Part shown: one piece after another, positions 1-64,000 of the stretch
How positions within the stretch are numbered: the first letter of the stretch is position 1
Layout: each line of letters begins with the position of its first letter
Assembly: GCF_003346815.1 (NCBI RefSeq)
Contig: NZ_CP031217.1
Location: 2,232,001-2,296,000 of the forward strand
DNA length: 64,000 nt
Origin: Halarcobacter bivalviorum
GTDB lineage: Bacteria > Campylobacterota > Campylobacteria > Campylobacterales > Arcobacteraceae
Direction of reading: 5' to 3'
The notes under the pieces: model-generated
Told to the model about the DNA's origin: nothing
Seen by the model: the letters and a program-made list of their open reading frames with translations, nothing else
Database searches by the model: none
Made by a program: the position numbers and the translations under genes

Positions 1-1325
1 TTGAAGACGTTACAATTGAAGGTAAAATTGTTTCTGTAAAAAACAGAGGTGGTTTTATTATTGAAGATGATTCTGGATTAGAATACTTCATGCCAATGGC
101 ACAATCTTACTTAAAAGCTCATGGAGCAATTGGTAAAAAAGTTAAAGCTAAAGTTTTAAAAGTAAACGAAGCTCAAAACTCTATTATTGTTTCTAGAAAA
201 AAACTTATTGAAGAATCTAAAGTAGAAAAAGATTCTAAAGTAAATGAAATCTTAGAAAAAAATGAACCAGTAATTGGTACAGTTAAAAAAATCACTTCTT
301 ATGGTATGTTCATTGATTTAGGTGGAATTGATGGTTTAGTAAACTACAATGAAATCTCTTATAAAGGACCAGTTAATCCGGCTAATTACTATAGTGAAGG
401 TGATGAAGTATCTGTTATTGTATTATCTTATGATAAAGCAAAACAACACTTATCATTATCAATTAAAGCTGCATTACCAAATCCTTGGGATGAAATTAAA
501 GATGAATTAGAAGTTGGTGATACAATTACTGTTACAGTTTCTAACTTTGAATCTTACGGTGCATTTGTTGATTTAGGAAATGATATTGAAGGTTTATTAC
601 ATATTTCTGAAATTTCATGGAATAAAAATCTTAAAAATCCAAAAGATTTATTAACTTTAGGTGAAGAAGTTAACGTTGAAGTTATCGAACTTGATGTTGA
701 TAAAAAAAGATTAAGAGTATCTTTAAAGAACTTACAAGAAAAACCATTCGCTAAATTTACAAAAGAAAACAAAGTTGGAGATGTAATCAAAGGTAAAATT
801 GCTACATTAACTGATTTTGGTGCTTTCGTTACAATTGGTGAAGTTGATGGTTTATTACACAATGAAGAAGCTTCTTGGGAATCTAATGCAAAATGTAAAT
901 CACTTTATAAAAAAGGTGATGAAGTAGAAGTTAAGATTATTAAAATTGATAGAGAAAAAGAGAACATCTCTTTATCTGTAAAAGAAATTTCTGAATCTCC
1001 TGCTAAAAAATTCCAAAATGAGCACAAAATTGGTGATATTGTAAAAGGTGCAGTAAAAGATAAAAAAGATTTCGGAATTTTCATTAAACTTGATGATAAT
1101 TTAGATGGTCTAATCAGAAATGAAGATTTTGGTCCATTAAATGTTGAAGAAGTTAATATTGGTGATGAATTAGAAGCAGTAGTAGTAAATATTGACACTA
1201 AGAAAAATAGAGTAAGATTATCAGTAAAAAGATTAGAGCAACAACAAGAAAGAGAAGTTTTAAAAGCTGTTAATGATGATACATCTATGACTTTAGGTGA
1301 TTTACTAAAAGATCAAATTAAATAA
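1..1325 (+). CDS. rpsA: 30S ribosomal protein S1 (5' end outside window)
   Basis: Ribosomal protein S1 binds mRNA on the 30S subunit and helps unfold and place it for initiation. The reading frame is open from base 3, so the N-terminus lies outside the window and the first in-frame ATG (base 90) is internal. Four full S1/OB-fold repeats are visible, each carrying a G.V..I..FG.F..L...GL..... pattern (for example SYGMFIDLGGIDGLV and DFGAFVTIGEVDGLLH). The end of another repeat lies before base 150. It is followed 12 bases later by serA on the same strand. Identification is firm; the total length is unknown. Confidence 0.96.
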   Translation, partial: EDVTIEGKIVSVKNRGGFIIEDDSGLEYFMPMAQSYLKAHGAIGKKVKAKVLKVNEAQNSIIVSRKKLIEESKVEKDSKVNEILEKNEPVIGTVKKITSYGMFIDLGGIDGLVNYNEISYKGPVNPANYYSEGDEVSVIVLSYDKAKQHLSLSIKAALPNPWDEIKDELEVGDTITVTVSNFESYGAFVDLGNDIEGLLHISEISWNKNLKNPKDLLTLGEEVNVEVIELDVDKKRLRVSLKNLQEKPFAKFTKENKVGDVIKGKIATLTDFGAFVTIGEVDGLLHNEEASWESNAKCKSLYKKGDEVEVKIIKIDREKENISLSVKEISESPAKKFQNEHKIGDIVKGAVKDKKDFGIFIKLDDNLDGLIRNEDFGPLNVEEVNIGDELEAVVVNIDTKKNRVRLSVKRLEQQQEREVLKAVNDDTSMTLGDLLKDQIK

Positions 1326-1337
1326 GGATTTGTGCAA

Positions 1338-2924
1338 ATGAGTAAACATACAATCGTAGTTTGTGATCATATTCATGAAGATGGTTTAAACATCTTACAA
1401 AACACTGAAGACATAAACTATGTATATGCAGCGGATATTGATAAAACAGCACTTTTAGATGTAATTAAAGATGCAGATGTTGCTATTACTAGATCTTCAA
1501 CTGATGTTGATGAAAAGTTTTTAAATGCAGCAATTAATCTTAAAGCAGTAATCAGAGCTGGAGTAGGATACGATAACGTAGATATGGAAGGATGTAGCAA
1601 AAGAGGAATCATTGCTATGAACGTTCCTACTGCAAATACAATTGCAGCAGTTGAGCTTACTATGGCTCATATGCTGTCTTGTATGAGAAAATTCCCTTAT
1701 GCACACAACCAATTAAAACAAGATAGAATCTGGAAAAGAGAAGATTGGTATGGAAATGAACTTTATGGTAAAAAACTTGGTGTTATTGGTTTTGGTAACA
1801 TAGGTCATAGAGTTGCACTAAGAGCTAAATCTTTTGAAATGGATGTAGTTACTTACGATCCTTATATTCCTTCTACAAAAGCAACTGATTTAGGTATTAA
1901 ATATACTACAAACTTTGAAGATATCTTAGCTTGTGATATTATTACTATTCATACTCCAAAAAATCAAGAAACAATTGATATGATTGGAGAAGAAGAGATT
2001 TCTAAAATGAAAGATGGAGTTATTTTAATTAACTGTGCTAGAGGTGGTTTATACAACGAAGAAGCACTTTATAATAACTTAAAATCTGGGAAAATTGCAA
2101 TGGCTGGTATTGATGTGTTCAAAACAGAACCTGCAACAGATCATCCTCTTTTAGATTTAAACAATGTAACTGTAACTGCACACTTAGGTGCAAATACAAA
2201 AGAATCTCAAAAGAAAATTGCTACTCAAGCAGCAGAGAATGCTATTGAAGCAGCAAGAGGGATTGCATATCCAAATGCACTTAACCTTCCAATTGATGAG
2301 AGTAAAATTCCTTCATTTGTAAAACCATATATTGAACTAACACAAAAAATGGCTTATTTAACAGCACAAATTGATAAATCAGCTATTAGATCTATTTCTG
2401 TATGTGCTCATGGAGAAATCAAAGATTATCTTGAGTCATTATCTACATTTGCAACAGTTGGTGCGTTAACAGCTTCAAGTGATACAGCTGAAATCAACTA
2501 TGTAAATGCTAAATTTATTGCAGAAGAGAAAGGTATCTCTTTTGATAATTGTGAATTAAATCATTGTACAGGTTATAGTAATAAAGTAACTATCAAAATC
2601 ACTACAGAAAAAGGTGTTAACACTATTTCTGGTACTGTATTTGATGAAGATGTACAAAGAATTGTTGAATTAAATGGTTTTGACTTCGATATTGAACCAA
2701 AAGGAAAATTAATCATTATGAGAAATACTGATGTTCCTGGTGTAATTGGAGAAGTTGGTAAATTATTAGGTGATAACAAAATTAATATCTCAGACTTTAG
2801 ATTAGCTCGTGGAAAAGATTCTGCATTAGCTGTAATTTTAGTTGATGAATCAATTAACCATAATCTATTAAATAAAATTAATAGCTTAGAGGCTGCAATT
2901 TCTGTAGCATATGCAGAAGTATAA
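1338..2924 (+). CDS. serA: D-3-phosphoglycerate dehydrogenase
   Basis: Oxidises 3-phosphoglycerate to phosphohydroxypyruvate with NAD, the first step of serine synthesis in the cytoplasm. About 528 residues, the long form of the family. Near residue 147 is the nucleotide-binding GVIGFGNIGH. Catalytic-region motifs NCARGG and AHLGANTKE follow. The C-terminus has the intervening domain and an ACT regulatory domain (NTDVPGVIGEVGKLL). The frame can begin with GTG at 1332, but AAGGA at 1324-1328 is nine bases before ATG 1338 and only three before GTG, so I chose ATG. It lies between rpsA and efp on the same strand and is probably co-transcribed with them. Confidence 0.96.
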   Translation: MSKHTIVVCDHIHEDGLNILQNTEDINYVYAADIDKTALLDVIKDADVAITRSSTDVDEKFLNAAINLKAVIRAGVGYDNVDMEGCSKRGIIAMNVPTANTIAAVELTMAHMLSCMRKFPYAHNQLKQDRIWKREDWYGNELYGKKLGVIGFGNIGHRVALRAKSFEMDVVTYDPYIPSTKATDLGIKYTTNFEDILACDIITIHTPKNQETIDMIGEEEISKMKDGVILINCARGGLYNEEALYNNLKSGKIAMAGIDVFKTEPATDHPLLDLNNVTVTAHLGANTKESQKKIATQAAENAIEAARGIAYPNALNLPIDESKIPSFVKPYIELTQKMAYLTAQIDKSAIRSISVCAHGEIKDYLESLSTFATVGALTASSDTAEINYVNAKFIAEEKGISFDNCELNHCTGYSNKVTIKITTEKGVNTISGTVFDEDVQRIVELNGFDFDIEPKGKLIIMRNTDVPGVIGEVGKLLGDNKINISDFRLARGKDSALAVILVDESINHNLLNKINSLEAAISVAYAEV

Positions 2925-2936
2925 TTAGGAGTAACT

Positions 2937-3500
2937 ATGGCAAATATTTCAATGAGTGACTTAAAAAAAGGTTTAAAAATTGAACTTGATGGTATTCCGT
3001 ATAAAATTACTGAATATCAACATGTAAAACCAGGGAAAGGTGCTGCATTCGTAAGATGTAAAATTAAATCATTTATCAATGGAAAAGTTATTGAAAAAAC
3101 TTTCCATGCTGGAGATAAATGTACTACTCCTGATTTACAACAAAAACAAATGCAATTTCTTTATGATGATGGAGAAATGCTTCAGTTCATGGACACAAAT
3201 ACATATGAACAAATTGGTTTAACTTATGACCAAGTTGGAGAAGCTTTTGATTGGATTATTGATGGAATGAATGTTGATATGATGTTCTTCAACGGTAAAG
3301 CAATCACAGTTGAACCTCCAATGACTGTAGAACTTAAAATTGTAGAAACACCACCTAACTTTAAAGGTGATTCTCAAGGTGGTAAAAAACCTGCTACTTT
3401 AGAATCTGGTGCTGTTGTACAAATTCCTTTTCACTTACTAGAAGGTGATATCATTAAGTGTGATACTAGAACTGGTGAGTACTTAGAAAAAGTAAAATAG
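2937..3500 (+). CDS. efp: Elongation factor P
   Basis: EF-P binds between the P and E sites and relieves ribosome stalling at proline runs. At 187 residues it is the normal length. The N-terminal KOW-like domain carries KPGKGAAF with Lys34 at the tip, the position that is post-translationally modified in many bacteria. No modification enzyme (epmA/epmB or earP) is in this window. Two OB-fold domains follow and the protein ends [12 protein letters not shown]. Start ATG 2937 has TAGGAG just upstream. It begins 12 bases after serA, and a strong hairpin terminator follows the stop codon. Confidence 0.97.
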
Positions 3501-3504
3501 TTTA

Positions 3505-3533
3505 GAAAAAAGAGAATAGTTTCTCTTTTTTCA
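3505..3533 (+). terminator. Terminator after efp
   Basis: A perfect 12-bp stem (3505-3516 with 3521-3532, loop TAGT) begins four bases after the efp stop codon. Its 5' arm is A-rich and its 3' arm is T-rich, so it could stop transcription in either direction. It closes the rpsA-serA-efp unit. Confidence 0.75.
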
Positions 3534-3544
3534 ACTATTTTAGA

Positions 3545-3658
3545 CTTTGTTTTGTGTTTTAAGAAAACACAACAAAGGCAGATGTGAACTAGCTCGCTAG
3601 AGCGTATTGTCGAAGCTGAGTGAAACAAAGCAAGACATTGTGAGATAGAACTATCTCA
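3545..3658. repeat. Cluster of intergenic hairpins
   Basis: Between convergent efp and ribD lie several inverted repeats without a credible gene. The first is at 3545-3575: TTGTGTTTT, loop AAG, AAAACACAA, extended outward by CTTTG/CAAAG with a two-base bulge. The second is CTAGC/GCTAG at about 3589-3600. The third is TGAGATAG (3641-3648), loop AA, CTATCTCA (3651-3658). The block at about 3581-3660 is visibly richer in G and C than its surroundings. A 65-codon minus-strand frame across it has no ribosome binding site and I do not accept it as a gene. It resembles REP-type intergenic sequence; function unknown. Confidence 0.5.
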
Positions 3659-3735
3659 AAACTTCCTCCTCTCTTATTTTTAACAGTTCGCTAACTTGCT
3701 AACTCTTAATTTTTATATTTATTTCATAAAACTAC

Positions 3736-3855
3736 AAAAGTCATATTTTTAAGTAAGGTCAAGGAAGAGAAGTAAATTTATGAAAGAATTTACTGTAGTA
3801 AATGACTGATTAAATTTTCTTATTTGACGAAGAGATTGCTAAAAAGATGGCTTTT
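3736..3855. repeat. Dispersed imperfect-palindrome element, copy A
   Basis: This is about 120 bp of non-coding sequence ending four bases before the ribD stop codon. The core (3759-3837) runs from TCAAGG through a central TTACTGTAGTAA to ACGAAGAGATT. The same layout and spacing occur at 53779-53858. The outer ends form imperfect inverted repeats: 3736-3751 (AAAAGTCATATTTTTA) against 3840-3855 (TAAAAAGATGGCTTTT), about 14 of 16 paired. The inner arms also pair loosely. It could be a MITE-like or REP-like element. There is no internal ORF. Confidence 0.6.
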
Positions 3856-3858
3856 ATT

Positions 3859-4866
3859 CTAGCCTTTTCTTTTTAAATAAATTATCTTCTCTTCACCTAT
3901 ATAATTTTCATGCACAATCTTAAAATCAATATCCAAATCATTTAAAGCATTTACACCTTTTCTAATCTTTGGACTTACAAGTAATACTAAATAATCAATT
4001 TTTTCTTTTAACTTATCCATTAAATTATAAGTGCCCTCAACCATAATAAATTTATAATCAAGTAATTTAAATAAATCATCACTTATTATTACTTCCCTAT
4101 TAGGTACTTTAAAAAGTGGGATATTTGTATCAAAGACTTTATTTTTAGAATATATCATTATATTTGGTGCACGCCCAGCGATATATCTTGCATCAAGGGT
4201 GGGTTTATCACTTCTTACTGTATTACCACCAATAAGCATTAAATCAATCTTATCTCTTAAAGTATGTACATATGCTTTTGCAATATGAGAAGAGATAGCT
4301 CCATCTATAGAGCCATTTAGTGTTTGAGCCATCTTATAAAAAATAAAAGTACCTTGTGTCCATTTTATGAAAGGATATAAAAGCTCATATGCTTCTTTTT
4401 TCATACAATCAATGCTTACTTCTATATTTGCAGATTTTAGTGTCTCACAGCCACCTCTTGCCTCTTTATTTATATCTTCGTGTGCTATTACAACTCTTTT
4501 AGGCTTTAATTCTTTTAAAAGATTTGCACATGCAGGAGTTCTACCAATATGATTACATGGTTCCAAAGTAACATAAATAGTACAATCTTCAAAAAAGTTA
4601 TTATGATTTCTAATTAAATAATCATGAATATCATGGCTAGAACTTTTTGTTTTAAGTACATCATTAGGATATTTACTTAAATATGCTGTTTTTAAAGCAT
4701 TAACCTCTGCATGAGGTTTACCAGCTTCTTTATGAGCTTCAATTGCTAATATCTCACCATTTTTAACTACTACACATCCAACAGCAGGATTAGGATAAGT
4801 TAATAACTGATATTTCCATGCTTCATCTATTGCTAACTTCATATAAAAATTATCATCAATTTTCAT
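3859..4866 (-). CDS. ribD: Bifunctional riboflavin biosynthesis deaminase/reductase RibD
   Basis: Converts the GTP cyclohydrolase II product to 5-amino-6-ribitylaminouracil phosphate by deamination and then reduction. The N-terminal deaminase domain shows H52-A-E54 and the zinc-binding PCNHIGRTPAC. The C-terminal reductase half begins near FIFYKMAQTLNGSIDG and has the LMLIGGNTVRSDKPTLDAR motif. The frame is open further upstream, but that extension runs into the terminator of the rimP operon. ATG 4866 has GAGG five bases before it, so I start there (335 residues). It is the last minus-strand gene before convergent efp. Confidence 0.94.
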   Translation of the reverse strand: MKIDDNFYMKLAIDEAWKYQLLTYPNPAVGCVVVKNGEILAIEAHKEAGKPHAEVNALKTAYLSKYPNDVLKTKSSSHDIHDYLIRNHNNFFEDCTIYVTLEPCNHIGRTPACANLLKELKPKRVVIAHEDINKEARGGCETLKSANIEVSIDCMKKEAYELLYPFIKWTQGTFIFYKMAQTLNGSIDGAISSHIAKAYVHTLRDKIDLMLIGGNTVRSDKPTLDARYIAGRAPNIMIYSKNKVFDTNIPLFKVPNREVIISDDLFKLLDYKFIMVEGTYNLMDKLKEKIDYLVLLVSPKIRKGVNALNDLDIDFKIVHENYIGEEKIIYLKRKG

Positions 4867-4885
4867 TTTGCCCTCATTTTTATGT

Positions 4886-4920
4886 AAAAAAAAAGGAAGT
4901 TGAAATATCAACTCCCTTTT
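4886..4920 (-). terminator. Terminator after rimP
   Basis: On the minus strand GGGAGTTGA (4916-4908), loop TATT, TCAACTTCC (4903-4895, one G-T pair) is followed by nine T (4894-4886). It sits between rimP and ribD and ends the infB-rbfA-rimP unit. It also argues against the longer ribD start, which would lie inside it. Confidence 0.8.
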
Positions 4921-4940
4921 TAGATTATTTTATACTGTTT

Positions 4941-5369
4941 TTACCATTCAAAGTAAGTAGAAGCAGATGAAATTTCATCATAAGTTATAATCTCTTCACC
5001 ATGCTCTGTTTTAATTTTAACTTCACTATCATCAGCAAATATTAATTCTCCTGAAATAGTATTTTTTTCAAAATCTTTTAATTTTACTTTTTCACCTATT
5101 GAGGCTTTATAGTGTCTAGGATTTTTTAATTTTCTTTCAATTCCTGGAGAACTAACTTCTAAATTATATTTTCCATTCATTGGTTCATCTAAATCTAAAA
5201 TTGGTGAAATCATTCTTGATATCTCTGCACATTTATCAAGATTAATTCCATCTTTAGATGTTACATATACTCTAAAAATATTTGCATCATTCTCTTTTAA
5301 AGTAACAATATCATAAACCTCTGCACCACATCCTTGTACTGCAATTTCAATTGATTCTTCTAAATTCAT
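4941..5369 (-). CDS. rimP: Ribosome maturation factor RimP
   Basis: RimP assists late assembly of the 30S subunit. At 142 residues it has normal length. The family pattern is visible in the N-terminal domain ([10 protein letters not shown]..., then the [23 protein letters not shown] region typical of RimP) and in a C-terminal SH3-like domain. ATG 5369 overlaps the rbfA stop by four bases (ATGA), which implies coupled translation. The order infB-rbfA-rimP is widely conserved. Confidence 0.93.
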
Positions 5370-5725
5370 GATTCACTCTTTTTATCTTTTTGTATTTGTC
5401 TAAATAAATCTTCAATACTTTTTGATGACTCTAAAGATTTATCATTTACAAATTTAAAATTAGGACATTTATACCAACCAGTAGCACTTAAAACATATGA
5501 TTTAATTCTACCACTTGCTTTTGTTAAAGCTGAAATTACACCTGGAATTTCTTTGTCCTCAAAATCGCTTCCATCAAAATAAACTATTGCATCATATTTA
5601 CCATTTTTGCAGTTTACTCCCGTAATTGGAAGAGATCTTATTCTTTCATCACTAAGTGTAGATAGAGCTTCTGGAATAAGCTCCATCAGTAAAGATTCAG
5701 TTCTTTGAAGATTAATACTTTTCAC
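5366..5725 (-). CDS. rbfA: Ribosome-binding factor A
   Basis: A small KH-fold protein that binds the 16S 5' helix and is needed for 30S maturation, especially in the cold. At 119 residues it is typical. Recognised from its position between infB and rimP and from the family pattern: [14 protein letters not shown] at the N-terminus, an [17 protein letters not shown] strand region, and a late [10 protein letters not shown] segment. The start is GTG at 5725 with AGGT upstream. It begins nine bases after the infB stop and overlaps rimP by four. Confidence 0.9.
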
Positions 5726-5734
5726 TAAACTACC

Positions 5735-8398
5735 TTACAGTTCAATTTCTCTTTTTTCTTCAATCTGAATAAATGTTTCGATGAAATCTCCAACTTTAAT
5801 ATCATTGAATTTATCAAACATAATACCACACTCGAATCCATTTGATACTTCTTTAACATCATCTTTAAATCTTTTTAATGATGAAATTTTACCAGTATAA
5901 GTTACAACACCATCTCTAATGATTCTTGCATGTCCGCCTCTGATTACTTTACCATCAGTTACGAAACATCCTGCAACTGTTCCAATTTTAGGAACAACAA
6001 ATGTATCTCTAACTTCTGCTTGTCCAGTATTTTCTTCTCTAATTACTGCACTCATCATACCAGAAAGAGTATCTTTTACATCATCAATTAAATCATAAAT
6101 AATTGAATATGTATTAATTGTAATACCATCAGCTTTTGCTTTATTTTTAACTGAACCAGTAGGTCTTACATTAAATCCTAAGATAATACAACCCTCAGAT
6201 GCACCTGCAAGGATTAAATCTGATTCTGTAATTCCTCCAACACCAGAGTGAACTACTTTTACTTTTACTTCATCATTTTGGATTTTTTCTAAAGAACCTT
6301 TAATTGCTTCTAAAGAACCAGCAACATCAGTTTTAATAATAACTGGTAACTGTTTTAATTTACCTTCTGCAATAAGTCCACTCATCTCTTCTAATGATAC
6401 TTTAGTAGATTTTGATAACTCTTTTGCTCTTGCATGTTCTGCTCTTTTTGTAGCAATTTCTCTTGCTTCTTTATCAGAATCTTGAGCAACCATAATAGCA
6501 CCTGCAACTGGAACTTCATTTAATCCTAATACTGTACCTGTCTCAGATAAACCTAATGATTTAACTTGTTGACCCATATCATTTGTAATTGCTTTAACTC
6601 TACCAAAAGTAGTATCACAAACAATATTATCACCAACTTTTAATTCTCCATTTTGAACAATAATTGTAGCAACAGGTCCTCTACCTTTTTCTAATGATGC
6701 TTCAACTACAGTTGCTTTTGCTTTTGCTTCTGGATCAGCTTTAAGTTCTAAGATTTCAGATTGAAGTAAAATATTTTCTAATAAATCATCAATACCTTCA
6801 CCTGTAAGTGCAGAAACACCAATAAACTCAATATCTCCACCCCAATCAACAGGAGTCATCTCTTTTTCTGCCATTTGAGCTTTTACCATATCCATATTTG
6901 CAGTTTCTTTATCAATTTTATTAACTGCAACAATAATAGGACAACCTGAAGCTTTTGCATGAGAAATAACTTCTTCTGTTTGTTGTTTTACACCATCATC
7001 AGCTGCAACAACAATAATAATAATATCAGTTACTTCTGCACCTCTTGCTCTCATTGCTGAGAAAGCGGCGTGACCTGGTGTATCTACAAATGTAATTTTC
7101 TCACCATTTTGTTCAATTGTATATGCAGAGATATGTTGAGTGATTCCACCCGCTTCACCTGCTGCAATTTTAGATGTTCTAATTTTATCTAATAATGAAG
7201 TTTTACCATGATCAACATGTCCCATGATAGTAACAACTGGTGGTCTTGTTTTGAAGTTAGTCTCATCAATCTCTTCTTCTTGATAATCTCCAACATAGTT
7301 TGCATCTTCTAAAGCATCTTTAACAGTTACTTCAATTCCAAACTCTTCACCAAGAATCTCTAATTCATCTTGTTTTAAGAAGTCATTTTTAGTAACCATC
7401 ATTCCAAGACCAAATAATACAGTGATAACTTCAGCTGGTGATTTTCCACAAGCCTCTGCAAATTCATATACTCTTACATCTTCAGGAATTGTTATTTCTG
7501 TGATTTCTACTTCTTCAACTTCTCTTTTGATTCTTTTCTTTCTTTTTCCTCTTTTTAAACCTTGAGGTCTATTACCAAATGCAGCTGGTCTAGAAGATCT
7601 ACTTTGTTTTTTATCATTTGACGTATTTTTTGGCTCATCAAATAATTTAGAACTATCTGTTAATCCCATATCAAGTAATACAACTTCTTCACCTAATAAA
7701 GACTCATCACTACTATTTGAGAATTCAGATTCATTTGTTCTTTCAATATCAATTACTTTACCATGATCATGAGCTTTTGGAGGTTGTTTTTTCTTCTCTT
7801 TTTTCTTAGCAATTCTTAGCATTTGTGCTTTTGAATCTAAGTTTTCTTTAGGTTCTTCTGTTTTCTCATTACCACCTAAAATTTCACTAAGAGATTTCAT
7901 TGCCTTTTTAGGTTGAGTTTCAACTGATTTATTTTCTAAAGATATATTATCTACTAAATCATCTTTTGGCTTCTTCTTTTTAATAATCTTAAGCCCTCTT
8001 CTTTTTGGAACAACTCTTTTTGGAGCTACACTTTTAACGCTTTCTTCTTTTGGCTCTTCTTCTTTTTTTGGCTCAATTGTTTCTTCAGTTTTAGTCTCTA
8101 AAGTTTCAACTTTTTTTACTTCTACTTTTTCTTCAGTTTTAGTTTCAACTTTTTTTGGCTCTTCTTCTTTTTTTGGCTCTTCTTTTTTCTTAACTACTTT
8201 TTTAGCTGCTGGTTTTTTTGCAAGTTTATCACTTTTCCCAGTCATAATGTAGTTTGCAATCTCTTCTGCATCTTCAAATGAAACTGCTGTTTGAGGTGAT
8301 TTAAGTTCTATTCCTAAATCTTTAGCTTTAGCAATTACTTCTGTGCTGCTAGCTCCTGCTTCTTCAGCAATTTCATATACTCTTACGTTATCTGACAT
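5735..8398 (-). CDS. infB: Translation initiation factor IF-2
   Basis: A GTPase that delivers initiator tRNA to the 30S subunit. 887 residues. The order is an N-terminal IF2_N domain ([11 protein letters not shown]), a long Lys/Glu-rich linker (about 55-240) with repeated [13 protein letters not shown]-like units, a second IF2_N module ([11 protein letters not shown]), then the G domain with GHVDHGKT near 392, DTPGH near 438 and NKID near 492, followed by domains II-IV. ATG 8398 lies inside the end of the ylxR frame (11-base overlap), with AAGGAG 12 bases upstream. The repeated linker is the only unusual part, and such linkers are normal for IF-2. Confidence 0.98.
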
Positions 8399-8666
8399 GC
8401 GTTAAAATCTCCTTAAGTTGTCCTATGTAGTTATCTTTATTTTTACACTCTCTACAAAGTGCTTTTTCTAGTTTTTTTATATTTTTAGTGTTTTCAGTCT
8501 CTTCTTCTAAAATTGAAATACACTCTTTACAGATATAAAAACTTCTTCCTTTGTTATCGAAAGCATAAATTTTTTTATCTTTGCTCTTAAATCTTAGCAA
8601 CACATTTTGTTCAAATTTGTTTCTACAAACAATACATGTTCTAATGGGCTTTTTCAAAATAGTCAA
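8388..8666 (-). CDS. ylxR: YlxR-family RNA-binding protein (DUF448)
   Basis: 92 residues. The family signature RTCIVCR is at residues 9-15, and a second Cys pair (ICKEC) follows a GRSFYIC segment, which fits the YlxR fold. In other bacteria it sits between nusA and infB, and it has been reported as a regulator and as an RNase P modulator (RnpM). I only claim family membership. Start is TTG 8666 with AGG upstream; an internal TTG at 8657 lacks a site. It overlaps infB by 11 bases, so the two are probably co-translated. Confidence 0.85.
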
Positions 8667-8700
8667 TATAATACCTAATTTTTACTTAAACTTATTATTT

Positions 8701-9582
8701 TTAGTCTTCTACTCTAACTCCATCATTATCAAAGTTACGAGAGATAACTTTAAAATGAGGGAACCTTTTTTTAAGTTCAGCTTCAATTCTTTGAGCATCA
8801 TCTCTATGTGACATAGAGAATAAAGTTGAACCCGAACCAGAAAGAGTACTCATAAGTGCACCACTTTTAAGTGCCGTTTTTTGAACATCAAAAAGCTCAG
8901 GCATCTGTTTCATTCTATATTTTTGATGTACTTTATCCAATGAAGCTGCTCTTAACATATCCCAATTTTCAGTCATAAATGCTGCTGTCAATAAAGAAGA
9001 GTGTGAAATATTAAATACTGTATCTTCTTTTGAATATTTAAAAGGCAATGCTTTTCTTGCAAGTTGAGTTGAAATAGGCCTATTTGGAATTACAACAATC
9101 GCTTTTAATGATTTTGGTAAAGTTTTTCTAATAAACTTAACTTCATTATCTTGTACTGTTGCAACATTAAATCCACCCATTACAGCTGGCGTAATATTAT
9201 CAGGGTGATTTTCATATGCTAAGGCTAAGTTTAATAACTTTTGCTTATCTAACTTAATACCTTCTATTGCATATGCACTTGCAATTGCTGAAACAATTAC
9301 TGCTGATGAACTTCCTAATCCTCTTGATAATGGAACTTCATTTGTAAATTCAAATCTAAAATGTCTTTTTCTTTTTGAAAGATTATGATAGAAATCATTA
9401 AAAATAGCAATAAACATATTGTTATCTTTAAGAACTGGATTATTAGAACCCTCTCCTCTTAATGACACACTATGGAATTTTGAAGGTCTTATTATTACTT
9501 GATTATGTAATGAAATTGCTAAACCAAGTGTATCAAATCCTGGTCCTAAATTAGCACTTGTTGCTGGAACACTAATTCTCAA
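8701..9582 (-). CDS. thrB: Homoserine kinase
   Basis: Phosphorylates homoserine on the way to threonine. GHMP kinase family, 293 residues. The N-terminal [16 protein letters not shown] motif is diagnostic, the ATP-binding [16 protein letters not shown] glycine loop follows, and [13 protein letters not shown] is near the C-terminus. The start is TTG 9582 with AGGA seven bases upstream. It follows the tsaB-like gene by 11 bases and precedes ylxR by 34, matching the order I recall from Campylobacter. Confidence 0.95.
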
Positions 9583-9593
9583 TCTATTTTCCT

Positions 9594-10046
9594 TTATACC
9601 GCAGGTAAATTATATATTGGCAAAGTCTCATCACTAAAATTTATACTATTTAGTTGCTTTGGCAATTTAAAATCCGACATTTTAGTATCTTTATCTAAAA
9701 AATCTACTTTAATACCAGTTGCTGAGTTTATAAAATACTTTTTTCCTAAAGCTTTTATTGGACTATTTTCATTAAACTCAAAACCACTACAAGCAAAAAA
9801 CTCTATATTTTTAGTGATTGATATTGTTTTTAAAAATACATAAGCTACTTTAATTGCCATATATGAACCTGGAGTATTTACATATGTAACTCTTTTTATA
9901 TCATATTCTTCTAATAAATTCTCAAAAATTGTAGGTAAAATATCAGAAGTCATACCCTCTTTATTTATCTCTTCAATTAAAACTTTATCTTTATAAATTC
10001 CAATTAGAAGAGGATTGGCTATACTTATAACTAAAGCTTCTATCAA
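9594..10046 (-). CDS. tsaB: Short TsaB-like protein (tRNA t6A synthesis)
   Basis: In most bacteria TsaB is the dimerisation partner of TsaD for N6-threonylcarbamoyladenosine on tRNA. This protein has 150 residues against about 230 in E. coli. The N-terminal ASKHA-like lobe is recognisable: [19 protein letters not shown] at the start and [21 protein letters not shown], corresponding to the GPGSFTGLRIG region of TsaB. Much of the C-terminal lobe is missing. TTG 10046 overlaps the lpxC stop (TTGA). Position between lpxC and thrB agrees with other Campylobacterota. The call is by weak similarity and context. Confidence 0.65.
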
Positions 10047-10948
10047 GCTTGAACCTTAGAATATGCCATTTCAAATACTTGTGCTTCTTCATTTGCAATT
10101 TCTAAATCAAGTATCTCATAATTTTCTTCATTTTCATATACTTTTTTTGTAAGTAAATGATTTAAGTAGTGACTTCCTGCATGAGCATCATACTCTCCAA
10201 CTAAAGTATATCCTAATAGAGCCATATCACCAATTGCATCTAAAATTTTATGTCTTACAAACTCATCATTATATCTTAGACCTTCAGGATTTAGTACTTT
10301 TGATTGGTCTAATACAATTGCATTTTCTAAGCTACCACCTTGAGCTAAACCTTGGCTTCTTAAATATTGAACTTCATGTAAAAAGCCAAATGTTCTTGCA
10401 CGGCTTATATTTTCTTTATACTCTTCAATTGAGTAATCAAATCTAAACTCTTGTTGTCCTATTACAGGATGGTCAAAATCAATTGAAAAATCATAAATAA
10501 TATGATTAGAAGGTTTTAAAGCAACTCTTTTACCATCTTCTGTTGTAACTTCAACATTTTTCTTAATTTTAATTGCTTTTTTTGAAGCAGCTAACTCTTT
10601 TATTCCTGCTTCTTCAATAAGCATACAATATCCAGATGAGCTACCATCAAGGACAGGAACTTCATCATTATCAATTACTACTCTTAAATTATCAATTCCA
10701 TAAGCATAAACAGCAGATAAAAGATGTTCAATAGTTGAAATAACTACCCCATCTTTTCCAATTACAGTCGCCATTTTTGTATCAACTACATTCTCTATTT
10801 TTAAAGGAATAGTTACACCTTCATCTTCTCTATAGAAAACAATTCCCATATTAGAATCTAAAGGCTCAAGTTTCATCTTAACAGGAACTCCTTTATGAAG
10901 TCCTATTCCTACAATTTCTACACTATTTGCTATTGTTCTTTGTTTCAT
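10043..10948 (-). CDS. lpxC: UDP-3-O-acyl-N-acetylglucosamine deacetylase
   Basis: Zinc enzyme for the committed step of lipid A synthesis, in the cytoplasm. 301 residues, normal length. Motifs: SIEHLLSA (zinc His), LDGSSSG, a FVRHKILDAIGD segment (zinc His and Asp) and GSHYLNH near the C-terminus. ATG 10948 overlaps the upstream M23 peptidase stop by four bases and its own stop overlaps the tsaB-like start. The presence of lpxC shows a Gram-negative cell making lipid A. Confidence 0.97.
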   Translation of the reverse strand: MKQRTIANSVEIVGIGLHKGVPVKMKLEPLDSNMGIVFYREDEGVTIPLKIENVVDTKMATVIGKDGVVISTIEHLLSAVYAYGIDNLRVVIDNDEVPVLDGSSSGYCMLIEEAGIKELAASKKAIKIKKNVEVTTEDGKRVALKPSNHIIYDFSIDFDHPVIGQQEFRFDYSIEEYKENISRARTFGFLHEVQYLRSQGLAQGGSLENAIVLDQSKVLNPEGLRYNDEFVRHKILDAIGDMALLGYTLVGEYDAHAGSHYLNHLLTKKVYENEENYEILDLEIANEEAQVFEMAYSKVQA

Positions 10949-12318
10949 TTGTCACTACTTTTAATTGCATAATCTGCTTCTTGAAGAATATTTGTAATTC
11001 TTGTTTTTATCCAATTTCTATCCATCCATTCTAAAGGATTTACTTCAATTCCTTGAACTAATACTCCAAAATGTAAGTGGTCTCCAAATACAGCTCCACT
11101 ACTTCCTGTTGTAGCAATTTTATCTCCTGCTTTTACATCTTCACTTGTTTGTACGAAAGATTTACTTGTATGTGCATATAAAGATTGAACTCCATATCCA
11201 TGATCAATTATTAAAGTATTTCCATAAATTCCTAAATAATCATTATAAATAACTTTACCTGGATTAGAGATATTTATATTTGCATGTTTAATACTTGCCC
11301 AATCCATTCCTAAGTGCCAAGCTTCATCAATCTTTTCACCCTCATAATAATAATGTCTTCTCTCTGCAAAGCCTGCAAATGTTTTAGAACCAGTAAGTCT
11401 TAAAAAAGGTTTCAAAGTAAACTTTTCAACCTGCTCTCTTGACATATTTTCAACTGATGCTTTTTTTATTGTTGCAACATTATTAAGTCTTAACTCTTTA
11501 TTTTGTTTTAAAAAGATATCTACACTATTAGTTGGAACTTCATAATCACTTTTCTGTAAAACAGGTATAGAGATTTTTTCAACAAAATCCTTACTGATTT
11601 TTATTTTATCATTCTTAATTTTTAAATCTTTTATATAAAGAGGTACTTTTGAAATAGTTTTATTATTTGCTTTGTCTATAGCTACAAGATTAACTCTTGA
11701 AAACTCTTCTTCCCAAACAGGCCAAGCAATAATTGCCATATAAAAATTCTCTTTTTTATATGGAATTAATTCAAATCTATATTCATTATTAAAAGTTATA
11801 TATTTATCACTTAGGTTTTCATCTTTTACCTCAACAACAACTGCTGCACTTCCACCTTGTCTAATATTATAAGAGTTTGTAATTACATTCGCAACTGGTC
11901 TTTTTCTATCTACTTCAAGAATAAACTCTTTTGAGACACTATTTCCTTGGAAGAAATTCCAATTACTTCTATCTGTTACTTCTATTATAATCTTTACACT
12001 TTTAGCATTTGGGTCTAATCTAATATCACCTAAATTAAAAGTCACATTTGTCTGTTTTGATGATAATTTTTGATTATTAATTACAACTGGTCCATTATTA
12101 CTAACATAATAAGCACTATAAGATTTAATACCACTATCATCATATAAAGAGATAGTTAATTTATCTTTTCCATTCCAATATAAACTATTTTCTGTTGTAA
12201 TTTTTGGGCTTTCTTTTTCAAACTGTGGTGAAAAATAAACAAATACTGCTGCTGCTATAACAATTGCTAAAACTAAAAAGATAACTAACTTTCCAAAACT
12301 ATTTTTTTGTCGTCTCAA
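10945..12318 (-). CDS. M23-family zinc metallopeptidase, membrane-anchored
   Basis: Probably a periplasmic peptidoglycan endopeptidase or carboxypeptidase. 457 residues. One N-terminal membrane anchor (FGKLVIFLVLAIVIAAAVFV, about 8-27) precedes a long beta-rich region (30-300). The C-terminal LytM domain has its zinc ligands intact: HLGMD (H335, D339), YAH (H383) and HLH (414-416). Adjacent to lpxC, it matches the place I recall for the Campylobacter/Helicobacter cell-shape enzyme Pgp3/Csd3; that role is inferred. The start is TTG 12318 with AAGGA five bases upstream, inside the end of the DHH gene (20-base overlap). Confidence 0.85.
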   Translation of the reverse strand: MRRQKNSFGKLVIFLVLAIVIAAAVFVYFSPQFEKESPKITTENSLYWNGKDKLTISLYDDSGIKSYSAYYVSNNGPVVINNQKLSSKQTNVTFNLGDIRLDPNAKSVKIIIEVTDRSNWNFFQGNSVSKEFILEVDRKRPVANVITNSYNIRQGGSAAVVVEVKDENLSDKYITFNNEYRFELIPYKKENFYMAIIAWPVWEEEFSRVNLVAIDKANNKTISKVPLYIKDLKIKNDKIKISKDFVEKISIPVLQKSDYEVPTNSVDIFLKQNKELRLNNVATIKKASVENMSREQVEKFTLKPFLRLTGSKTFAGFAERRHYYYEGEKIDEAWHLGMDWASIKHANINISNPGKVIYNDYLGIYGNTLIIDHGYGVQSLYAHTSKSFVQTSEDVKAGDKIATTGSSGAVFGDHLHFGVLVQGIEVNPLEWMDRNWIKTRITNILQEADYAIKSSDK

Positions 12319-13288
12319 GAACTTCCTTTAAAACTTTTTTCCTTGCTTTTTCTATATCAGTTGTATCAAGGGAACAACCCGCTGCATTAAGATGACCACC
12401 TCCGCCAAATTTAGCAGCTACTTTAGATACATCAATCTTTCCCTTTGAACGTAAAGAAATTCTTGATACACCATTTACTTCTCTAACAAAAAATGCAACT
12501 TTTACAATATGCATACTCATTATCATATCAAGAGCATCTTCACAATCTCTATTATGAGCTCCTGTCTCTTTAAACCATTTTGTTTTTGCGTAAATAGAAG
12601 CTACCTCACCCTCTTTATAAAGTTCAAGACTTTCTAATACTTTAGGGATAATTCTATATTTAGCTAAAGAATCTCTTCTTAAAAGCTTATTTGCAATTTC
12701 AGAGGGACTTGCTCCAAACTTAACTAAATGGTTTACCTTATCAAATGTTAATTCATCACATCTTCCAAGAGAAAAAGCTAAAGAATCATCATAGATTCCT
12801 ACATATAATGCTGTTGCACTAGCTTTTGTGATATAAAGACCATTATGTTTAAAAAAATCATAAACAATCTCTGCTGTTGAACTCTTCAGAGAATCAACAA
12901 TATTAATCTTACCAAAACCATTGTTTGACTTGTGATGGTCAAAATTGATTATAGGAATATCTTTTGGTACATCAAATCCTAATCTTCCATATGTTCCACA
13001 ATCACAAGAGATTACCAAATCATAAAACTTTGGTAATTGGTCTGTTATTTTTTCAAATCTTGGAATAAAATCTAAATTTTGAGGTAGATCTGAACTAACA
13101 TTAAAAACCTTATGCTTAATTCTATTTTCATATAAAAAATTTGATAAAGCAAGAGCTGAACCAATAGAATCAGGGTCAGGGTTCACATGAGTAACTATAA
13201 GAATATATCTACTCTTTTCTATCAGTTCTAAAGCTTTTGCATAATCTGTCATATTAATTTTATTACTAAGTATAAAGTCTTTTTTCAT
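12299..13288 (-). CDS. DHH/DHHA1 phosphoesterase (NrnA-like)
   Basis: Likely a manganese-dependent phosphoesterase acting on nanoRNA, pAp or cyclic-dinucleotide products. 329 residues. DHH motifs in order: THVNPDPDSIGSAL (about 34-47), SCDCG, FDHHKSN (the naming motif) and a TALYVGIYDDS segment. The DHHA1 domain ends with GGGGHLNAAG. The substrate cannot be told from sequence. ATG 13288 (MKKDFILSNK) has GAGAAG upstream. It overlaps the M23 gene by 20 bases, so the pair is translationally linked. Confidence 0.88.
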   Translation of the reverse strand: MKKDFILSNKINMTDYAKALELIEKSRYILIVTHVNPDPDSIGSALALSNFLYENRIKHKVFNVSSDLPQNLDFIPRFEKITDQLPKFYDLVISCDCGTYGRLGFDVPKDIPIINFDHHKSNNGFGKINIVDSLKSSTAEIVYDFFKHNGLYITKASATALYVGIYDDSLAFSLGRCDELTFDKVNHLVKFGASPSEIANKLLRRDSLAKYRIIPKVLESLELYKEGEVASIYAKTKWFKETGAHNRDCEDALDMIMSMHIVKVAFFVREVNGVSRISLRSKGKIDVSKVAAKFGGGGHLNAAGCSLDTTDIEKARKKVLKEVLETTKK

Positions 13289-13326
13289 CTTCTCACTATA
13301 CTCTAAAAGAATTAACCAATAGTAAA

Positions 13327-14148
13327 TTAGTCAAATTTCATTGAAAAATCAAGCCATGTAGCTTGATGAATAATACTTCCTGAACTTAACGCATCAACTC
13401 CTGTTAAAGCATATTCTCTAACAGTATCTAAATTGATATTTCCACTAGCTTCTAATAAAACATGAGGATGAACTTCATTTCTATATTTTACTACTTCTTT
13501 GATTTGCTCTGGATTCATATTATCACACATAATAATATCAGCACCAGCTTTCATTGCTTCTTTTACTTGTTCAAAAGTTTCACACTCAATCTCGATTTTT
13601 GTAACCCATGAGATTCTTTTTCTTGCTTTTTTAATAAATTCTTCAAGATCTGTAATAGTTCTCATGTGAGTATCTTTAATCATTAAACAATCATCAAGTC
13701 CAAGTCTATGATTAATCGCTCCACCAATTCTACTTGCATATTTTTCGAAATCTCTAAGTTGTGGTCTTGTTTTTCTTGTATCAAGTAAAGCAACATCTAA
13801 ATCTTCAATTTTACTTGCAAATTTATTTGCCATAGTTGCAATTCCAGAAGCATGTTGAAGCATATTTAAAAATGTTCTTTCAGATGATAATAAAATAGAA
13901 GCTTTCCCTTCAAGTTTTGCTATCACATCACCTTTTTTTAAAACATCTCCATCATGTTTTAAAAATTTGCAATCAAACTTTTCAGTTTTAGCTAATGCTT
14001 TAGCATAAAGCTCACCTGCTAAAATTCCATCATCTTTTGCAATTGCACGTGCAGTAAATTTTCCTTTTGGAGCTACATCAAAAAATAGATCTCCTCTACC
14101 ATTATCCTCGATAATAGCATTTTTAACAAATTTTTTAATATTTATCAT
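13327..14148 (-). CDS. nadC: Nicotinate-nucleotide pyrophosphorylase (carboxylating)
   Basis: Converts quinolinate and PRPP to nicotinate mononucleotide in de novo NAD synthesis. 273 residues. Family motifs: RTFLNMLQHASGIAT, DTRKTRPQLRDFEKYA (substrate-binding Arg and Lys), GGAINHRLGLDD, KIEIECET and the late LLEASGNINL. ATG 14148 overlaps the nadA stop by four bases, so nadA-nadC are co-translated. nadD, a later step, is at 57804. Confidence 0.96.
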   Translation of the reverse strand: MINIKKFVKNAIIEDNGRGDLFFDVAPKGKFTARAIAKDDGILAGELYAKALAKTEKFDCKFLKHDGDVLKKGDVIAKLEGKASILLSSERTFLNMLQHASGIATMANKFASKIEDLDVALLDTRKTRPQLRDFEKYASRIGGAINHRLGLDDCLMIKDTHMRTITDLEEFIKKARKRISWVTKIEIECETFEQVKEAMKAGADIIMCDNMNPEQIKEVVKYRNEVHPHVLLEASGNINLDTVREYALTGVDALSSGSIIHQATWLDFSMKFD

Positions 14149-15146
14149 ACTTCAAGCATCCTCTCTAAAGCAACTCTTGCCCATTTAATTGTTTCATCAT
14201 TTACTTTGATTAGTGTCTCTTCACTAATATTATTATCTTTAATAGATTTTAATGTTCTATAAACATCTTCTAAAGTAGTTTCATTCATAGTTGGACATTC
14301 AGGTTTTGTAGAACTTAAAATATAAGTATTTTTATCTCTAAGTCTATTTACCATATTAAACTCTGTACCTACAACAACTTTTTGTTCTATTGGTAAATCT
14401 TTAATATATTGAATTAACTGAGAAGTAGAACCTACAAAATCTGCGGCATCACAAACACTTGGGTCACATTCAGGATGAACTGCTACTAAAATATTTGGAT
14501 ATTTTTCTCTATAAAACTCTACATCATCAACTGTAAATAACTGATGAACAGAGCAAAAACCGTTATAACAAATAATATCAGCCTCTTTTAAATCACTTCC
14601 ATCACCAACAATTGCTGATTTTAGATTCATCTGTTTTGCAAAGTTTTGTCCAAGACATCTATCTGGTACAAAGAATATCTTCTTTCCAGATTCTAAACCT
14701 TTTTCAATAATTTTATATGCATTTGAAGAAGTACAAACCATACCTCCCATTTCACCAACTTTTGCTTTTACTGCTGCACTTGAATTAATATAAGTGATTG
14801 GTAAGATATCTTCATTAGCAATTCCAGCTTCATTGATTTGCTTAAGGTTTTGTTCATAATAACCTTCATCAATCATTCTTGCCATTGCACAACAGGCAAT
14901 TTTTGGCATTAATACTGTCTTTTCAGGAGATAAAACCTTTACACTCTCCCCCATAAAACCTACCCCACAAAAAACAACATATTTTGAATCTGTTTCTTTC
15001 GCTTTTCTTGCAAGTTCTAAAGAATCTCCTGTGATATCTGCTAATTCAAAAACTTCATCTCTTTGATAAAAGTGAGCAACTAAAGTTACATCTAACTCTT
15101 CTTTTAGTTTTAAAATTTCCTCTTTTAAGTCCATCTTTAAGTTCAA
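14145..15146 (-). CDS. nadA: Quinolinate synthase (4Fe-4S)
   Basis: Condenses iminoaspartate with dihydroxyacetone phosphate to quinolinate. 333 residues. Characteristic elements: VAHFYQRDEV, FCGVGFMGESVKVL, cluster-type cysteines in the ACCAMARM, MVCTSSNAYK and PECPTMNETT segments, and HPECDPSVCD. The first codon is TTG (15146) with AAAAGG six bases upstream; the in-frame ATG at 15134 would be 18 bases from that site, so TTG is preferred. Divergent from plsY, with 144 bases between. Confidence 0.95.
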   Translation of the reverse strand: MNLKMDLKEEILKLKEELDVTLVAHFYQRDEVFELADITGDSLELARKAKETDSKYVVFCGVGFMGESVKVLSPEKTVLMPKIACCAMARMIDEGYYEQNLKQINEAGIANEDILPITYINSSAAVKAKVGEMGGMVCTSSNAYKIIEKGLESGKKIFFVPDRCLGQNFAKQMNLKSAIVGDGSDLKEADIICYNGFCSVHQLFTVDDVEFYREKYPNILVAVHPECDPSVCDAADFVGSTSQLIQYIKDLPIEQKVVVGTEFNMVNRLRDKNTYILSSTKPECPTMNETTLEDVYRTLKSIKDNNISEETLIKVNDETIKWARVALERMLEV

Positions 15147-15254
15147 CTTTTGCCTTTTATTTTATCTATGATATTTCATCAAATAATTTAGTGGGAATAT
15201 ATCAAAATTTTAGTTATAACTAATTAAAGTAAAAACGATTAAACAAACTTTAGG

Positions 15255-15260
15255 TATAAT
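15255..15260 (+). promoter_or_regulatory. -10 element for plsY
   Basis: TATAAT 31 bases before the plsY start, in the divergent nadA/plsY gap. No clear -35, as is usual for the housekeeping promoters of this group. Based on the hexamer match and position only. Confidence 0.55.
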
Positions 15261-15290
15261 TCAGCTTCAAATTTAACTTCAAGGTTTTAA

Positions 15291-15914
15291 ATGGATTTTC
15301 TATTTAATTTTAATATCCTATTTTATATTGTTGCTTATGTAGCTGGTTCTATTCCTTTTGGATTACTTCTTGCAAAGGTTTTTGCAGGTGTAAATATTAA
15401 AGAACATGGAAGTAAATCAATAGGTGCTACAAATGTTTTAAGAGTGGTAAAAGAGACAAATCCTTCTTTAGCAAAAAAACTGAGTGTTGCAACTGTTATT
15501 TTAGATGCACTAAAAGGAACTATTGTAATTTTAATTGCAATGATGTTAGATGCAAGTACTTCTACACTTTGGGCAATTGCAGTATTAGCAATTTTAGGTC
15601 ACTGTTACTCTATCTTCTTAGGATTAGAAGGAGGGAAAGGTGTTGCAACTGGACTTGGAGTATTTTTAGTTTTAATTCCAATACCAACATTAATTGGTGC
15701 AGTTGTTTGGATTTTTTGTGCAAAAGTTCTTAAAGTTTCATCTTTATCATCACTTTTAGGTCTTACTGCTGTTGTAATAGCTGCACTATTTTTAAATAAT
15801 GGTTTAGAAATAGGAAGTAATGCTCCTATGTATTTAATTGCTTTTATTATTTACTATAAACATATTCCAAATATTCTTAGACTTATAAAAGGAGAAGAGA
15901 AAAAAGTTATCTAA
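15291..15914 (+). CDS. plsY: Glycerol-3-phosphate acyltransferase PlsY
   Basis: Integral membrane enzyme that transfers acyl groups from acyl-phosphate to glycerol-3-phosphate, the first step of phospholipid synthesis. 207 residues with about five hydrophobic segments. Motifs: GSIPFGLLLAK, the GSKSIGATNVLRV loop, and GHCYSIFLGLEGGKGVATGLG. A 9-bp hairpin (15904-15922) spans its stop codon. A plsC-like acyltransferase for the next step is at 61129. Confidence 0.96.
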   Translation: MDFLFNFNILFYIVAYVAGSIPFGLLLAKVFAGVNIKEHGSKSIGATNVLRVVKETNPSLAKKLSVATVILDALKGTIVILIAMMLDASTSTLWAIAVLAILGHCYSIFLGLEGGKGVATGLGVFLVLIPIPTLIGAVVWIFCAKVLKVSSLSSLLGLTAVVIAALFLNNGLEIGSNAPMYLIAFIIYYKHIPNILRLIKGEEKKVI

Positions 15915-15930
15915 GATAACTTCTTCTTTT
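15904..15930 (+). terminator. Possible weak terminator across the plsY stop codon
   Basis: AAGTTATCT (15904-15912), A, AGATAACTT (15914-15922) followed by TTCTTCTTTT. The stem includes the plsY stop codon. folB begins 18 bases after the hairpin, so it may only reduce read-through or act as an RNA end-stabilising structure. Confidence 0.45.
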
Positions 15931-15939
15931 AAATCACTA

Positions 15940-16254
15940 ATGAAAATCTCAATTGAAAATTTAACTTTTAAATGTATTATTGGAATACTTGATTTTGAAA
16001 GAGTAAAAAAACAAAAAGTTATTATAGATATTTTCTTTAATTATGATTATATTAATAATGATACTTTTATAGATTATTCAGAAATTTCTTCTAAAGTTGA
16101 AAAGATTATGAAGAAAGAAAAGTTTGAACTTCTTGAAGAAGCAATTTTATATATTGAAAAGTTTCTAAGTGAAAATTATCCTATCAAAAACCTAAAAATT
16201 AAAATATCAAAACCTAATATTTTAAAAAATTGCATTGTTTCATTAGAAAATTAA
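15940..16254 (+). CDS. folB: Dihydroneopterin aldolase family protein
   Basis: FolB cleaves 7,8-dihydroneopterin in folate synthesis. 104 residues, somewhat short (about 120 is usual). The N-terminal ISIENLTFKCIIGILDFERVKKQKVIIDIF matches the FolB pattern (I...L.....IGV...ER...Q.V..D), DYSEISSKVEKIM corresponds to the DY..v...v region, and LKIKISKPNIL to the late KP motif. It starts 25 bases after plsY and is probably co-transcribed. Confidence 0.85.
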   Translation: MKISIENLTFKCIIGILDFERVKKQKVIIDIFFNYDYINNDTFIDYSEISSKVEKIMKKEKFELLEEAILYIEKFLSENYPIKNLKIKISKPNILKNCIVSLEN

Positions 16255-16380
16255 ACAAGATGTATAACATTTCTTTTTATTAAAAAATATAATTTTTATC
16301 TATATTTGAAACCTAGCTTAAATTTCCCATCAATAGGTCAAGAAAAGTCCAATTTAAGAAAACTTTTATTTTTGCTGATG

Positions 16381-16386
16381 TAGAAT
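16381..16386 (+). promoter_or_regulatory. -10 element for porin 1
   Basis: TAGAAT preceded by an A/T-rich tract with TTTTATTTTTGCTG. Transcription from about 16392 would give an 85-90 base leader that contains the folded region described separately. Inferred from motif and position. Confidence 0.5.
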
Positions 16387-16389
16387 TTG

Positions 16390-16463
16390 TGCAACGGTCA
16401 TCCGGAAAAAGTCTATTCATATAGATTGTTCGCGCGTCCGGTTAACTGCTTACAAATTTGTAA
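16390..16463 (+). promoter_or_regulatory. Structured 5' leader of porin 1
   Basis: A GC-richer segment unlike its surroundings. CCGGA (16402-16406) can pair with TCCGG (16437-16441). Between them AGTCTAT/ATAGATT (about 16410-16426, loop TCAT) forms an inner hairpin, and CGCGCG stays in the closing loop. Next comes a perfect 14-base palindrome TTACAAATTTGTAA (16450-16463), four bases before the ribosome binding site AGGAG (16468-16472). It could be a regulatory RNA leader or a protein operator. No known riboswitch class is recognised. Confidence 0.5.
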
Positions 16464-16477
16464 ACTTAGGAGAAAAA

Positions 16478-17698
16478 ATGAAAAAATTCGCAAAAATGAG
16501 TTTAGTAGCTGCATTAGCTGTAGCTGGAACTGCTGCATCTGCACAACCTTTAGCAGAAGCTATTAAAAATGTTGACGTATCTGGTACAGTTGTATATAGA
16601 TATGATGATAGAGCTTTCGAAGATGATGCAAGAGATAATGGTAAAAACAGAGATCTTGGAAAAAACAACTATAAAATCGGTTTAACTGCAAAAGCAAAAG
16701 TAAATGATGATGTAACTGCAGTTACTAGATTTATCGTTGGTTCTCAAACTGATGCTGGTTTTGTATCTTTAGATGCAACAAATGGATCAGATGGACAAGC
16801 TGATATCTCTTTATCAAATGTTTACTTCTCATACACTGGTATTGCTAATACTACAATTAATGTAGGTAAACAAGGGTTAACTACTCCATGGACTGTAGCT
16901 GTTGATGCTGATGGAAATGAGCAAACTGGTACTGGTATCTTAGCTCTTACAAATGTAGGACCTGTTACTTTAGCTGGTGCATATTTCAACCAAACTAACT
17001 TAAACAACTCTGGAAATGGTAAAGGTGCAATCCAAGGTGATGAGAATGTTATCACTGCAGGTGCAATGGCTAACATTGGTCCAGTTGCATTAGATGGTTG
17101 GTACTTAGATTTACAAGATCAATTTGATACTTTCACTTTAGGTGCAATGGCTAAATTTGATTTAGATGCAGTTAAATTATCTATTGGTGCAAGACACACT
17201 GAAATGGATGCTGAAAAAGATAATACTCTTGGAATTAACCACAAAGATGACAACTCTTTAACAAAAGTTATGTTAGGTCTTAAAGTAGGTATTTTCTCTG
17301 CAGACGTTAACTATGGATGGACTGATTCTGAAGGTGGTTTAGCTGCTTTAGATGATGATGCTAAGACTGGTATGCAAGGATACACTGTTCAATTAAACGG
17401 TGTTGCTGATGCTGAGTACTTACAAGTTAAAGCTGGTGTACAAGTATTACCATCTTTAAAAATCTCTGCTAACTACCACCAATTAGATAAAGATAAAATG
17501 TCTAACAATGGTGTAACTACAAGAGAAGATTCAACTGATACTGAATACTACTTACAAGCTGATTACCAAATGTCTAAAAACTTTGGTGGATACATCAGAT
17601 TTGGTCAAGCAGAATTTGAAAATGACTATACTGAAAACGGAAAATCTAAAGATAACGATGGTACAATCGGAAGATTACAAGTACAATACTCTTTCTAA
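16478..17698 (+). CDS. Major outer membrane protein, porin 1
   Basis: Outer-membrane beta-barrel porin of the Campylobacter MOMP type. 406 residues. A Sec signal peptide is clear (MKKFAKMSLVAALAVAGTAA, cleavage after ASA about residue 22). The mature part alternates polar and hydrophobic strands and ends in VQYSF with a terminal Phe, the signal for barrel insertion. The first 41 residues are almost identical to porin 2 at 19649, and both share the late QMSKNFG..(I/V)RFG block. AGGAG lies five bases before ATG. It has its own promoter with a structured leader and a strong terminator, so it is probably highly expressed on its own. Substrate specificity is unknown. Confidence 0.9.
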   Translation: MKKFAKMSLVAALAVAGTAASAQPLAEAIKNVDVSGTVVYRYDDRAFEDDARDNGKNRDLGKNNYKIGLTAKAKVNDDVTAVTRFIVGSQTDAGFVSLDATNGSDGQADISLSNVYFSYTGIANTTINVGKQGLTTPWTVAVDADGNEQTGTGILALTNVGPVTLAGAYFNQTNLNNSGNGKGAIQGDENVITAGAMANIGPVALDGWYLDLQDQFDTFTLGAMAKFDLDAVKLSIGARHTEMDAEKDNTLGINHKDDNSLTKVMLGLKVGIFSADVNYGWTDSEGGLAALDDDAKTGMQGYTVQLNGVADAEYLQVKAGVQVLPSLKISANYHQLDKDKMSNNGVTTREDSTDTEYYLQADYQMSKNFGGYIRFGQAEFENDYTENGKSKDNDGTIGRLQVQYSF

Positions 17699-17725
17699 TA
17701 AGAAAGTTTAATTTACTTTTCCTAA

Positions 17726-17758
17726 GGCTAGAGAGTTTTCTCTCTAGCCTTTTTTTTT
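17726..17758 (+). terminator. Terminator after porin 1
   Basis: GGCTAGAGAG (17726-17735), loop TTTT, CTCTCTAGCC (17740-17749), then nine T. A textbook intrinsic terminator 27 bases after the stop codon. Confidence 0.93.
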
Positions 17759-17786
17759 ACTCAAATATTATTTATTTTATTTATGC

Positions 17787-17792
17787 TAAAAT
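17787..17792 (+). promoter_or_regulatory. Extended -10 for the cytochrome c gene
   Basis: TAAAAT preceded by TGC (an extended TGN -10), 27 bases before the ATG at 17819. AAAAGGA precedes the start codon. Inferred by motif. Confidence 0.45.
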
Positions 17793-17818
17793 ATCCTTAA
17801 TTTAATAAAAGGATATAA

Positions 17819-18466
17819 ATGAAACTTCTATCAAGCATTGCTTTAACATCTATTTTAACTACAACTGTTCTAAGTGCACAAACTACAATGTGTTTTAAAG
17901 AAAATCATAAAAATATGACAACAATAGAAACTACAAATTTAAGTGGTGGAGAGTGCCAAAATCAAAAGTCTGTTCAAGATATGAAAAATGAAGGATGGAA
18001 TGTAGCAGATATTAATATTGAAAAGACAGAAAATGGTTCAAACTATATCTATATTTTCAAAAAAGAAGAAAAAAGCATTTCTTCATTAGATGAAAAAGCA
18101 TTAGAAGAAAAAATTCTAAATAGATTAGAAGAGAGAAAAAAACAAGAGATTGCTACTAAGAAAAAAGAAGCATATATCAGAAAAAGTAAATCTGGAGAAA
18201 AACTATACAATTCTAAATGTATTTCATGTCATGGTCAAAATGGAGAACTAGAAGCAAGAGGTATGTCAAGACCAATCAAAGATTTAAACCTACAAGACTT
18301 TACTCTATCTATTAGAGGGTATAATAACGGTGATTATGATAGAGGAATGGCTTTTGTTATGAAACCATATGCAACTTTAATGGATAGCCATGATATTAAA
18401 AATGTTTATGTTTATTTAAGAAGTATAAATCAAAAGAATGAAGAAAAACAAGAGGAAAATAAATAG
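17819..18466 (+). CDS. Periplasmic c-type cytochrome with a novel N-terminal domain
   Basis: 215 residues. A Sec signal peptide (about 1-20, ending LSA-QTT) exports it to the periplasm. Residues 21-85 form a small domain with two cysteines (C25 and the Cys in GGECQNQ) that I do not recognise. A charged helix (about 92-125) follows. The C-terminal cytochrome domain has one haem-binding CISCH (about 138-142) and methionines near GMAFVMKPYATLM, one of which could be the axial ligand. Probably a single-haem electron carrier; partner unknown. It is three bases before prfB and may share its transcript. Confidence 0.75.
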   Translation: MKLLSSIALTSILTTTVLSAQTTMCFKENHKNMTTIETTNLSGGECQNQKSVQDMKNEGWNVADINIEKTENGSNYIYIFKKEEKSISSLDEKALEEKILNRLEERKKQEIATKKKEAYIRKSKSGEKLYNSKCISCHGQNGELEARGMSRPIKDLNLQDFTLSIRGYNNGDYDRGMAFVMKPYATLMDSHDIKNVYVYLRSINQKNEEKQEENK

Positions 18467-18469
18467 TTA

Positions 18470-19564
18470 ATGGATAATTACGAATATTCAGAGTTATTAA
18501 AACTATTAAATAAAAAGCTTGAAAATATTAAAAATATTTTAAAGCCTGAAGAGTTAAAAAAACGATTAAAAGAGATTGAAGAATTAGAATCTCAACAAGA
18601 TTTTTGGAATAATGTTGAAACTGCTACTAAAATTGGTATTGAAAAAAATAGATTATTAAGTTCTTTAAGTAAATTTAATAAAGCAAATGAAGCATTATCA
18701 GGAACTAATGAACTTTATGAATTGGCAACAGATGATAATGATGAAGATACTTTAGAACTTCTTTTTGAAGAAGCGAAAGAGTTAGAAACTATTATTAAAT
18801 CAACAGAAATTGCAGTTATGCTTAGTTCAGAAGATGATTCTTCAAATGCAATAATTTCTATTCATCCAGGAGCAGGAGGAACAGAATCTCAAGATTGGGC
18901 TTCAATTCTTTATAGAATGTACTTAAGATGGGCAGAAAGACAAAACTTTAAAATAGAAGTACTTGATTATCAAGATGGAGAAGAAGCAGGAATAAAAGAT
19001 GTTTCTTTTATTATTAAAGGTGAAAATGCCTATGGATACTTAAAAGCAGAAAATGGTATTCATAGACTTGTAAGAATTTCACCTTTTGATTCAAATGCTA
19101 AAAGACATACTTCTTTTGCATCTGTTATGGTAAGTCCTGAAATAGATGATAATATTGATATTGAAATAGAAGATAAAGATATAAGAATAGATACATATAG
19201 AGCAAGTGGTGCTGGTGGTCAACATGTTAATAAAACTGAATCTGCCATTAGAATTACTCATATTCCTACAAATATTGTAGTTCAATGTCAAAATGATAGA
19301 TCTCAACATAAAAATAAAGCTAGTGCGATGAAAATGTTAAAATCTAGACTTTATGAATTAGAGTTAGAAAAACAAAATGCAGAAAAAAATGGAACAGAAA
19401 AAAGTGAAATTGGATGGGGACATCAAATTAGATCATATGTTTTACAGCCTTATCAGCAAGTAAAAGATAATAGAAGTAATATTGGTTATTCTAATGTTGA
19501 AGCTATCTTAGATGGAGATATTACAAAAATAATTGAAGATGTTTTAATTTCTCAAAAGAGTTAA
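18470..19564 (+). CDS. prfB: Peptide chain release factor 2
   Basis: Recognises UGA and UAA stop codons and triggers peptide release. 364 residues. The SPF tripeptide that reads the stop codon is in [11 protein letters not shown], and the catalytic GGQ is in [15 protein letters not shown]. The frame is continuous from ATG 18470. The programmed +1 frameshift with an in-frame UGA near codon 26, known from E. coli prfB, is absent, so that form of autoregulation is not used here. Confidence 0.97.
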
Positions 19565-19612
19565 TGTATATTTTTTTTACAACTTATAAACACTTTTTTA
19601 ATAACTTTTATA

Positions 19613-19618
19613 TATAAT
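19613..19618 (+). promoter_or_regulatory. -10 element for porin 2
   Basis: TATAAT in a TATATAATATAGG context, 30 bases before the ATG. The predicted leader is only about 24 bases and has none of the folded sequence seen before porin 1. Confidence 0.6.
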
Positions 19619-19648
19619 ATAGGTTCATTTAACACAAAAGGGACAAAA

Positions 19649-20794
19649 ATGAAAAAATTCGCAAAAATGAGTTTAGTTGCAGCATTAGCTGTAGCAGGAA
19701 CTGCTGCATCTGCACAACCTCTAGCAGAAGCAATCAAAAACGTAGATGTATCTGGTACAGTTGCGTATAGATACAATGATTATGAAGATCAAGCTAAAGG
19801 TGCTAAAGCTGATGCTAATAGCAGTAGTGCAACAAACAATTATAAAATTGCAGTAAACTTAAAATCAAAAGTAAATGATGATATTACTGCAAATACAAGA
19901 TTTATTATTGGTTCAAAAACTGATGCTGCAAGCTTAGGAACATCAACTGATAGTGATGCAAATGTTGATTTAACACTTTCTGAGGTTAACTTCACATATA
20001 CAGGTGTTCAAGGTTTATCTGTAACATTTGGTAAACAAGGTATTGCAACTCCATGGACTGTATCAAGAGATGCTATGGGTGACGAGCAAACAGGAACTGG
20101 TATCCTTGCACAATATTCTGTAGGACCTGCAACTTTTGTTGGTGCATACTTTAATCAAACAAACTTTTCTCAAGCAGAAACAAGTGGTTTATTAAATACT
20201 GATGGTTCTGAAAATATTTATGTATTAGGAGCTGTAGCTTCTTTTGCTGGAATTACTTTAGATGCATTCTATGCTGATTTACAAGATATTTTTGACGCAT
20301 ATACAATTGGGTTAGCTGCATCTTATGATGTTGCATCAGTTAAACTTTCTCCATTTGCTAGATATTCTTCATTAGATTTAGATGAATCATCAAAAGATAA
20401 TGCATTATGGCAAGTTGGATTAAATGCACAATTAGGAATTTTCTCTGCTTTCGCTGCATATGGTGAGTCTGATGATGAGGGTGGAAATGTTTACATTGAT
20501 TCTGGTTCTCAAACAAATATGGATTACCACTGGAGAGTAACAGCTGACGGTTCAGCAGATACTGAATACTTATATGTTCATGCAACAGCAGATGTAACAG
20601 AAAAAGTAAATGTAGGTCTGTTCTATTCTCAAGCTGATTACAAAAAAGGTAATGATATTAACGAAGTATATGTTCAAGCAAAATACCAAATGTCTAAAAA
20701 CTTTGGAACTTACGTTAGATTTGGAGACTTAGATGTTGATAATTCAAACGAAGATGGAACAATGGGAAGAGTTCACGTACAATACTCTTTCTAA
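19649..20794 (+). CDS. Major outer membrane protein, porin 2
   Basis: Second MOMP-type outer-membrane porin, 381 residues. The signal peptide and first mature residues are nearly identical to porin 1 (41 residues with one change in the last few), and nucleotide identity is very high over the first 90 or so bases. After that the barrel sequence diverges strongly. It ends RVHVQYSF with terminal Phe. GGGACA precedes the start, and it has its own promoter and terminator. It looks like a tandem duplicate of porin 1 separated by the cytochrome and prfB, with the shared 5' end kept alike by selection or gene conversion. Confidence 0.9.
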   Translation: MKKFAKMSLVAALAVAGTAASAQPLAEAIKNVDVSGTVAYRYNDYEDQAKGAKADANSSSATNNYKIAVNLKSKVNDDITANTRFIIGSKTDAASLGTSTDSDANVDLTLSEVNFTYTGVQGLSVTFGKQGIATPWTVSRDAMGDEQTGTGILAQYSVGPATFVGAYFNQTNFSQAETSGLLNTDGSENIYVLGAVASFAGITLDAFYADLQDIFDAYTIGLAASYDVASVKLSPFARYSSLDLDESSKDNALWQVGLNAQLGIFSAFAAYGESDDEGGNVYIDSGSQTNMDYHWRVTADGSADTEYLYVHATADVTEKVNVGLFYSQADYKKGNDINEVYVQAKYQMSKNFGTYVRFGDLDVDNSNEDGTMGRVHVQYSF

Positions 20795-20819
20795 TAACTT
20801 CTTAATTTAAGTTATAAAC

Positions 20820-20853
20820 AAAAAAAGGTTAGGAGAAATCCTAACCTTTTTTT
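20820..20853. terminator. Bidirectional terminator between porin 2 and addB
   Basis: AAAAAAGGTTAGGA (20821-20834), loop GAAA, TCCTAACCTTTTTTT (20839-20853). The A-rich 5' arm and T-rich 3' arm let it serve porin 2 on the plus strand and the convergent addB operon on the minus strand. Confidence 0.9.
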
Positions 20854-20857
20854 ATGT

Positions 20858-20878
20858 CAAATTTGTAAACTTAAGAGA
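20858..20878. repeat. Vestige of the porin leader end
   Basis: CAAATTTGTAAACTTA followed by A-GAGA repeats 16453-16473 before porin 1 (16 bases identical, then one change, then GAGA). Here no porin gene follows. It may be a scar of a lost third porin copy or of recombination. Confidence 0.45.
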
Positions 20879-20932
20879 TAAGTATATTCTAACAAAATCT
20901 TTTAATCTAAATAAAATTAAACTGTATAAAAA

Positions 20933-23284
20933 CTATTCTTTATTACAAATTACTTTATATACACAATATTGACAAGTTTGATTATTCTCACATTTATCAA
21001 AAGAGACAGATGTTGTTTTAAATCCATTTATAATACTCTTTAAAAGCTCTAATTTTTCATTTAAAGCTACTTCTTCTAATAGTTTCATATTATATAAATC
21101 ATAATAAAAGGTATTAATATTATTAGAGTTATAAAGATTTTCTAAAGCTAAAAAATAAAATTCTAGTTGAAAATCTGTTGCATTTTCAAAAGTTCTTTTT
21201 GTAGAAATTTTTAGATTTGATGATGTTTTATAATCAATAACAAAATATTCATCTGCTAATACATCTATTCTATCTATCTTTCCTTGAAGTTTTACTCCCT
21301 CATATTCACAAAGAAAAGGTTTTTCTAAAGCAATTATCTTATACCCTTTTTCAAATCTTTTTTCTTCTTGCTCAATAAAATCTTTTAATTTTCTTTTCCA
21401 AATCTCTAAATCAAGATTTAAAAATGGATTCTCACTTCTATATTTATTAAATATTGATAATAAAGCCTCATAACCTCTCTTATCTTGCTTATAATACTCT
21501 TCTAAGCTATCATGCACAATATTTCCTAATTCATAGCCTCTTGGCTTTAAAGAGATATTATGCTCTTTTATTTTTAGAATATGATTTAGATAATATTTTC
21601 TTTTACACTCTAAAAACTCTTTTAATGAACTTGCACTCCAAATAAGTTTTGATAAGTCTATATCTAAGACAATATCTTCGTTAAAATGCTTTAAACTATT
21701 TTGTGAATAAAGTATATGTTTATATTCATTGTCATGTAGTTTTTCAGAAATTTTTATTTCAAACAATCTATTAGCAAATCTACTTATTTGGTCTGAATCA
21801 TTTTTTACAAAAGAGATAGCTACATTTTTTGAATTAGAAATCAATCTTTGATAATAATATTTTTGTAAGTCCTCTCTATCTTTTACAGTAGGTAGATTTA
21901 CTTTTTGTTTTAATGCCGATGATAAGAACTTATCTTTTAAACTTCTTTTAGGAATTAAGGACTCATTAAAATCACAAATTATAATTGCATCAAAATTAAT
22001 TAACCTACTTTCTAATAATCCCATTACAGTGATTTTACCTGAGTTTATATCATCAAGTGTTAAAGAAGATACTTTTTGAAAAAATATTTTAAAAGCATCC
22101 TTTAAAAGAATTGCCTGTTCTTGTGAAAAAATAAGTTTTTCATATCTAAAGCAGACTTCATCAAACTTTTCTAATAGCTCCCTATTCTCTTCTAAACTTC
22201 TTAAATATTCACAAATTTTATCAAACTTATCTTTTGTTAAAAATGACTTTGAGCTATTTGAAAAAATCTCATTATAAAATTCAAAATCTATATTTATATA
22301 TTCAAGGTTTTTAATAACTTTTATTTCATCATCAACTAAACTGCTATTTATTGCATCTAAAGTTTTATATAATCTAGTATCATAAATATCAATACCCATT
22401 GCATAGTTAAAGTACCCTTCATTATCAAATAGTCTTAAAACCTTAGCAAAACTCTCATCTGGTAAAATCAAGGCTATTTTAGAAGGATCAAGCCCTTTAT
22501 TAATAAATTCAACAACTGAATTCTTTATAAAAGCTATTTGATTTATTCTTGAAGAGAAGCCCTCTATTTTCAAACTGTCTAATTCTTCATTTAAAGATTC
22601 ACTTAGAACAATCTCTTTCTTTGATAAATTTATTAAATACTTCTTATCTGTTTCTAATTCAAAGCCATAATCTATAAATTTTTGTATTGATTTTCTATTA
22701 TATTCATTAGAAATAAACTCTATTTCTAAATCAACAATTTGAGAAATATCTTTTACAAGTTCAAATTCAAACTGAGTAAAATATCCTTCAAAAAATATCT
22801 TTATTTTTTTATATCTTTCAATAAAATCTCTATTTAAATTAAAAAATAGATGCATATTAATTCTATCTATTGCACTATTCTTTTCTAATATTTTTAAATA
22901 ATTTTTATAAATTTGAATTAAAATCTCTAAATGCTCTTCATAATATGAATAAGTATCTGCACTGGCAATTGATTCTATACTTACATTTTCACTTGAAATC
23001 TCTAAAAAAAATCTATATATATAATCACTTTGTTTTAAAAAAGAGTTGAAACTTGATGATATTCCTAAAGCTTTTAAATTTACATTTTTAACAGCTTCAT
23101 TTAAATATAAAAATCTTTGTTCTTCATCAATTATTTTTTTATTTTCAAAAAAAAGTGATTTTTTAAAAAACTCATCAATTGTGATGACTGTAGGTAAAAG
23201 AGTATTTGATAGTTTATCTTTATCAAAATACTCTCTTATTGATCTTGAAGTAGGTAATACTAATAAATTATTGCTCTGTAGCAT
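20933..23284 (-). CDS. addB: AddB-type exonuclease subunit (PD-(D/E)XK)
   Basis: Probable second subunit of an AddAB helicase-nuclease that processes double-strand breaks for recombination. 783 residues, similar to the short AddB of Campylobacter and Helicobacter. The N-terminal two thirds resemble an inactive helicase. The C-terminal nuclease has a KIDRID...FVIDYKTSS core with the D-x-K. An iron-sulphur staple is indicated by the Cys in EFLECKRKYYL and the CQYCVYKVIC cluster at the end. Its ATG lies 17 bases inside the end of fixH without a good ribosome site, so translation is probably coupled. No addA is in the window. Confidence 0.82.
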   Translation of the reverse strand: MLQSNNLLVLPTSRSIREYFDKDKLSNTLLPTVITIDEFFKKSLFFENKKIIDEEQRFLYLNEAVKNVNLKALGISSSFNSFLKQSDYIYRFFLEISSENVSIESIASADTYSYYEEHLEILIQIYKNYLKILEKNSAIDRINMHLFFNLNRDFIERYKKIKIFFEGYFTQFEFELVKDISQIVDLEIEFISNEYNRKSIQKFIDYGFELETDKKYLINLSKKEIVLSESLNEELDSLKIEGFSSRINQIAFIKNSVVEFINKGLDPSKIALILPDESFAKVLRLFDNEGYFNYAMGIDIYDTRLYKTLDAINSSLVDDEIKVIKNLEYINIDFEFYNEIFSNSSKSFLTKDKFDKICEYLRSLEENRELLEKFDEVCFRYEKLIFSQEQAILLKDAFKIFFQKVSSLTLDDINSGKITVMGLLESRLINFDAIIICDFNESLIPKRSLKDKFLSSALKQKVNLPTVKDREDLQKYYYQRLISNSKNVAISFVKNDSDQISRFANRLFEIKISEKLHDNEYKHILYSQNSLKHFNEDIVLDIDLSKLIWSASSLKEFLECKRKYYLNHILKIKEHNISLKPRGYELGNIVHDSLEEYYKQDKRGYEALLSIFNKYRSENPFLNLDLEIWKRKLKDFIEQEEKRFEKGYKIIALEKPFLCEYEGVKLQGKIDRIDVLADEYFVIDYKTSSNLKISTKRTFENATDFQLEFYFLALENLYNSNNINTFYYDLYNMKLLEEVALNEKLELLKSIINGFKTTSVSFDKCENNQTCQYCVYKVICNKE

Positions 23285-23837
23285 CTGATTTTATGTATAA
23301 GTATCCTGTATCAGTTGAAGTTTTAAAATTAGCAGTAACATTCCAGTTCCCTTTTAGAGGCAACTCTAAATAAGTTACAAACTCTCCATTTTCTAATTTA
23401 AAATCTTCTGTTTTAAAATCCATAGTAAACTTATGGTTCGTTGGTCTTGAAATTCTAAAGTTAATCTCTAAATCATTAACAATATTTCCATCTTTATCTG
23501 TAACTAATACAGCAACTTTATTTTTACCTTTTACAAAACTATTTTTATGTAAAGATGTCTTTTCAATAACTCTTTGAGCTTTAAACATATCATCAATTAT
23601 TAAATCAAATTTTTTATCATCATTAAATACAATTTGAAAATTATATTTATTTGAAAAAGCTTTATTTGAATTAACAACATCATTAAAATGTTCATCTAAA
23701 TCTTGATAAGACTTTAAAAAAGTTTCATCTTCATGAACTGGAGTATTTACAGCTGAGTAAATTGTCCAAATAATCATTGAAAAAGTAAATGAAAAAAGAC
23801 CAATAAATAATAGAGGCCAAAAATTTCTTTTTTTCAT
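23268..23837 (-). CDS. fixH: FixH-like membrane protein
   Basis: 189 residues. One N-terminal membrane segment (NFWPLLFIGLFSFTFSMIIW, about 5-24) followed by a periplasmic beta-sandwich. FixH-family proteins act in cbb3 oxidase maturation; the KGKNKVAVLVTDKDGNIV...LEINFRISRPTN stretch and the late ELPLKGNWNVTANF fit that family. Context is strong: it lies downstream of ccoNOQP on the same strand. It overlaps addB by 17 bases. Confidence 0.72.
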   Translation of the reverse strand: MKKRNFWPLLFIGLFSFTFSMIIWTIYSAVNTPVHEDETFLKSYQDLDEHFNDVVNSNKAFSNKYNFQIVFNDDKKFDLIIDDMFKAQRVIEKTSLHKNSFVKGKNKVAVLVTDKDGNIVNDLEINFRISRPTNHKFTMDFKTEDFKLENGEFVTYLELPLKGNWNVTANFKTSTDTGYLYIKSDATEQ

Positions 23838-23848
23838 GAATTAGTTTC

Positions 23849-24475
23849 CTATTTTTTTCTTCTTAAAACTGCATACACATATAATAAAAGTCCTGCAACA
23901 ATTAATGAGTACATAAAGACTTTCCATACTGTTCCTGCAACTTTACCTGAACTTCCAATGCTACTTTCAAGTTTGATGTTTTTTGATTCAGCTACTGTAT
24001 CTGCTATTGCAGCATAACCATTCAAAATTGCAGCACTTGCTTTTGCAAAAGTTGAGTTCTTATCTTTTGAGGCAAGTAATGGTACAACATAACTATTTAA
24101 AATCTCATTTTTATCAACAACATTTTTTAAACTTGAAGATACAATTAAATTTACATGAGTATCTTCAACAGCCATACTTAATAAAACATATGGTTCAGCT
24201 AGATTACTTATAATATTTGATTCATACTCTTTAATATATTTAATTTTATCTTTTGTTGAGATATTAGCATCAAGACCTAAAGTACTTTTTGCATAAACAT
24301 AAATATTTACACCTAATTTAGAAAATGTTTCATTACCAATTTCATCTATTTTACCAATAGCTCTTTGGTCAATTAAACCATCATCACTTAAAACGAATTT
24401 GCTTGCATAAAGATTTGAAGATAAGAAAAGTAGCAGTGAAAAAACTGCTACTTTAATAAAGTTAAAATTTTTCAT
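23849..24475 (-). CDS. TPM-domain-like membrane protein in the cbb3 operon
   Basis: 208 residues. Signal peptide (about 1-24, ending LYA-SKF), a periplasmic domain with DDGLIDQRAIGKIDEIGNE and a NIYVYA strand that resembles the TPM domain (PF04536), then a C-terminal membrane helix (about 186-203) and RRKK tail on the cytoplasmic side. Function unknown; TPM proteins are linked elsewhere to photosystem or respiratory complex repair. ATG shares its A with the stop of the 30-codon ORF upstream (TAATG), so it belongs to the cco operon. Confidence 0.6.
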   Translation of the reverse strand: MKNFNFIKVAVFSLLLFLSSNLYASKFVLSDDGLIDQRAIGKIDEIGNETFSKLGVNIYVYAKSTLGLDANISTKDKIKYIKEYESNIISNLAEPYVLLSMAVEDTHVNLIVSSSLKNVVDKNEILNSYVVPLLASKDKNSTFAKASAAILNGYAAIADTVAESKNIKLESSIGSSGKVAGTVWKVFMYSLIVAGLLLYVYAVLRRKK

Positions 24476-24567
24476 TAACCTACATAAACTCTTGCTGAGT
24501 CAAAGAAAGATAAATATGCAGACAGTCCAGCTGCTGCTAATAATAAGATTCCAATAATTTTATCCAT
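24475..24567 (-). CDS. 30-residue single-span membrane protein
   Basis: A short frame starting MDKIIGILLLAAAGLSAYLS and ending FFDSARVYVG. Residues 4-21 are a hydrophobic helix. It has a good AGGAG site seven to eight bases before the ATG. It sits 12 bases after the DUF4006 gene, and its stop overlaps the next ATG by one base (TAATG). These translation signals and its place in the ccoNOQP operon support a real small protein, perhaps an accessory oxidase subunit like the CcoM peptide of Pseudomonas; that comparison is by size and context only. Confidence 0.7.
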   Translation of the reverse strand: MDKIIGILLLAAAGLSAYLSFFDSARVYVG

Positions 24568-24579
24568 TTTTATCTCTCC

Positions 24580-24825
24580 TTATTGAGGTTTACCAACAAG
24601 TTCATAGTGCTTTAAATTTTCAGTACTATTGAATTTTAAAGCATTTAAATCTTGATTGATTTTATAAAAATTTGTAGACTCATTTTGTTGAACTACAATC
24701 GCATTGTACGTTAGTACTCCTAAGATTGTTAGAAGTAAAACTGTTGCAATTAACATTCCTGTAATTCCATGAAGAAGAGAAAATAGTCCTCTTTCATTTT
24801 CATTCATTTGTGAATTTCCAGCCAT
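24580..24825 (-). CDS. DUF4006 family small membrane protein
   Basis: 81 residues. The segment ERGLFSLLHGITGMLIATV followed by LLLTILGVLTYNAIVVQQNE gives one transmembrane helix (about 22-43), then a polar tail. I recall this as DUF4006, a Campylobacterota-specific protein encoded after ccoP. ATG 24825 is one base after the ccoP stop. Its role in the cbb3 oxidase is not established here. Confidence 0.75.
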   Translation of the reverse strand: MAGNSQMNENERGLFSLLHGITGMLIATVLLLTILGVLTYNAIVVQQNESTNFYKINQDLNALKFNSTENLKHYELVGKPQ

Positions 24826-24826
24826 T

Positions 24827-25720
24827 TTACTCTCCTAAACTTCTAATATAAGCAGCAACTGCTTTTTCTTGAGTAGGATTTAATCTACCTTTAAATGAAG
24901 GCATCATACCAATTGTACCTTTTTTACCATTTTCTAAAACAGTAGCTACGATTGCATCATCATACTCAACAATGTTTGGACCAACATAAGCCATACCTTT
25001 ACCATCTGCACCGTGACAAGAAGCACATACTGCATATGCTGCTGGTTGCTCACCTTTAAATCCACCTGCTACATAAGAAGATACTGCATCAATATCTGCT
25101 TGCTCAGTTAACATCATTGGAGGCATACCTGCTGGATATACATCTGGGAAGTTATTTGCACCATTTGTAATTACATATGCAACTTGGTCTTTTGCCATTC
25201 TCTTAGTTAAATCATGTGCCTTTCCATTGATACCTTCAGCATCAACACCATGACAAGGTGCACATTGTACTAAGTATGTAGATTCACCCATTGCAACTAA
25301 AGTTTCATTAGATGGATTTTCCCATTTTGAAGCAAATCTAGCATTATACTCATTTACTTCTTCATTCCATTGACCAATTTGAGAGAACCCAGATGTTGGG
25401 TAACCAATTGTCCAGTACCAAAATAGCCAAACTAAAGTACCAATAAACGCTAATCCCCAACCAGTTGGAATAGGGTTTTTATACTCTCCGATACCGTCCC
25501 AGTTCTCTTCAGATAACTCACCACTCGCAGTATCATTTTTCATTTGATTAACATACTTTAATGCAACAAATACAGTAATAGTAATAATTGCAATAGCAGC
25601 TAACATCGTAAGGTCATTAATATAATCCTCACCAAAGCTAAAAGCATCACCAGCAACAATATATGTTCCTGAGATTAGAGCAATGATAAGAATAATACCA
25701 CCTATTACCATAGATTTCAT
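24827..25720 (-). CDS. ccoP: cbb3 cytochrome oxidase dihaem subunit CcoP
   Basis: Passes electrons from cytochrome c to CcoO/CcoN. 297 residues. Two membrane segments near the N-terminus (about 2-22 and 35-52), the GWGLAFIGTLVWLFWYWTIGYP region, and two c-type haem sites, CAPCH (about 153-157) and CASCH (about 232-236). One base separates it from ccoQ. Start ATG 25720. Confidence 0.96.
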   Translation of the reverse strand: MKSMVIGGIILIIALISGTYIVAGDAFSFGEDYINDLTMLAAIAIITITVFVALKYVNQMKNDTASGELSEENWDGIGEYKNPIPTGWGLAFIGTLVWLFWYWTIGYPTSGFSQIGQWNEEVNEYNARFASKWENPSNETLVAMGESTYLVQCAPCHGVDAEGINGKAHDLTKRMAKDQVAYVITNGANNFPDVYPAGMPPMMLTEQADIDAVSSYVAGGFKGEQPAAYAVCASCHGADGKGMAYVGPNIVEYDDAIVATVLENGKKGTIGMMPSFKGRLNPTQEKAVAAYIRSLGE

Positions 25721-25721
25721 A

Positions 25722-25946
25722 TTATTTCTCCTTCTCTTTATTCTTTTCTTCTTTATTTCTATCTTCGAGAGGATCAGACTCTATCGCATCATCGTGAACT
25801 AAGTTTGAATATTTTTCAAAATCCCTTTCACCCTTTTTATCTCTTCTATATATAGAAAAAGCATACGAATAAAACACAATGAATACTGCCAAGATTAGGA
25901 AAAATTTCGCATAACCTTGTATAGTAAGAAGAGTCTCTTGATCCAT
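25722..25946 (-). CDS. ccoQ: cbb3 oxidase small subunit CcoQ
   Basis: 74 residues with one N-terminal membrane helix (about 10-30) and a highly charged cytoplasmic tail rich in Asp, Glu, Arg and Lys. CcoQ stabilises the cbb3 complex in other bacteria. Identified by size, topology and position between ccoO and ccoP. Confidence 0.88.
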   Translation of the reverse strand: MDQETLLTIQGYAKFFLILAVFIVFYSYAFSIYRRDKKGERDFEKYSNLVHDDAIESDPLEDRNKEEKNKEKEK

Positions 25947-25955
25947 TTTAACCTC

Positions 25956-26639
25956 TTATTTTAAAGAATTTAAATATGCAATTAATGCAACAATTTCAGG
26001 AACTTGACCGTTTGCAACGGCATCTTTTACAGCTTGGTTTTTCATATCAGCAGCAATTGCTTTTGCATCTTCTTTAGCTTTTGCAATAGCGCTTTCATAA
26101 TTACCTAACTCTACATCAATTTTTCCATCACCATCTAAGTCTTGATCATATGGTGTTTTAAATACAGTTTTAACAGTAAATGCTTCTGCATAAGCAGTAT
26201 CTAAATCAGCTATATTAGTAAACTGATGTGGATATGCTGGCATAACAGTTCCAGGTACAACTGAAGCTGGATCCATCATATGTGTCTCATGCCAATCTGT
26301 TGTTCTATAGTTTCCAACTCTCATTAAATCTGGACCAGTTCTTTTTGATCCCCATAAGAATGGTCTATCATATGCATACTCACCAGATAATGAATACATA
26401 CCATATCTATCAGTCTCTGATTTAAATGGTCTAATTAACTGTGAGTGACAAGCATTACATGAATCTTTAATATATACTTGTCTTCCTGCTAACTCTAACA
26501 CACTGTATGGTTTAGTACCAACAGTTGGTCTAGCTTGTTTAGCAAAATCAGGAATAACTTCAATAATTCCTGCGAAAGAAATAAATACAAATACTAATAC
26601 CGCAAAGAAAAACGGTCTTTGTTCAAACCAATGAAACAT
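25956..26639 (-). CDS. ccoO: cbb3 oxidase monohaem subunit CcoO
   Basis: 227 residues. An N-terminal membrane anchor (about 10-28) is followed by a periplasmic cytochrome c domain with CNACH (about 58-62) and a methionine-bearing PGTVMPAYPHQ segment. FKSETDRYG and LRPLMRVG-like RTGPDLMRVGNYR are typical of CcoO. It follows ccoN by 16 bases with AGGAGG upstream of its start. Confidence 0.96.
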   Translation of the reverse strand: MFHWFEQRPFFFAVLVFVFISFAGIIEVIPDFAKQARPTVGTKPYSVLELAGRQVYIKDSCNACHSQLIRPFKSETDRYGMYSLSGEYAYDRPFLWGSKRTGPDLMRVGNYRTTDWHETHMMDPASVVPGTVMPAYPHQFTNIADLDTAYAEAFTVKTVFKTPYDQDLDGDGKIDVELGNYESAIAKAKEDAKAIAADMKNQAVKDAVANGQVPEIVALIAYLNSLK

Positions 26640-26655
26640 TATTACACCCTCCTTC

Positions 26656-28122
26656 TTAAGCCGCTACTGGAGTAGCATTTACTGGTTCTTTATCAAGTAC
26701 TCTACCTGCTGTTGCAGTTTTGTACATGTTATATGCGAACATAAAGAATCCAATTAGGTACATTAATCCACCAACAGCTCTAATTGTATAGTATGGTTGT
26801 AGTACTGTTACAGTATCAATAAAAGAGTATACTAATGAACCATATTCATCATAAGCTCTCCACATCATACCTTGAGTAATACCTGCAATCCACATAGAAG
26901 TAAAGTATAATACAATACCTGTAGTTTGTAACCAGAATTGCGTATCCATTAACGATTTAGAGTAAATCTCTCTTCCATACATTCTTGGTGCCATGTGATA
27001 TAGTGCTGCCATAATCATGAATACAACCCATCCTAAAACACCATCATGTACGTGACCTGGAATCCAATCAGTAAAGTGAGCAATTGCATTTACAGATTTA
27101 ATAGACTGAATTGGTCCTTCGATTGTAGATAACATATAGAATGTTGAAGCTAAAATCATGAACTTAATCAGAGTATTAGATTGTAATTGTTGCCATTCAC
27201 CTTTCATAGTTAAAAGCATATTAATTGCTGATCCCCATGATGGTAAGATTAATACAACTGACATTACAGAACCCATTGTTTGCATCCAATCTGGAACAGT
27301 AGAGTAAATTAAGTGGTGTCCACCTGCCCATAGGTAAACAAATAATAGACCCCAGAAAGCTAAGATTGATAATTTATAAGAGTAAACATTTTGTCCAGAC
27401 TCTTTTGGTAAGAAATAATAAATCATAGCAATAATTGGAACTGTAAATACAAATCCAACTGCATTGTGTCCATACCACCATTGTACTAATGCATCATTTG
27501 TACCTGCATACATAGATACAGAGTGATACCAAGCACCATAACCAGATACAAAGTATGTTGGAACTTCCATATTATTGAATAGGTATAGCATAGCAACTGC
27601 AATAAACCCAGCAATAAAATACCAAATTGAGATATATAATGTTCTTTCTCTTCTAATTCCAATTAAACCGAAAATAGAGATACCATATAATACCCACCAA
27701 ACAACAACTAAAATATCTAAAGGCCATTCTAATTCAGCGTACTCTTTTGAAGTTGTAATACCCATAAATAATGTAACTACAGCTAAAAGAATAGTAATGA
27801 AGTAAAGTACAAAGTGTAACTTTGCTACACCCATTAAGAATGGAGACTCTTTTAAAGATACTTTTAAAACTCTTTGCCCAATATAATACCAACACGCAAA
27901 GATACCACTAAGAGTAAAACCAAAAGCAACACCATTTGTGTGTAAAGGTCTTAATCTACTGAAAGTACCATATTCACCTGCTAGGTTGTTTAAACCTGGA
28001 AATGCAAGTTGAAACGCTAGTATAACACCAATAGTCATACCAATGATACCAAACAGAATTGTTGCAAATGTAAAGGCTTTTGCAATTGAGTAATCGTACT
28101 CGATTTGTGAACCGTTTTGCAT
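26656..28122 (-). CDS. ccoN: cbb3 oxidase catalytic subunit CcoN
   Basis: Haem-copper catalytic subunit that reduces oxygen at low concentrations and pumps protons. 488 residues, about 12 membrane helices. Histidine ligands are recognisable in RPLHTNGVAFGF, WWYGHNAVGFVF, GHHLIYSTVPDW and DWIPGHVHDGVLG. ATG 28122 has AGGAGG six bases upstream; a TTG immediately before it (28125) is not needed. First gene of the ccoNOQP unit, expected to be active in microaerobic growth. Confidence 0.97.
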   Translation of the reverse strand: MQNGSQIEYDYSIAKAFTFATILFGIIGMTIGVILAFQLAFPGLNNLAGEYGTFSRLRPLHTNGVAFGFTLSGIFACWYYIGQRVLKVSLKESPFLMGVAKLHFVLYFITILLAVVTLFMGITTSKEYAELEWPLDILVVVWWVLYGISIFGLIGIRRERTLYISIWYFIAGFIAVAMLYLFNNMEVPTYFVSGYGAWYHSVSMYAGTNDALVQWWYGHNAVGFVFTVPIIAMIYYFLPKESGQNVYSYKLSILAFWGLLFVYLWAGGHHLIYSTVPDWMQTMGSVMSVVLILPSWGSAINMLLTMKGEWQQLQSNTLIKFMILASTFYMLSTIEGPIQSIKSVNAIAHFTDWIPGHVHDGVLGWVVFMIMAALYHMAPRMYGREIYSKSLMDTQFWLQTTGIVLYFTSMWIAGITQGMMWRAYDEYGSLVYSFIDTVTVLQPYYTIRAVGGLMYLIGFFMFAYNMYKTATAGRVLDKEPVNATPVAA

Positions 28123-28290
28123 CAATCTCCTCCTACTAATTTTTTATACAAGTCACTTTTTTGTCACTTATCATCAAAATCTTAGCTAAACGGCAATAAA
28201 TTTAAGCTTAATATTTTAGTTTTTTTTTTAAGTTTTGTTTAATTTTACAAATTTATCTATTGCATAATGATATCAATTATAATTGTAAAT
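28123..28290 (-). promoter_or_regulatory. ccoN upstream region
   Basis: 168 bases between smpB and ccoN. A 12-base perfect palindrome CAATTATAATTG is at 28274-28285. Nearer ccoN, the minus strand has two AAGTGAC copies 11 bases apart (plus-strand GTCACTT at 28152-28158 and 28163-28169). A possible -10 (TAAGAT, minus) lies around 28180. Either repeat could be a regulator site; no FNR-like TTGAT-N4-ATCAA was found. Confidence 0.35.
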
Positions 28291-28761
28291 TTAGTAGTTG
28301 TTTTTTAAAGCTTGAGAAGCTTCTTTTTTTAATGTTTTTTGTTTTAAGTCTTCCCTTTTATCATGTAGCTTTTTACCCTTTGCCACAGCTACTTCAATTT
28401 TAACCATATTTTTAGAGTTAAAATATAGTTTTGTAGGTATTAAAGTCACACCCTCTTTTGTCACTTTTGCATATAATTTTTCTATTTGTTTTCTGTGCAA
28501 AAGTAGTTTTCTACTTCTTCTTTCATCTGGTCTAAATGTCGTATGTGCCGTACTTAAGTGTGTAATATGCATATTTAAAACATAAACTTCATTTTTGATA
28601 ATTCTAATATGTGTATCTTTTAAATTAACTCTACTATCTCTTATAGCTTTTACTTCACTTCCTTGAAGCATAATTCCAGCTTCAAGTGTCTCTAATATAT
28701 GATAGTCATGATATGCTTTTTTATTTTTAAATGTTAAATTTTTTTCTTTATTTTTTGCCAT
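28291..28761 (-). CDS. smpB: SsrA-binding protein SmpB
   Basis: Binds tmRNA and brings it to stalled ribosomes for trans-translation. 156 residues, usual length. Typical blocks: [38 protein letters not shown] and the basic C-terminal tail. Overlaps ispE by 14 bases. The tmRNA gene is not in this window. Confidence 0.96.
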
Positions 28762-29524
28762 TGTTTATCCTAAAAAATGAACTGCCACTTCCGCTAAAAA
28801 ACCAATCTTTTTTTTCATATTTTTCTAACTCTTTGTAGATTGATTTTGCTGGCTTATATAAATCATTTGCTTCGCTTATGCTATGTTCTTTTAATATTTC
28901 TGTTGATTTTAGCTTATAAAGCTTAATCGCTTCACACTCTTTAAATTCACTATAGAATTTATCTCTAAATGCAGAAAATATCTCTCCTGTATTGCACATA
29001 ATTGCTGGTGTTACGACTTCTATATCTAAAATTTCTTCTTCAAATTTTTCAATTTTTTCACCAATGCCACTTACGTTTGCACTATCATATTCATAAACAA
29101 AAAATGGAACATCAGCACCAATTTTTACTGCAATTTCACATAAATCATCTTTACTTAAACCTAAATTACACTCTTCATTTACCATAAGCATAAAAGTTGC
29201 AGCATTTGAACTTCCACCACCTAAACCTGCAAATTCAGGAATCTTTTTATCTACAATTACTTTATGATTTTTAAAATACTCTTCTACTTTCGCTGAAATA
29301 TCTTTTAATAATAAGTAGGCTTTATAAATAGTGTTTTTTTTAGTTTCACATCCAAAGTTACCTTCTAATGTAAACTCTGTACAACTCTCTTTTTTAAAAC
29401 TAACTATATCAAATAAAGAGTGTACTCTTACAAAACGAGAAGATAATTCATGATAATTATCTCTTTTCCCCATTATTTTTAAAAAAATATTAACTTTTGC
29501 ATATGATTTTTTTGTAAGTATCAT
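28748..29524 (-). CDS. ispE: 4-diphosphocytidyl-2-C-methyl-D-erythritol kinase
   Basis: GHMP kinase of the MEP isoprenoid pathway. 258 residues, slightly short. [11 protein letters not shown] at the N-terminus, the ATP loop [17 protein letters not shown] and a late SGSGSSFF motif fit IspE. ATG 29524 overlaps the truB stop (ATGA). dxs for the first MEP step is at 48368, so the window carries two genes of the pathway. Confidence 0.93.
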
Positions 29525-30369
29525 AGATTTACCTTATTTAAAAGATATTTTACTTCATTATCTAAAATTTGGATTATACTAAAAAACTCTTCAAACTTAA
29601 CTATATAAATACCCTCTTCTTTTTTTTCTAAAAAATCAAGAGAAATCTTTTTTCCATTTTCAAAATAGCTTTTTTCACCACTATAGATATTCTCTTCCAT
29701 ATCTAAATACTCTAAAGGGTTTAACTCTTTTTCATTTTCATAAAAAAACATTCCCTCATTTAATCTATTTAAATATGAGAGTGTTCCTTTTGCATCTAAA
29801 CTTTCAAGTAGAATTTGAGCTAAACTTCTAATATATGAACCTTCACTAACTGTAGATTCAAAAGTTATAAAAGGATGATTGTATGAGATAAATTTCGTAT
29901 CAAAAATCTGCATTGAAGACTTCTTCATCTTCACATCTTTTCCTTCTCTAGCCATTTCATAAGCTCTTTTCCCATCAATTTTTTTAGCAGAAAATTTAGG
30001 AGGATAATATTCATGTACTCCTACAAGATTTTTTATCTCTTGTTCTATTTGTTTTTCATCTAATTTTTTTTCATCTTTTATACTAATAATATTTTCAATA
30101 TCTAAAGATTCAGAAGTAGTGCCAAGCCAAATAACAGCTCTATAAGTTTTAGGGGTTTTTTTTAGAAACTGAAATAGTTTAGAGTATTGTCCAAAAGCAA
30201 CAATTAAACATCCACAAGCAAAAGGGTCAAGTGTTCCAGAAAAGCCTGCTTTTTTATTTCTATATTTTCTTTTTATTTGATTTAAATAAGAGTTTGATGA
30301 CCTAAACATAGGTTTATGTACTACAATTAATTTATTTAAATGTTTATTATCATAAAGTCTTTTTTGCAT
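29521..30369 (-). CDS. truB: tRNA pseudouridine-55 synthase
   Basis: Makes pseudouridine 55 in the T-loop of tRNAs. 282 residues. KLIVVHKPMFRSS, then GFSGTLDPFACGCL with the catalytic Asp, YPPKFSAKKIDGKRAYE and the EGSYIRSLAQIL block are all present. 12 bases separate it from the helicase gene upstream, and its stop overlaps ispE. Confidence 0.94.
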   Translation of the reverse strand: MQKRLYDNKHLNKLIVVHKPMFRSSNSYLNQIKRKYRNKKAGFSGTLDPFACGCLIVAFGQYSKLFQFLKKTPKTYRAVIWLGTTSESLDIENIISIKDEKKLDEKQIEQEIKNLVGVHEYYPPKFSAKKIDGKRAYEMAREGKDVKMKKSSMQIFDTKFISYNHPFITFESTVSEGSYIRSLAQILLESLDAKGTLSYLNRLNEGMFFYENEKELNPLEYLDMEENIYSGEKSYFENGKKISLDFLEKKEEGIYIVKFEEFFSIIQILDNEVKYLLNKVNL

Positions 30370-30381
30370 TATATATTTTTA

Positions 30382-32436
30382 CTAAATCTTTTCTACAAAT
30401 GAAGATAATATATCTCTTCTTGTTCCACCAAAATTAATTGTAAGCTTATAATCCTTACCTGCTTTTGTAGCCTTTTGAACTCTTCCCATACCAAAAATTT
30501 TATGCTGAACTAAATCACCTTTTTTATATGATGAAGTTTTCTCGATTGTTAGGCTTCCTTTAATAAGTCCACTCTCACTTAAAAATCTACTTTTTAATAA
30601 AGATGTCCTTTTCCCTTTATAAAATCTTGAATGTACAAAAGAAAGAGTCAAAGTATCCATAGCTCTTGTTATTGCAACATAACCTAATCTTCTTTCTTCT
30701 TCAATATCACTTCCATCTCCAATAATTGGGAAGAAACCTTCTTCTAATCCTATTATAAATAGATGTTTATACTCTAAACCTTTTGAAGAGTGAATACTCA
30801 TCATTGAAACTGCTTGGTCAGTTAATTCGCCTTGTTCTGATTCTAAGGCTATTTCATTTAAAAAGTCTTCTAAATTTAAATGAGGATTTTGGATAAAATA
30901 ATCTCTAATATATCCATAAAATTCGTCAATGTTTGCTTGTCTATCAAAACCATCAGGAACATTATCATATGATGCTCTATAATCAAAAGTATCTTCAAAG
31001 GTATCTAAAAACTTCATTTTAGACTCTTCCATTGTATCTCTTAAATCCATAATTGAAGCCATAAATACTTTTAATGTTCGTGAGTTTTTCTTTCCTACTA
31101 TTGCAGCTAACTCATCTGGTTCAAAATCCTCTAAAATATTAAAAATAGGTTTTTTTAATTCAAGTGATTTTGCATCTAACTTATCAATAGTAGTTTTACC
31201 TATTCCTCTTTTTGGTTTATTAATAACTCTTTTTAAAGAGAAGTTATCAGTAGTATTTGTAAGAATTCTAAAATAAGCAATTAAATCTTTAATCTCTGCT
31301 CTTTCATAGAATTTCATTCCACCAATAAGTTTATAATTAAGTCCTGCTTTATTGAAACCTTCTTCTAAAGATCTTGAAAGGGCATTAACTCTAAATAAAA
31401 TGGCAATATCTTTAGCACTTTCACCACTTGCAATTAATTTTTTAATATCATCTGTGATTTTTCTAGTCTCTTCATTTTCATCAGAAGATTCATAGACTTT
31501 AATACTATCACCCTCTTTTCTTGTACCTATAAGTTTTTTACCAAGTCTATCTCTATTATGCTCAATTAACTGATTTGCATGATTTAAAATTATATTTGTA
31601 GAACGATAGTTATTCTCTAGTTTTACAACTTTTGTATTTTCAAAGTGTTCTGAGAAGTTTAAAATATTTTTAATTGTTGCCCCACGCCAACCATAAATTG
31701 ATTGATCATCATCACCCACAACACAAAGATTATTATGAGTTAAACAAAGTTTTCTTAAAAGTTTATATTGTAGTTCATTTGTATCTTGGTACTCATCTAC
31801 CATTACATATTGGTATTTTTGACTAATCTGCTTTGCTAACTCTTCATTTTTTTCTAAAATCTTATAAGGAAGTAATAATAAATCATCAAAATCCACTAGG
31901 TTATTTTTTAATAAATAAGCTTCATATTTTTCATATATATCTGCAATTTGTTGATAGATTTTTAATTGTGCTGCTGTTTTAGCTTCACTTGGAGAGATTA
32001 AAGTATTTTTGTATTTTGAAATCTCACTTACTAAAAGTGAAGTTGTTATCTCTTTATCAATTGATTTTAAAATTCTTTTTTTATCATCAGTATCTATTAT
32101 AATAAAGTTGTTTTTTCTACCTAATTCACTCATATGAAACTTTAAAAATAGAAGTCCAAACTTATGAAAAGTACAAAGTAGTGGTGGAGTATTTACTATT
32201 GTTGTATCAATCATAGAGTAAGCTCTTTCTCTCATCTCTGTTGCAGCTTTATTTGTAAATGTTAATGTAAGAATTGAACTTGGGTCAATACCAATTGAGA
32301 TTAAATATGCGAGTCTTGTTGTGATTGTTTTTGTTTTTCCTGAACCTGCACCTGCAAGAATTAAAAGAGAACCATCAATATGTTGTGCTGCTTCCTTTTG
32401 AGACTCATTTAATGATGATAAAGAATTTTCTAACAT
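30382..32436 (-). CDS. UvrD/Rep/PcrA-family DNA helicase
   Basis: ATP-dependent 3'-5' helicase of superfamily 1, probably in repair or replication restart. About 684 residues. Walker A AGAGSGKTKTI, DEYQDTNELQ (motif II), GDDDQSIYGWRGA (motif III), and later AITRAMDTL with MMSIHSSKGLEY. Which of UvrD, Rep or PcrA it matches best cannot be fixed by eye. ATG 32436 has GGAG close upstream; a longer frame starting TTG at 32457 has none, so it is rejected. Confidence 0.92.
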   Translation of the reverse strand: MLENSLSSLNESQKEAAQHIDGSLLILAGAGSGKTKTITTRLAYLISIGIDPSSILTLTFTNKAATEMRERAYSMIDTTIVNTPPLLCTFHKFGLLFLKFHMSELGRKNNFIIIDTDDKKRILKSIDKEITTSLLVSEISKYKNTLISPSEAKTAAQLKIYQQIADIYEKYEAYLLKNNLVDFDDLLLLPYKILEKNEELAKQISQKYQYVMVDEYQDTNELQYKLLRKLCLTHNNLCVVGDDDQSIYGWRGATIKNILNFSEHFENTKVVKLENNYRSTNIILNHANQLIEHNRDRLGKKLIGTRKEGDSIKVYESSDENEETRKITDDIKKLIASGESAKDIAILFRVNALSRSLEEGFNKAGLNYKLIGGMKFYERAEIKDLIAYFRILTNTTDNFSLKRVINKPKRGIGKTTIDKLDAKSLELKKPIFNILEDFEPDELAAIVGKKNSRTLKVFMASIMDLRDTMEESKMKFLDTFEDTFDYRASYDNVPDGFDRQANIDEFYGYIRDYFIQNPHLNLEDFLNEIALESEQGELTDQAVSMMSIHSSKGLEYKHLFIIGLEEGFFPIIGDGSDIEEERRLGYVAITRAMDTLTLSFVHSRFYKGKRTSLLKSRFLSESGLIKGSLTIEKTSSYKKGDLVQHKIFGMGRVQKATKAGKDYKLTINFGGTRRDILSSFVEKI

Positions 32437-32577
32437 TTTTACTCCAAAATTTACCAAAAAAAAATATTCTGTTTTAAATATTGATTATTAATTTAATAAG
32501 GTAATATATTAGATTATAGCATAATTTGTTTAAATTAATTACTCTTCTTAATTTTTTTATTTATAAACAAATGTTAT

Positions 32578-32583
32578 TATAAT
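32578..32583 (+). promoter_or_regulatory. -10 element for the LysR gene
   Basis: TATAAT 26 bases before ATG 32610, after a run of A/T-rich sequence with periodic T tracts. Divergent from the helicase gene. Confidence 0.5.
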
Positions 32584-32609
32584 CATTAAAATTTTTAAAG
32601 GCAACAAGA

Positions 32610-33509
32610 ATGTTAACGGATTTTGCGAAACTCGAAACTTTTTTAACAGTCGTTAGAGAGAAGTCTTTTTCAAAAGCTTCTGCCAAGTTAGGTATCTCTC
32701 AACCAGCTGTTACTCAACAAATGAAGTTCATAGAAGATTATCTTGATGTGCAAGTTGTTGATAGGAAAAAAAATGGTATTAGGCTTACAAAAGAGGGTCA
32801 AATGCTATACACTATTGCACAAAAAGTTGAAAGATGTGTGAACAATGCAGAAAAAGAGTTACTTAAAATAATGAATAAAGATGTAACTTTTTTATTTGGA
32901 GCTTCATTTATTATTGGAAACTATATTCTTCCAAGATTTTTAAATAACTTAAAAGAGAATATCAACAATGATGTATCAATCAATGTTTCTGTTTCTCACA
33001 AAGCAATCGAAGATTTATTAGATAAAAAAATTGATATGGCTTTAGTTGAAAACTATATTCCTGATGATGATATTATTTATAGAGAATGGATGGATGATGA
33101 GATTGTAATTTTCTCAAATCAAAAACTTCCAGCAAAAGCAAAAGCTAGTGATTTACTATCTTATAAATGGGTATGTAGAAACCCTGATTCACACACAAGA
33201 TTAATCTTTAAAGAGTCATTAGAAAAAGCCAACTATCCAGATTGTGATACATTTGATGTAACAAGTGAAGTTACAAGTGCAACAACAATTGTACAGACTG
33301 TTTTACACTCAGATAAAAATGAAACACCAACTGTTTCTATTGTATCAAGAAATGCAATTGAATCATTACTTAAAGCTGGTGCTTTATATGAATCTAGAAT
33401 TGGAAATCATAAGATGTCTAGAAAGTTATATATTGCATATAGAAAAGATAGAAAGCATGATGCATTTATTGAAAATGTAGTTGACTATCTTCTTAAAATC
33501 AAAGGATAA
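32610..33509 (+). CDS. LysR-family transcriptional regulator
   Basis: 299 residues, standard LTTR length. N-terminal winged helix (LETFLTVVREKSFSKASAKLG followed by ISQPAVTQQMKFIED) and a C-terminal effector-binding domain. It stands alone between the divergent helicase gene and convergent yhcC, so its target is not obvious from context. AAAGG precedes the ATG. Confidence 0.9.
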   Translation: MLTDFAKLETFLTVVREKSFSKASAKLGISQPAVTQQMKFIEDYLDVQVVDRKKNGIRLTKEGQMLYTIAQKVERCVNNAEKELLKIMNKDVTFLFGASFIIGNYILPRFLNNLKENINNDVSINVSVSHKAIEDLLDKKIDMALVENYIPDDDIIYREWMDDEIVIFSNQKLPAKAKASDLLSYKWVCRNPDSHTRLIFKESLEKANYPDCDTFDVTSEVTSATTIVQTVLHSDKNETPTVSIVSRNAIESLLKAGALYESRIGNHKMSRKLYIAYRKDRKHDAFIENVVDYLLKIKG

Positions 33510-33534
33510 TACTAAGAAAATTTCTTAGTAATCC
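33505..33534. terminator. Bidirectional terminator between lysR and yhcC
   Basis: TACTAAGAAA (33510-33519), A, TTTCTTAGTA (33521-33530), continued outward by GGAT/ATCC with a two-base bulge. It overlaps the end of the LysR gene and lies three bases from the yhcC stop codon, so it may serve both convergent genes. Confidence 0.6.
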
Positions 33535-33536
33535 CT

Positions 33537-34541
33537 TTAATACTTTAGTCCCTCTTTTAATAAAGCTTTTCTTATCTTTGAAATTTGTTCATGCTTATTT
33601 TTACACCACATAGGAGCTAATAAAGTACTATCATCAATTCCTGCTGTGATTCTTTGAATAGAGATATTATCAGGTAATCTTTTTATTGACTCAACTACTG
33701 TTTGAATATATAACTCTTCTGAGATAGGAGTAAAACTACCTCTTTTATAATCTTTTGTAAGAAGTGTATTTTTAACCACATATAAAGGGTGGAATTTAAT
33801 AGAATCTACATTTAAAGCAATTGTTTCATCTAAAGTATTTAACATCATCTCTTTATTTTCATCAGGTAAACCATAAATTAAATGTCCGCAAACATTTAAT
33901 CCTTTTTCTTTAGTCTTTTTAATCCAATACCTCATATTAGAAGCATCATCTCCTCTATTAATCTTTACTAAGGTTTCATCATAAAAAGATTGTATTCCAT
34001 ACTCAACCCAAATCTCTTTATCTTTACTAAGGTTTACTAAAAAATCTAATATCTCTTCCGTCATACAATCCGTTCTTGTACCAATAGAAAGACCAATTAC
34101 ATTTTCAAAAGATAGAGCTTTTGTATATAGAGCTTTTAATGTCTCCAATGGAGCATAAGTATTTGTAAAAGATTGAAAATAAACAATATATTTTTTTACC
34201 CCAAATTTATTTTTCAATCTATCTCTTGTAGCATTAAATTGTAGCTCAAGTTGTTTTAGTTGATTATCTAAAAAAGGGTTCTCTTTTACTGTTGGATTTA
34301 ATTTAAATTTAGGTTTTCTCTCAGTTAGATTAGGAGAGAAGGAGTCATTTTCACAAAAGGTGCAACCACCTTTTGCTACTGTTCCATCAATGTTTGGACA
34401 AGTAAAACCACCTATTGAAATAGGTACTTTATATACCTTGTGTCCAAACTTATTTTTGAAGTATCTTCCTATTGTTAGAACTTCTTTATTTTTATATTTA
34501 ATTTTTTTATTATTTTTATTTTGTAACGAAATAGTCACCAT
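33537..34541 (-). CDS. Radical SAM protein, YhcC/TIGR01212 family
   Basis: About 334 residues. The SAM cluster cysteines are in FTCPNIDGTVAKGGCTFC, a spacing of C-x11-C-x2-C that marks the TIGR01212 family rather than classic CxxxCxxC. The TIM-barrel region includes LSIGTRTDCM and HLIYGLPDENKEMM. Substrate unknown. The start must lie inside the end of purF: ATG 34541 gives a 26-base overlap, with only a weak site upstream. No in-frame start exists soon after the purF stop. Confidence 0.85.
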   Translation of the reverse strand: MVTISLQNKNNKKIKYKNKEVLTIGRYFKNKFGHKVYKVPISIGGFTCPNIDGTVAKGGCTFCENDSFSPNLTERKPKFKLNPTVKENPFLDNQLKQLELQFNATRDRLKNKFGVKKYIVYFQSFTNTYAPLETLKALYTKALSFENVIGLSIGTRTDCMTEEILDFLVNLSKDKEIWVEYGIQSFYDETLVKINRGDDASNMRYWIKKTKEKGLNVCGHLIYGLPDENKEMMLNTLDETIALNVDSIKFHPLYVVKNTLLTKDYKRGSFTPISEELYIQTVVESIKRLPDNISIQRITAGIDDSTLLAPMWCKNKHEQISKIRKALLKEGLKY

Positions 34542-35865
34542 CAAAGCTTTCTAGGGCATAATTAGCATCATTACCTATTGATTCTTTTAAATCTTCAATA
34601 GATAAATACTCTAATGTATCTGCCTCAATATATTCACAAATTTCATCTTTTGTCATTCTTGAAGAGATTAATTCCTCTTGGTTAGGAGTATCAATTCCAT
34701 AATAACAAGGGAACTTAATTTCTGGACTTGCCACTCTAAAGTGAACTTCCTTTGCTCCCGCTTCTTTTAACATTTTTACAATTCTTTTAGAAGTTGTACC
34801 TCTAACAATTGAATCATCAATTACTAATAATGATTTACCATCAATTAAAGATCTCATTGGTGAAAGTTTCATTTTAACTTTCATATTTCTCATCTCTTGT
34901 GTTGGTTCAATAAATGTTCTTCCAACATAGTGGTTTCTAATAATCCCATATTCAAAAGGAATTCCACTCTCCGCTGCATAACCAAGGGCAGCTGGAACTC
35001 CTGAATCAGGAACAGGAACAACCATATCAACTTTTACAGGATCTTTTTTATCATTTTTAGCAAGAGCTCTTCCCATATTCTCTCTTGTTCTATATACATT
35101 TTTACCATTTATTACAGAATCTGGTCTTGCAAAATATACATATTCAAAAGCACAAGGTCTATATTCTGGTTCAAATAACTGAATTGATTCTGGCTCATCA
35201 TAACCATCTGCAAAAATCAACATTTCTCCTGGTTTTACATCTCTAATGAATTCAGCATCTACTAAATCAAAAGCACAAGTCTCACTTGCAACAATATATC
35301 CACCAGTTTTTAATTTTCCTAAAGATAAAGGTCTAATTCCATATCTATCTCTAATTACAAACTGTTTAGATCTAGATTGAATAATAAAACAATATGCACC
35401 TATTGTTTTATTAAGTCCCTCTTTAATTCTATCTCTTAATCTTTCATGGCTACTTTTTGCAATTAGATGGATTAAGTTTTCTGTATCCATTTCTGTTTGA
35501 AAAATTGCACCTTCTTCTATTAACTCTTGTCTAACCTCATTTTTATTAATAAGGTTTCCATTATGAACAATAGACATTTCCCCCAATTTATACTTAGCAG
35601 AAACTGGTTGTGCATCAAAAATAGACTCTCCACCCGCAGTAGAGTATCTATTATGACCAATAGCCATATTACCTTTTAGGTAAGTTAAAGCATCCTCAGT
35701 AAATACTTCAGAAACTAATCCACTATCTTTTTTAGTATAAATTTTTCCATCACAAGATGATGAGATTCCAGTTGCTTCTTGCCCTCTATGTTGCATAGAG
35801 AATAGAGCTAAAGAAGCAAGTCTAGCGGCATTTTCATTACCATAGATTCCAACTATCGCACACAT
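34516..35865 (-). CDS. purF: Amidophosphoribosyltransferase
   Basis: Commits PRPP to purine synthesis. 449 residues. Met-Cys at the N-terminus (MCAIVGIYGN) makes Cys2 the likely nucleophile with no propeptide. The glutaminase domain (IGHNRYSTAGG) is followed by a phosphoribosyltransferase domain with VDMVVPVPDSGVPAALGYA and LLVIDDSIVRGTTS (PRPP loop). AAAGG precedes ATG. A hairpin lies just before the ribosome binding site. Confidence 0.96.
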   Translation of the reverse strand: MCAIVGIYGNENAARLASLALFSMQHRGQEATGISSSCDGKIYTKKDSGLVSEVFTEDALTYLKGNMAIGHNRYSTAGGESIFDAQPVSAKYKLGEMSIVHNGNLINKNEVRQELIEEGAIFQTEMDTENLIHLIAKSSHERLRDRIKEGLNKTIGAYCFIIQSRSKQFVIRDRYGIRPLSLGKLKTGGYIVASETCAFDLVDAEFIRDVKPGEMLIFADGYDEPESIQLFEPEYRPCAFEYVYFARPDSVINGKNVYRTRENMGRALAKNDKKDPVKVDMVVPVPDSGVPAALGYAAESGIPFEYGIIRNHYVGRTFIEPTQEMRNMKVKMKLSPMRSLIDGKSLLVIDDSIVRGTTSKRIVKMLKEAGAKEVHFRVASPEIKFPCYYGIDTPNQEELISSRMTKDEICEYIEADTLEYLSIEDLKESIGNDANYALESFDGDYFVTK

Positions 35866-35878
35866 TTATTTAACCTTT

Positions 35879-35925
35879 AAAAAAAAATGAAAAGTGAACT
35901 TGAGTGCTGAAATTTCTTTTCATTT
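35879..35925 (-). terminator. Hairpin between dapB and purF
   Basis: On the minus strand AAATGAAAAG (35925-35916), a 21-base loop, CTTTTCATTT (35894-35885) with a T run to 35879. It could end dapB transcription. As only 13 bases remain before purF, it could instead act as a leader attenuator for purF. The loop is long, so it is a weak terminator. Confidence 0.5.
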
Positions 35926-35948
35926 TTAATATTAATTTATTTTTTATT

Positions 35949-36722
35949 TTATAGACCTAAACAGTCATTAATTGAATAAAGCCCTGGCTCTTGATTTACA
36001 AGCCATTTTGCAGCTCTAATTGCACCTTTTGAAAAAGTATTTCTTGCAGTTGCAGTATGATGTAACTCAATAAACTCACCGTCATTGTATAATCCAACAG
36101 TATGTCTACCAACAATATCACCACCTCTTAAACTCATAACACCAATTTCATCTTTTGTTCTTGCACCAATTTCACCATCTCTACCAGATACTCTAACTGC
36201 ATCTAAATCTAGGTCTCTTGCACGTGCTGCATGTTCTGCTAAAGTTAAAGCTGTTCCTGATGGAGAATCAACTTTATATCTATGGTGTTGTTCAACTATT
36301 TCACAATCAAAATCTCTTAATGCTTTACTTGCAAGTGATACTAATTTATTTAAAACTGCAACACCTAAACTCATATTTGTAGCATAAAGAACTGGTACTT
36401 TTTTTGAAGCTTCAAGTAATAAATTTTGTTGATGTTTATTAAAACCAGTTGTAGCAATTACCAATGGTTTAGTTCCACCATTTTCTACAATCTCTTCTAG
36501 TAGGCTTTGTGTAGCAACTGGAGCTGAAAAATCAATAACAACATCACAAGTGTCTACTAATACTTTCATATCATTTGTAACTACTGTATTTTCTGGAACA
36601 CTTTTTGTTAGCGTGTCAAAAACATGACAAGCTGATAACTTAGCTTCATTATCAACTGCTAAATCATCAATTAAAAGAGAACCTACTCTTCCTGTACTTC
36701 CTACAATTCCTACATTAATCAT
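35949..36722 (-). CDS. dapB: 4-hydroxy-tetrahydrodipicolinate reductase
   Basis: NAD(P)H-dependent step in lysine and diaminopimelate synthesis. 257 residues. GIVGSTGRVGSLLID (nucleotide binding), ATTGF, EQHHRYKVDSPSGTA (catalytic His/Lys region) and a late FIELHHTATARNTFSKGA match DapB. AAAAGGA precedes ATG and a TATAAT lies 53 bases further up. lysA, the last lysine step, is at 52459. Confidence 0.96.
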   Translation of the reverse strand: MINVGIVGSTGRVGSLLIDDLAVDNEAKLSACHVFDTLTKSVPENTVVTNDMKVLVDTCDVVIDFSAPVATQSLLEEIVENGGTKPLVIATTGFNKHQQNLLLEASKKVPVLYATNMSLGVAVLNKLVSLASKALRDFDCEIVEQHHRYKVDSPSGTALTLAEHAARARDLDLDAVRVSGRDGEIGARTKDEIGVMSLRGGDIVGRHTVGLYNDGEFIELHHTATARNTFSKGAIRAAKWLVNQEPGLYSINDCLGL

Positions 36723-36774
36723 AAGATTTTCCTTTTATATTTTATAATTCAATAATATTAATTTAGCAACTCAT

Positions 36775-36780
36775 ATTATA
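36775..36780 (-). promoter_or_regulatory. -10 element for dapB
   Basis: Minus-strand TATAAT in CTAGTATAATATGAG, between the trxA terminator and dapB. Confidence 0.5.
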
Positions 36781-36862
36781 CTAGTTACTATTTTAAAAAG
36801 TTTAATAAAGGTGGTATAGTACTTAAAAAATATTAAGTATAAGGTTAATTAAATTTCATGCA

Positions 36863-36894
36863 TAAAAAAAAGACAAGATTTCTCTTGCCTTTTT
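36863..36894 (-). terminator. Terminator after trxA
   Basis: Minus strand: GGCAAGA (36889-36883), loop GAAA, TCTTGTC (36878-36872), then T8. It closes the trxB-trxA unit 12 bases after the stop codon. Confidence 0.85.
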
Positions 36895-36905
36895 AGTTTT
36901 TTTAA

Positions 36906-37223
36906 TTAGATTAAAGAGTTTAGCTTATCAGCAAAAGCTTGTTTTGAAGCTGCTCCAATCATTTGGTCTACAACTTCTCCATCTTTAATAAAAAGAATTG
37001 TAGGTACCGATCTAACTGCATATTTAACTGCTAAATCTTGTTGCTCATCTGTATTTACTTTACAAATATTAGCTTTACCTTCAAACTCTTCTGCTAACTG
37101 ATCGATTACTGGAGCTAACATTCTACAAGGCCCACACCAAGGAGCCCAAAAATCAACTAAAGAAACACCACTATTTACTGTTGCTTCAAAATTATCTTGT
37201 GTTAAATCTATATATTTTCCCAT
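36906..37223 (-). CDS. trxA: Thioredoxin 1
   Basis: Cytoplasmic disulphide reductase, 105 residues. The active site is WAPWCGPCRM with the redox Cys pair, and SVPTILF contains the cis-proline. It follows trxB by four bases, so enzyme and reductase are co-expressed. A paralogue at 40444 is 87/105 identical. Confidence 0.97.
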   Translation of the reverse strand: MGKYIDLTQDNFEATVNSGVSLVDFWAPWCGPCRMLAPVIDQLAEEFEGKANICKVNTDEQQDLAVKYAVRSVPTILFIKDGEVVDQMIGAASKQAFADKLNSLI

Positions 37224-37227
37224 TTTA

Positions 37228-38157
37228 TTATCCTAAATATTCTATAATATCAACTGCTGCTGTTGCACCATCTGCTGCTGCACATACAACTTGTTTTGCT
37301 GCTTCAATTCTTACATCACCTGCTGCATAAAGACCTGGAACATTTGTTCTCATTTTAAGATCAACTACAACTTCAGTTTGCTCATTTACTTCACAAAGAT
37401 ATGAACCATCATCTTGTTTTAAAGCATCACTTAAAACATCTCTACCAACAAATACAAATACACCAGGTACATCTAATTGTCTTAACTCATCATTCTCTTT
37501 TGATTTAACAATTAAACCTGTTACTCCCATATTGTCACCAATAACTTCTTCTACAGTTACATTAGTTACTTCTTCAATATTTTCACAAGCTCTCATATGC
37601 TCAATTGTACTTGGAGCAGCTCTATATGTATCCCTTCTATGTACTAAATAAACTTTTGAACAAATTTTTGAAAGATATACCGCTTCTTCTAAAGCAGAAT
37701 CTCCACCACCAATTACCGCTACTTCTTTATTTTTATAAAAAAATCCATCACAAGTTGCACAAGTTGAAATCCCTCTTCCAAAGAACTCTTTTTCACCTTT
37801 GAATCCACCTTTTTTAGGAACTGAACCTGTTGCTAAAAGTACAGCTCTTGCTTCTTGCTTTGAACCATCTGCTAATTCTACTTCAAAGTTATCACCAGCT
37901 TTTCTTACTTTTAAAACTTGTTGCATTTCATGTTTAAGTCCAAATCTCATCGCTTGTTCTGGCCATGTTTGCATTAAATCCATCCCAGATACAACTTTTT
38001 CTTGTCCTGGATAGTTTTCAATTTCACTACTTCCAGTAATTTGTCCACCTGGCATACCCATTTCAAACATTGTTACGTTTTTTAGTCCACCTCTAGTTGC
38101 ATATAAACCAGCTGTTAAACCAGCAGGTCCTCCACCAATAATTGCTAAATCTAACAT
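37228..38157 (-). CDS. trxB: Thioredoxin reductase
   Basis: NADPH-dependent flavoenzyme that reduces thioredoxin. 309 residues. FAD motif [15 protein letters not shown], redox [16 protein letters not shown] with the CxxC, NADPH motif [17 protein letters not shown] and a late LYAAGDVR are all in place. In an operon with trxA; divergent from the AGCS gene. Confidence 0.97.
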
Positions 38158-38409
38158 ATATTATCCTTTTTGTGCATTTTATTTTGTACCAAATGAAATA
38201 ACTACTTCTAGTATTTTAAGGTCGTAATAATACTATAGTTTTGTTAAGCATTCGTTTAACCTTTTCTTAGAAGATAATTTTTTTCCTTTAGTAAATTTTA
38301 TCGTATTAAACCTTAATATTTCTAAGGCTTTGCTTTGACGAATAATTATTCATTTTTTTTTAACTAACTCTAAGGTATTATACAAGCTTTCAAATTTAAG
38401 GGGTATAAA
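38158..38409. promoter_or_regulatory. Divergent trxB / AGCS promoter region
   Basis: 252 bases without a gene. On the plus strand GGTATTATAC at 38374-38383 is a likely -10 for the symporter, 30 bases before its ATG. On the minus strand TATTAT at 38232-38227 could be the trxB -10. A 12-base palindrome GAATAATTATTC is at about 38339-38350. No operator can be assigned. Confidence 0.45.
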
Positions 38410-39750
38410 ATGGAAATATTAGAAAAGATGATATCTACCGCCTCAGATTTTGTATGGGGAGTACCAATGCTAGTTTTATTAGTTGGTACAGGACTATTTT
38501 TAACTATTAGATTAAAAGGTATGCAATTTTGGGCATTAGGTCACGCTGTTAAATTAATTTTTACAAAAGAGAAAAATGCAGATGGAGATATTTCTCATTT
38601 TCAAGCATTAATGACAGCATTAGCAGCAACTGTCGGTATTGGAAATATTGTAGGGGTTGCGACGGCTATTACTTTTGGGGGACCAGGAGCAGTATTTTGG
38701 ATGTGGGTTACAGGTCTTGTAGGAATGGCTACAAAATATTCAGAAGCAATATTAGCTGTAAAGTATAGAGAAAAAGGTAAAAATGGTTTTAAAGGTGGTC
38801 CTATGTACTACCTATCAAAAGGTTTAAATATGCCTAAACTTGCCTTTCTTTTTGCACTTTTTACAGTATTAGCATCTTTTGGTATTGGAAATATGACTCA
38901 ATCTAATGCTATCTCAAATGCTTTATTTGCACAGTTTGAAACTCCTAATTGGGTTACAGGTATTATTTTACTTACAATCACTTCTTTTGTTGTAATTGGA
39001 GGAATTAAGTCTATTGGTAAAACTACATCTTTTTTAATTCCTTTTATGATTATTATCTATTTAGGTACTTCACTAACAATTATTTTTACAAACTTTGATA
39101 AAGTGGGTGATGCTTTTGGTATGATTTTTTATTATGCTTTTAATCCAATTGCTGCTGGTGGAGGTTTTGCAGGAGCTGCTGTTGCTGCTGCTATAAGATA
39201 TGGTATTGCAAGAGGTGTTTTTTCAAATGAATCAGGACTTGGTTCTGCTCCAATTGCTGCTGCAGCTGCTAAAACAAATGACCCAGCAAAACAAGCTCTT
39301 GTCTCTATGACTCAAACTTTTATTGATACTTTAGTTGTTTGTACAATGACTGCTCTTATTATTCTTATGGCACCAGTTTGGCAAACAGGCGGAAGTGCAG
39401 GAGAGTTGACTTTAAAAAGTTTTGAATACTTCTTAGGGGATTTTGGAGCAATTATAATTGTACTTGCTACTGTACTTTTTGGGTACTCTACTATTTTAGG
39501 TTGGTCTTATTATGGAGAAAGAGCTTTTGAGTATATTTTTGGAGAAAAATCTATTAAATTATATAGAATTGTTTTTGTAAGTTTTATCGTTGTTGGAGCA
39601 ATGATTGAATTAAAACTTGTATGGAATTTTTCTGATTTAGCAAATGGCCTTATGGCTATTCCAAACTTAATTGCTCTACTTCTATTATCTAAAGTTGTTT
39701 CAGAAGAGACCAATAGATATTTTAAAGAAAAAAAATTATATAAAAAATAA
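38410..39750 (+). CDS. AGCS-family sodium/alanine-type symporter
   Basis: Inner-membrane sodium-coupled amino-acid transporter. 446 residues with about ten hydrophobic segments. Family signatures: AATVGIGNIVGVATAITFGGPGAVFWMWV and the loop ARGVFSNESGLGSAPIAAAAA. Alanine or glycine is the usual substrate; sequence alone does not settle it. AGGGG upstream of ATG. Followed by a secreted unknown gene with its own promoter. Confidence 0.92.
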   Translation: MEILEKMISTASDFVWGVPMLVLLVGTGLFLTIRLKGMQFWALGHAVKLIFTKEKNADGDISHFQALMTALAATVGIGNIVGVATAITFGGPGAVFWMWVTGLVGMATKYSEAILAVKYREKGKNGFKGGPMYYLSKGLNMPKLAFLFALFTVLASFGIGNMTQSNAISNALFAQFETPNWVTGIILLTITSFVVIGGIKSIGKTTSFLIPFMIIIYLGTSLTIIFTNFDKVGDAFGMIFYYAFNPIAAGGGFAGAAVAAAIRYGIARGVFSNESGLGSAPIAAAAAKTNDPAKQALVSMTQTFIDTLVVCTMTALIILMAPVWQTGGSAGELTLKSFEYFLGDFGAIIIVLATVLFGYSTILGWSYYGERAFEYIFGEKSIKLYRIVFVSFIVVGAMIELKLVWNFSDLANGLMAIPNLIALLLLSKVVSEETNRYFKEKKLYKK

Positions 39751-39772
39751 TAAATATTAATAAAAATTATTT

Positions 39773-39778
39773 TATAAT
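39773..39778 (+). promoter_or_regulatory. -10 element before the secreted unknown gene
   Basis: TATAAT 27 bases before ATG 39805, followed by AAGGAGA seven bases before the start. Confidence 0.55.
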
Positions 39779-39804
39779 GTCTTCTTTTATTTTAAGGAGA
39801 CATT

Positions 39805-40419
39805 ATGAAAAGTAAGTTGTTTTATATAGTTTTACTACTATTATTATCAAAAAGTATCTTTGCTAAAGAGTATGATTTAAGTAGTATTTTTACTCAAAAC
39901 TTTGACTTTAAGGCAGAAGTTTTAGTTGTTCCTGCCAATGTTAAAAACTCATGGACTAATGAAACAAGAGTTGTTGAAAAGAACTCTTCAGAAATTAAAG
40001 TTGAGGATAAAGACTATGAGAATGGGAACTTAAAAGAAATAGCTTATCATTGGTATGATAAAAATGGTATTAGAATTAAATATAAGTCTGCTTCAAAAGA
40101 GTACTCTATAAAAAACCAAAACTACAAAGCTTCATTTAAAAACCTAGAATTAGGAGATAAAGGAGACCTTCCTACACTTTATACTACTCAAGGTGAAATG
40201 ATAAAAAGTAATTGGGAACTTTTTAAAGAAAAGGAAGAACTTTGTTTAAAAATCTTAATTAAATATATATCTTCTAATAATTTAATAAATGAATCAATTG
40301 AATACAATTATTATTTAAATGAAAGTGGAAAAATAAAATCTTTTATATTTAATTATTATACTGGGGACAAAATATTTCATCTATTAAAAGTTGAAAGTAA
40401 AGAAGTAAACTATAAATAA
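39805..40419 (+). CDS. Secreted protein of unknown function
   Basis: 204 residues. A signal peptide (about 1-20, SKLFYIVLLLLLSKSIFA-KEY) sends it to the periplasm. The rest is rich in Lys, Asn, Tyr and Glu with alternating beta pattern and no cysteine except one in EELCLKIL. I recognise no domain. Its stop codon lies in the left arm of a 17-bp hairpin shared with the convergent second thioredoxin gene. It has its own promoter and a strong ribosome site, so it is a real gene. Confidence 0.7.
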   Translation: MKSKLFYIVLLLLLSKSIFAKEYDLSSIFTQNFDFKAEVLVVPANVKNSWTNETRVVEKNSSEIKVEDKDYENGNLKEIAYHWYDKNGIRIKYKSASKEYSIKNQNYKASFKNLELGDKGDLPTLYTTQGEMIKSNWELFKEKEELCLKILIKYISSNNLINESIEYNYYLNESGKIKSFIFNYYTGDKIFHLLKVESKEVNYK

Positions 40420-40448
40420 TCTAAAGCCAAAGCTTTAGATTATTTATA
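40411..40448. terminator. 17-bp perfect hairpin over both stop codons
   Basis: TATAAATAATCTAAAGC (40411-40427), loop CAAA, GCTTTAGATTATTTATA (40432-40448). The left arm contains the stop codon of the 39805 gene and the right arm that of the thioredoxin gene on the other strand. It probably terminates or protects both mRNAs. No long T run follows. Confidence 0.6.
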
Positions 40449-40761
40449 CAAGTGAGTTAATTTTTTCAGCTAATGCTTGTTTTGAGCTTGCTCCAACCAT
40501 TTGGTCAACAATCTCTCCATCTTTCATAAATAGAATTGTTGGAATAGATCTAATTCCATATTTAACTGCTAAATCTTGTTGTTCATCTGTATTTACTTTA
40601 CAAATATTTGCTTTACCTTCAAAATCCTCTGCTAACTCTTCAATTACAGGAGCTATCATTCTACAAGGTCCACACCAAGGAGCCCAAAAGTCAACTAAAG
40701 ATACACCACTATTTACAGTTGCATCAAAATTTTCTGGAGTTAAATCTATATATTTACCCAT
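40444..40761 (-). CDS. Thioredoxin 2 (paralogue)
   Basis: 105 residues, same length as trxA at 36906 and differing at 18 positions, nearly all conservative. WAPWCGPCRM active site and SIPTILF cis-Pro motif intact. It stands alone with its own -10 (minus TATAAT at 40800-40795), divergent from alaS. Two full cytoplasmic thioredoxins within 4 kb suggest a duplication; separate regulation is likely. Confidence 0.95.
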   Translation of the reverse strand: MGKYIDLTPENFDATVNSGVSLVDFWAPWCGPCRMIAPVIEELAEDFEGKANICKVNTDEQQDLAVKYGIRSIPTILFMKDGEIVDQMVGASSKQALAEKINSLV

Positions 40762-40794
40762 TCTTAATTCCTTTTTATTGTCTAAAGTAACAAG

Positions 40795-40800
40795 ATTATA
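40795..40800 (-). promoter_or_regulatory. -10 element for thioredoxin 2
   Basis: Minus-strand TATAAT (CTGTATAATCTTG) 34 bases before the start. AAAGGAATT lies before ATG. Confidence 0.5.
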
Positions 40801-40843
40801 CAGTCAAAAACTTTAAATAAACTTGGCTAAATAAACTTTTAGA

Positions 40844-40849
40844 TAGAAT
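40844..40849 (+). promoter_or_regulatory. -10 element for alaS
   Basis: TAGAAT 30 bases before ATG 40879, in the divergent gap with thioredoxin 2. Confidence 0.4.
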
Positions 40850-40878
40850 ATATCTTAAATTTATTATGGATGATTTAT

Positions 40879-43446
40879 ATGGATATTAGAAAAGAGTATT
40901 TAGAGTTTTTTAAAAGCAAAGGACACGAAGTAGTATCTTCTATGCCTTTAGTACCTGATGATCCCACATTAATGTTTACAAATGCTGGAATGGTACAGTT
41001 TAAAGACATTTTTACAGGTGCTGTTCCAAAGCCAAGTAATCCAACTGCAACATCATGTCAGCTATGTGTAAGAGCTGGGGGAAAACACAATGACTTAGAA
41101 AATGTTGGTTACACAGCTAGACACCATACACTTTTTGAGATGTTAGGAAACTTCTCATTTGGTGATTATTTTAAAAAAGAAGCAATTGCTTATGCATGGG
41201 AATTTGTAACTGTAAATCTTGCACTTCCTACAGATAAATTATGGGTTACAATTCATAATGATGATGATGAAGCATATGAGTTATGGAAAGAACATATTGA
41301 TGCTTCAAGAATCAAAAGATTCGGAGATAAAGATAACTTCTGGTCAATGGGAGATACTGGACCTTGTGGACCATGCTCTGAGATTTTTTATGACCAAGGA
41401 GAAGAACACTTTTCTTCTTCTGAAGATTATTTAGGTGGAGATGGAGATAGATTCCTAGAGATTTGGAACCTTGTATTTATGCAATATGAGCAAACAAAAA
41501 ATGCAGATGGAACTATCACAAGAACAGAACTTCCAAAACCATCAATTGATACAGGAATGGGATTAGAAAGAGTTATTGCCATTAAAGAAGGTGTATTTAA
41601 TAACTTTGACTCTTCAAACTTCCAACCAATTATTAAAAAACTTGAAGAGTTAGCTAAGAAAAAAGCTGATAAAGAGACTATTGGTTCTTTTAGAGTAATT
41701 GCTGACCACTTAAGAGCAAACTCATTTATGTTATCACAAGGGATTCTTTTTGGGAATGAGGGAAGACCTTATGTAAATAGAAGAATTATGAGAAGAGCTG
41801 TTAGACATGGTTATTTACTTGGATTTAGAAAACCATTTATGGCAAAACTTTACGATACTTTATGTGATATTATGGGTTCTCACTATATAGAATTAGTAGA
41901 ACAAAAAGAGTATGTAAAAGAGCAATTAACACTAGAAGAAGAGAGATTCTTTAAAACAATTGAATCAGGAATGACTCTATTTAACGAAGAATTAGCAAAC
42001 ACTAAAGATAAATTTAGTGGAGAAGTTGCATTTAAACTTTATGATGAAAAAGGTTTCCCCCTTGATTTAACACAAGATATGCTTAGAGATAGAAATCTTG
42101 ATGTAGATGTAGAAAAGTTTGATGAACTTATGGCAGAACAAAAAGCTAAAGCTAAAGCTTCATGGAAAGGTAGTGGAGACACTGCATCTGAAGGTGACTT
42201 TAAAGCTATTTTAGAAAAATATGGTGTAAATGAGTTTGTAGGATATAAAAATATCACTATAAAAAGTAAGATTATTGCTTTACTTGATGAGAACTTTAAA
42301 GAAGTATCAACTTTAGAAAAAGGAACAAAAGGTTGGGTTATGCTAGACAAAACTCCTTTTTATGCTACATCTGGTGGACAAATGGGAGATATTGGAGCAT
42401 TAGAAGATAATGAGCATATTGCAATTATTGAAGCAACAGAAAAGTTCCATGGAATTAACCTTTCTAAAGTAAAAGTTGAGAAATCAAATATTTGTGTAGG
42501 TGAAGAGGTTAATGCTATTGTTGCAAATAGAGGTGAAGTAGCAAAACATCACTCAGCAACTCACCTTTTACAAAGTGCTTTAAAAATGGTTTTAGGAGAT
42601 ACAGTTTCTCAAGCAGGTTCTTTAAATGATGCTTCAAGATTAAGATTTGACTTTACATATCCTAAAGCTATGACAACTGAACAAATAGATGAAGTTGAAG
42701 ATTTAGTAAACTCTATGATTGCAAGAGGATTAGAAGGTAATATTGAAGAACTTCCAATTGAAGAAGCTAAAGAAAAAGGCGCAATTGCTATGTTTGGTGA
42801 AAAATATGGTGATGTTGTAAGAGTTGTAAGTTTCGGTGATGTTTCTGTAGAATTTTGTGGAGGAACACACGTAAAAAATGCTTTAGATATTGGTTCTTTT
42901 TATATTACTAAAGAGTCAGGAGTAAGTGCTGGTGTTAGAAGAATTGAAGCAGTTTGTGGACTTGCTGCAATTAACTATACAAAAGCAATTATTAATGAGA
43001 TGGCTCAAGTTAAAGCTGAAGTTAAAAATAGTGATGTAATAACTGGTATCAAAAAATTAAAAGAACAAATCAAAGAGCTTAAAAAAGAGCTTGATGATGC
43101 ACAAAACTCTATTCAAACTCCTATTTCAGAAGAGACTATTAATGATACAAAAATAGTTGTTGATATTATTGAAAATGGAGACCTTAAGAAACTTGTTGAT
43201 GATTATAAGAATGGAAATGAAAAAGTTGCTATCTTACTTATCCAAGCAAAAGGTGATAAGGTAATGTTAGTAGCTGGAAGCAAAAATACAAATATCAAAG
43301 CAGGTGATTGGATTAAAGCAATTGCACCAATCGTTGGTGGGGGAGGTGGTGGAAGACCAGACTTCGCACAAGCAGGTGGTAAAGATGTTTCTAAAGTAAA
43401 AGAAGCAAAAGAAGCTGCACTTAACTTTGTAAAGGAAAACTTATAA
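40879..43446 (+). CDS. alaS: Alanyl-tRNA synthetase
   Basis: Charges tRNA-Ala. About 855 residues. Catalytic domain ([41 protein letters not shown]), editing domain with [12 protein letters not shown] and CGGTHV zinc-type residues, and the C-Ala domain ending [20 protein letters not shown] 40879 ([11 protein letters not shown]) matches family N-termini better than the in-frame ATG at 40870 and has GGA about eight bases upstream. Confidence 0.97.
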
Positions 43447-43447
43447 G

Positions 43448-43927
43448 ATGGAAACATTGTTTAACAATTTTTCTTCGCTTATAGTATTTTTACATGTTCT
43501 TTCTGCTGTAGTTTGGGTAGGAGGAATGATTGTAATTAGATTTGCCGTTCACTACTCTATGCAAAGTGTAGAAGAACCTCAAATCAAATTAGGAAGAACT
43601 TTAGAAAATCTAAAAAGATTTTTTTCTATGGTTATTCCTTCAATAATAATTTTGCTATTAACAGCTATCATTATGATTATAGCTTTAAAATTTAAAGGTA
43701 CAGAACTTTATGCTTTTGTAATTGCAAAAGAAGTTGTATGGGTTGTGATGACAATTATATTTACACTTGTTTATATAAAAAGAAATCAAGCACAAAAAGC
43801 TTTTGACAAAGGAGAGTTTCCCCTTGCAAAACAAAAGCTTCAACCAATTGCTAGTTTTCTAATTCCATTAAATATAGTATTGGGATTAGTAGCTATTTAT
43901 TTAGGTGTTACATTAAGAGGATTCTAA
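43448..43927 (+). CDS. CopD-like four-helix membrane protein
   Basis: 159 residues with four membrane segments (about 7-29, 57-82, 86-107, 131-155). The pattern FLHVLSAVVWVGGMI and the spaced histidines resemble the CopD/DUF2269-type cytochrome b-like fold. The function is unknown; copper or haem handling is a guess. It starts one base after the alaS stop and ends next to the NlpC gene, so it is in the alaS operon. Confidence 0.6.
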   Translation: METLFNNFSSLIVFLHVLSAVVWVGGMIVIRFAVHYSMQSVEEPQIKLGRTLENLKRFFSMVIPSIIILLLTAIIMIIALKFKGTELYAFVIAKEVVWVVMTIIFTLVYIKRNQAQKAFDKGEFPLAKQKLQPIASFLIPLNIVLGLVAIYLGVTLRGF

Positions 43928-44428
43928 ATGAGAGTATTTAAACTATTACTTACTTCAATAGTTTTTATCCTATTTACGGGTTGTTTTTCAAGCAACTCCG
44001 TAGCACTTAACCCTAAACCAAATCCAAATTTAAAATTTAGAGATTATGAAGAAAATCAAAAACTTTATAATCAACTTCTTGCACACTACAAACAATGGAA
44101 AGGTGTAAAATATAAGTATGGTGGTAATTCAAAAAAAGGTATTGATTGTTCTGCTTTTGTACAAAATACCTATAGAAATGCTTTAAAAATAAAAATTCCT
44201 CGTACTACAAAACTTCAATCTCAAGTTGGTCAAGAAATTGGAATGGCTGATTTACAAATTGGAGATTTAATCTTCTTTAAAACTGGATATAAAACAAGAC
44301 ATGTAGGTATTTATATTGGTGGGGGAGAGTTTATGCATGCTTCTACAAAAGTTGGAGTTACTATCTCAAGTTTAGATAATCCATACTATATAAAACAGAT
44401 ATGGAAAATCCAAAGAGTTTTTAACTAA
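43928..44428 (+). CDS. NlpC/P60 family lipoprotein
   Basis: 166 residues. Lipobox LFTGC (Cys about 19) makes it a lipoprotein. The C-terminal peptidase domain has GIDCSAFVQNTYRNA (catalytic Cys) and RHVGIYIGGGEFMHAS (catalytic His). Probably a peptidoglycan endopeptidase cutting the peptide stem. ATG directly abuts the upstream stop (TAAATG). Convergent with the AEC gene nine bases further on. Confidence 0.88.
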   Translation: MRVFKLLLTSIVFILFTGCFSSNSVALNPKPNPNLKFRDYEENQKLYNQLLAHYKQWKGVKYKYGGNSKKGIDCSAFVQNTYRNALKIKIPRTTKLQSQVGQEIGMADLQIGDLIFFKTGYKTRHVGIYIGGGEFMHASTKVGVTISSLDNPYYIKQIWKIQRVFN

Positions 44429-44437
44429 AAATTTTAA

Positions 44438-45364
44438 TTAAAAGCCTCCATAAATGGCTAACATTATTGGAATATAAACAACAGAAACTATTGTTGATAA
44501 AAGTACTGTAAATGAAGCCTTTTCAGGTTTTGCTTTTAGTAATACAGCTAAAGTTACAGTATTTCCTGCAAGTGGTACAATTGAAAACAAAAACATAACT
44601 TTATAAATCTCTTCATTTAAAAAATTGATAAATGTTTTATCTACAAAAATTATTGCTAAAACAACTGCTGGCCAAAAAATAAATTTAAAGAAGTATGAGA
44701 TTTTTATATATTTTTTATCAAAATCTGCTTCTAAATTAAAGCCTTTCATTCCCATACCTAACATCATCATTCCTAAAATCCCATATGCCCACTTTAAATT
44801 CTCAAAATAAGGAACAATAATCTCAGGAGTTCTAAATCCTACAAGGTTAAATGAAAGTCCTGCAATAAAAGCATAAAGAAGTGGTAGTTTTAATACCTTC
44901 ATTATAGATTGTCTTGCTGTAAAACTTCCCTTTGCAGTAACATAAAAACCTGTTGTATTCTCATATAAAAGTGAAGCTAATGTACCAAAAATAAAGATAT
45001 TTGCAACACTTGGTTCTAATAAAATCATAGCTAAGGGAATACCAAAATAGCCAGTATTTCCTGTCCCACAAGTAAAAGCTAAAGTATTTACACTTGCATC
45101 ATTCCACTCATTTTTATATTTTTTCAAAATATAAAAAGCAATCGTACTTCCAAAGATAAAAATAAAAAGAGGTAAAAATACCAATTGCATATTAATTTCA
45201 ATTGATAAAACTGCAAAAAAGATTACTATAGGTCCTAAAATATAAACTAATAAAAAAGCGATTTGTTCTCTTTTGATTTTAAAATATCTAGCTAAAAGAT
45301 ATCCAATTCCTATATTTAAATATAAGGGTGCAATTTTTCCTAAAATAATAAAAAATATATTCAT
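44438..45364 (-). CDS. AEC-family transporter
   Basis: About 308 residues with about ten hydrophobic segments and the GTGNTGYFGIPLAM signature of the auxin efflux carrier family. Substrate probably an organic acid or amino acid. The frame is open upstream of 45364, but ATG 45364 overlaps the stop of the preceding gene as TAATG and matches family N-termini, so I start there. Last of a three-gene unit with panE. Confidence 0.82.
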   Translation of the reverse strand: MNIFFIILGKIAPLYLNIGIGYLLARYFKIKREQIAFLLVYILGPIVIFFAVLSIEINMQLVFLPLFIFIFGSTIAFYILKKYKNEWNDASVNTLAFTCGTGNTGYFGIPLAMILLEPSVANIFIFGTLASLLYENTTGFYVTAKGSFTARQSIMKVLKLPLLYAFIAGLSFNLVGFRTPEIIVPYFENLKWAYGILGMMMLGMGMKGFNLEADFDKKYIKISYFFKFIFWPAVVLAIIFVDKTFINFLNEEIYKVMFLFSIVPLAGNTVTLAVLLKAKPEKASFTVLLSTIVSVVYIPIMLAIYGGF

Positions 45365-46638
45365 TAAAGTCCTAAGTAATTTGATAAAGCGAAAAGCATT
45401 ATAACACAAATGAAATACATCTTTATAGCATAAGGTAAATTGATTTTAAAAACCTCTTTTGCCTTTAATTCATATCTTGCTTGCATTGTAAGGTTTAAAC
45501 CACTAAAAGGAGAAGTAGAAACTGCTGTTGCCCAAGACATTAAAAAAGTAGCTGCTAAAAGAGTATGATTTAACTGGTCAACCCAATTACCTAAAACAGC
45601 AATTGAAATAATAGGATGAATTCCTACAAATGAAAGAGCGATTAAAATAAACAATAAGATTGAAGCATATAAGCCATTTAACTGTTCAATTGGCAAAGAT
45701 AAATTCATTCCTAATAATACAGAACTGATACTAACTCCAAACATACCAGCAATTAAAAATAGTGCTATCTCATTTTTCATTTTTGGAAGTTCAAAAGTTA
45801 TATGAGCAATTAACATCTCTTTACTTTTTTTCACTTTGTATTTAAGAGGTAAAATAAAAAAAGTAAGTAGTAAAGAGAAAATAGAGATAAGTAAAATCAC
45901 TTTCACACTTGGAAAAATGTAGTTTGTAACTAATACTAAAATAGCTAATAAAAAGGGTAAATATAGTGTTTCAAACTCTATTGGGTAACCTTTAAATTCA
46001 TCTAAACTTGGTTCATTTTTAATTTCAAAGAAAGTTACAAGAAAAGCAATAAAAGCTAAAATAATCCCCATCATTAATATTATTGAAGAGGATAGTTTAG
46101 GAGCATAAGTAATTGCTGCTGCAAAGGCTACAAAAAATGGAGACCAATAAGCATCAGAAGAGAAAGCTCGTGTAAGTGTAATTACTTGTAAATTTGTTAA
46201 TTTTGATTTTTCATATAGTTTATCTGCAACAATAATCAAAGAAGAAAGATTAATCACAGAACCAAAAAGATGTACTCCTAAATAGGTTTTAAAAAAGCTC
46301 TTTTTTCCACTTGGTAAAGACTTAACATTTTTGGCTTTAGGGGTAGCAATCAATCTTAAAAAGCCCACTCCAATTAGTAGTGTTAATAGATATTGGTTTA
46401 CACTGAAAACCTTTATATAATCTATTTCAAAGCCACTAAAAAAAGAGTAAGAAAAAGCAATAAAACTTAAAGCTAAGAGTTTATATAAAAGAGATTTACC
46501 ATTTACATTTTTAAATAGAGTTATAAGAGCAAACCAAGCCAATATACCAGCTAAGAATATATACTCATTATTAAAAAAATAAGCAAAAATAGTTATAAGA
46601 AAAGAAGAAAATATTAAACTTCCTGAAAATCTTTGCAC
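45364..46638 (-). CDS. Polytopic membrane protein of unknown function
   Basis: 424 residues with about 11-12 hydrophobic segments. Polar motifs inside membrane regions such as AFSSDAYWSPFFVA, VGIHPIISIAVL and AVSTSPFSGLNL suggest an ion-transporter-type permease with two similar hairpin-like halves, but I cannot name the family. The start is GTG sharing its G with the panE stop (TAGTG). It ends TAATG with the AEC gene, so all three are co-translated. Confidence 0.6.
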   Translation of the reverse strand: MQRFSGSLIFSSFLITIFAYFFNNEYIFLAGILAWFALITLFKNVNGKSLLYKLLALSFIAFSYSFFSGFEIDYIKVFSVNQYLLTLLIGVGFLRLIATPKAKNVKSLPSGKKSFFKTYLGVHLFGSVINLSSLIIVADKLYEKSKLTNLQVITLTRAFSSDAYWSPFFVAFAAAITYAPKLSSSIILMMGIILAFIAFLVTFFEIKNEPSLDEFKGYPIEFETLYLPFLLAILVLVTNYIFPSVKVILLISIFSLLLTFFILPLKYKVKKSKEMLIAHITFELPKMKNEIALFLIAGMFGVSISSVLLGMNLSLPIEQLNGLYASILLFILIALSFVGIHPIISIAVLGNWVDQLNHTLLAATFLMSWATAVSTSPFSGLNLTMQARYELKAKEVFKINLPYAIKMYFICVIMLFALSNYLGL

Positions 46639-47585
46639 TACTTACTTCTTTTTTTATTGTATAAAAATTCTAAAATAGTTGATACACTTCTTGTATAAGG
46701 AGCATCTAAACCTTGTTTTTCACAATTTCTAATAACTGCCCCACAAATTTCATCTAATTCTAAATCTCTATTATTTTCTGTATCAACCCACATTGAAGGT
46801 TTTATTGATTCAAAATTTGTCATTAATTCAAACATTTTGTTTGCATCTTCTTGGGTTAGATTAACACCAATTGCATTTGAAGCAAGGGCAGCTTCACTCA
46901 TAAGACCATAAATAAGCTTTGATACCTTTTCATCTCTAATTAAAATACCTGAATACTCTTGAAGTAATGCACAAATTGCATTTACTCCATTGTTTATTAT
47001 AAGCTTATTCCAAAGCTCTAATTTAATATCTTCACAAAGTATAGTTTTAGTGGATGTTTTATCTAATAAAAGTTTTAACTGCTCTAAAAACTTTTGATTT
47101 TGATTATTTGGAGATATAGCACCAAGTAAAGTTTGAACTTCCCCTGTTGAATCAATGATACCCAAAGACATTGTATGAGCAGCAATAAGTCTTGTAAGTC
47201 CTCCTATTACATACTCTTTAGGATAATATTTAGACATAATATCTTCATTTTCTACACCATTTTGCAAAGAGATATAATATGGTATTTTTTTAGCATCCTT
47301 TATCCAAGAAGCTAAAGATTTAGAGATGTTTTCAGTACTCATAGATTTTGTTGCAATAAAAATTGCATCAACTCTTTTGGGATTCTCTTTTATTAACTCT
47401 TCAATACTTAGAGTCTCTATTTTATCTTCGATGACATAGTTAGGATGAGTTAGTTTAATTTTATTATTTTTTAAATATTTTAGATTTTCACCTCTTGCTA
47501 CAAATTTAACATTGCAGCCAATATTATGAAGAATCATTCCATAAAAAGCCCCTATTCCACCAGCACCTATCACAACTATATTCAT
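46638..47585 (-). CDS. panE: 2-dehydropantoate 2-reductase family protein
   Basis: Ketopantoate reductase for pantothenate synthesis. 315 residues. NADPH motif VIGAGGIGAFYG, a middle GLTRLIA.. region, the catalytic-lysine LELWNKLIINNGVNAI segment and a late SMWVDTENNRDLELDEI. Paralogues in this family can act on other 2-keto acids; the neighbours are transporters rather than panB/C, so the exact substrate is less certain than the family. Confidence 0.8.
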   Translation of the reverse strand: MNIVVIGAGGIGAFYGMILHNIGCNVKFVARGENLKYLKNNKIKLTHPNYVIEDKIETLSIEELIKENPKRVDAIFIATKSMSTENISKSLASWIKDAKKIPYYISLQNGVENEDIMSKYYPKEYVIGGLTRLIAAHTMSLGIIDSTGEVQTLLGAISPNNQNQKFLEQLKLLLDKTSTKTILCEDIKLELWNKLIINNGVNAICALLQEYSGILIRDEKVSKLIYGLMSEAALASNAIGVNLTQEDANKMFELMTNFESIKPSMWVDTENNRDLELDEICGAVIRNCEKQGLDAPYTRSVSTILEFLYNKKRSK

Positions 47586-47640
47586 AAATTTTCCTAATAT
47601 TACATTCTATTTTTAAAACAAGTATTATATACTAATTGAG

Positions 47641-47646
47641 TATAAT
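47641..47646 (+). promoter_or_regulatory. -10 element for maf
   Basis: TATAAT 28 bases before the TTG start of maf, in the panE/maf divergent gap. Confidence 0.5.
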
Positions 47647-47673
47647 TCAAATAAAAAAGAAGGAAATATTATT

Positions 47674-48222
47674 TTGATTAGACTAGGTTCGAATTCACCA
47701 ACTAGAGCACTTATTTTAAAAAACTTCAAAATTGATTTTATCCAAAATGGTGGAAATTTTAATGAAGATACAATATTAACTACAAATCCTAAGTCTTTCT
47801 GTTATGAAGCTACAAAAGGAAAATTTGACGAACTATATAAAAAGTATGGAATTGAAGAAATGCCACTTCTTGTATCTGACTCTGTTGTAACATCACATGG
47901 CAAGCTACTTAGAAAAGCAAAAGATGAAGCAGATGCAAAAAGAATGTTAGAACTTCAAAGTGGAAGTGAAACATCAGTTATAACATGTATGATTTACAAA
48001 TCAAAGAAAAAAGAGTGTATTGATATCTCTATCACAACTTATGTATTTGATAAATTTGATGAAAAACATATGGAAGAGTATATTAAGTCTGGTGAATGTT
48101 TTGGAAAAGCAGGAGCTATAATGGTTGAAGGTTTTTGTAAACCTTATATAAAAAGTGTAAAAGGTTATGAAAGTACAGCAATGGGCTTATGTGCTGAAAA
48201 ACTATTACAGTTTATAAATTAA
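47674..48222 (+). CDS. maf: Maf-like nucleotide pyrophosphatase
   Basis: Maf proteins hydrolyse non-canonical nucleoside triphosphates. 182 residues. The N-terminal motif is GSNSPTRALIL instead of the usual S-x-SPRR, so the second Arg is lost. SDSVV replaces the common ADTVV catalytic-Asp segment. A late GFCKPYIKSVKGYESTAMGL corresponds to the I..I.G....V.GLP region. The start is TTG with GAAGGA 11 bases upstream. Function as a pyrophosphatase is likely but not certain. Confidence 0.75.
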   Translation: MIRLGSNSPTRALILKNFKIDFIQNGGNFNEDTILTTNPKSFCYEATKGKFDELYKKYGIEEMPLLVSDSVVTSHGKLLRKAKDEADAKRMLELQSGSETSVITCMIYKSKKKECIDISITTYVFDKFDEKHMEEYIKSGECFGKAGAIMVEGFCKPYIKSVKGYESTAMGLCAEKLLQFIN

Positions 48223-48367
48223 AAAAAGGAGTCTAAATGCCTCCTTTACAATTTGAAATAAACAATATACCAATTTTTTAGAACATATAGGGGAAGATTT
48301 TCATCTTATTGAGAAGTATTTTGGTTCTTAGGAAAGAGGAGAAAATCCTCTTACATGAGAAGAAAAG
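48223..48367. other. maf/dxs convergent gap with hairpins
   Basis: 145 bases without a gene. Two small hairpins: AAGAT/ATCTT at about 48292-48306 and AAGAGGA (48334-48340), loop of five, TCCTCTT (48346-48352). AAAGGAG/CTCCTTT after maf (about 48226-48248) is a weak terminator candidate. Confidence 0.4.
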
Positions 48368-50170
48368 CTACTTAATCTTTTCTACTAGCTGATGAGGATG
48401 AAGACCTAAGCCTTCTTCTACTAACTTAGTATCTCCGTGTTGAATAAACTCATCTTCATACTCAAAAGAAGTAAGATTTACACAAAGATTTTCTTTATTT
48501 AGAAATTCCAAAATTGCACTTGCAACTCCACCTTGTTTTTGAGAATCAGAAAAAACATACCAATCATCATATTTAGATGATAATTCTTTTAATAAAGTTT
48601 CATCTAAAGGTTTTACAAATCTTAAATCTAAAATTGCAATATCTTCTTCATGTAATTTTTCAGTTTGACAGGCTCTTGAAACTCCTGCTCCATAACCAAT
48701 AAATAGTTTTTTAGAAGTACCTTCTTTTAGTAGTTCAGCTTTACCTAGTTCAAACTTACTTGAAGGGAAATCAACTTCACCAAAAGCTCCTCTTGGGTAT
48801 CTTATTGCACAAGGTCCTTTTGCTTCATAGGCAAACTCTAAAGAGTGATTTAATGTCTCATTATCCCTTGGAGCACAAAGAATCATATTTGGAATAAATC
48901 TTAAATATGAGATATCAAAGGCACCTTGATGTGTTTCTCCATCATTTCCAACAATTCCTGCTCTATCAATTGCGAAAACAACAGGAAGCTTCATTAAACA
49001 TACATCATGAATAATTTGGTCAAAACCTCTTTGTAAAAAAGTAGAATAGATAGTAATAAAAGGTTTAAAACCCTCTTTTGCCATAGCTGCCATAGAAGTA
49101 ACTGCATGTTGTTCTGCAATTGCTACATCCCAAAATCTTTGTGGAAACTTTTCAATAAGTTTATCTATTCCTGTTCCACTTGGCATTGCAGCAGTTACAC
49201 CAACAACATTTTCATGTTTTTCTGCTAATTCTACTAAAGCATCTGCAAAAACTGCTGTCGCCGATTTAGCTGCTGCTTTTTTAGTGAACTCTCCATCTTC
49301 AACATTAAATGGACCTACTCCATGCCAATGTTCATGTTGACCTTCAGCTATTTTATAACCTTTTCCTTTTACTGTTCTGGCATGAACAATAACTGGTTTT
49401 TTCATATCTCTTGCAATCTCTAAAGTATCAATAATCTCTTCTAAATCATGTCCATCAATTGGACCAATATAATCAAGACCCATCTCTTCAAATAAAATTC
49501 CAGGAGTAATTAACTTCATTGCTTCTTCCATTCTTTTTGCAATATAAGTTGTTCCTTCTGGCATATTATTTCTAATAAAAGAGTCTACTTTCCCTTTAAA
49601 ATTTTGGTAATATTTACCAGCAAGAATTTTTGAAAGGTATTTTGAGATAGCTCCAATTGGTTTTGCAATTGACATCTCATTATCATTTAAGATAATTACA
49701 ACAGGAAGTTTTAAATCGCCTAATTCATTTAAAGCTTCATAAACCATCCCAGCAGTCATAGAACCATCACCTATCATTACAACAGGTACTCTATTCTCTT
49801 TTTTTAGCTGAATAGCTTTTGCTGCACCAACGGCAAGAGAAATAGAAGTTGAACTATGTCCTGCTACAAAATAATCAGCTTCATTCTCTTTAGGTTTAGT
49901 AAAACCACTTAAACCTTTATATTGTCTAATAGTTTCAAACTCTTCCCATCTTCCATTTAAAAGTTTATGGGCATAGCACTGATGTGAAACATCATAAATA
50001 AAGGGGTCCTTTTTTACATCAAATACTTTATGCATTGCTACTGTTAATTCAACAGCACCTAAAGTTGATGAAAAGTGTCCACCTTTTCGTGATACAACAT
50101 CAATAATACGCTCTCTAATATCAGAGCATACTTGCTTTAATTCCGCTAAACTTTTATCTTGTACTTCCAT
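48368..50170 (-). CDS. dxs: 1-deoxy-D-xylulose-5-phosphate synthase
   Basis: Thiamine-diphosphate enzyme that makes DXP for isoprenoids and thiamine. 600 residues. HQCYAHKLL and SRKGGHFSSTLG near the N-terminus, GDGSMTAGM...LNDNEMSIAKP (thiamine-diphosphate motif), GHDLEEI, and the transketolase domain with AIAEQHAVTSMA and RYPRGAFG. It follows hisC by six bases and is the end of a minus-strand run. Confidence 0.97.
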   Translation of the reverse strand: MEVQDKSLAELKQVCSDIRERIIDVVSRKGGHFSSTLGAVELTVAMHKVFDVKKDPFIYDVSHQCYAHKLLNGRWEEFETIRQYKGLSGFTKPKENEADYFVAGHSSTSISLAVGAAKAIQLKKENRVPVVMIGDGSMTAGMVYEALNELGDLKLPVVIILNDNEMSIAKPIGAISKYLSKILAGKYYQNFKGKVDSFIRNNMPEGTTYIAKRMEEAMKLITPGILFEEMGLDYIGPIDGHDLEEIIDTLEIARDMKKPVIVHARTVKGKGYKIAEGQHEHWHGVGPFNVEDGEFTKKAAAKSATAVFADALVELAEKHENVVGVTAAMPSGTGIDKLIEKFPQRFWDVAIAEQHAVTSMAAMAKEGFKPFITIYSTFLQRGFDQIIHDVCLMKLPVVFAIDRAGIVGNDGETHQGAFDISYLRFIPNMILCAPRDNETLNHSLEFAYEAKGPCAIRYPRGAFGEVDFPSSKFELGKAELLKEGTSKKLFIGYGAGVSRACQTEKLHEEDIAILDLRFVKPLDETLLKELSSKYDDWYVFSDSQKQGGVASAILEFLNKENLCVNLTSFEYEDEFIQHGDTKLVEEGLGLHPHQLVEKIK

Positions 50171-50176
50171 AATATT

Positions 50177-51298
50177 TTATAAGTTCTCTACTTTTTTTAA
50201 ATCTTCTAATACTTCATCAAGTACTTTAAATACTCTTGTATTTTGTTCCTTAGAACCAATTGTAATTCTAATTGCATTTAACCCATAACCAGTTAAATCT
50301 CTGATAATAATTCCTCTTTCAAGTAGCTTTTGTGCAACTTCTGATGATAAGTAATTACTATCAAATTTAATTGTAATAAAGTTTGTATAACTTTCAATAT
50401 ACTCAAAACCTCTTTGTTTTGCATACTCTTCATATCTTGTCATCTCTTCAAAATTTAAAGCTATACATTTTTGAACAAACTCTTCATCTTTTATTGCTTC
50501 AATTGCTGCTGCTAAAGAAAGAGTACTAATATTAAAAGGAGGTCTTAATTTATACATAGTTTTAATAATACTTGTTTGACCTATTCCATATCCAACTCTC
50601 ATTCCACCTAAAGCATAAGCCTTTGAAAAAGTTCCTAAATATACTGCATTTGGAAATTTTTCAATTAAATCAGCTGGATCAATTCTTTTTTTAGAATCTT
50701 TAAATGAAGCATACTCTTGATATGCACCATCAATGATAACTAAAGTCTCTTTATCTACTTTTGCAAGAAATGCATACACATCATCTCTATCTAAACATTC
50801 ACCTAATGGATTATTTGGTAAACATAAAAAGATAATATCTGCACCTTGACTTTCATACATCTCTTCAAATTGTGCTAAATTGTGTTCATCATCTTTTGTT
50901 TTAATAATCTGTGCACCAGCTTGTCTTCCATAAATCTCATACATTGCAAAAGTTGTTCTAGACATAAGCATTTTAGAGTTCTCACTACATTTAGCTTTAA
51001 CAAGAAAATCAATTACTTGGTCACTTCCTGAACCTATAATAATATTATCACTTGTAACACTAAATTTTTTACCTAATGCTTCTTTTAATTCATACATCGA
51101 ATCATCTGGATACATAAACATATTTTTTGATAAAGAAGCAATTTTTTCAACTACTTTAGGAGATGTTCCATATGGATTCTCATTTGATGCTAATTTAATA
51201 ATATCTTTTGTATCAACTCCATAATCTCTTACAACTAACTCAATTGGTTTTCCAGCTTCATAAATTTTACAATTATCTAATAGCTTATTAAATTTCAT
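50177..51298 (-). CDS. hisC: Histidinol-phosphate aminotransferase
   Basis: PLP aminotransferase of histidine synthesis, which can also serve aromatic amino acids. 373 residues. [14 protein letters not shown] at the N-terminus, [19 protein letters not shown], the PLP-lysine motif [16 protein letters not shown] and a late [10 protein letters not shown]. Adjacent to pheA, which is consistent with a shared aromatic role. It has a possible -10 (minus TATAAT, 51345-51340) and TGAGGA before ATG. Confidence 0.93.
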
Positions 51299-51339
51299 TT
51301 ATATTCCTCAGAATAGTCCCCAAATTTAGGAACTTTTAT

Positions 51340-51345
51340 ATTATA
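51340..51345 (-). promoter_or_regulatory. -10 element for hisC-dxs
   Basis: Minus TATAAT between pheA and hisC. Below it lies an AGTTCC/GGGGACT pairing (loop about seven), which would be in the leader. Confidence 0.45.
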
Positions 51346-51381
51346 ATTTTTTAAATAAGAACGCAAATAGTTACTTTTAAA

Positions 51382-52449
51382 CTATATATCTTTTATCTCT
51401 TTTACATAAGACCCAAGTATTTTAATTGTATCTTTATGTCTTTGTAATACATCTTTTACATTATCATCTAATTGATGTCCATCAAAATCTATAAAAAAGA
51501 TTGAATTACCCTCAACAATATGTGATTTAATTTTAGTTAAATTGATATCTGAATTATTAAAATCTGTTAAAAATTCAACTAAAGTCCCTTGTCTATCTGG
51601 AAGCTCAACTAAGATAGAAGTTTTATCATTACCACTTTGTGCATTTTCAAAGTTACTTATAATAAAAAATCTCGTCTTATTATTATCTTTATCTTCTATA
51701 TTTTCAAATAGAATTGGTAAATTATTTAGCTTTGCCCCAACATGAGGACAGATAGCAGCACTATTTGGTTCTCTTGCTGCTAATTTTGCTGCTTTTGTTG
51801 TTGACTCAATTGGTATTAATTCAACTTCATTAAGACCAAAATTTGTTAAGAATTTTCTACACTGTTCAAAAGCAATATCTTTTGAATAGATTCTTTTTAT
51901 ATTCTCTATTTTATCACAAGTTGAAGCTAAAGTATGATGAATATCAAGTACAACTTCTGCAACAATTTTTAAATCATACTCTTTTAAACAATTTATTGTA
52001 TCAGTTACTATTCCATTTGAAGAGTTTTCAATAGGAACAACCCCAAACTTAGCTTTTCCTGTATGAACTTCTCTAAAGATTCCTTTAATTGAAGAGATTG
52101 ATACATATGAACTCATTGCACCAAACCTTCCCTCTGCTGCTTGATGAGTAAAGCTTCCTTCAGGACCAAGATAAGCTACATTTTCTGGAAGTTCAATATT
52201 TCTAGAAATAGCAAAAATTTCTAAAAATAGTGCTTCAATTGCAGCTCTATTTAATCTTCCATTATTTAAAGATTCTAATCTATCTATAATAGCTTTTTCC
52301 CTTTCAGGCCTATAAATAGAACCACCACTTTGAGCTTTTAAAAGCCCAACTTGATGAACAATATCCATTCTTTCATTTACTAAATCTAATAATCTATTAT
52401 CAATAGTATCTAACTTGTCTCTAAGTTCTTTTAAACCAGCTTCACTCAT
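51382..52449 (-). CDS. pheA: Chorismate mutase / prephenate dehydratase
   Basis: Bifunctional enzyme of phenylalanine synthesis. 355 residues. N-terminal chorismate mutase helices (LDTIDNRLLDLVNERMDIV) lead into the dehydratase (YLGPEGSFTHQAAEGRFG, VPIENSSNGIVTDT, DNNKTRFFII), and an ACT domain (RQGTLVEFLTDFNNSDINLTKI) ends it. The common ESRP regulatory motif of the ACT domain reads KSHIV here, so feedback behaviour may differ. It begins nine bases after lysA. Confidence 0.95.
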   Translation of the reverse strand: MSEAGLKELRDKLDTIDNRLLDLVNERMDIVHQVGLLKAQSGGSIYRPEREKAIIDRLESLNNGRLNRAAIEALFLEIFAISRNIELPENVAYLGPEGSFTHQAAEGRFGAMSSYVSISSIKGIFREVHTGKAKFGVVPIENSSNGIVTDTINCLKEYDLKIVAEVVLDIHHTLASTCDKIENIKRIYSKDIAFEQCRKFLTNFGLNEVELIPIESTTKAAKLAAREPNSAAICPHVGAKLNNLPILFENIEDKDNNKTRFFIISNFENAQSGNDKTSILVELPDRQGTLVEFLTDFNNSDINLTKIKSHIVEGNSIFFIDFDGHQLDDNVKDVLQRHKDTIKILGSYVKEIKDI

Positions 52450-52458
52450 TTTATCCCT

Positions 52459-53667
52459 TTATTTTAGGTATTCCTCTTCTAAAGCAATTAAATCTTCAAA
52501 AGTTTCTCTTTTTCTAATTAATCTATCTTTTCCATTTTCAACAGCAATTTCAGCAACTTTTCCTCTTGTATTATAGTTACTTGCCATTGTAAAACAGTAT
52601 GCTCCTGCTGAATAGATTGCAACTAAATCATTATGTTCTGTTTTTGGTAACTCAATATTTTTTGCGAAGAAATCTCCACTTTCACATACTGGACCTACTA
52701 AGTTACAATCACTAAACTCTTTATTCTCATTTAGAACTTCAACTTTGTGGTAAGCATTATATAAAGATGGTCTAATTAAATCATTCATAGCCCCATCTAC
52801 AATTACAAATCTTTTATCCCCATTTATTTTTTCATAAAGTACTTTAGTAACAAAAACTCCTGAATTCCCAACTAAAAATCTTCCAGGTTCACATACAATT
52901 GTAATATCTAAACCAAATAAAGACTCTAAAATTGATTGTGCATACTCATTTGTATCAATTAGTTTTTCATCATCATAAACGATACCTAATCCACCACCAA
53001 CATCAAAGAAAGATAGTTCAATTTTAATTGCTGCAAGATTTCTTACTAAATCAGCAACTATTTGAACTGACTCTTTAATTGGGTCTAACTGTGTTAATTG
53101 AGAACCAATATGTAAATGTATTCCTGTAGGCTCTAAACTATCAGAATTTTTACATTGGATATACATTCTTTTTGCAGTATCAATATCTACTCCAAATTTA
53201 TTTTCATGTAAACCTGTTGAAATATATGGATGAGTTTGAGGATCAATATTTGGATTTACTCTTATAGAGATTCTAGCAACTTTTCCAAGCTCTTTTGCAA
53301 TAGCTTCAACTCTATCTAGCTCAGCAGCACTTTCAACATTTATCATTAAAATACCAAGCTCTAAAGCCTCTTTTATTTCAGAATCAATTTTTCCAACCCC
53401 TGAAAAAATGATTTTATAAGGTTGAATTCCTACTTTTAAAGCTCTTTTAACTTCACCAATTGAAACACAATCAGCTCCTGCACCTAAAGAGGCTAGATGT
53501 TTAATAACACTTAAATTTGAGTTTGCTTTAACTGCATATGCAAGTAAAGATTTTCTTGCTTTAAAAGCACTTTTTAATTCATTATATTGTGATGTAATAT
53601 GATCAAAATCATAAACATAATAAGGTGTTTGATATTTATTTGCTAATTCTTTAAAATTTATATTCAT
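52459..53667 (-). CDS. lysA: Diaminopimelate decarboxylase
   Basis: PLP enzyme that makes lysine from meso-DAP. 402 residues. PLP lysine in LLAYAVKANSN, GVGKIDSEI, the HIGSQ motif, DVGGGLGIVY and CEPGRFLVGNSG, then GPVCESGDFFAK. First gene after the palindromic repeat at 53744. Confidence 0.97.
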   Translation of the reverse strand: MNINFKELANKYQTPYYVYDFDHITSQYNELKSAFKARKSLLAYAVKANSNLSVIKHLASLGAGADCVSIGEVKRALKVGIQPYKIIFSGVGKIDSEIKEALELGILMINVESAAELDRVEAIAKELGKVARISIRVNPNIDPQTHPYISTGLHENKFGVDIDTAKRMYIQCKNSDSLEPTGIHLHIGSQLTQLDPIKESVQIVADLVRNLAAIKIELSFFDVGGGLGIVYDDEKLIDTNEYAQSILESLFGLDITIVCEPGRFLVGNSGVFVTKVLYEKINGDKRFVIVDGAMNDLIRPSLYNAYHKVEVLNENKEFSDCNLVGPVCESGDFFAKNIELPKTEHNDLVAIYSAGAYCFTMASNYNTRGKVAEIAVENGKDRLIRKRETFEDLIALEEEYLK

Positions 53668-53743
53668 TTTTTTCCTATACTCTTTAAAAATTTAATTTAA
53701 AACTCTTAAAATTCTAAATAAAATTTTTATTTTTCTATAGCTT

Positions 53744-55419
<1,676 letters not shown>

Positions 55420-55436
55420 TTATTTCCTTTAAATTA

Positions 55437-55456
55437 GTTCTTTAAAAAAGAACCAT
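55437..55456 (-). other. Hairpin in the pgk-tpiA gap
   Basis: GTTCTTT, loop of three, AAAGAAC, just before the tpiA ribosome site. It could be an intra-operon processing site or weak attenuator. It has no T run beyond the arm. Confidence 0.35.
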
Positions 55457-55509
55457 TCTATTTATAACTACTATTAAAAAGTAGGAAAACTATAAAAGTG
55501 TAGCTATTT

Positions 55510-56706
55510 TTAGTTTTCTAATACTAAGGCTTTTACACCTGGTAAGATTTTTCCTTCAATTAATTCTAAAGAAGCTCCTCCACCAGTTGAGATAAATGTC
55601 ATATCATCTTCATCACCAGTAACTCTAACTAAATCTGCTGTATCTCCACCACCAACTACAGTTGTTGCAAATGACTGTGCTATAGTGTGAGATAATCTTG
55701 TACTTCCTTTTGCAAATTTTTCCATTTCATAAACACCCATTGGTCCATTCCATAAAATTGTATTTGCATCTGCAAGTGCTAATTTAAATAGTTGTGCTGT
55801 TGCAGGTCCAATATCTAATCCCATCCATTTTTCAGGAATCTCTTGGATAGTTACAAGTTTTGCAATTGCTTCAGCGTCGAAAGCTTCTGCTGCAACAACA
55901 TCTACAGGTAAATATATTTTAACTCCAAGCTCTTTTGCTTGATCCATAATTTTAATTGCTTCTGGTACTAAATCATCTTCAACTAATGATTTACCAACTT
56001 CGTGTCCTAAAGCTTTTAAGAAAGTAAAAGCCATTCCTCCACCAATTAAAATTTTATCAACTTTTGGTACTAAATTATAAAGTGCTTCAAGTTTTCCAGA
56101 AACTTTTGAACCACCAACTACAGAGACAAAAGGTCTTTTGGGATTATGTACTATATGATGGAAAAATTTTATTTCCTTTGCTAATAGAAATCCAGCTGCT
56201 TTTTGATTCATTTCAAAATATTTTGTAATTGCTTCAACAGAGGCATGGGCTCTATGAGATACACCAAAAGCATCATTAATATAAACATCAGCCATTGAAG
56301 CTAATTTTTTAGCAAATTCATCATCATTTTTCTTTTCACCTGGGTGGTATCTTAAATTCTCTAATAATAGAACTTCCCCAGCTTCTAAATTATTTGCTAA
56401 CTCAAGAGTATCATCTTCAACTACATTATTTGCCATTTTAATCTCTTGTTTTAAAAGAGTATGTAGTCTTTTTGCTACTGGCTTTAATGAGTATTTTTCA
56501 TCATTCTCATCTGCTGGTCTTCCAAAATGTGATGCTAAAATAACTGAACAATCTCTATCAATACAATATCTAATAGTATTTAAAGCAGATCTAATTCTTC
56601 TATCGTCTGTGATATTATTATATTCATCCATTGGAACATTAAAATCACATCTAATAAATACTTTTTTCCCATCTATATTAATATTTCTAATCTCTTGTAG
56701 TTTCAT
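55510..56706 (-). CDS. pgk: Phosphoglycerate kinase
   Basis: 398 residues. [19 protein letters not shown] and LASHFGRP at the N-terminal domain, [25 protein letters not shown], the C-terminal [17 protein letters not shown] and the GGGDTADLV loop. It follows gapA by eight bases and precedes tpiA by 90 in a glycolytic/gluconeogenic unit. Confidence 0.97.
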
Positions 56707-56714
56707 TCTCTTCC

Positions 56715-57713
56715 TTAATTTTTTGCAACAAAAACTGCCATATCAACAAGTCTTGACGAGTAACCCCACTCATTGTCATACCAAGTCATAACTTTAATCA
56801 TATCTTCACCAATAACTTGTGTTAAGTCACTTGCAATAATTGTTGAATTTGTATTTCCAACTAAATCTGAAGATACTAACATTTCATTATCAACAGCTAC
56901 AATTCCAGCTAACTCTTTTGCTTTAGCTTCAAATAGAGCATTTACATCCTCTTTTGTTGTTTTTTTACTTACAACAAAGTTTACATCAACCATTGAAACA
57001 TTTGGAGTTGGAACTCTTACTGATTGACCATGTAATTTACCATCTAATTGAGGCATAATTAATTTCATAGCTTTTGCAGCACCTGTTGTTGTTGGAATCA
57101 TATTTTGAGCACCAGCTCTTGCTCTTCTTTTATCTTTTTGATGTTTAACATCTAAAATATTTTGGTCATTTGTATATGAGTGAATTGTAGTCATTAAACC
57201 TTTTTCAATTCCAAATGCATCATCAATAATCTTAGCAACTGGACCTAAACAGTTTGTAGTACATGAAGCATTAGAGATAATAGCTTGACCAGCATAATCA
57301 TCATTATTAACACCCATTACAAAAGTTGGTGTATCATCTTTTGCAGGAGCAGACATAATTACTTTTTTAGCTCCATTGTCAATATGAATTTGACATTTTT
57401 CTTGTGTAAGGTAAGCACCAGTACACTCTAAAATAACTTCTGCACCACATTCTTTTGTAAAAGTTAAAGCACCTGCATCTCTTGTAGAATAAAGTTTAGC
57501 ATTTACTTTTCCCATTTTTAAGAAACCATTTTCAACTTTTACTTCACCATCAAAAGTTCCATGTACAGTATCATATTTTGTAATATATTCTAACATCTCT
57601 GGTGTAGCAGTGTCATTAATTGCCACTAATTCAATATCTTCTCTTTGTGCAATAATTCTTGCTACACATCTTCCAATTCTTCCGAAACCATTAATTGCAA
57701 CTTTAACAGCCAT
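56715..57713 (-). CDS. gapA: Glyceraldehyde-3-phosphate dehydrogenase
   Basis: 332 residues. NAD-binding [14 protein letters not shown], the catalytic Cys in [12 protein letters not shown], and [13 protein letters not shown] (substrate binding) are present. First gene of gapA-pgk-tpiA-fabI; a possible minus -10 (TAAAAT, 57752-57747) lies in the 90-base divergent gap with nadD. Confidence 0.97.
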
Positions 57714-57764
57714 ATTTACCCTTTTGTCAATATTAATTTGGTAGATATTTTATCCAAAAGTTGC

Positions 57765-57770
57765 TATAAT
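57765..57770 (+). promoter_or_regulatory. -10 element for nadD
   Basis: TATAAT in TTGCTATAATAATA, 33 bases before the GTG start of nadD. Confidence 0.55.
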
Positions 57771-57803
57771 AATATTTAATCATAAATCAAAGGAAAAAAA
57801 TAG

Positions 57804-58355
57804 GTGCAAATTGCTATTTTTGGGGGTAGTTTTGACCCACCTCATATAGGCCACCAAACCATCGTTAAAAAGGCGATTAAAAAACTTGACATTGACCTTT
57901 TAATTGTTGTGCCTGCTTTTTTAAATCCTCTTAAAGTAAAATCATTTTTAGATGCAGAAACAAGATTTAATCTTCTTAAAAAACTTTTTTCAAAATTTAA
58001 AAAAGTTAAAGTTTCTAAGTATGAAATAAAAGAGCAAAGAGCGGTTTATTCTATTGAGACTATTAAATATATAAAAAAGAAGTATAATCCTTCAAAAATA
58101 TATTTAGTAATTGGTGCAGATAACTATAAGACATTTCATCTATGGGATAGTTATCAAGAGATAAAAGAGCTTGTAACTTTAGTTGTGGTAACAAGAGAAG
58201 GTTATAAGTATGAAATAAATGATGAAGTTAAAAGATTAAAAGTAAATATTAAAATAAGTTCTACAGAACTTAGAAATACTTTTAAAATATCATATATTCC
58301 TAAAAAAATCAGAGATGAAGTTAAAAAAATTTGGAAAAAAAGAGGTAAAGTTTGA
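57804..58355 (+). CDS. nadD: Nicotinate-nucleotide adenylyltransferase
   Basis: Adds AMP to nicotinate mononucleotide in NAD synthesis. 183 residues. The nucleotidyltransferase signature IAIFGGSFDPPHIGHQTIV is at the N-terminus, and SSTELR (ISSTELRNTF) near the C-terminus. GTG start with AAAGGA upstream. Its stop overlaps the rsfS start (TTGA), the conserved nadD-rsfS pairing. Confidence 0.94.
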   Translation: MQIAIFGGSFDPPHIGHQTIVKKAIKKLDIDLLIVVPAFLNPLKVKSFLDAETRFNLLKKLFSKFKKVKVSKYEIKEQRAVYSIETIKYIKKKYNPSKIYLVIGADNYKTFHLWDSYQEIKELVTLVVVTREGYKYEINDEVKRLKVNIKISSTELRNTFKISYIPKKIRDEVKKIWKKRGKV

Positions 58356-58678
58356 ATAAAAGAATTGAAACAATAAAAAAAATACTTGAAGATAAAAAAG
58401 CAGAAAATGTTGAAGTTATTGATTTAACTGGAAAAGATTATATTGTTGATTTTGTAGTAATTGCAACAACATTAAATCCAAAACATGGGTTTGCTTTATT
58501 AAATCACTTAAGAACTGATTTAAAACCACTTGGTGAAGAGTTTTTAAGAGTTGATGAAGATGATGAATGGACAATCTGCGATTTAGGAGATATGTTTATC
58601 AATCTTATGAGTGAAAAAGCTAGAGAAAAATACTCTTTAGAAGAGTTCTTAGAAGAGATTAAATCTAATAAAGAATAA
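58352..58678 (+). CDS. rsfS: Ribosomal silencing factor RsfS
   Basis: Binds L14 of the 50S subunit and prevents 70S joining under starvation. 108 residues, family DUF143/Iojap. KAENVEVIDLTGKDYIVDFVVIAT and DEWTICDLGDMFINLMSEKAREKY are diagnostic. The start is TTG overlapping nadD. A strong terminator follows. Confidence 0.93.
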   Translation: MNKRIETIKKILEDKKAENVEVIDLTGKDYIVDFVVIATTLNPKHGFALLNHLRTDLKPLGEEFLRVDEDDEWTICDLGDMFINLMSEKAREKYSLEEFLEEIKSNKE

Positions 58679-58713
58679 AAAAAAGGAAAGAAGTTTTCTT
58701 CTTTCCTTTTTTT
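58677..58713. terminator. Bidirectional terminator between rsfS and the argS unit
   Basis: AAAAAAGGAAAGAAG (58679-58693), loop TTTT, CTTCTTTCCTTTTTT (58698-58712). T-rich on one side and A-rich on the other, so it serves both the rsfS end and the minus-strand small ORF. Confidence 0.9.
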
Positions 58714-58730
58714 ATAAGTAGTAAGTTTTA

Positions 58731-58847
58731 CTACCTTCCTGTCAAAAGTTTATTATAGTTTGCGGTAGCATCCCTCGCTCCACCCATATTATCTGTAAGT
58801 ATTGCAATGCCAACTATTATTACAAAAATAATAATAAACCATTTCAT
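58731..58847 (-). CDS. 38-residue single-span membrane protein
   Basis: Frame MKWFIIIFVIIVGIAI, then LTDNMGGARDATANYNKLLT and a final GR. Residues 3-17 are strongly hydrophobic, followed by a soluble tail. The ATG comes one base after the argS stop codon, with AAGGAG 10 bases upstream inside the argS end. A strong terminator follows 17 bases after its own stop. Position and signals make a real small gene likely; I do not know its function. Confidence 0.65.
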   Translation of the reverse strand: MKWFIIIFVIIVGIAILTDNMGGARDATANYNKLLTGR

Positions 58848-58848
58848 T

Positions 58849-60441
58849 TTACATTGTCTCCTTAGGCCTTATCCCTAATAAATTTAAACTTGTTTTTATA
58901 GAAAGTGAACATAAACTTAAAACTTTTAAGTACTCATCTTCTCTTTCATTTCCAACAATCTTATGTTCATTGTAAAATCTATGAATTGAAGAAGCTAAAG
59001 AGTAAAGATAATCAGTTATCTTTTGCATATCTCTTTTATTAAATGCCTCATTTAAGATTGAAGGTAACAGTAATGACTCATAAACTAAGTTTATAGAATC
59101 GTTATTTAAATTCTCATAAGAAATATTAACTACATTTTCAAAGCTTTTTTCTGCTTTTTTGAAAACTTGGTTAATTCTTGCATATGCATAATTAATATAA
59201 AATATTGGATTAGAACTATCTTGATTTTTTAATTTATCAATATCAAAATCTAAATGTGTATCACTTTTTTTAGTTAAAAATACAAATCTTAAAGCATCAC
59301 TACCAATCTCTTCTACGATATCAGACATTAAGATTACATTTCCAGCTCTTTTACTCATCTTATATGGCTCTCCACCTTTTAATAGTTGAACCATCTGAGC
59401 AAGTAAAACTTCTAATTTTTCTGGATCATTTCCTAAGAATTTAATTGCAGCTTTTACCCTTGCAATATAACCATGATGATCTGCTCCCCAAATATTGATA
59501 TATCTGTCATAGTTTCTATCATATTTATTTTTATGATAAATAATATCTCCAGCTAAATATGTAGGAATACCATTGTCTCTTACAACAACTCTATCAACAT
59601 CATCACCTAATTCAGAAGACTTGATCCATAGTTTGTCATCTTTTTCATATAAAGAACCATTTTTTTCTAAAGCTTCTTTTGTACTATCCCAAGATGAGTA
59701 TAAAGATTTTTCACTAACATAGTTATCAAATACAATACCTAAATCAGCCATATCTTTTTTAATTAGTTCTAGAACTCTCTCTTTTGCAAATAAAGCAAGT
59801 TCCATTTGTCTTGATTCATCTGTAAAAATATCTGTACCTAACTCTTGTGCAACTTCTTTTGCAATATCAAAAAGATAATCACCTCTATAATACTTTTCTG
59901 GATATTCAACTTCTAAATTTAGAATTGTCTCTTGTCCAGCAAGAGCTAAAGATAATCCAAGTAGATCCATTTGAGCACCAGCATCATTTACATAATACTC
60001 TGTTGTAATATCATAGCCAAGATGTCTTCCAACTCTAGCTAATGCATCACCTGCAATTGCTCCTCTTGCATGTCCGATATGTAAAGGACCAGTTGGATTT
60101 GCACTTACATACTCTAAAAGAATTTTTTCATCTTTTAAATTCTCTTTTGCAAATTCATCTTTTAATGCTAAGGCTTTATTTGTCTCTTCTTCTAAAAAGC
60201 TTTTTGAAAGAGTAAAGTTAATAAATCCTTTTACAGATTCAACTTTCTCAAATAGTGTTGATTCTGAAAATTTATTAGCTAACTCTTCTGCTATAACCAT
60301 AGGAGATTTTCTAAACTCTTTTGCTAAAGAAAAAGCAACTGGCGTTGCGAAGTGACCAAGAGAAATATCTTTAGGTTTTTCTAATACAACCTCTTTTTCT
60401 AATATACTTTCTATATGATTCTTAACTATTTCTTGCAACAC
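58849..60441 (-). CDS. argS: Arginyl-tRNA synthetase
   Basis: 530 residues, class I synthetase. HIGH-type motif [24 protein letters not shown]-like [15 protein letters not shown], and a C-terminal DALR anticodon-binding domain. ATG 60441 is nine bases after the tatA stop. It is followed by the 38-codon small ORF. Confidence 0.97.
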
Positions 60442-60450
60442 ACACTCACA

Positions 60451-60681
60451 TTAAACAGTTTTAGTTTCGTCTTTTGACTCAACTTTAGTTTCTTCTTTTT
60501 TTTCAATCTCTTCTTTTTTATCAGCTGATGCTACTTCATCATCGTCGTCTTTAACAGCTTTTTTGAAGTTTTTAATACCACTTCCTAAACCTTTAGCTAG
60601 CTCTGGAATTTTCTTTCCACCAAAAAGTAAAAGTACTACTAGAGCAATTAATACCCATTCCATACCACCTGGCATACCCAT
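60451..60681 (-). CDS. tatA: Twin-arginine translocase subunit TatA
   Basis: Forms the pore of the Tat export system for folded proteins. 76 residues: one N-terminal membrane helix ([20 protein letters not shown]), the [14 protein letters not shown] hinge and amphipathic helix, and an acidic Lys/Glu tail. The tail is long for its size. A -10 TATAAT (minus, 60716-60711) lies 30 bases upstream. Confidence 0.94.
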
Positions 60682-60710
60682 GTTAAATCCTTAATGTATA
60701 ATTTTGAGAT

Positions 60711-60716
60711 ATTATA
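60711..60716 (-). promoter_or_regulatory. -10 element for tatA-argS
   Basis: Minus TATAAT in AGCTATAATATCTC, immediately below an AGCTT/AAGCT hairpin after crcB. Confidence 0.5.
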
Positions 60717-60752
60717 GCTTCTTAAAGCTTAAAAAAAATGAGAAGATTTTTT

Positions 60753-61139
60753 CTATTTTATAAGAAAATGTAGTAGTTTATAGCCACTTGCTGCAGCTAG
60801 AATTGTTCCAAAAAGATTTAAAAACATATTTGTTATTCCTAAGAAAAAAGAGCTTTGTAATAGAAAAAAACTCTCTATAGCAAAAGTAGAATAAGTAGTT
60901 AAGGCTCCAAGAAATCCAGTAATTAAAAAAGACTTTGTGATATCAGAAATCATATTATGAGCAATTATTGCAAAAAGACACCCTATAATAAAACTTCCAA
61001 CTACATTTACAAGTAATATTCCAACTGGCAAGTCAATAGGAAAGTGTTTATTTGTCATATGAACTACATATGCCCGTGCAACTGCACCTAAAAAACCACC
61101 TAATCCTACTGCTAAAAGTGTTTGCCAGCTAAGAGACAT
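60753..61139 (-). CDS. crcB: Fluoride channel CrcB/Fluc
   Basis: Small dimeric fluoride exporter. 128 residues with four membrane helices. GGFLGAVARAYV near the N-terminus and GFLGALTTYSTFAIES match the family core (Asn/Phe box region). Its start lies 11 bases inside the plsC-like gene. No fluoride riboswitch is visible, since the gene is embedded in an operon. Confidence 0.93.
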   Translation of the reverse strand: MSLSWQTLLAVGLGGFLGAVARAYVVHMTNKHFPIDLPVGILLVNVVGSFIIGCLFAIIAHNMISDITKSFLITGFLGALTTYSTFAIESFFLLQSSFFLGITNMFLNLFGTILAAASGYKLLHFLIK

Positions 61140-61818
61140 TTTTCTTTGACTCTTCTTGAAAAACTTCTTTCATATGTTGCTCTAAATCTTCAAACCAAGT
61201 TGTACCTTTTTCAGCTTGAACTGGTTCTAAAAAAATCACTTTTACAACTCCTGGTTTTTGTTTTAAAGATTTTGAATCTAAGATATTTCTTGTATTTAAA
61301 ATTATTGCAGGTTGAATTTTTAATTTTAATTTATTTGCTATCATTTGAGCCCCTGGCTTAAAATCTAACATCTCTTCTCCATTACTTCTTGTTCCTTCAG
61401 GGAACATAGCAATTGGCCTTCCTTTTGATAATCTATCTTTAGCTTCTTTTAATAGATGAATAATTCCTGCTTTGTTATCTCTATCAATAGATATCATTCT
61501 AGGTGCTTTTATAATATGTCCAAAAAAGAATAAGTCTGTTATCTCTTTTTTAGCAACCCATGCTAAATTTTTTGCATGAATATGTTCCATAATAATAATA
61601 TCTAATAGACTTTGATGATTCATTACCACCATATCACATGACTCATCAACACTACCTTCTATCTCTAATTTAATTCCTAATAAAAATATTTGAATCTTCA
61701 TCCAAACTTTAATAATTTCATGAGTCTTATTTCTAAAAAGATACATTGCAACAACTACAATTGCAACTGTAATAGAGAACTGGATAAGTACTACTAAACC
61801 TCTAATTCTTGATAACAT
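61129..61818 (-). CDS. plsC: 1-acylglycerol-3-phosphate acyltransferase-like protein
   Basis: Adds the second acyl chain to make phosphatidic acid. 229 residues. The NHxxxxD motif is in VMNHQSLLDIII and the substrate-binding FPEGTR in MFPEGTRSNGEE. An N-terminal membrane segment (about 9-27) anchors it. AAAGGAG precedes ATG. It overlaps both neighbours (17 and 11 bases). Confidence 0.9.
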   Translation of the reverse strand: MLSRIRGLVVLIQFSITVAIVVVAMYLFRNKTHEIIKVWMKIQIFLLGIKLEIEGSVDESCDMVVMNHQSLLDIIIMEHIHAKNLAWVAKKEITDLFFFGHIIKAPRMISIDRDNKAGIIHLLKEAKDRLSKGRPIAMFPEGTRSNGEEMLDFKPGAQMIANKLKLKIQPAIILNTRNILDSKSLKQKPGVVKVIFLEPVQAEKGTTWFEDLEQHMKEVFQEESKKNVS

Positions 61819-62998
61819 CTTGCTCCTTTACCCATCCTATATATTTTTCTTCACCTCTTTTAAACATAATTTTTACAAAACCATTTTTTCTTTTCATCTC
61901 TTCTACTGTAACAGTATCTGTCATCTTTTGAAAGATTGTAGAATTTTTTGTAGGTAAAATATATATAACACTATTCTCTTTTAATTTTACAGTTGTATTA
62001 GGCATTGCAAATAACATAAAAGCTATTGCCATGATTAAAAATAAAATTAAATATAGATATGATCTTTTCCAAATAAATAAAACTAAGAAAACAAGAGCAA
62101 CTACACCAATTGCAACTTTTTTATAAAACTCAAAACTAGAATTATTTGGGTTTAAATCTGTTTGAGTACTTACTAATTCTTCTTCAAATTTAATTGGAAT
62201 AGTAATTTTTTCTAATCTATTTTTTGTTGTATTAAAATAGTTAAATGAGATAACTTTCTGATGAATTGGAATTACCACATAATATATCATATGTTGATTT
62301 GGATAATTATCTTCAATTAACGTTACACCTTGTTCTTCAAAGCCTTTAATATAAAAGTCTTCAAAGTTTGAATAGTTTGCTTCTAAATCAATTATTGCTA
62401 AGGCTTCTTTATTTGTATATTGTTTTGCTTTTGTATTTAATAGAGTTAAATCTTTTGCTATTACATTAGAAAAAAGTTCATCTCCTTTTGCAACTTCTGA
62501 AAAAGTAATTTTAGGAGAAAATAGTTTTCTACTCTCTATTAATACATTATTATCATATAGTCTTACTTCAATTGTAGGTAATAAAAAGTTTGAATCATAG
62601 GCTTTAAAATAGTATTTATTTGTATATACATTTTTAGAATTTGCTGTTAAACTCCAACTATTTTGTGCATTTAGTGGAAGCATATTAACACCATCTATAA
62701 AATGTGTTTCAATTCTATCATAATTTGTTCTTGTAATTAATGCTTTTATATCAATTTCAAATCTTTGGTTTTTGTATATATGTTTTGGATAGTTTATATA
62801 AGAAAGGTATAAATTTTTACTTACAACAGGAGGAGTTTGTGCTCCTACTGTTAAATCATTATCTTGTAAAAAAACGTTTGTATTATTTGAAGGAGCCGTA
62901 TTAGTATTTCCATTAAAAACAGAACTCTCCTCTTTTGTAAAGTCATTTGCAAAAACAATACTAAAAAAAACTAATACTAATACTAATATTTTTTTCAC
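61802..62998 (-). CDS. Signal-peptide protein with SH3-like C-terminus
   Basis: 398 residues. Signal peptide (about 1-17, ending VFA-NDF), a large periplasmic beta-rich region (about 60-280), two adjacent membrane helices (about 306-322 and 328-346) and a C-terminal SH3b-like domain (KENSVIYILPTKNSTIFQKM to WVKEQDV). BatD-like architecture is possible but I do not claim it. The start is GTG sharing its G with the purQ stop (TAGTG). It overlaps the plsC-like gene by 17 bases. Confidence 0.6.
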   Translation of the reverse strand: MKKILVLVLVFFSIVFANDFTKEESSVFNGNTNTAPSNNTNVFLQDNDLTVGAQTPPVVSKNLYLSYINYPKHIYKNQRFEIDIKALITRTNYDRIETHFIDGVNMLPLNAQNSWSLTANSKNVYTNKYYFKAYDSNFLLPTIEVRLYDNNVLIESRKLFSPKITFSEVAKGDELFSNVIAKDLTLLNTKAKQYTNKEALAIIDLEANYSNFEDFYIKGFEEQGVTLIEDNYPNQHMIYYVVIPIHQKVISFNYFNTTKNRLEKITIPIKFEEELVSTQTDLNPNNSSFEFYKKVAIGVVALVFLVLFIWKRSYLYLILFLIMAIAFMLFAMPNTTVKLKENSVIYILPTKNSTIFQKMTDTVTVEEMKRKNGFVKIMFKRGEEKYIGWVKEQDVIKN

Positions 62999-63669
62999 TA
63001 CTTTAAAAACCCTTTTAACATTGCAACACCATCATCACAACCTAATAGTTCTTCCATTGCTCTTTCTGGGTGAGGCATAAGTCCAAATACATTCTTTTCT
63101 TTATTACAAATACCTGCAATATTTGCAACTGAACCATTTAAGTTCATTAATTCACCATTTTCATCACAATATTTTAAAAGGATTTGACCATTTGCTTCAA
63201 GCTCTTTTAATCCTTGCTCATCAATATAGTAATTTCCATCATGATGTGCAACTGGAATATTTACTACATCATCTTTTTTTAATAAAGATAAAAAGATATT
63301 GTCATTATTTATAACTTTTAAGTGGTTATATTTAGAGATAAAATGTAAAGAGTCATTTCTTTTCATAGCACCAGGTAATAAACCAGCTTCAAGTAAGATT
63401 TGAAATCCATTACAAATACCTAAAACTTTTCCACCTTTAGAAGCATATGCCTGAACAGAATCCATTACATTTGCAAATCTAGCAATTGCTCCAGATCTTA
63501 AATAATCTCCATAAGAAAATCCACCAGGAATTACTAAAAGATCAGTATTTGCTGGAATTTCTTTATCTTTGTGCCAAACTATTGTTACTTCACAACCTAA
63601 CTTTTCAAAAGCATATTTTGTGTCATATTCACAATTAGTACCCGGAAATTGTAATACAGATACATTCAT
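62998..63669 (-). CDS. purQ: Phosphoribosylformylglycinamidine synthase subunit PurQ
   Basis: Glutaminase subunit of FGAM synthase in purine synthesis. 223 residues. LQFPGTNCEYDTKYAF at the N-terminus, nucleophilic Cys in LGICNGFQILLEAG, and the His/Glu in GLMPHPERAMEE. It begins four bases after purS. Confidence 0.96.
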   Translation of the reverse strand: MNVSVLQFPGTNCEYDTKYAFEKLGCEVTIVWHKDKEIPANTDLLVIPGGFSYGDYLRSGAIARFANVMDSVQAYASKGGKVLGICNGFQILLEAGLLPGAMKRNDSLHFISKYNHLKVINNDNIFLSLLKKDDVVNIPVAHHDGNYYIDEQGLKELEANGQILLKYCDENGELMNLNGSVANIAGICNKEKNVFGLMPHPERAMEELLGCDDGVAMLKGFLK

Positions 63670-63673
63670 AATA

Positions 63674-63919
63674 TTAACCTAAAATTTCGATTTGATAATC
63701 TTCAATTACTGTGTTAGCAAGAAGTTTCTCACACATCTCTGTAACTTCTTTTCTAGCTTCTTCTTCATTTGAAGAGTTTAATTCCATAATAATTTGTTTA
63801 CCAACTCTAACGTCTTTTACAATCTCTTTAAATCCAAGAGTATCTAAAGCATGGTGAGTTGCTTTTCCTTGATCATCAAGTACACCTTGTTTTAATGCTA
63901 CATTTACGATTGCTTTCAT
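63674..63919 (-). CDS. purS: Phosphoribosylformylglycinamidine synthase subunit PurS
   Basis: Small bridging subunit of FGAM synthase. 81 residues. VNVALKQGVLDDQGKATHHAL and the GKQIIMELNSSNEEEA block are typical of PurS. Followed by purQ; the large subunit PurL is not in the window. Confidence 0.95.
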   Translation of the reverse strand: MKAIVNVALKQGVLDDQGKATHHALDTLGFKEIVKDVRVGKQIIMELNSSNEEEARKEVTEMCEKLLANTVIEDYQIEILG

Positions 63920-63935
63920 CTAGTCTATTTCCTTT

Positions 63936-64000
63936 TTATTTATTTAAAATTCTATTTAATACGTTTTCATAGGCAACTTTTAGTCCACCTTTTCCTTTTC
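63936..64000 (-). CDS. purC: Probable SAICAR synthetase, last residues only
   Basis: The last 65 bases of the window read, on the minus strand, as an open frame ending KVAYENVLNRILNK and a stop codon at 63938-63936, just upstream of purS. Position before purS-purQ and a YENVL-type tail fit PurC, but only about 21 residues are visible, so this is a tentative call. Confidence 0.5.
   Translation of the reverse strand, partial: KGKGGLKVAYENVLNRILNK

Follow-up and report, generated by a model that had tools for sequence, protein, structure and literature searches.

What is encoded by the 30-codon open reading frame that lies inside the cbb3 oxidase operon of Halarcobacter bivalviorum? In the window, the whole 64,000-nucleotide stretch of DNA analysed here, this ORF starts with ATG and runs on the minus strand from 24567 to 24475; its product, read from the DNA and its translation, is MDKIIGILLLAAAGLSAYLSFFDSARVYVG. 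Eight bases separate the ATG from an AGGAG ribosome-binding site (24576..24580, minus strand), which begins on the final A of the TAA that ends the DUF4006 gene. At the other end, base 24475 is common to the TAA of the ORF and the ATG of the next gene, giving TAATG. The initial annotation had described both the AGGAG and this one-base overlap, and both are present in the DNA. AlphaFold2, applied to the family alignment A1, predicts one helix covering residues 2–22 with a mean pLDDT of 80.9. The ORF therefore has the length (about 30–35 residues) and the single transmembrane helix, here predicted, that are expected of a CcoY protein. We record 24475..24567 (minus strand) as ccoY, a 30-codon single-helix membrane protein, from sequence, family search, profiles, AlphaFold2 and selection.

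All neighbouring genes lie on the minus strand, in the order ccoN, ccoO, ccoQ, ccoP, DUF4006, the ccoY ORF, a 208-aa CcoZ homologue, and ccoH of the FixH family. The catalytic subunit gene ccoN (26656..28125), ccoO (25956..26639), and ccoQ (25722..25946) score over the cut-offs of TIGR00780, TIGR00781 and TIGR02736, respectively. The dihaem cytochrome c subunit gene ccoP (24827..25720) matches PF14715 and PF13442, and also TIGR00782 at 2e-36, which is under that model's cut-off. The DUF4006 gene (PF13179, 4e-26; 24580..24825) encodes 81 aa with 41% identity over 70 aa to a C. jejuni-like CcoX, and we name it ccoX. A search of CcoX against the PDB gave no convincing chain, the one match (E 0.045) being to tau. 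The product of 23849..24475 has 30% identity (BLASTP, E 6e-22) to a C. jejuni-like CcoZ; despite this clear similarity, a Pfam search up to E 10 found nothing for it. The 189-aa ccoH (23268..23837) matches PF05751 at 6e-09. The ORF thus occupies the slot between ccoX and ccoZ, downstream of ccoNOQP and upstream of ccoH.

The same slot is described for C. jejuni by Garg et al. 2021 (PMC8267372). According to the passages of that paper used here, the C. jejuni order is ccoNOQP-ccoX-ccoY-ccoZ-ccoH, with cj1486c (ccoX, DUF4006), cj1485c (ccoY) and cj1484c (ccoZ) between ccoP and ccoH, and CcoY (Cj1485) is a 33-residue protein with one predicted helix (PMC8267372). Deletion of ccoY significantly lowers the activity of the high-affinity Cco oxidase without abolishing it, and copper does not rescue the mutant (PMC8267372, same passages). 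The mutation lies upstream of ccoZ and ccoH, and genetic complementation of ccoY does not appear in those passages; the phenotype may include a polar effect on the downstream genes. Nine proteins are reported there in a high-molecular-weight band, including CcoX, CcoZ and CcoH, with CcoY absent (PMC8267372). The small size of CcoY could explain this absence, and its physical association with the oxidase remains putative. Neither Cj1485 nor CcoY is mentioned in the main text of the Ribo-seq paper on C. jejuni.

To compare the two loci directly, C. jejuni-like DNA was located by a primer printed in PMC8267372, which matched with at most two mismatches in 10 of 150 genomes. Of 12 published C. jejuni primers, 9 match the 3,024-base locus L148 exactly and a tenth has one mismatch; the two unmatched primers probably lie beyond the end of the locus. 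"C. jejuni-like" is our label for L148 and rests on these primer matches. Its slot holds a 33-codon ORF, MSKALEYLIVIGLVAAAAITAWSVLTVNHLHIG, which overlaps ccoZ by four bases. Since the neighbours in L148 match the CcoX and CcoZ of the window, the window ORF is, by position, the ccoY of its own genome. The initial annotation had remarked that ORFs of this size are often missed by standard gene calling. This does not apply across the group: because C. jejuni CcoY is annotated and a deletion phenotype has been published (PMC8267372, in the passages used), the gene is not an unknown one.

Within the window's family, a six-frame search gave a ccoY match at E≤10 in 96 of 104 genomes. Most of the listed matches cover all 30 residues without an internal stop, a few weak second matches apart, and each of the 30 best-scoring loci contains a complete 30-codon ORF from ATG to stop. 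For these 30 Arcobacteraceae copies, a set biased to close relatives by its selection on score, 433 of 435 pairs had a lower pN than pS, the means being 0.17 and 0.52, respectively. Variable columns numbered 19, 13 and 28 at codon positions 1, 2 and 3. The ccoY frame is under purifying selection. Loss of the frame in relatives, which the initial annotation had named as one outcome that would overturn it, was thus looked for, and the frame is kept; the proposal of a coding, single-helix membrane protein is borne out by conservation, selection and the predicted helix.

Some genomes carry two strong ccoY copies (G091:C1:417043 and 2689710; G061:C10 and C11), which may mean a second cco operon. 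Two loci of the window's family, L184 (G040) and L185 (G076), encode a CcoY of the Campylobacter/Sulfurimonas type, ending in TPNHLFVG, instead of the Arcobacter type. The operon in these two may have been replaced by transfer.

Could the ORF act simply as a translational coupler, handing ribosomes on from ccoX to ccoZ at the TAATG, with a peptide of little weight? The one-base overlap in the window, the ccoY and ccoZ frames that overlap or directly abut in many Arcobacteraceae, and the four-base overlap in the C. jejuni-like locus all favor such a role. However, the excess of synonymous change described above and the conservation of the C-terminal residues speak against it. In addition, no large ORF starting with ATG is listed immediately downstream of ccoY in several Sulfurimonas- and Sulfuricurvum-type loci. 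We therefore reject a function in coupling only, on the grounds of purifying selection, and consider it very unlikely.

The initial annotation had linked the ORF to the oxidase by comparison with CcoM, a single-helix subunit that serves cbb3 stability (PMC8267372, in the passages used). Homology to the 36-residue CcoM of Pseudomonas stutzeri would account for the similar size, the one helix and the association with cbb3. The profile of the family (A1), however, matched no PDB chain at E≤10 in a set in which the presence of the CcoM chain is unconfirmed. The library includes CcoN of 3mk7/5djq, an oxidase that we take to be of the P. stutzeri type, yet A1 found no match there. Moreover, the neighbours ccoX and ccoZ tie the ORF to CcoY and not to CcoM. 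We consider homology to CcoM very unlikely. The operon tie and the helix of the initial proposal stand, while CcoM as a relative is replaced by CcoY, which fits the published C. jejuni locus (PMC8267372, in part). CcoM is also a tiny single-helix cbb3 protein, but the profile search gave no sequence match between it and the ORF; the likeness is probably one of analogy only.

Other small proteins were considered as well. KdpF (PF09604) was rejected at 13.5 bits, against a Pfam gathering cut-off of 21.2. CcoQ/FixQ was rejected because the ORF does not match the FixQ models and the operon has its separate ccoQ. CioY and CydX of the bd-type oxidases are likewise small proteins with one helix whose genes lie next to those of a terminal oxidase (as for C. 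jejuni CioY, in the part of PMC11955535 used here), but they belong to another oxidase family and have other neighbours.

The spread of CcoY across the order was followed by sequence and by gene order. Profile A1 matched 344 of 398 genomes of the order at E≤1, but those with E above about 0.01, which come mainly from families f7, f12, f13 and f15, are not to be taken as real. A phylum-wide search, whose 61 genomes all came from this same order, gave matches in 36 at E≤0.01 and is uninformative on other orders. Among the best 80 of 96 DUF4006 loci taken from genome contigs, which are independent neither of one another nor of the genome set, a short hydrophobic ORF of 29–34 codons directly follows DUF4006 in all 79 that could be read (75 by script and 4 separately). 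The remaining locus, L055, is truncated by a contig end just after the stop codon. With frame, length, slot and residues kept across the order, a chance ORF between two genes, as its shortness and the weak single-sequence statistics against distant relatives might have suggested, is rejected on purifying selection and is barely conceivable.

In family f13, which we take to be Helicobacter-like, DUF4006 is present in 30 of 30 genomes. In 23 of the 24 genomes read, it is directly followed by a hydrophobic ORF of 33–44 codons. In the remaining one (G570, locus L177, about 653–1212), the CcoY-like ORF lies about 450 bases beyond DUF4006 with other small ORFs between, so that all 24 have a hydrophobic CcoY-like ORF. 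At their C-terminal ends, these ORFs often have [VI]PN or [VI]PD and then hydrophobic residues, a pattern reminiscent of TPNHL. This Helicobacter-like CcoY was missed by sequence search and was exposed by gene order. A literature search for HP0149 together with oxidase gave no match.

Profiles were then compared between lineages. Profile A2, built from 24 non-Arcobacter CcoY sequences, found the ccoY ORF as its sole match in the window's own genome, weakly (E 0.088). Conversely, the Arcobacter-only profile A3 missed ccoY in all four Campylobacter-like genomes searched, its best matches (E 0.1–0.5) falling in a long ORF. An hhalign comparison of Arcobacter with non-Arcobacter CcoY gave 96% probability over 29 aligned columns. 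When this comparison was repeated with 200 column shuffles as a control, the real alignment scored 35.7 and the best shuffle 15.3, so that no shuffle reached the real value. Helicobacter CcoY scored 22.4 and 25.1 against the other two groups, with shuffle maxima of 15.5 and 14.9 (0 of 200 each). By profile comparison, the Arcobacter, Campylobacter/Sulfurimonas and Helicobacter sequences are forms of one family.

Arcobacter and C. jejuni CcoY share the ccoX–ccoZ slot in the cco operon, a length of 30–33 residues, one helix and profile-level similarity. They differ at the C-terminal end, which is FFDSARVYVG in Arcobacter and mostly LTxNHLxIG in Campylobacter/Sulfurimonas, with the alignment shifted by one residue. 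Given the same gene order, the order-wide slot ORF and the profile links, the ORF is very probably the ccoY of Arcobacter, an orthologue of cj1485c of C. jejuni that is translated within ccoNOQP-ccoXYZ-ccoH, with a helix that would pack on the oxidase.

The co-occurrence of CcoY with the oxidase was examined in 30 genomes that gave no clear match to CcoY, hand-picked from misses and weak matches and including 7 of the 8 misses in the window's family. Eleven have ccoN over the cut-off, and nine of these also have DUF4006; in the other two, 577 and 1028 bases separate ccoN from the end of a contig. In all nine genomes with both genes, the slot contains a short hydrophobic ORF; one of these ORFs was read with an internal ATG as its start and another with GTG. 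DUF4006 was found in none of the 19 genomes without ccoN over the cut-off. This pattern suggests that the sequence misses mostly reflect divergence or loss of the whole oxidase. Family f15 has DUF4006 in 0 of 13 genomes, and seven members (G117, G134, G148, G161, G173, G218 and G268) have neither ccoN nor DUF4006; judged from their genomes, these seven appear to lack the cbb3 oxidase.

CcoY has one predicted helix and a conserved tail, is strictly linked to ccoX and is missing from genomes that lack the oxidase. It is thus most likely a small membrane subunit of the cbb3 oxidase or a factor in its assembly. We propose that the helix would insert in the inner membrane and pack on the oxidase, or on its CcoX/CcoZ partners, during or after assembly. 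More active enzyme would result, although CcoY would not be strictly required. It could act as a stable CcoM-like subunit, as an assembly factor, or as an aid to the suggested association of the bc complex with the oxidase. More tentatively, CcoX, CcoY and CcoZ might act together as a module accessory to the cbb3 oxidases in Campylobacterales, the order to which the genome search for CcoY was confined, in which a stoichiometric CcoY docks CcoX/CcoZ, and possibly the bc complex, on CcoNOP. The C-terminal motif, which is TPNHLFIG, VPNLFLF or DSARVYVG depending on the lineage, would then be the contact site.

The oxidase activity phenotype belongs to the C. jejuni protein, whereas Arcobacter CcoY is known here from sequence; a requirement for full cbb3 activity, known for C. 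jejuni only, may extend to Arcobacter through its counterpart. The family name and the C. jejuni phenotype were already known, and the order-wide spread and the Helicobacter form are new. An anonymous-looking 30-codon ORF is now tied to a published oxidase phenotype. Since CcoY is found with the cbb3 oxidase throughout the order, CcoY and CcoX belong in any purification or modelling of Campylobacterota cbb3 oxidases.
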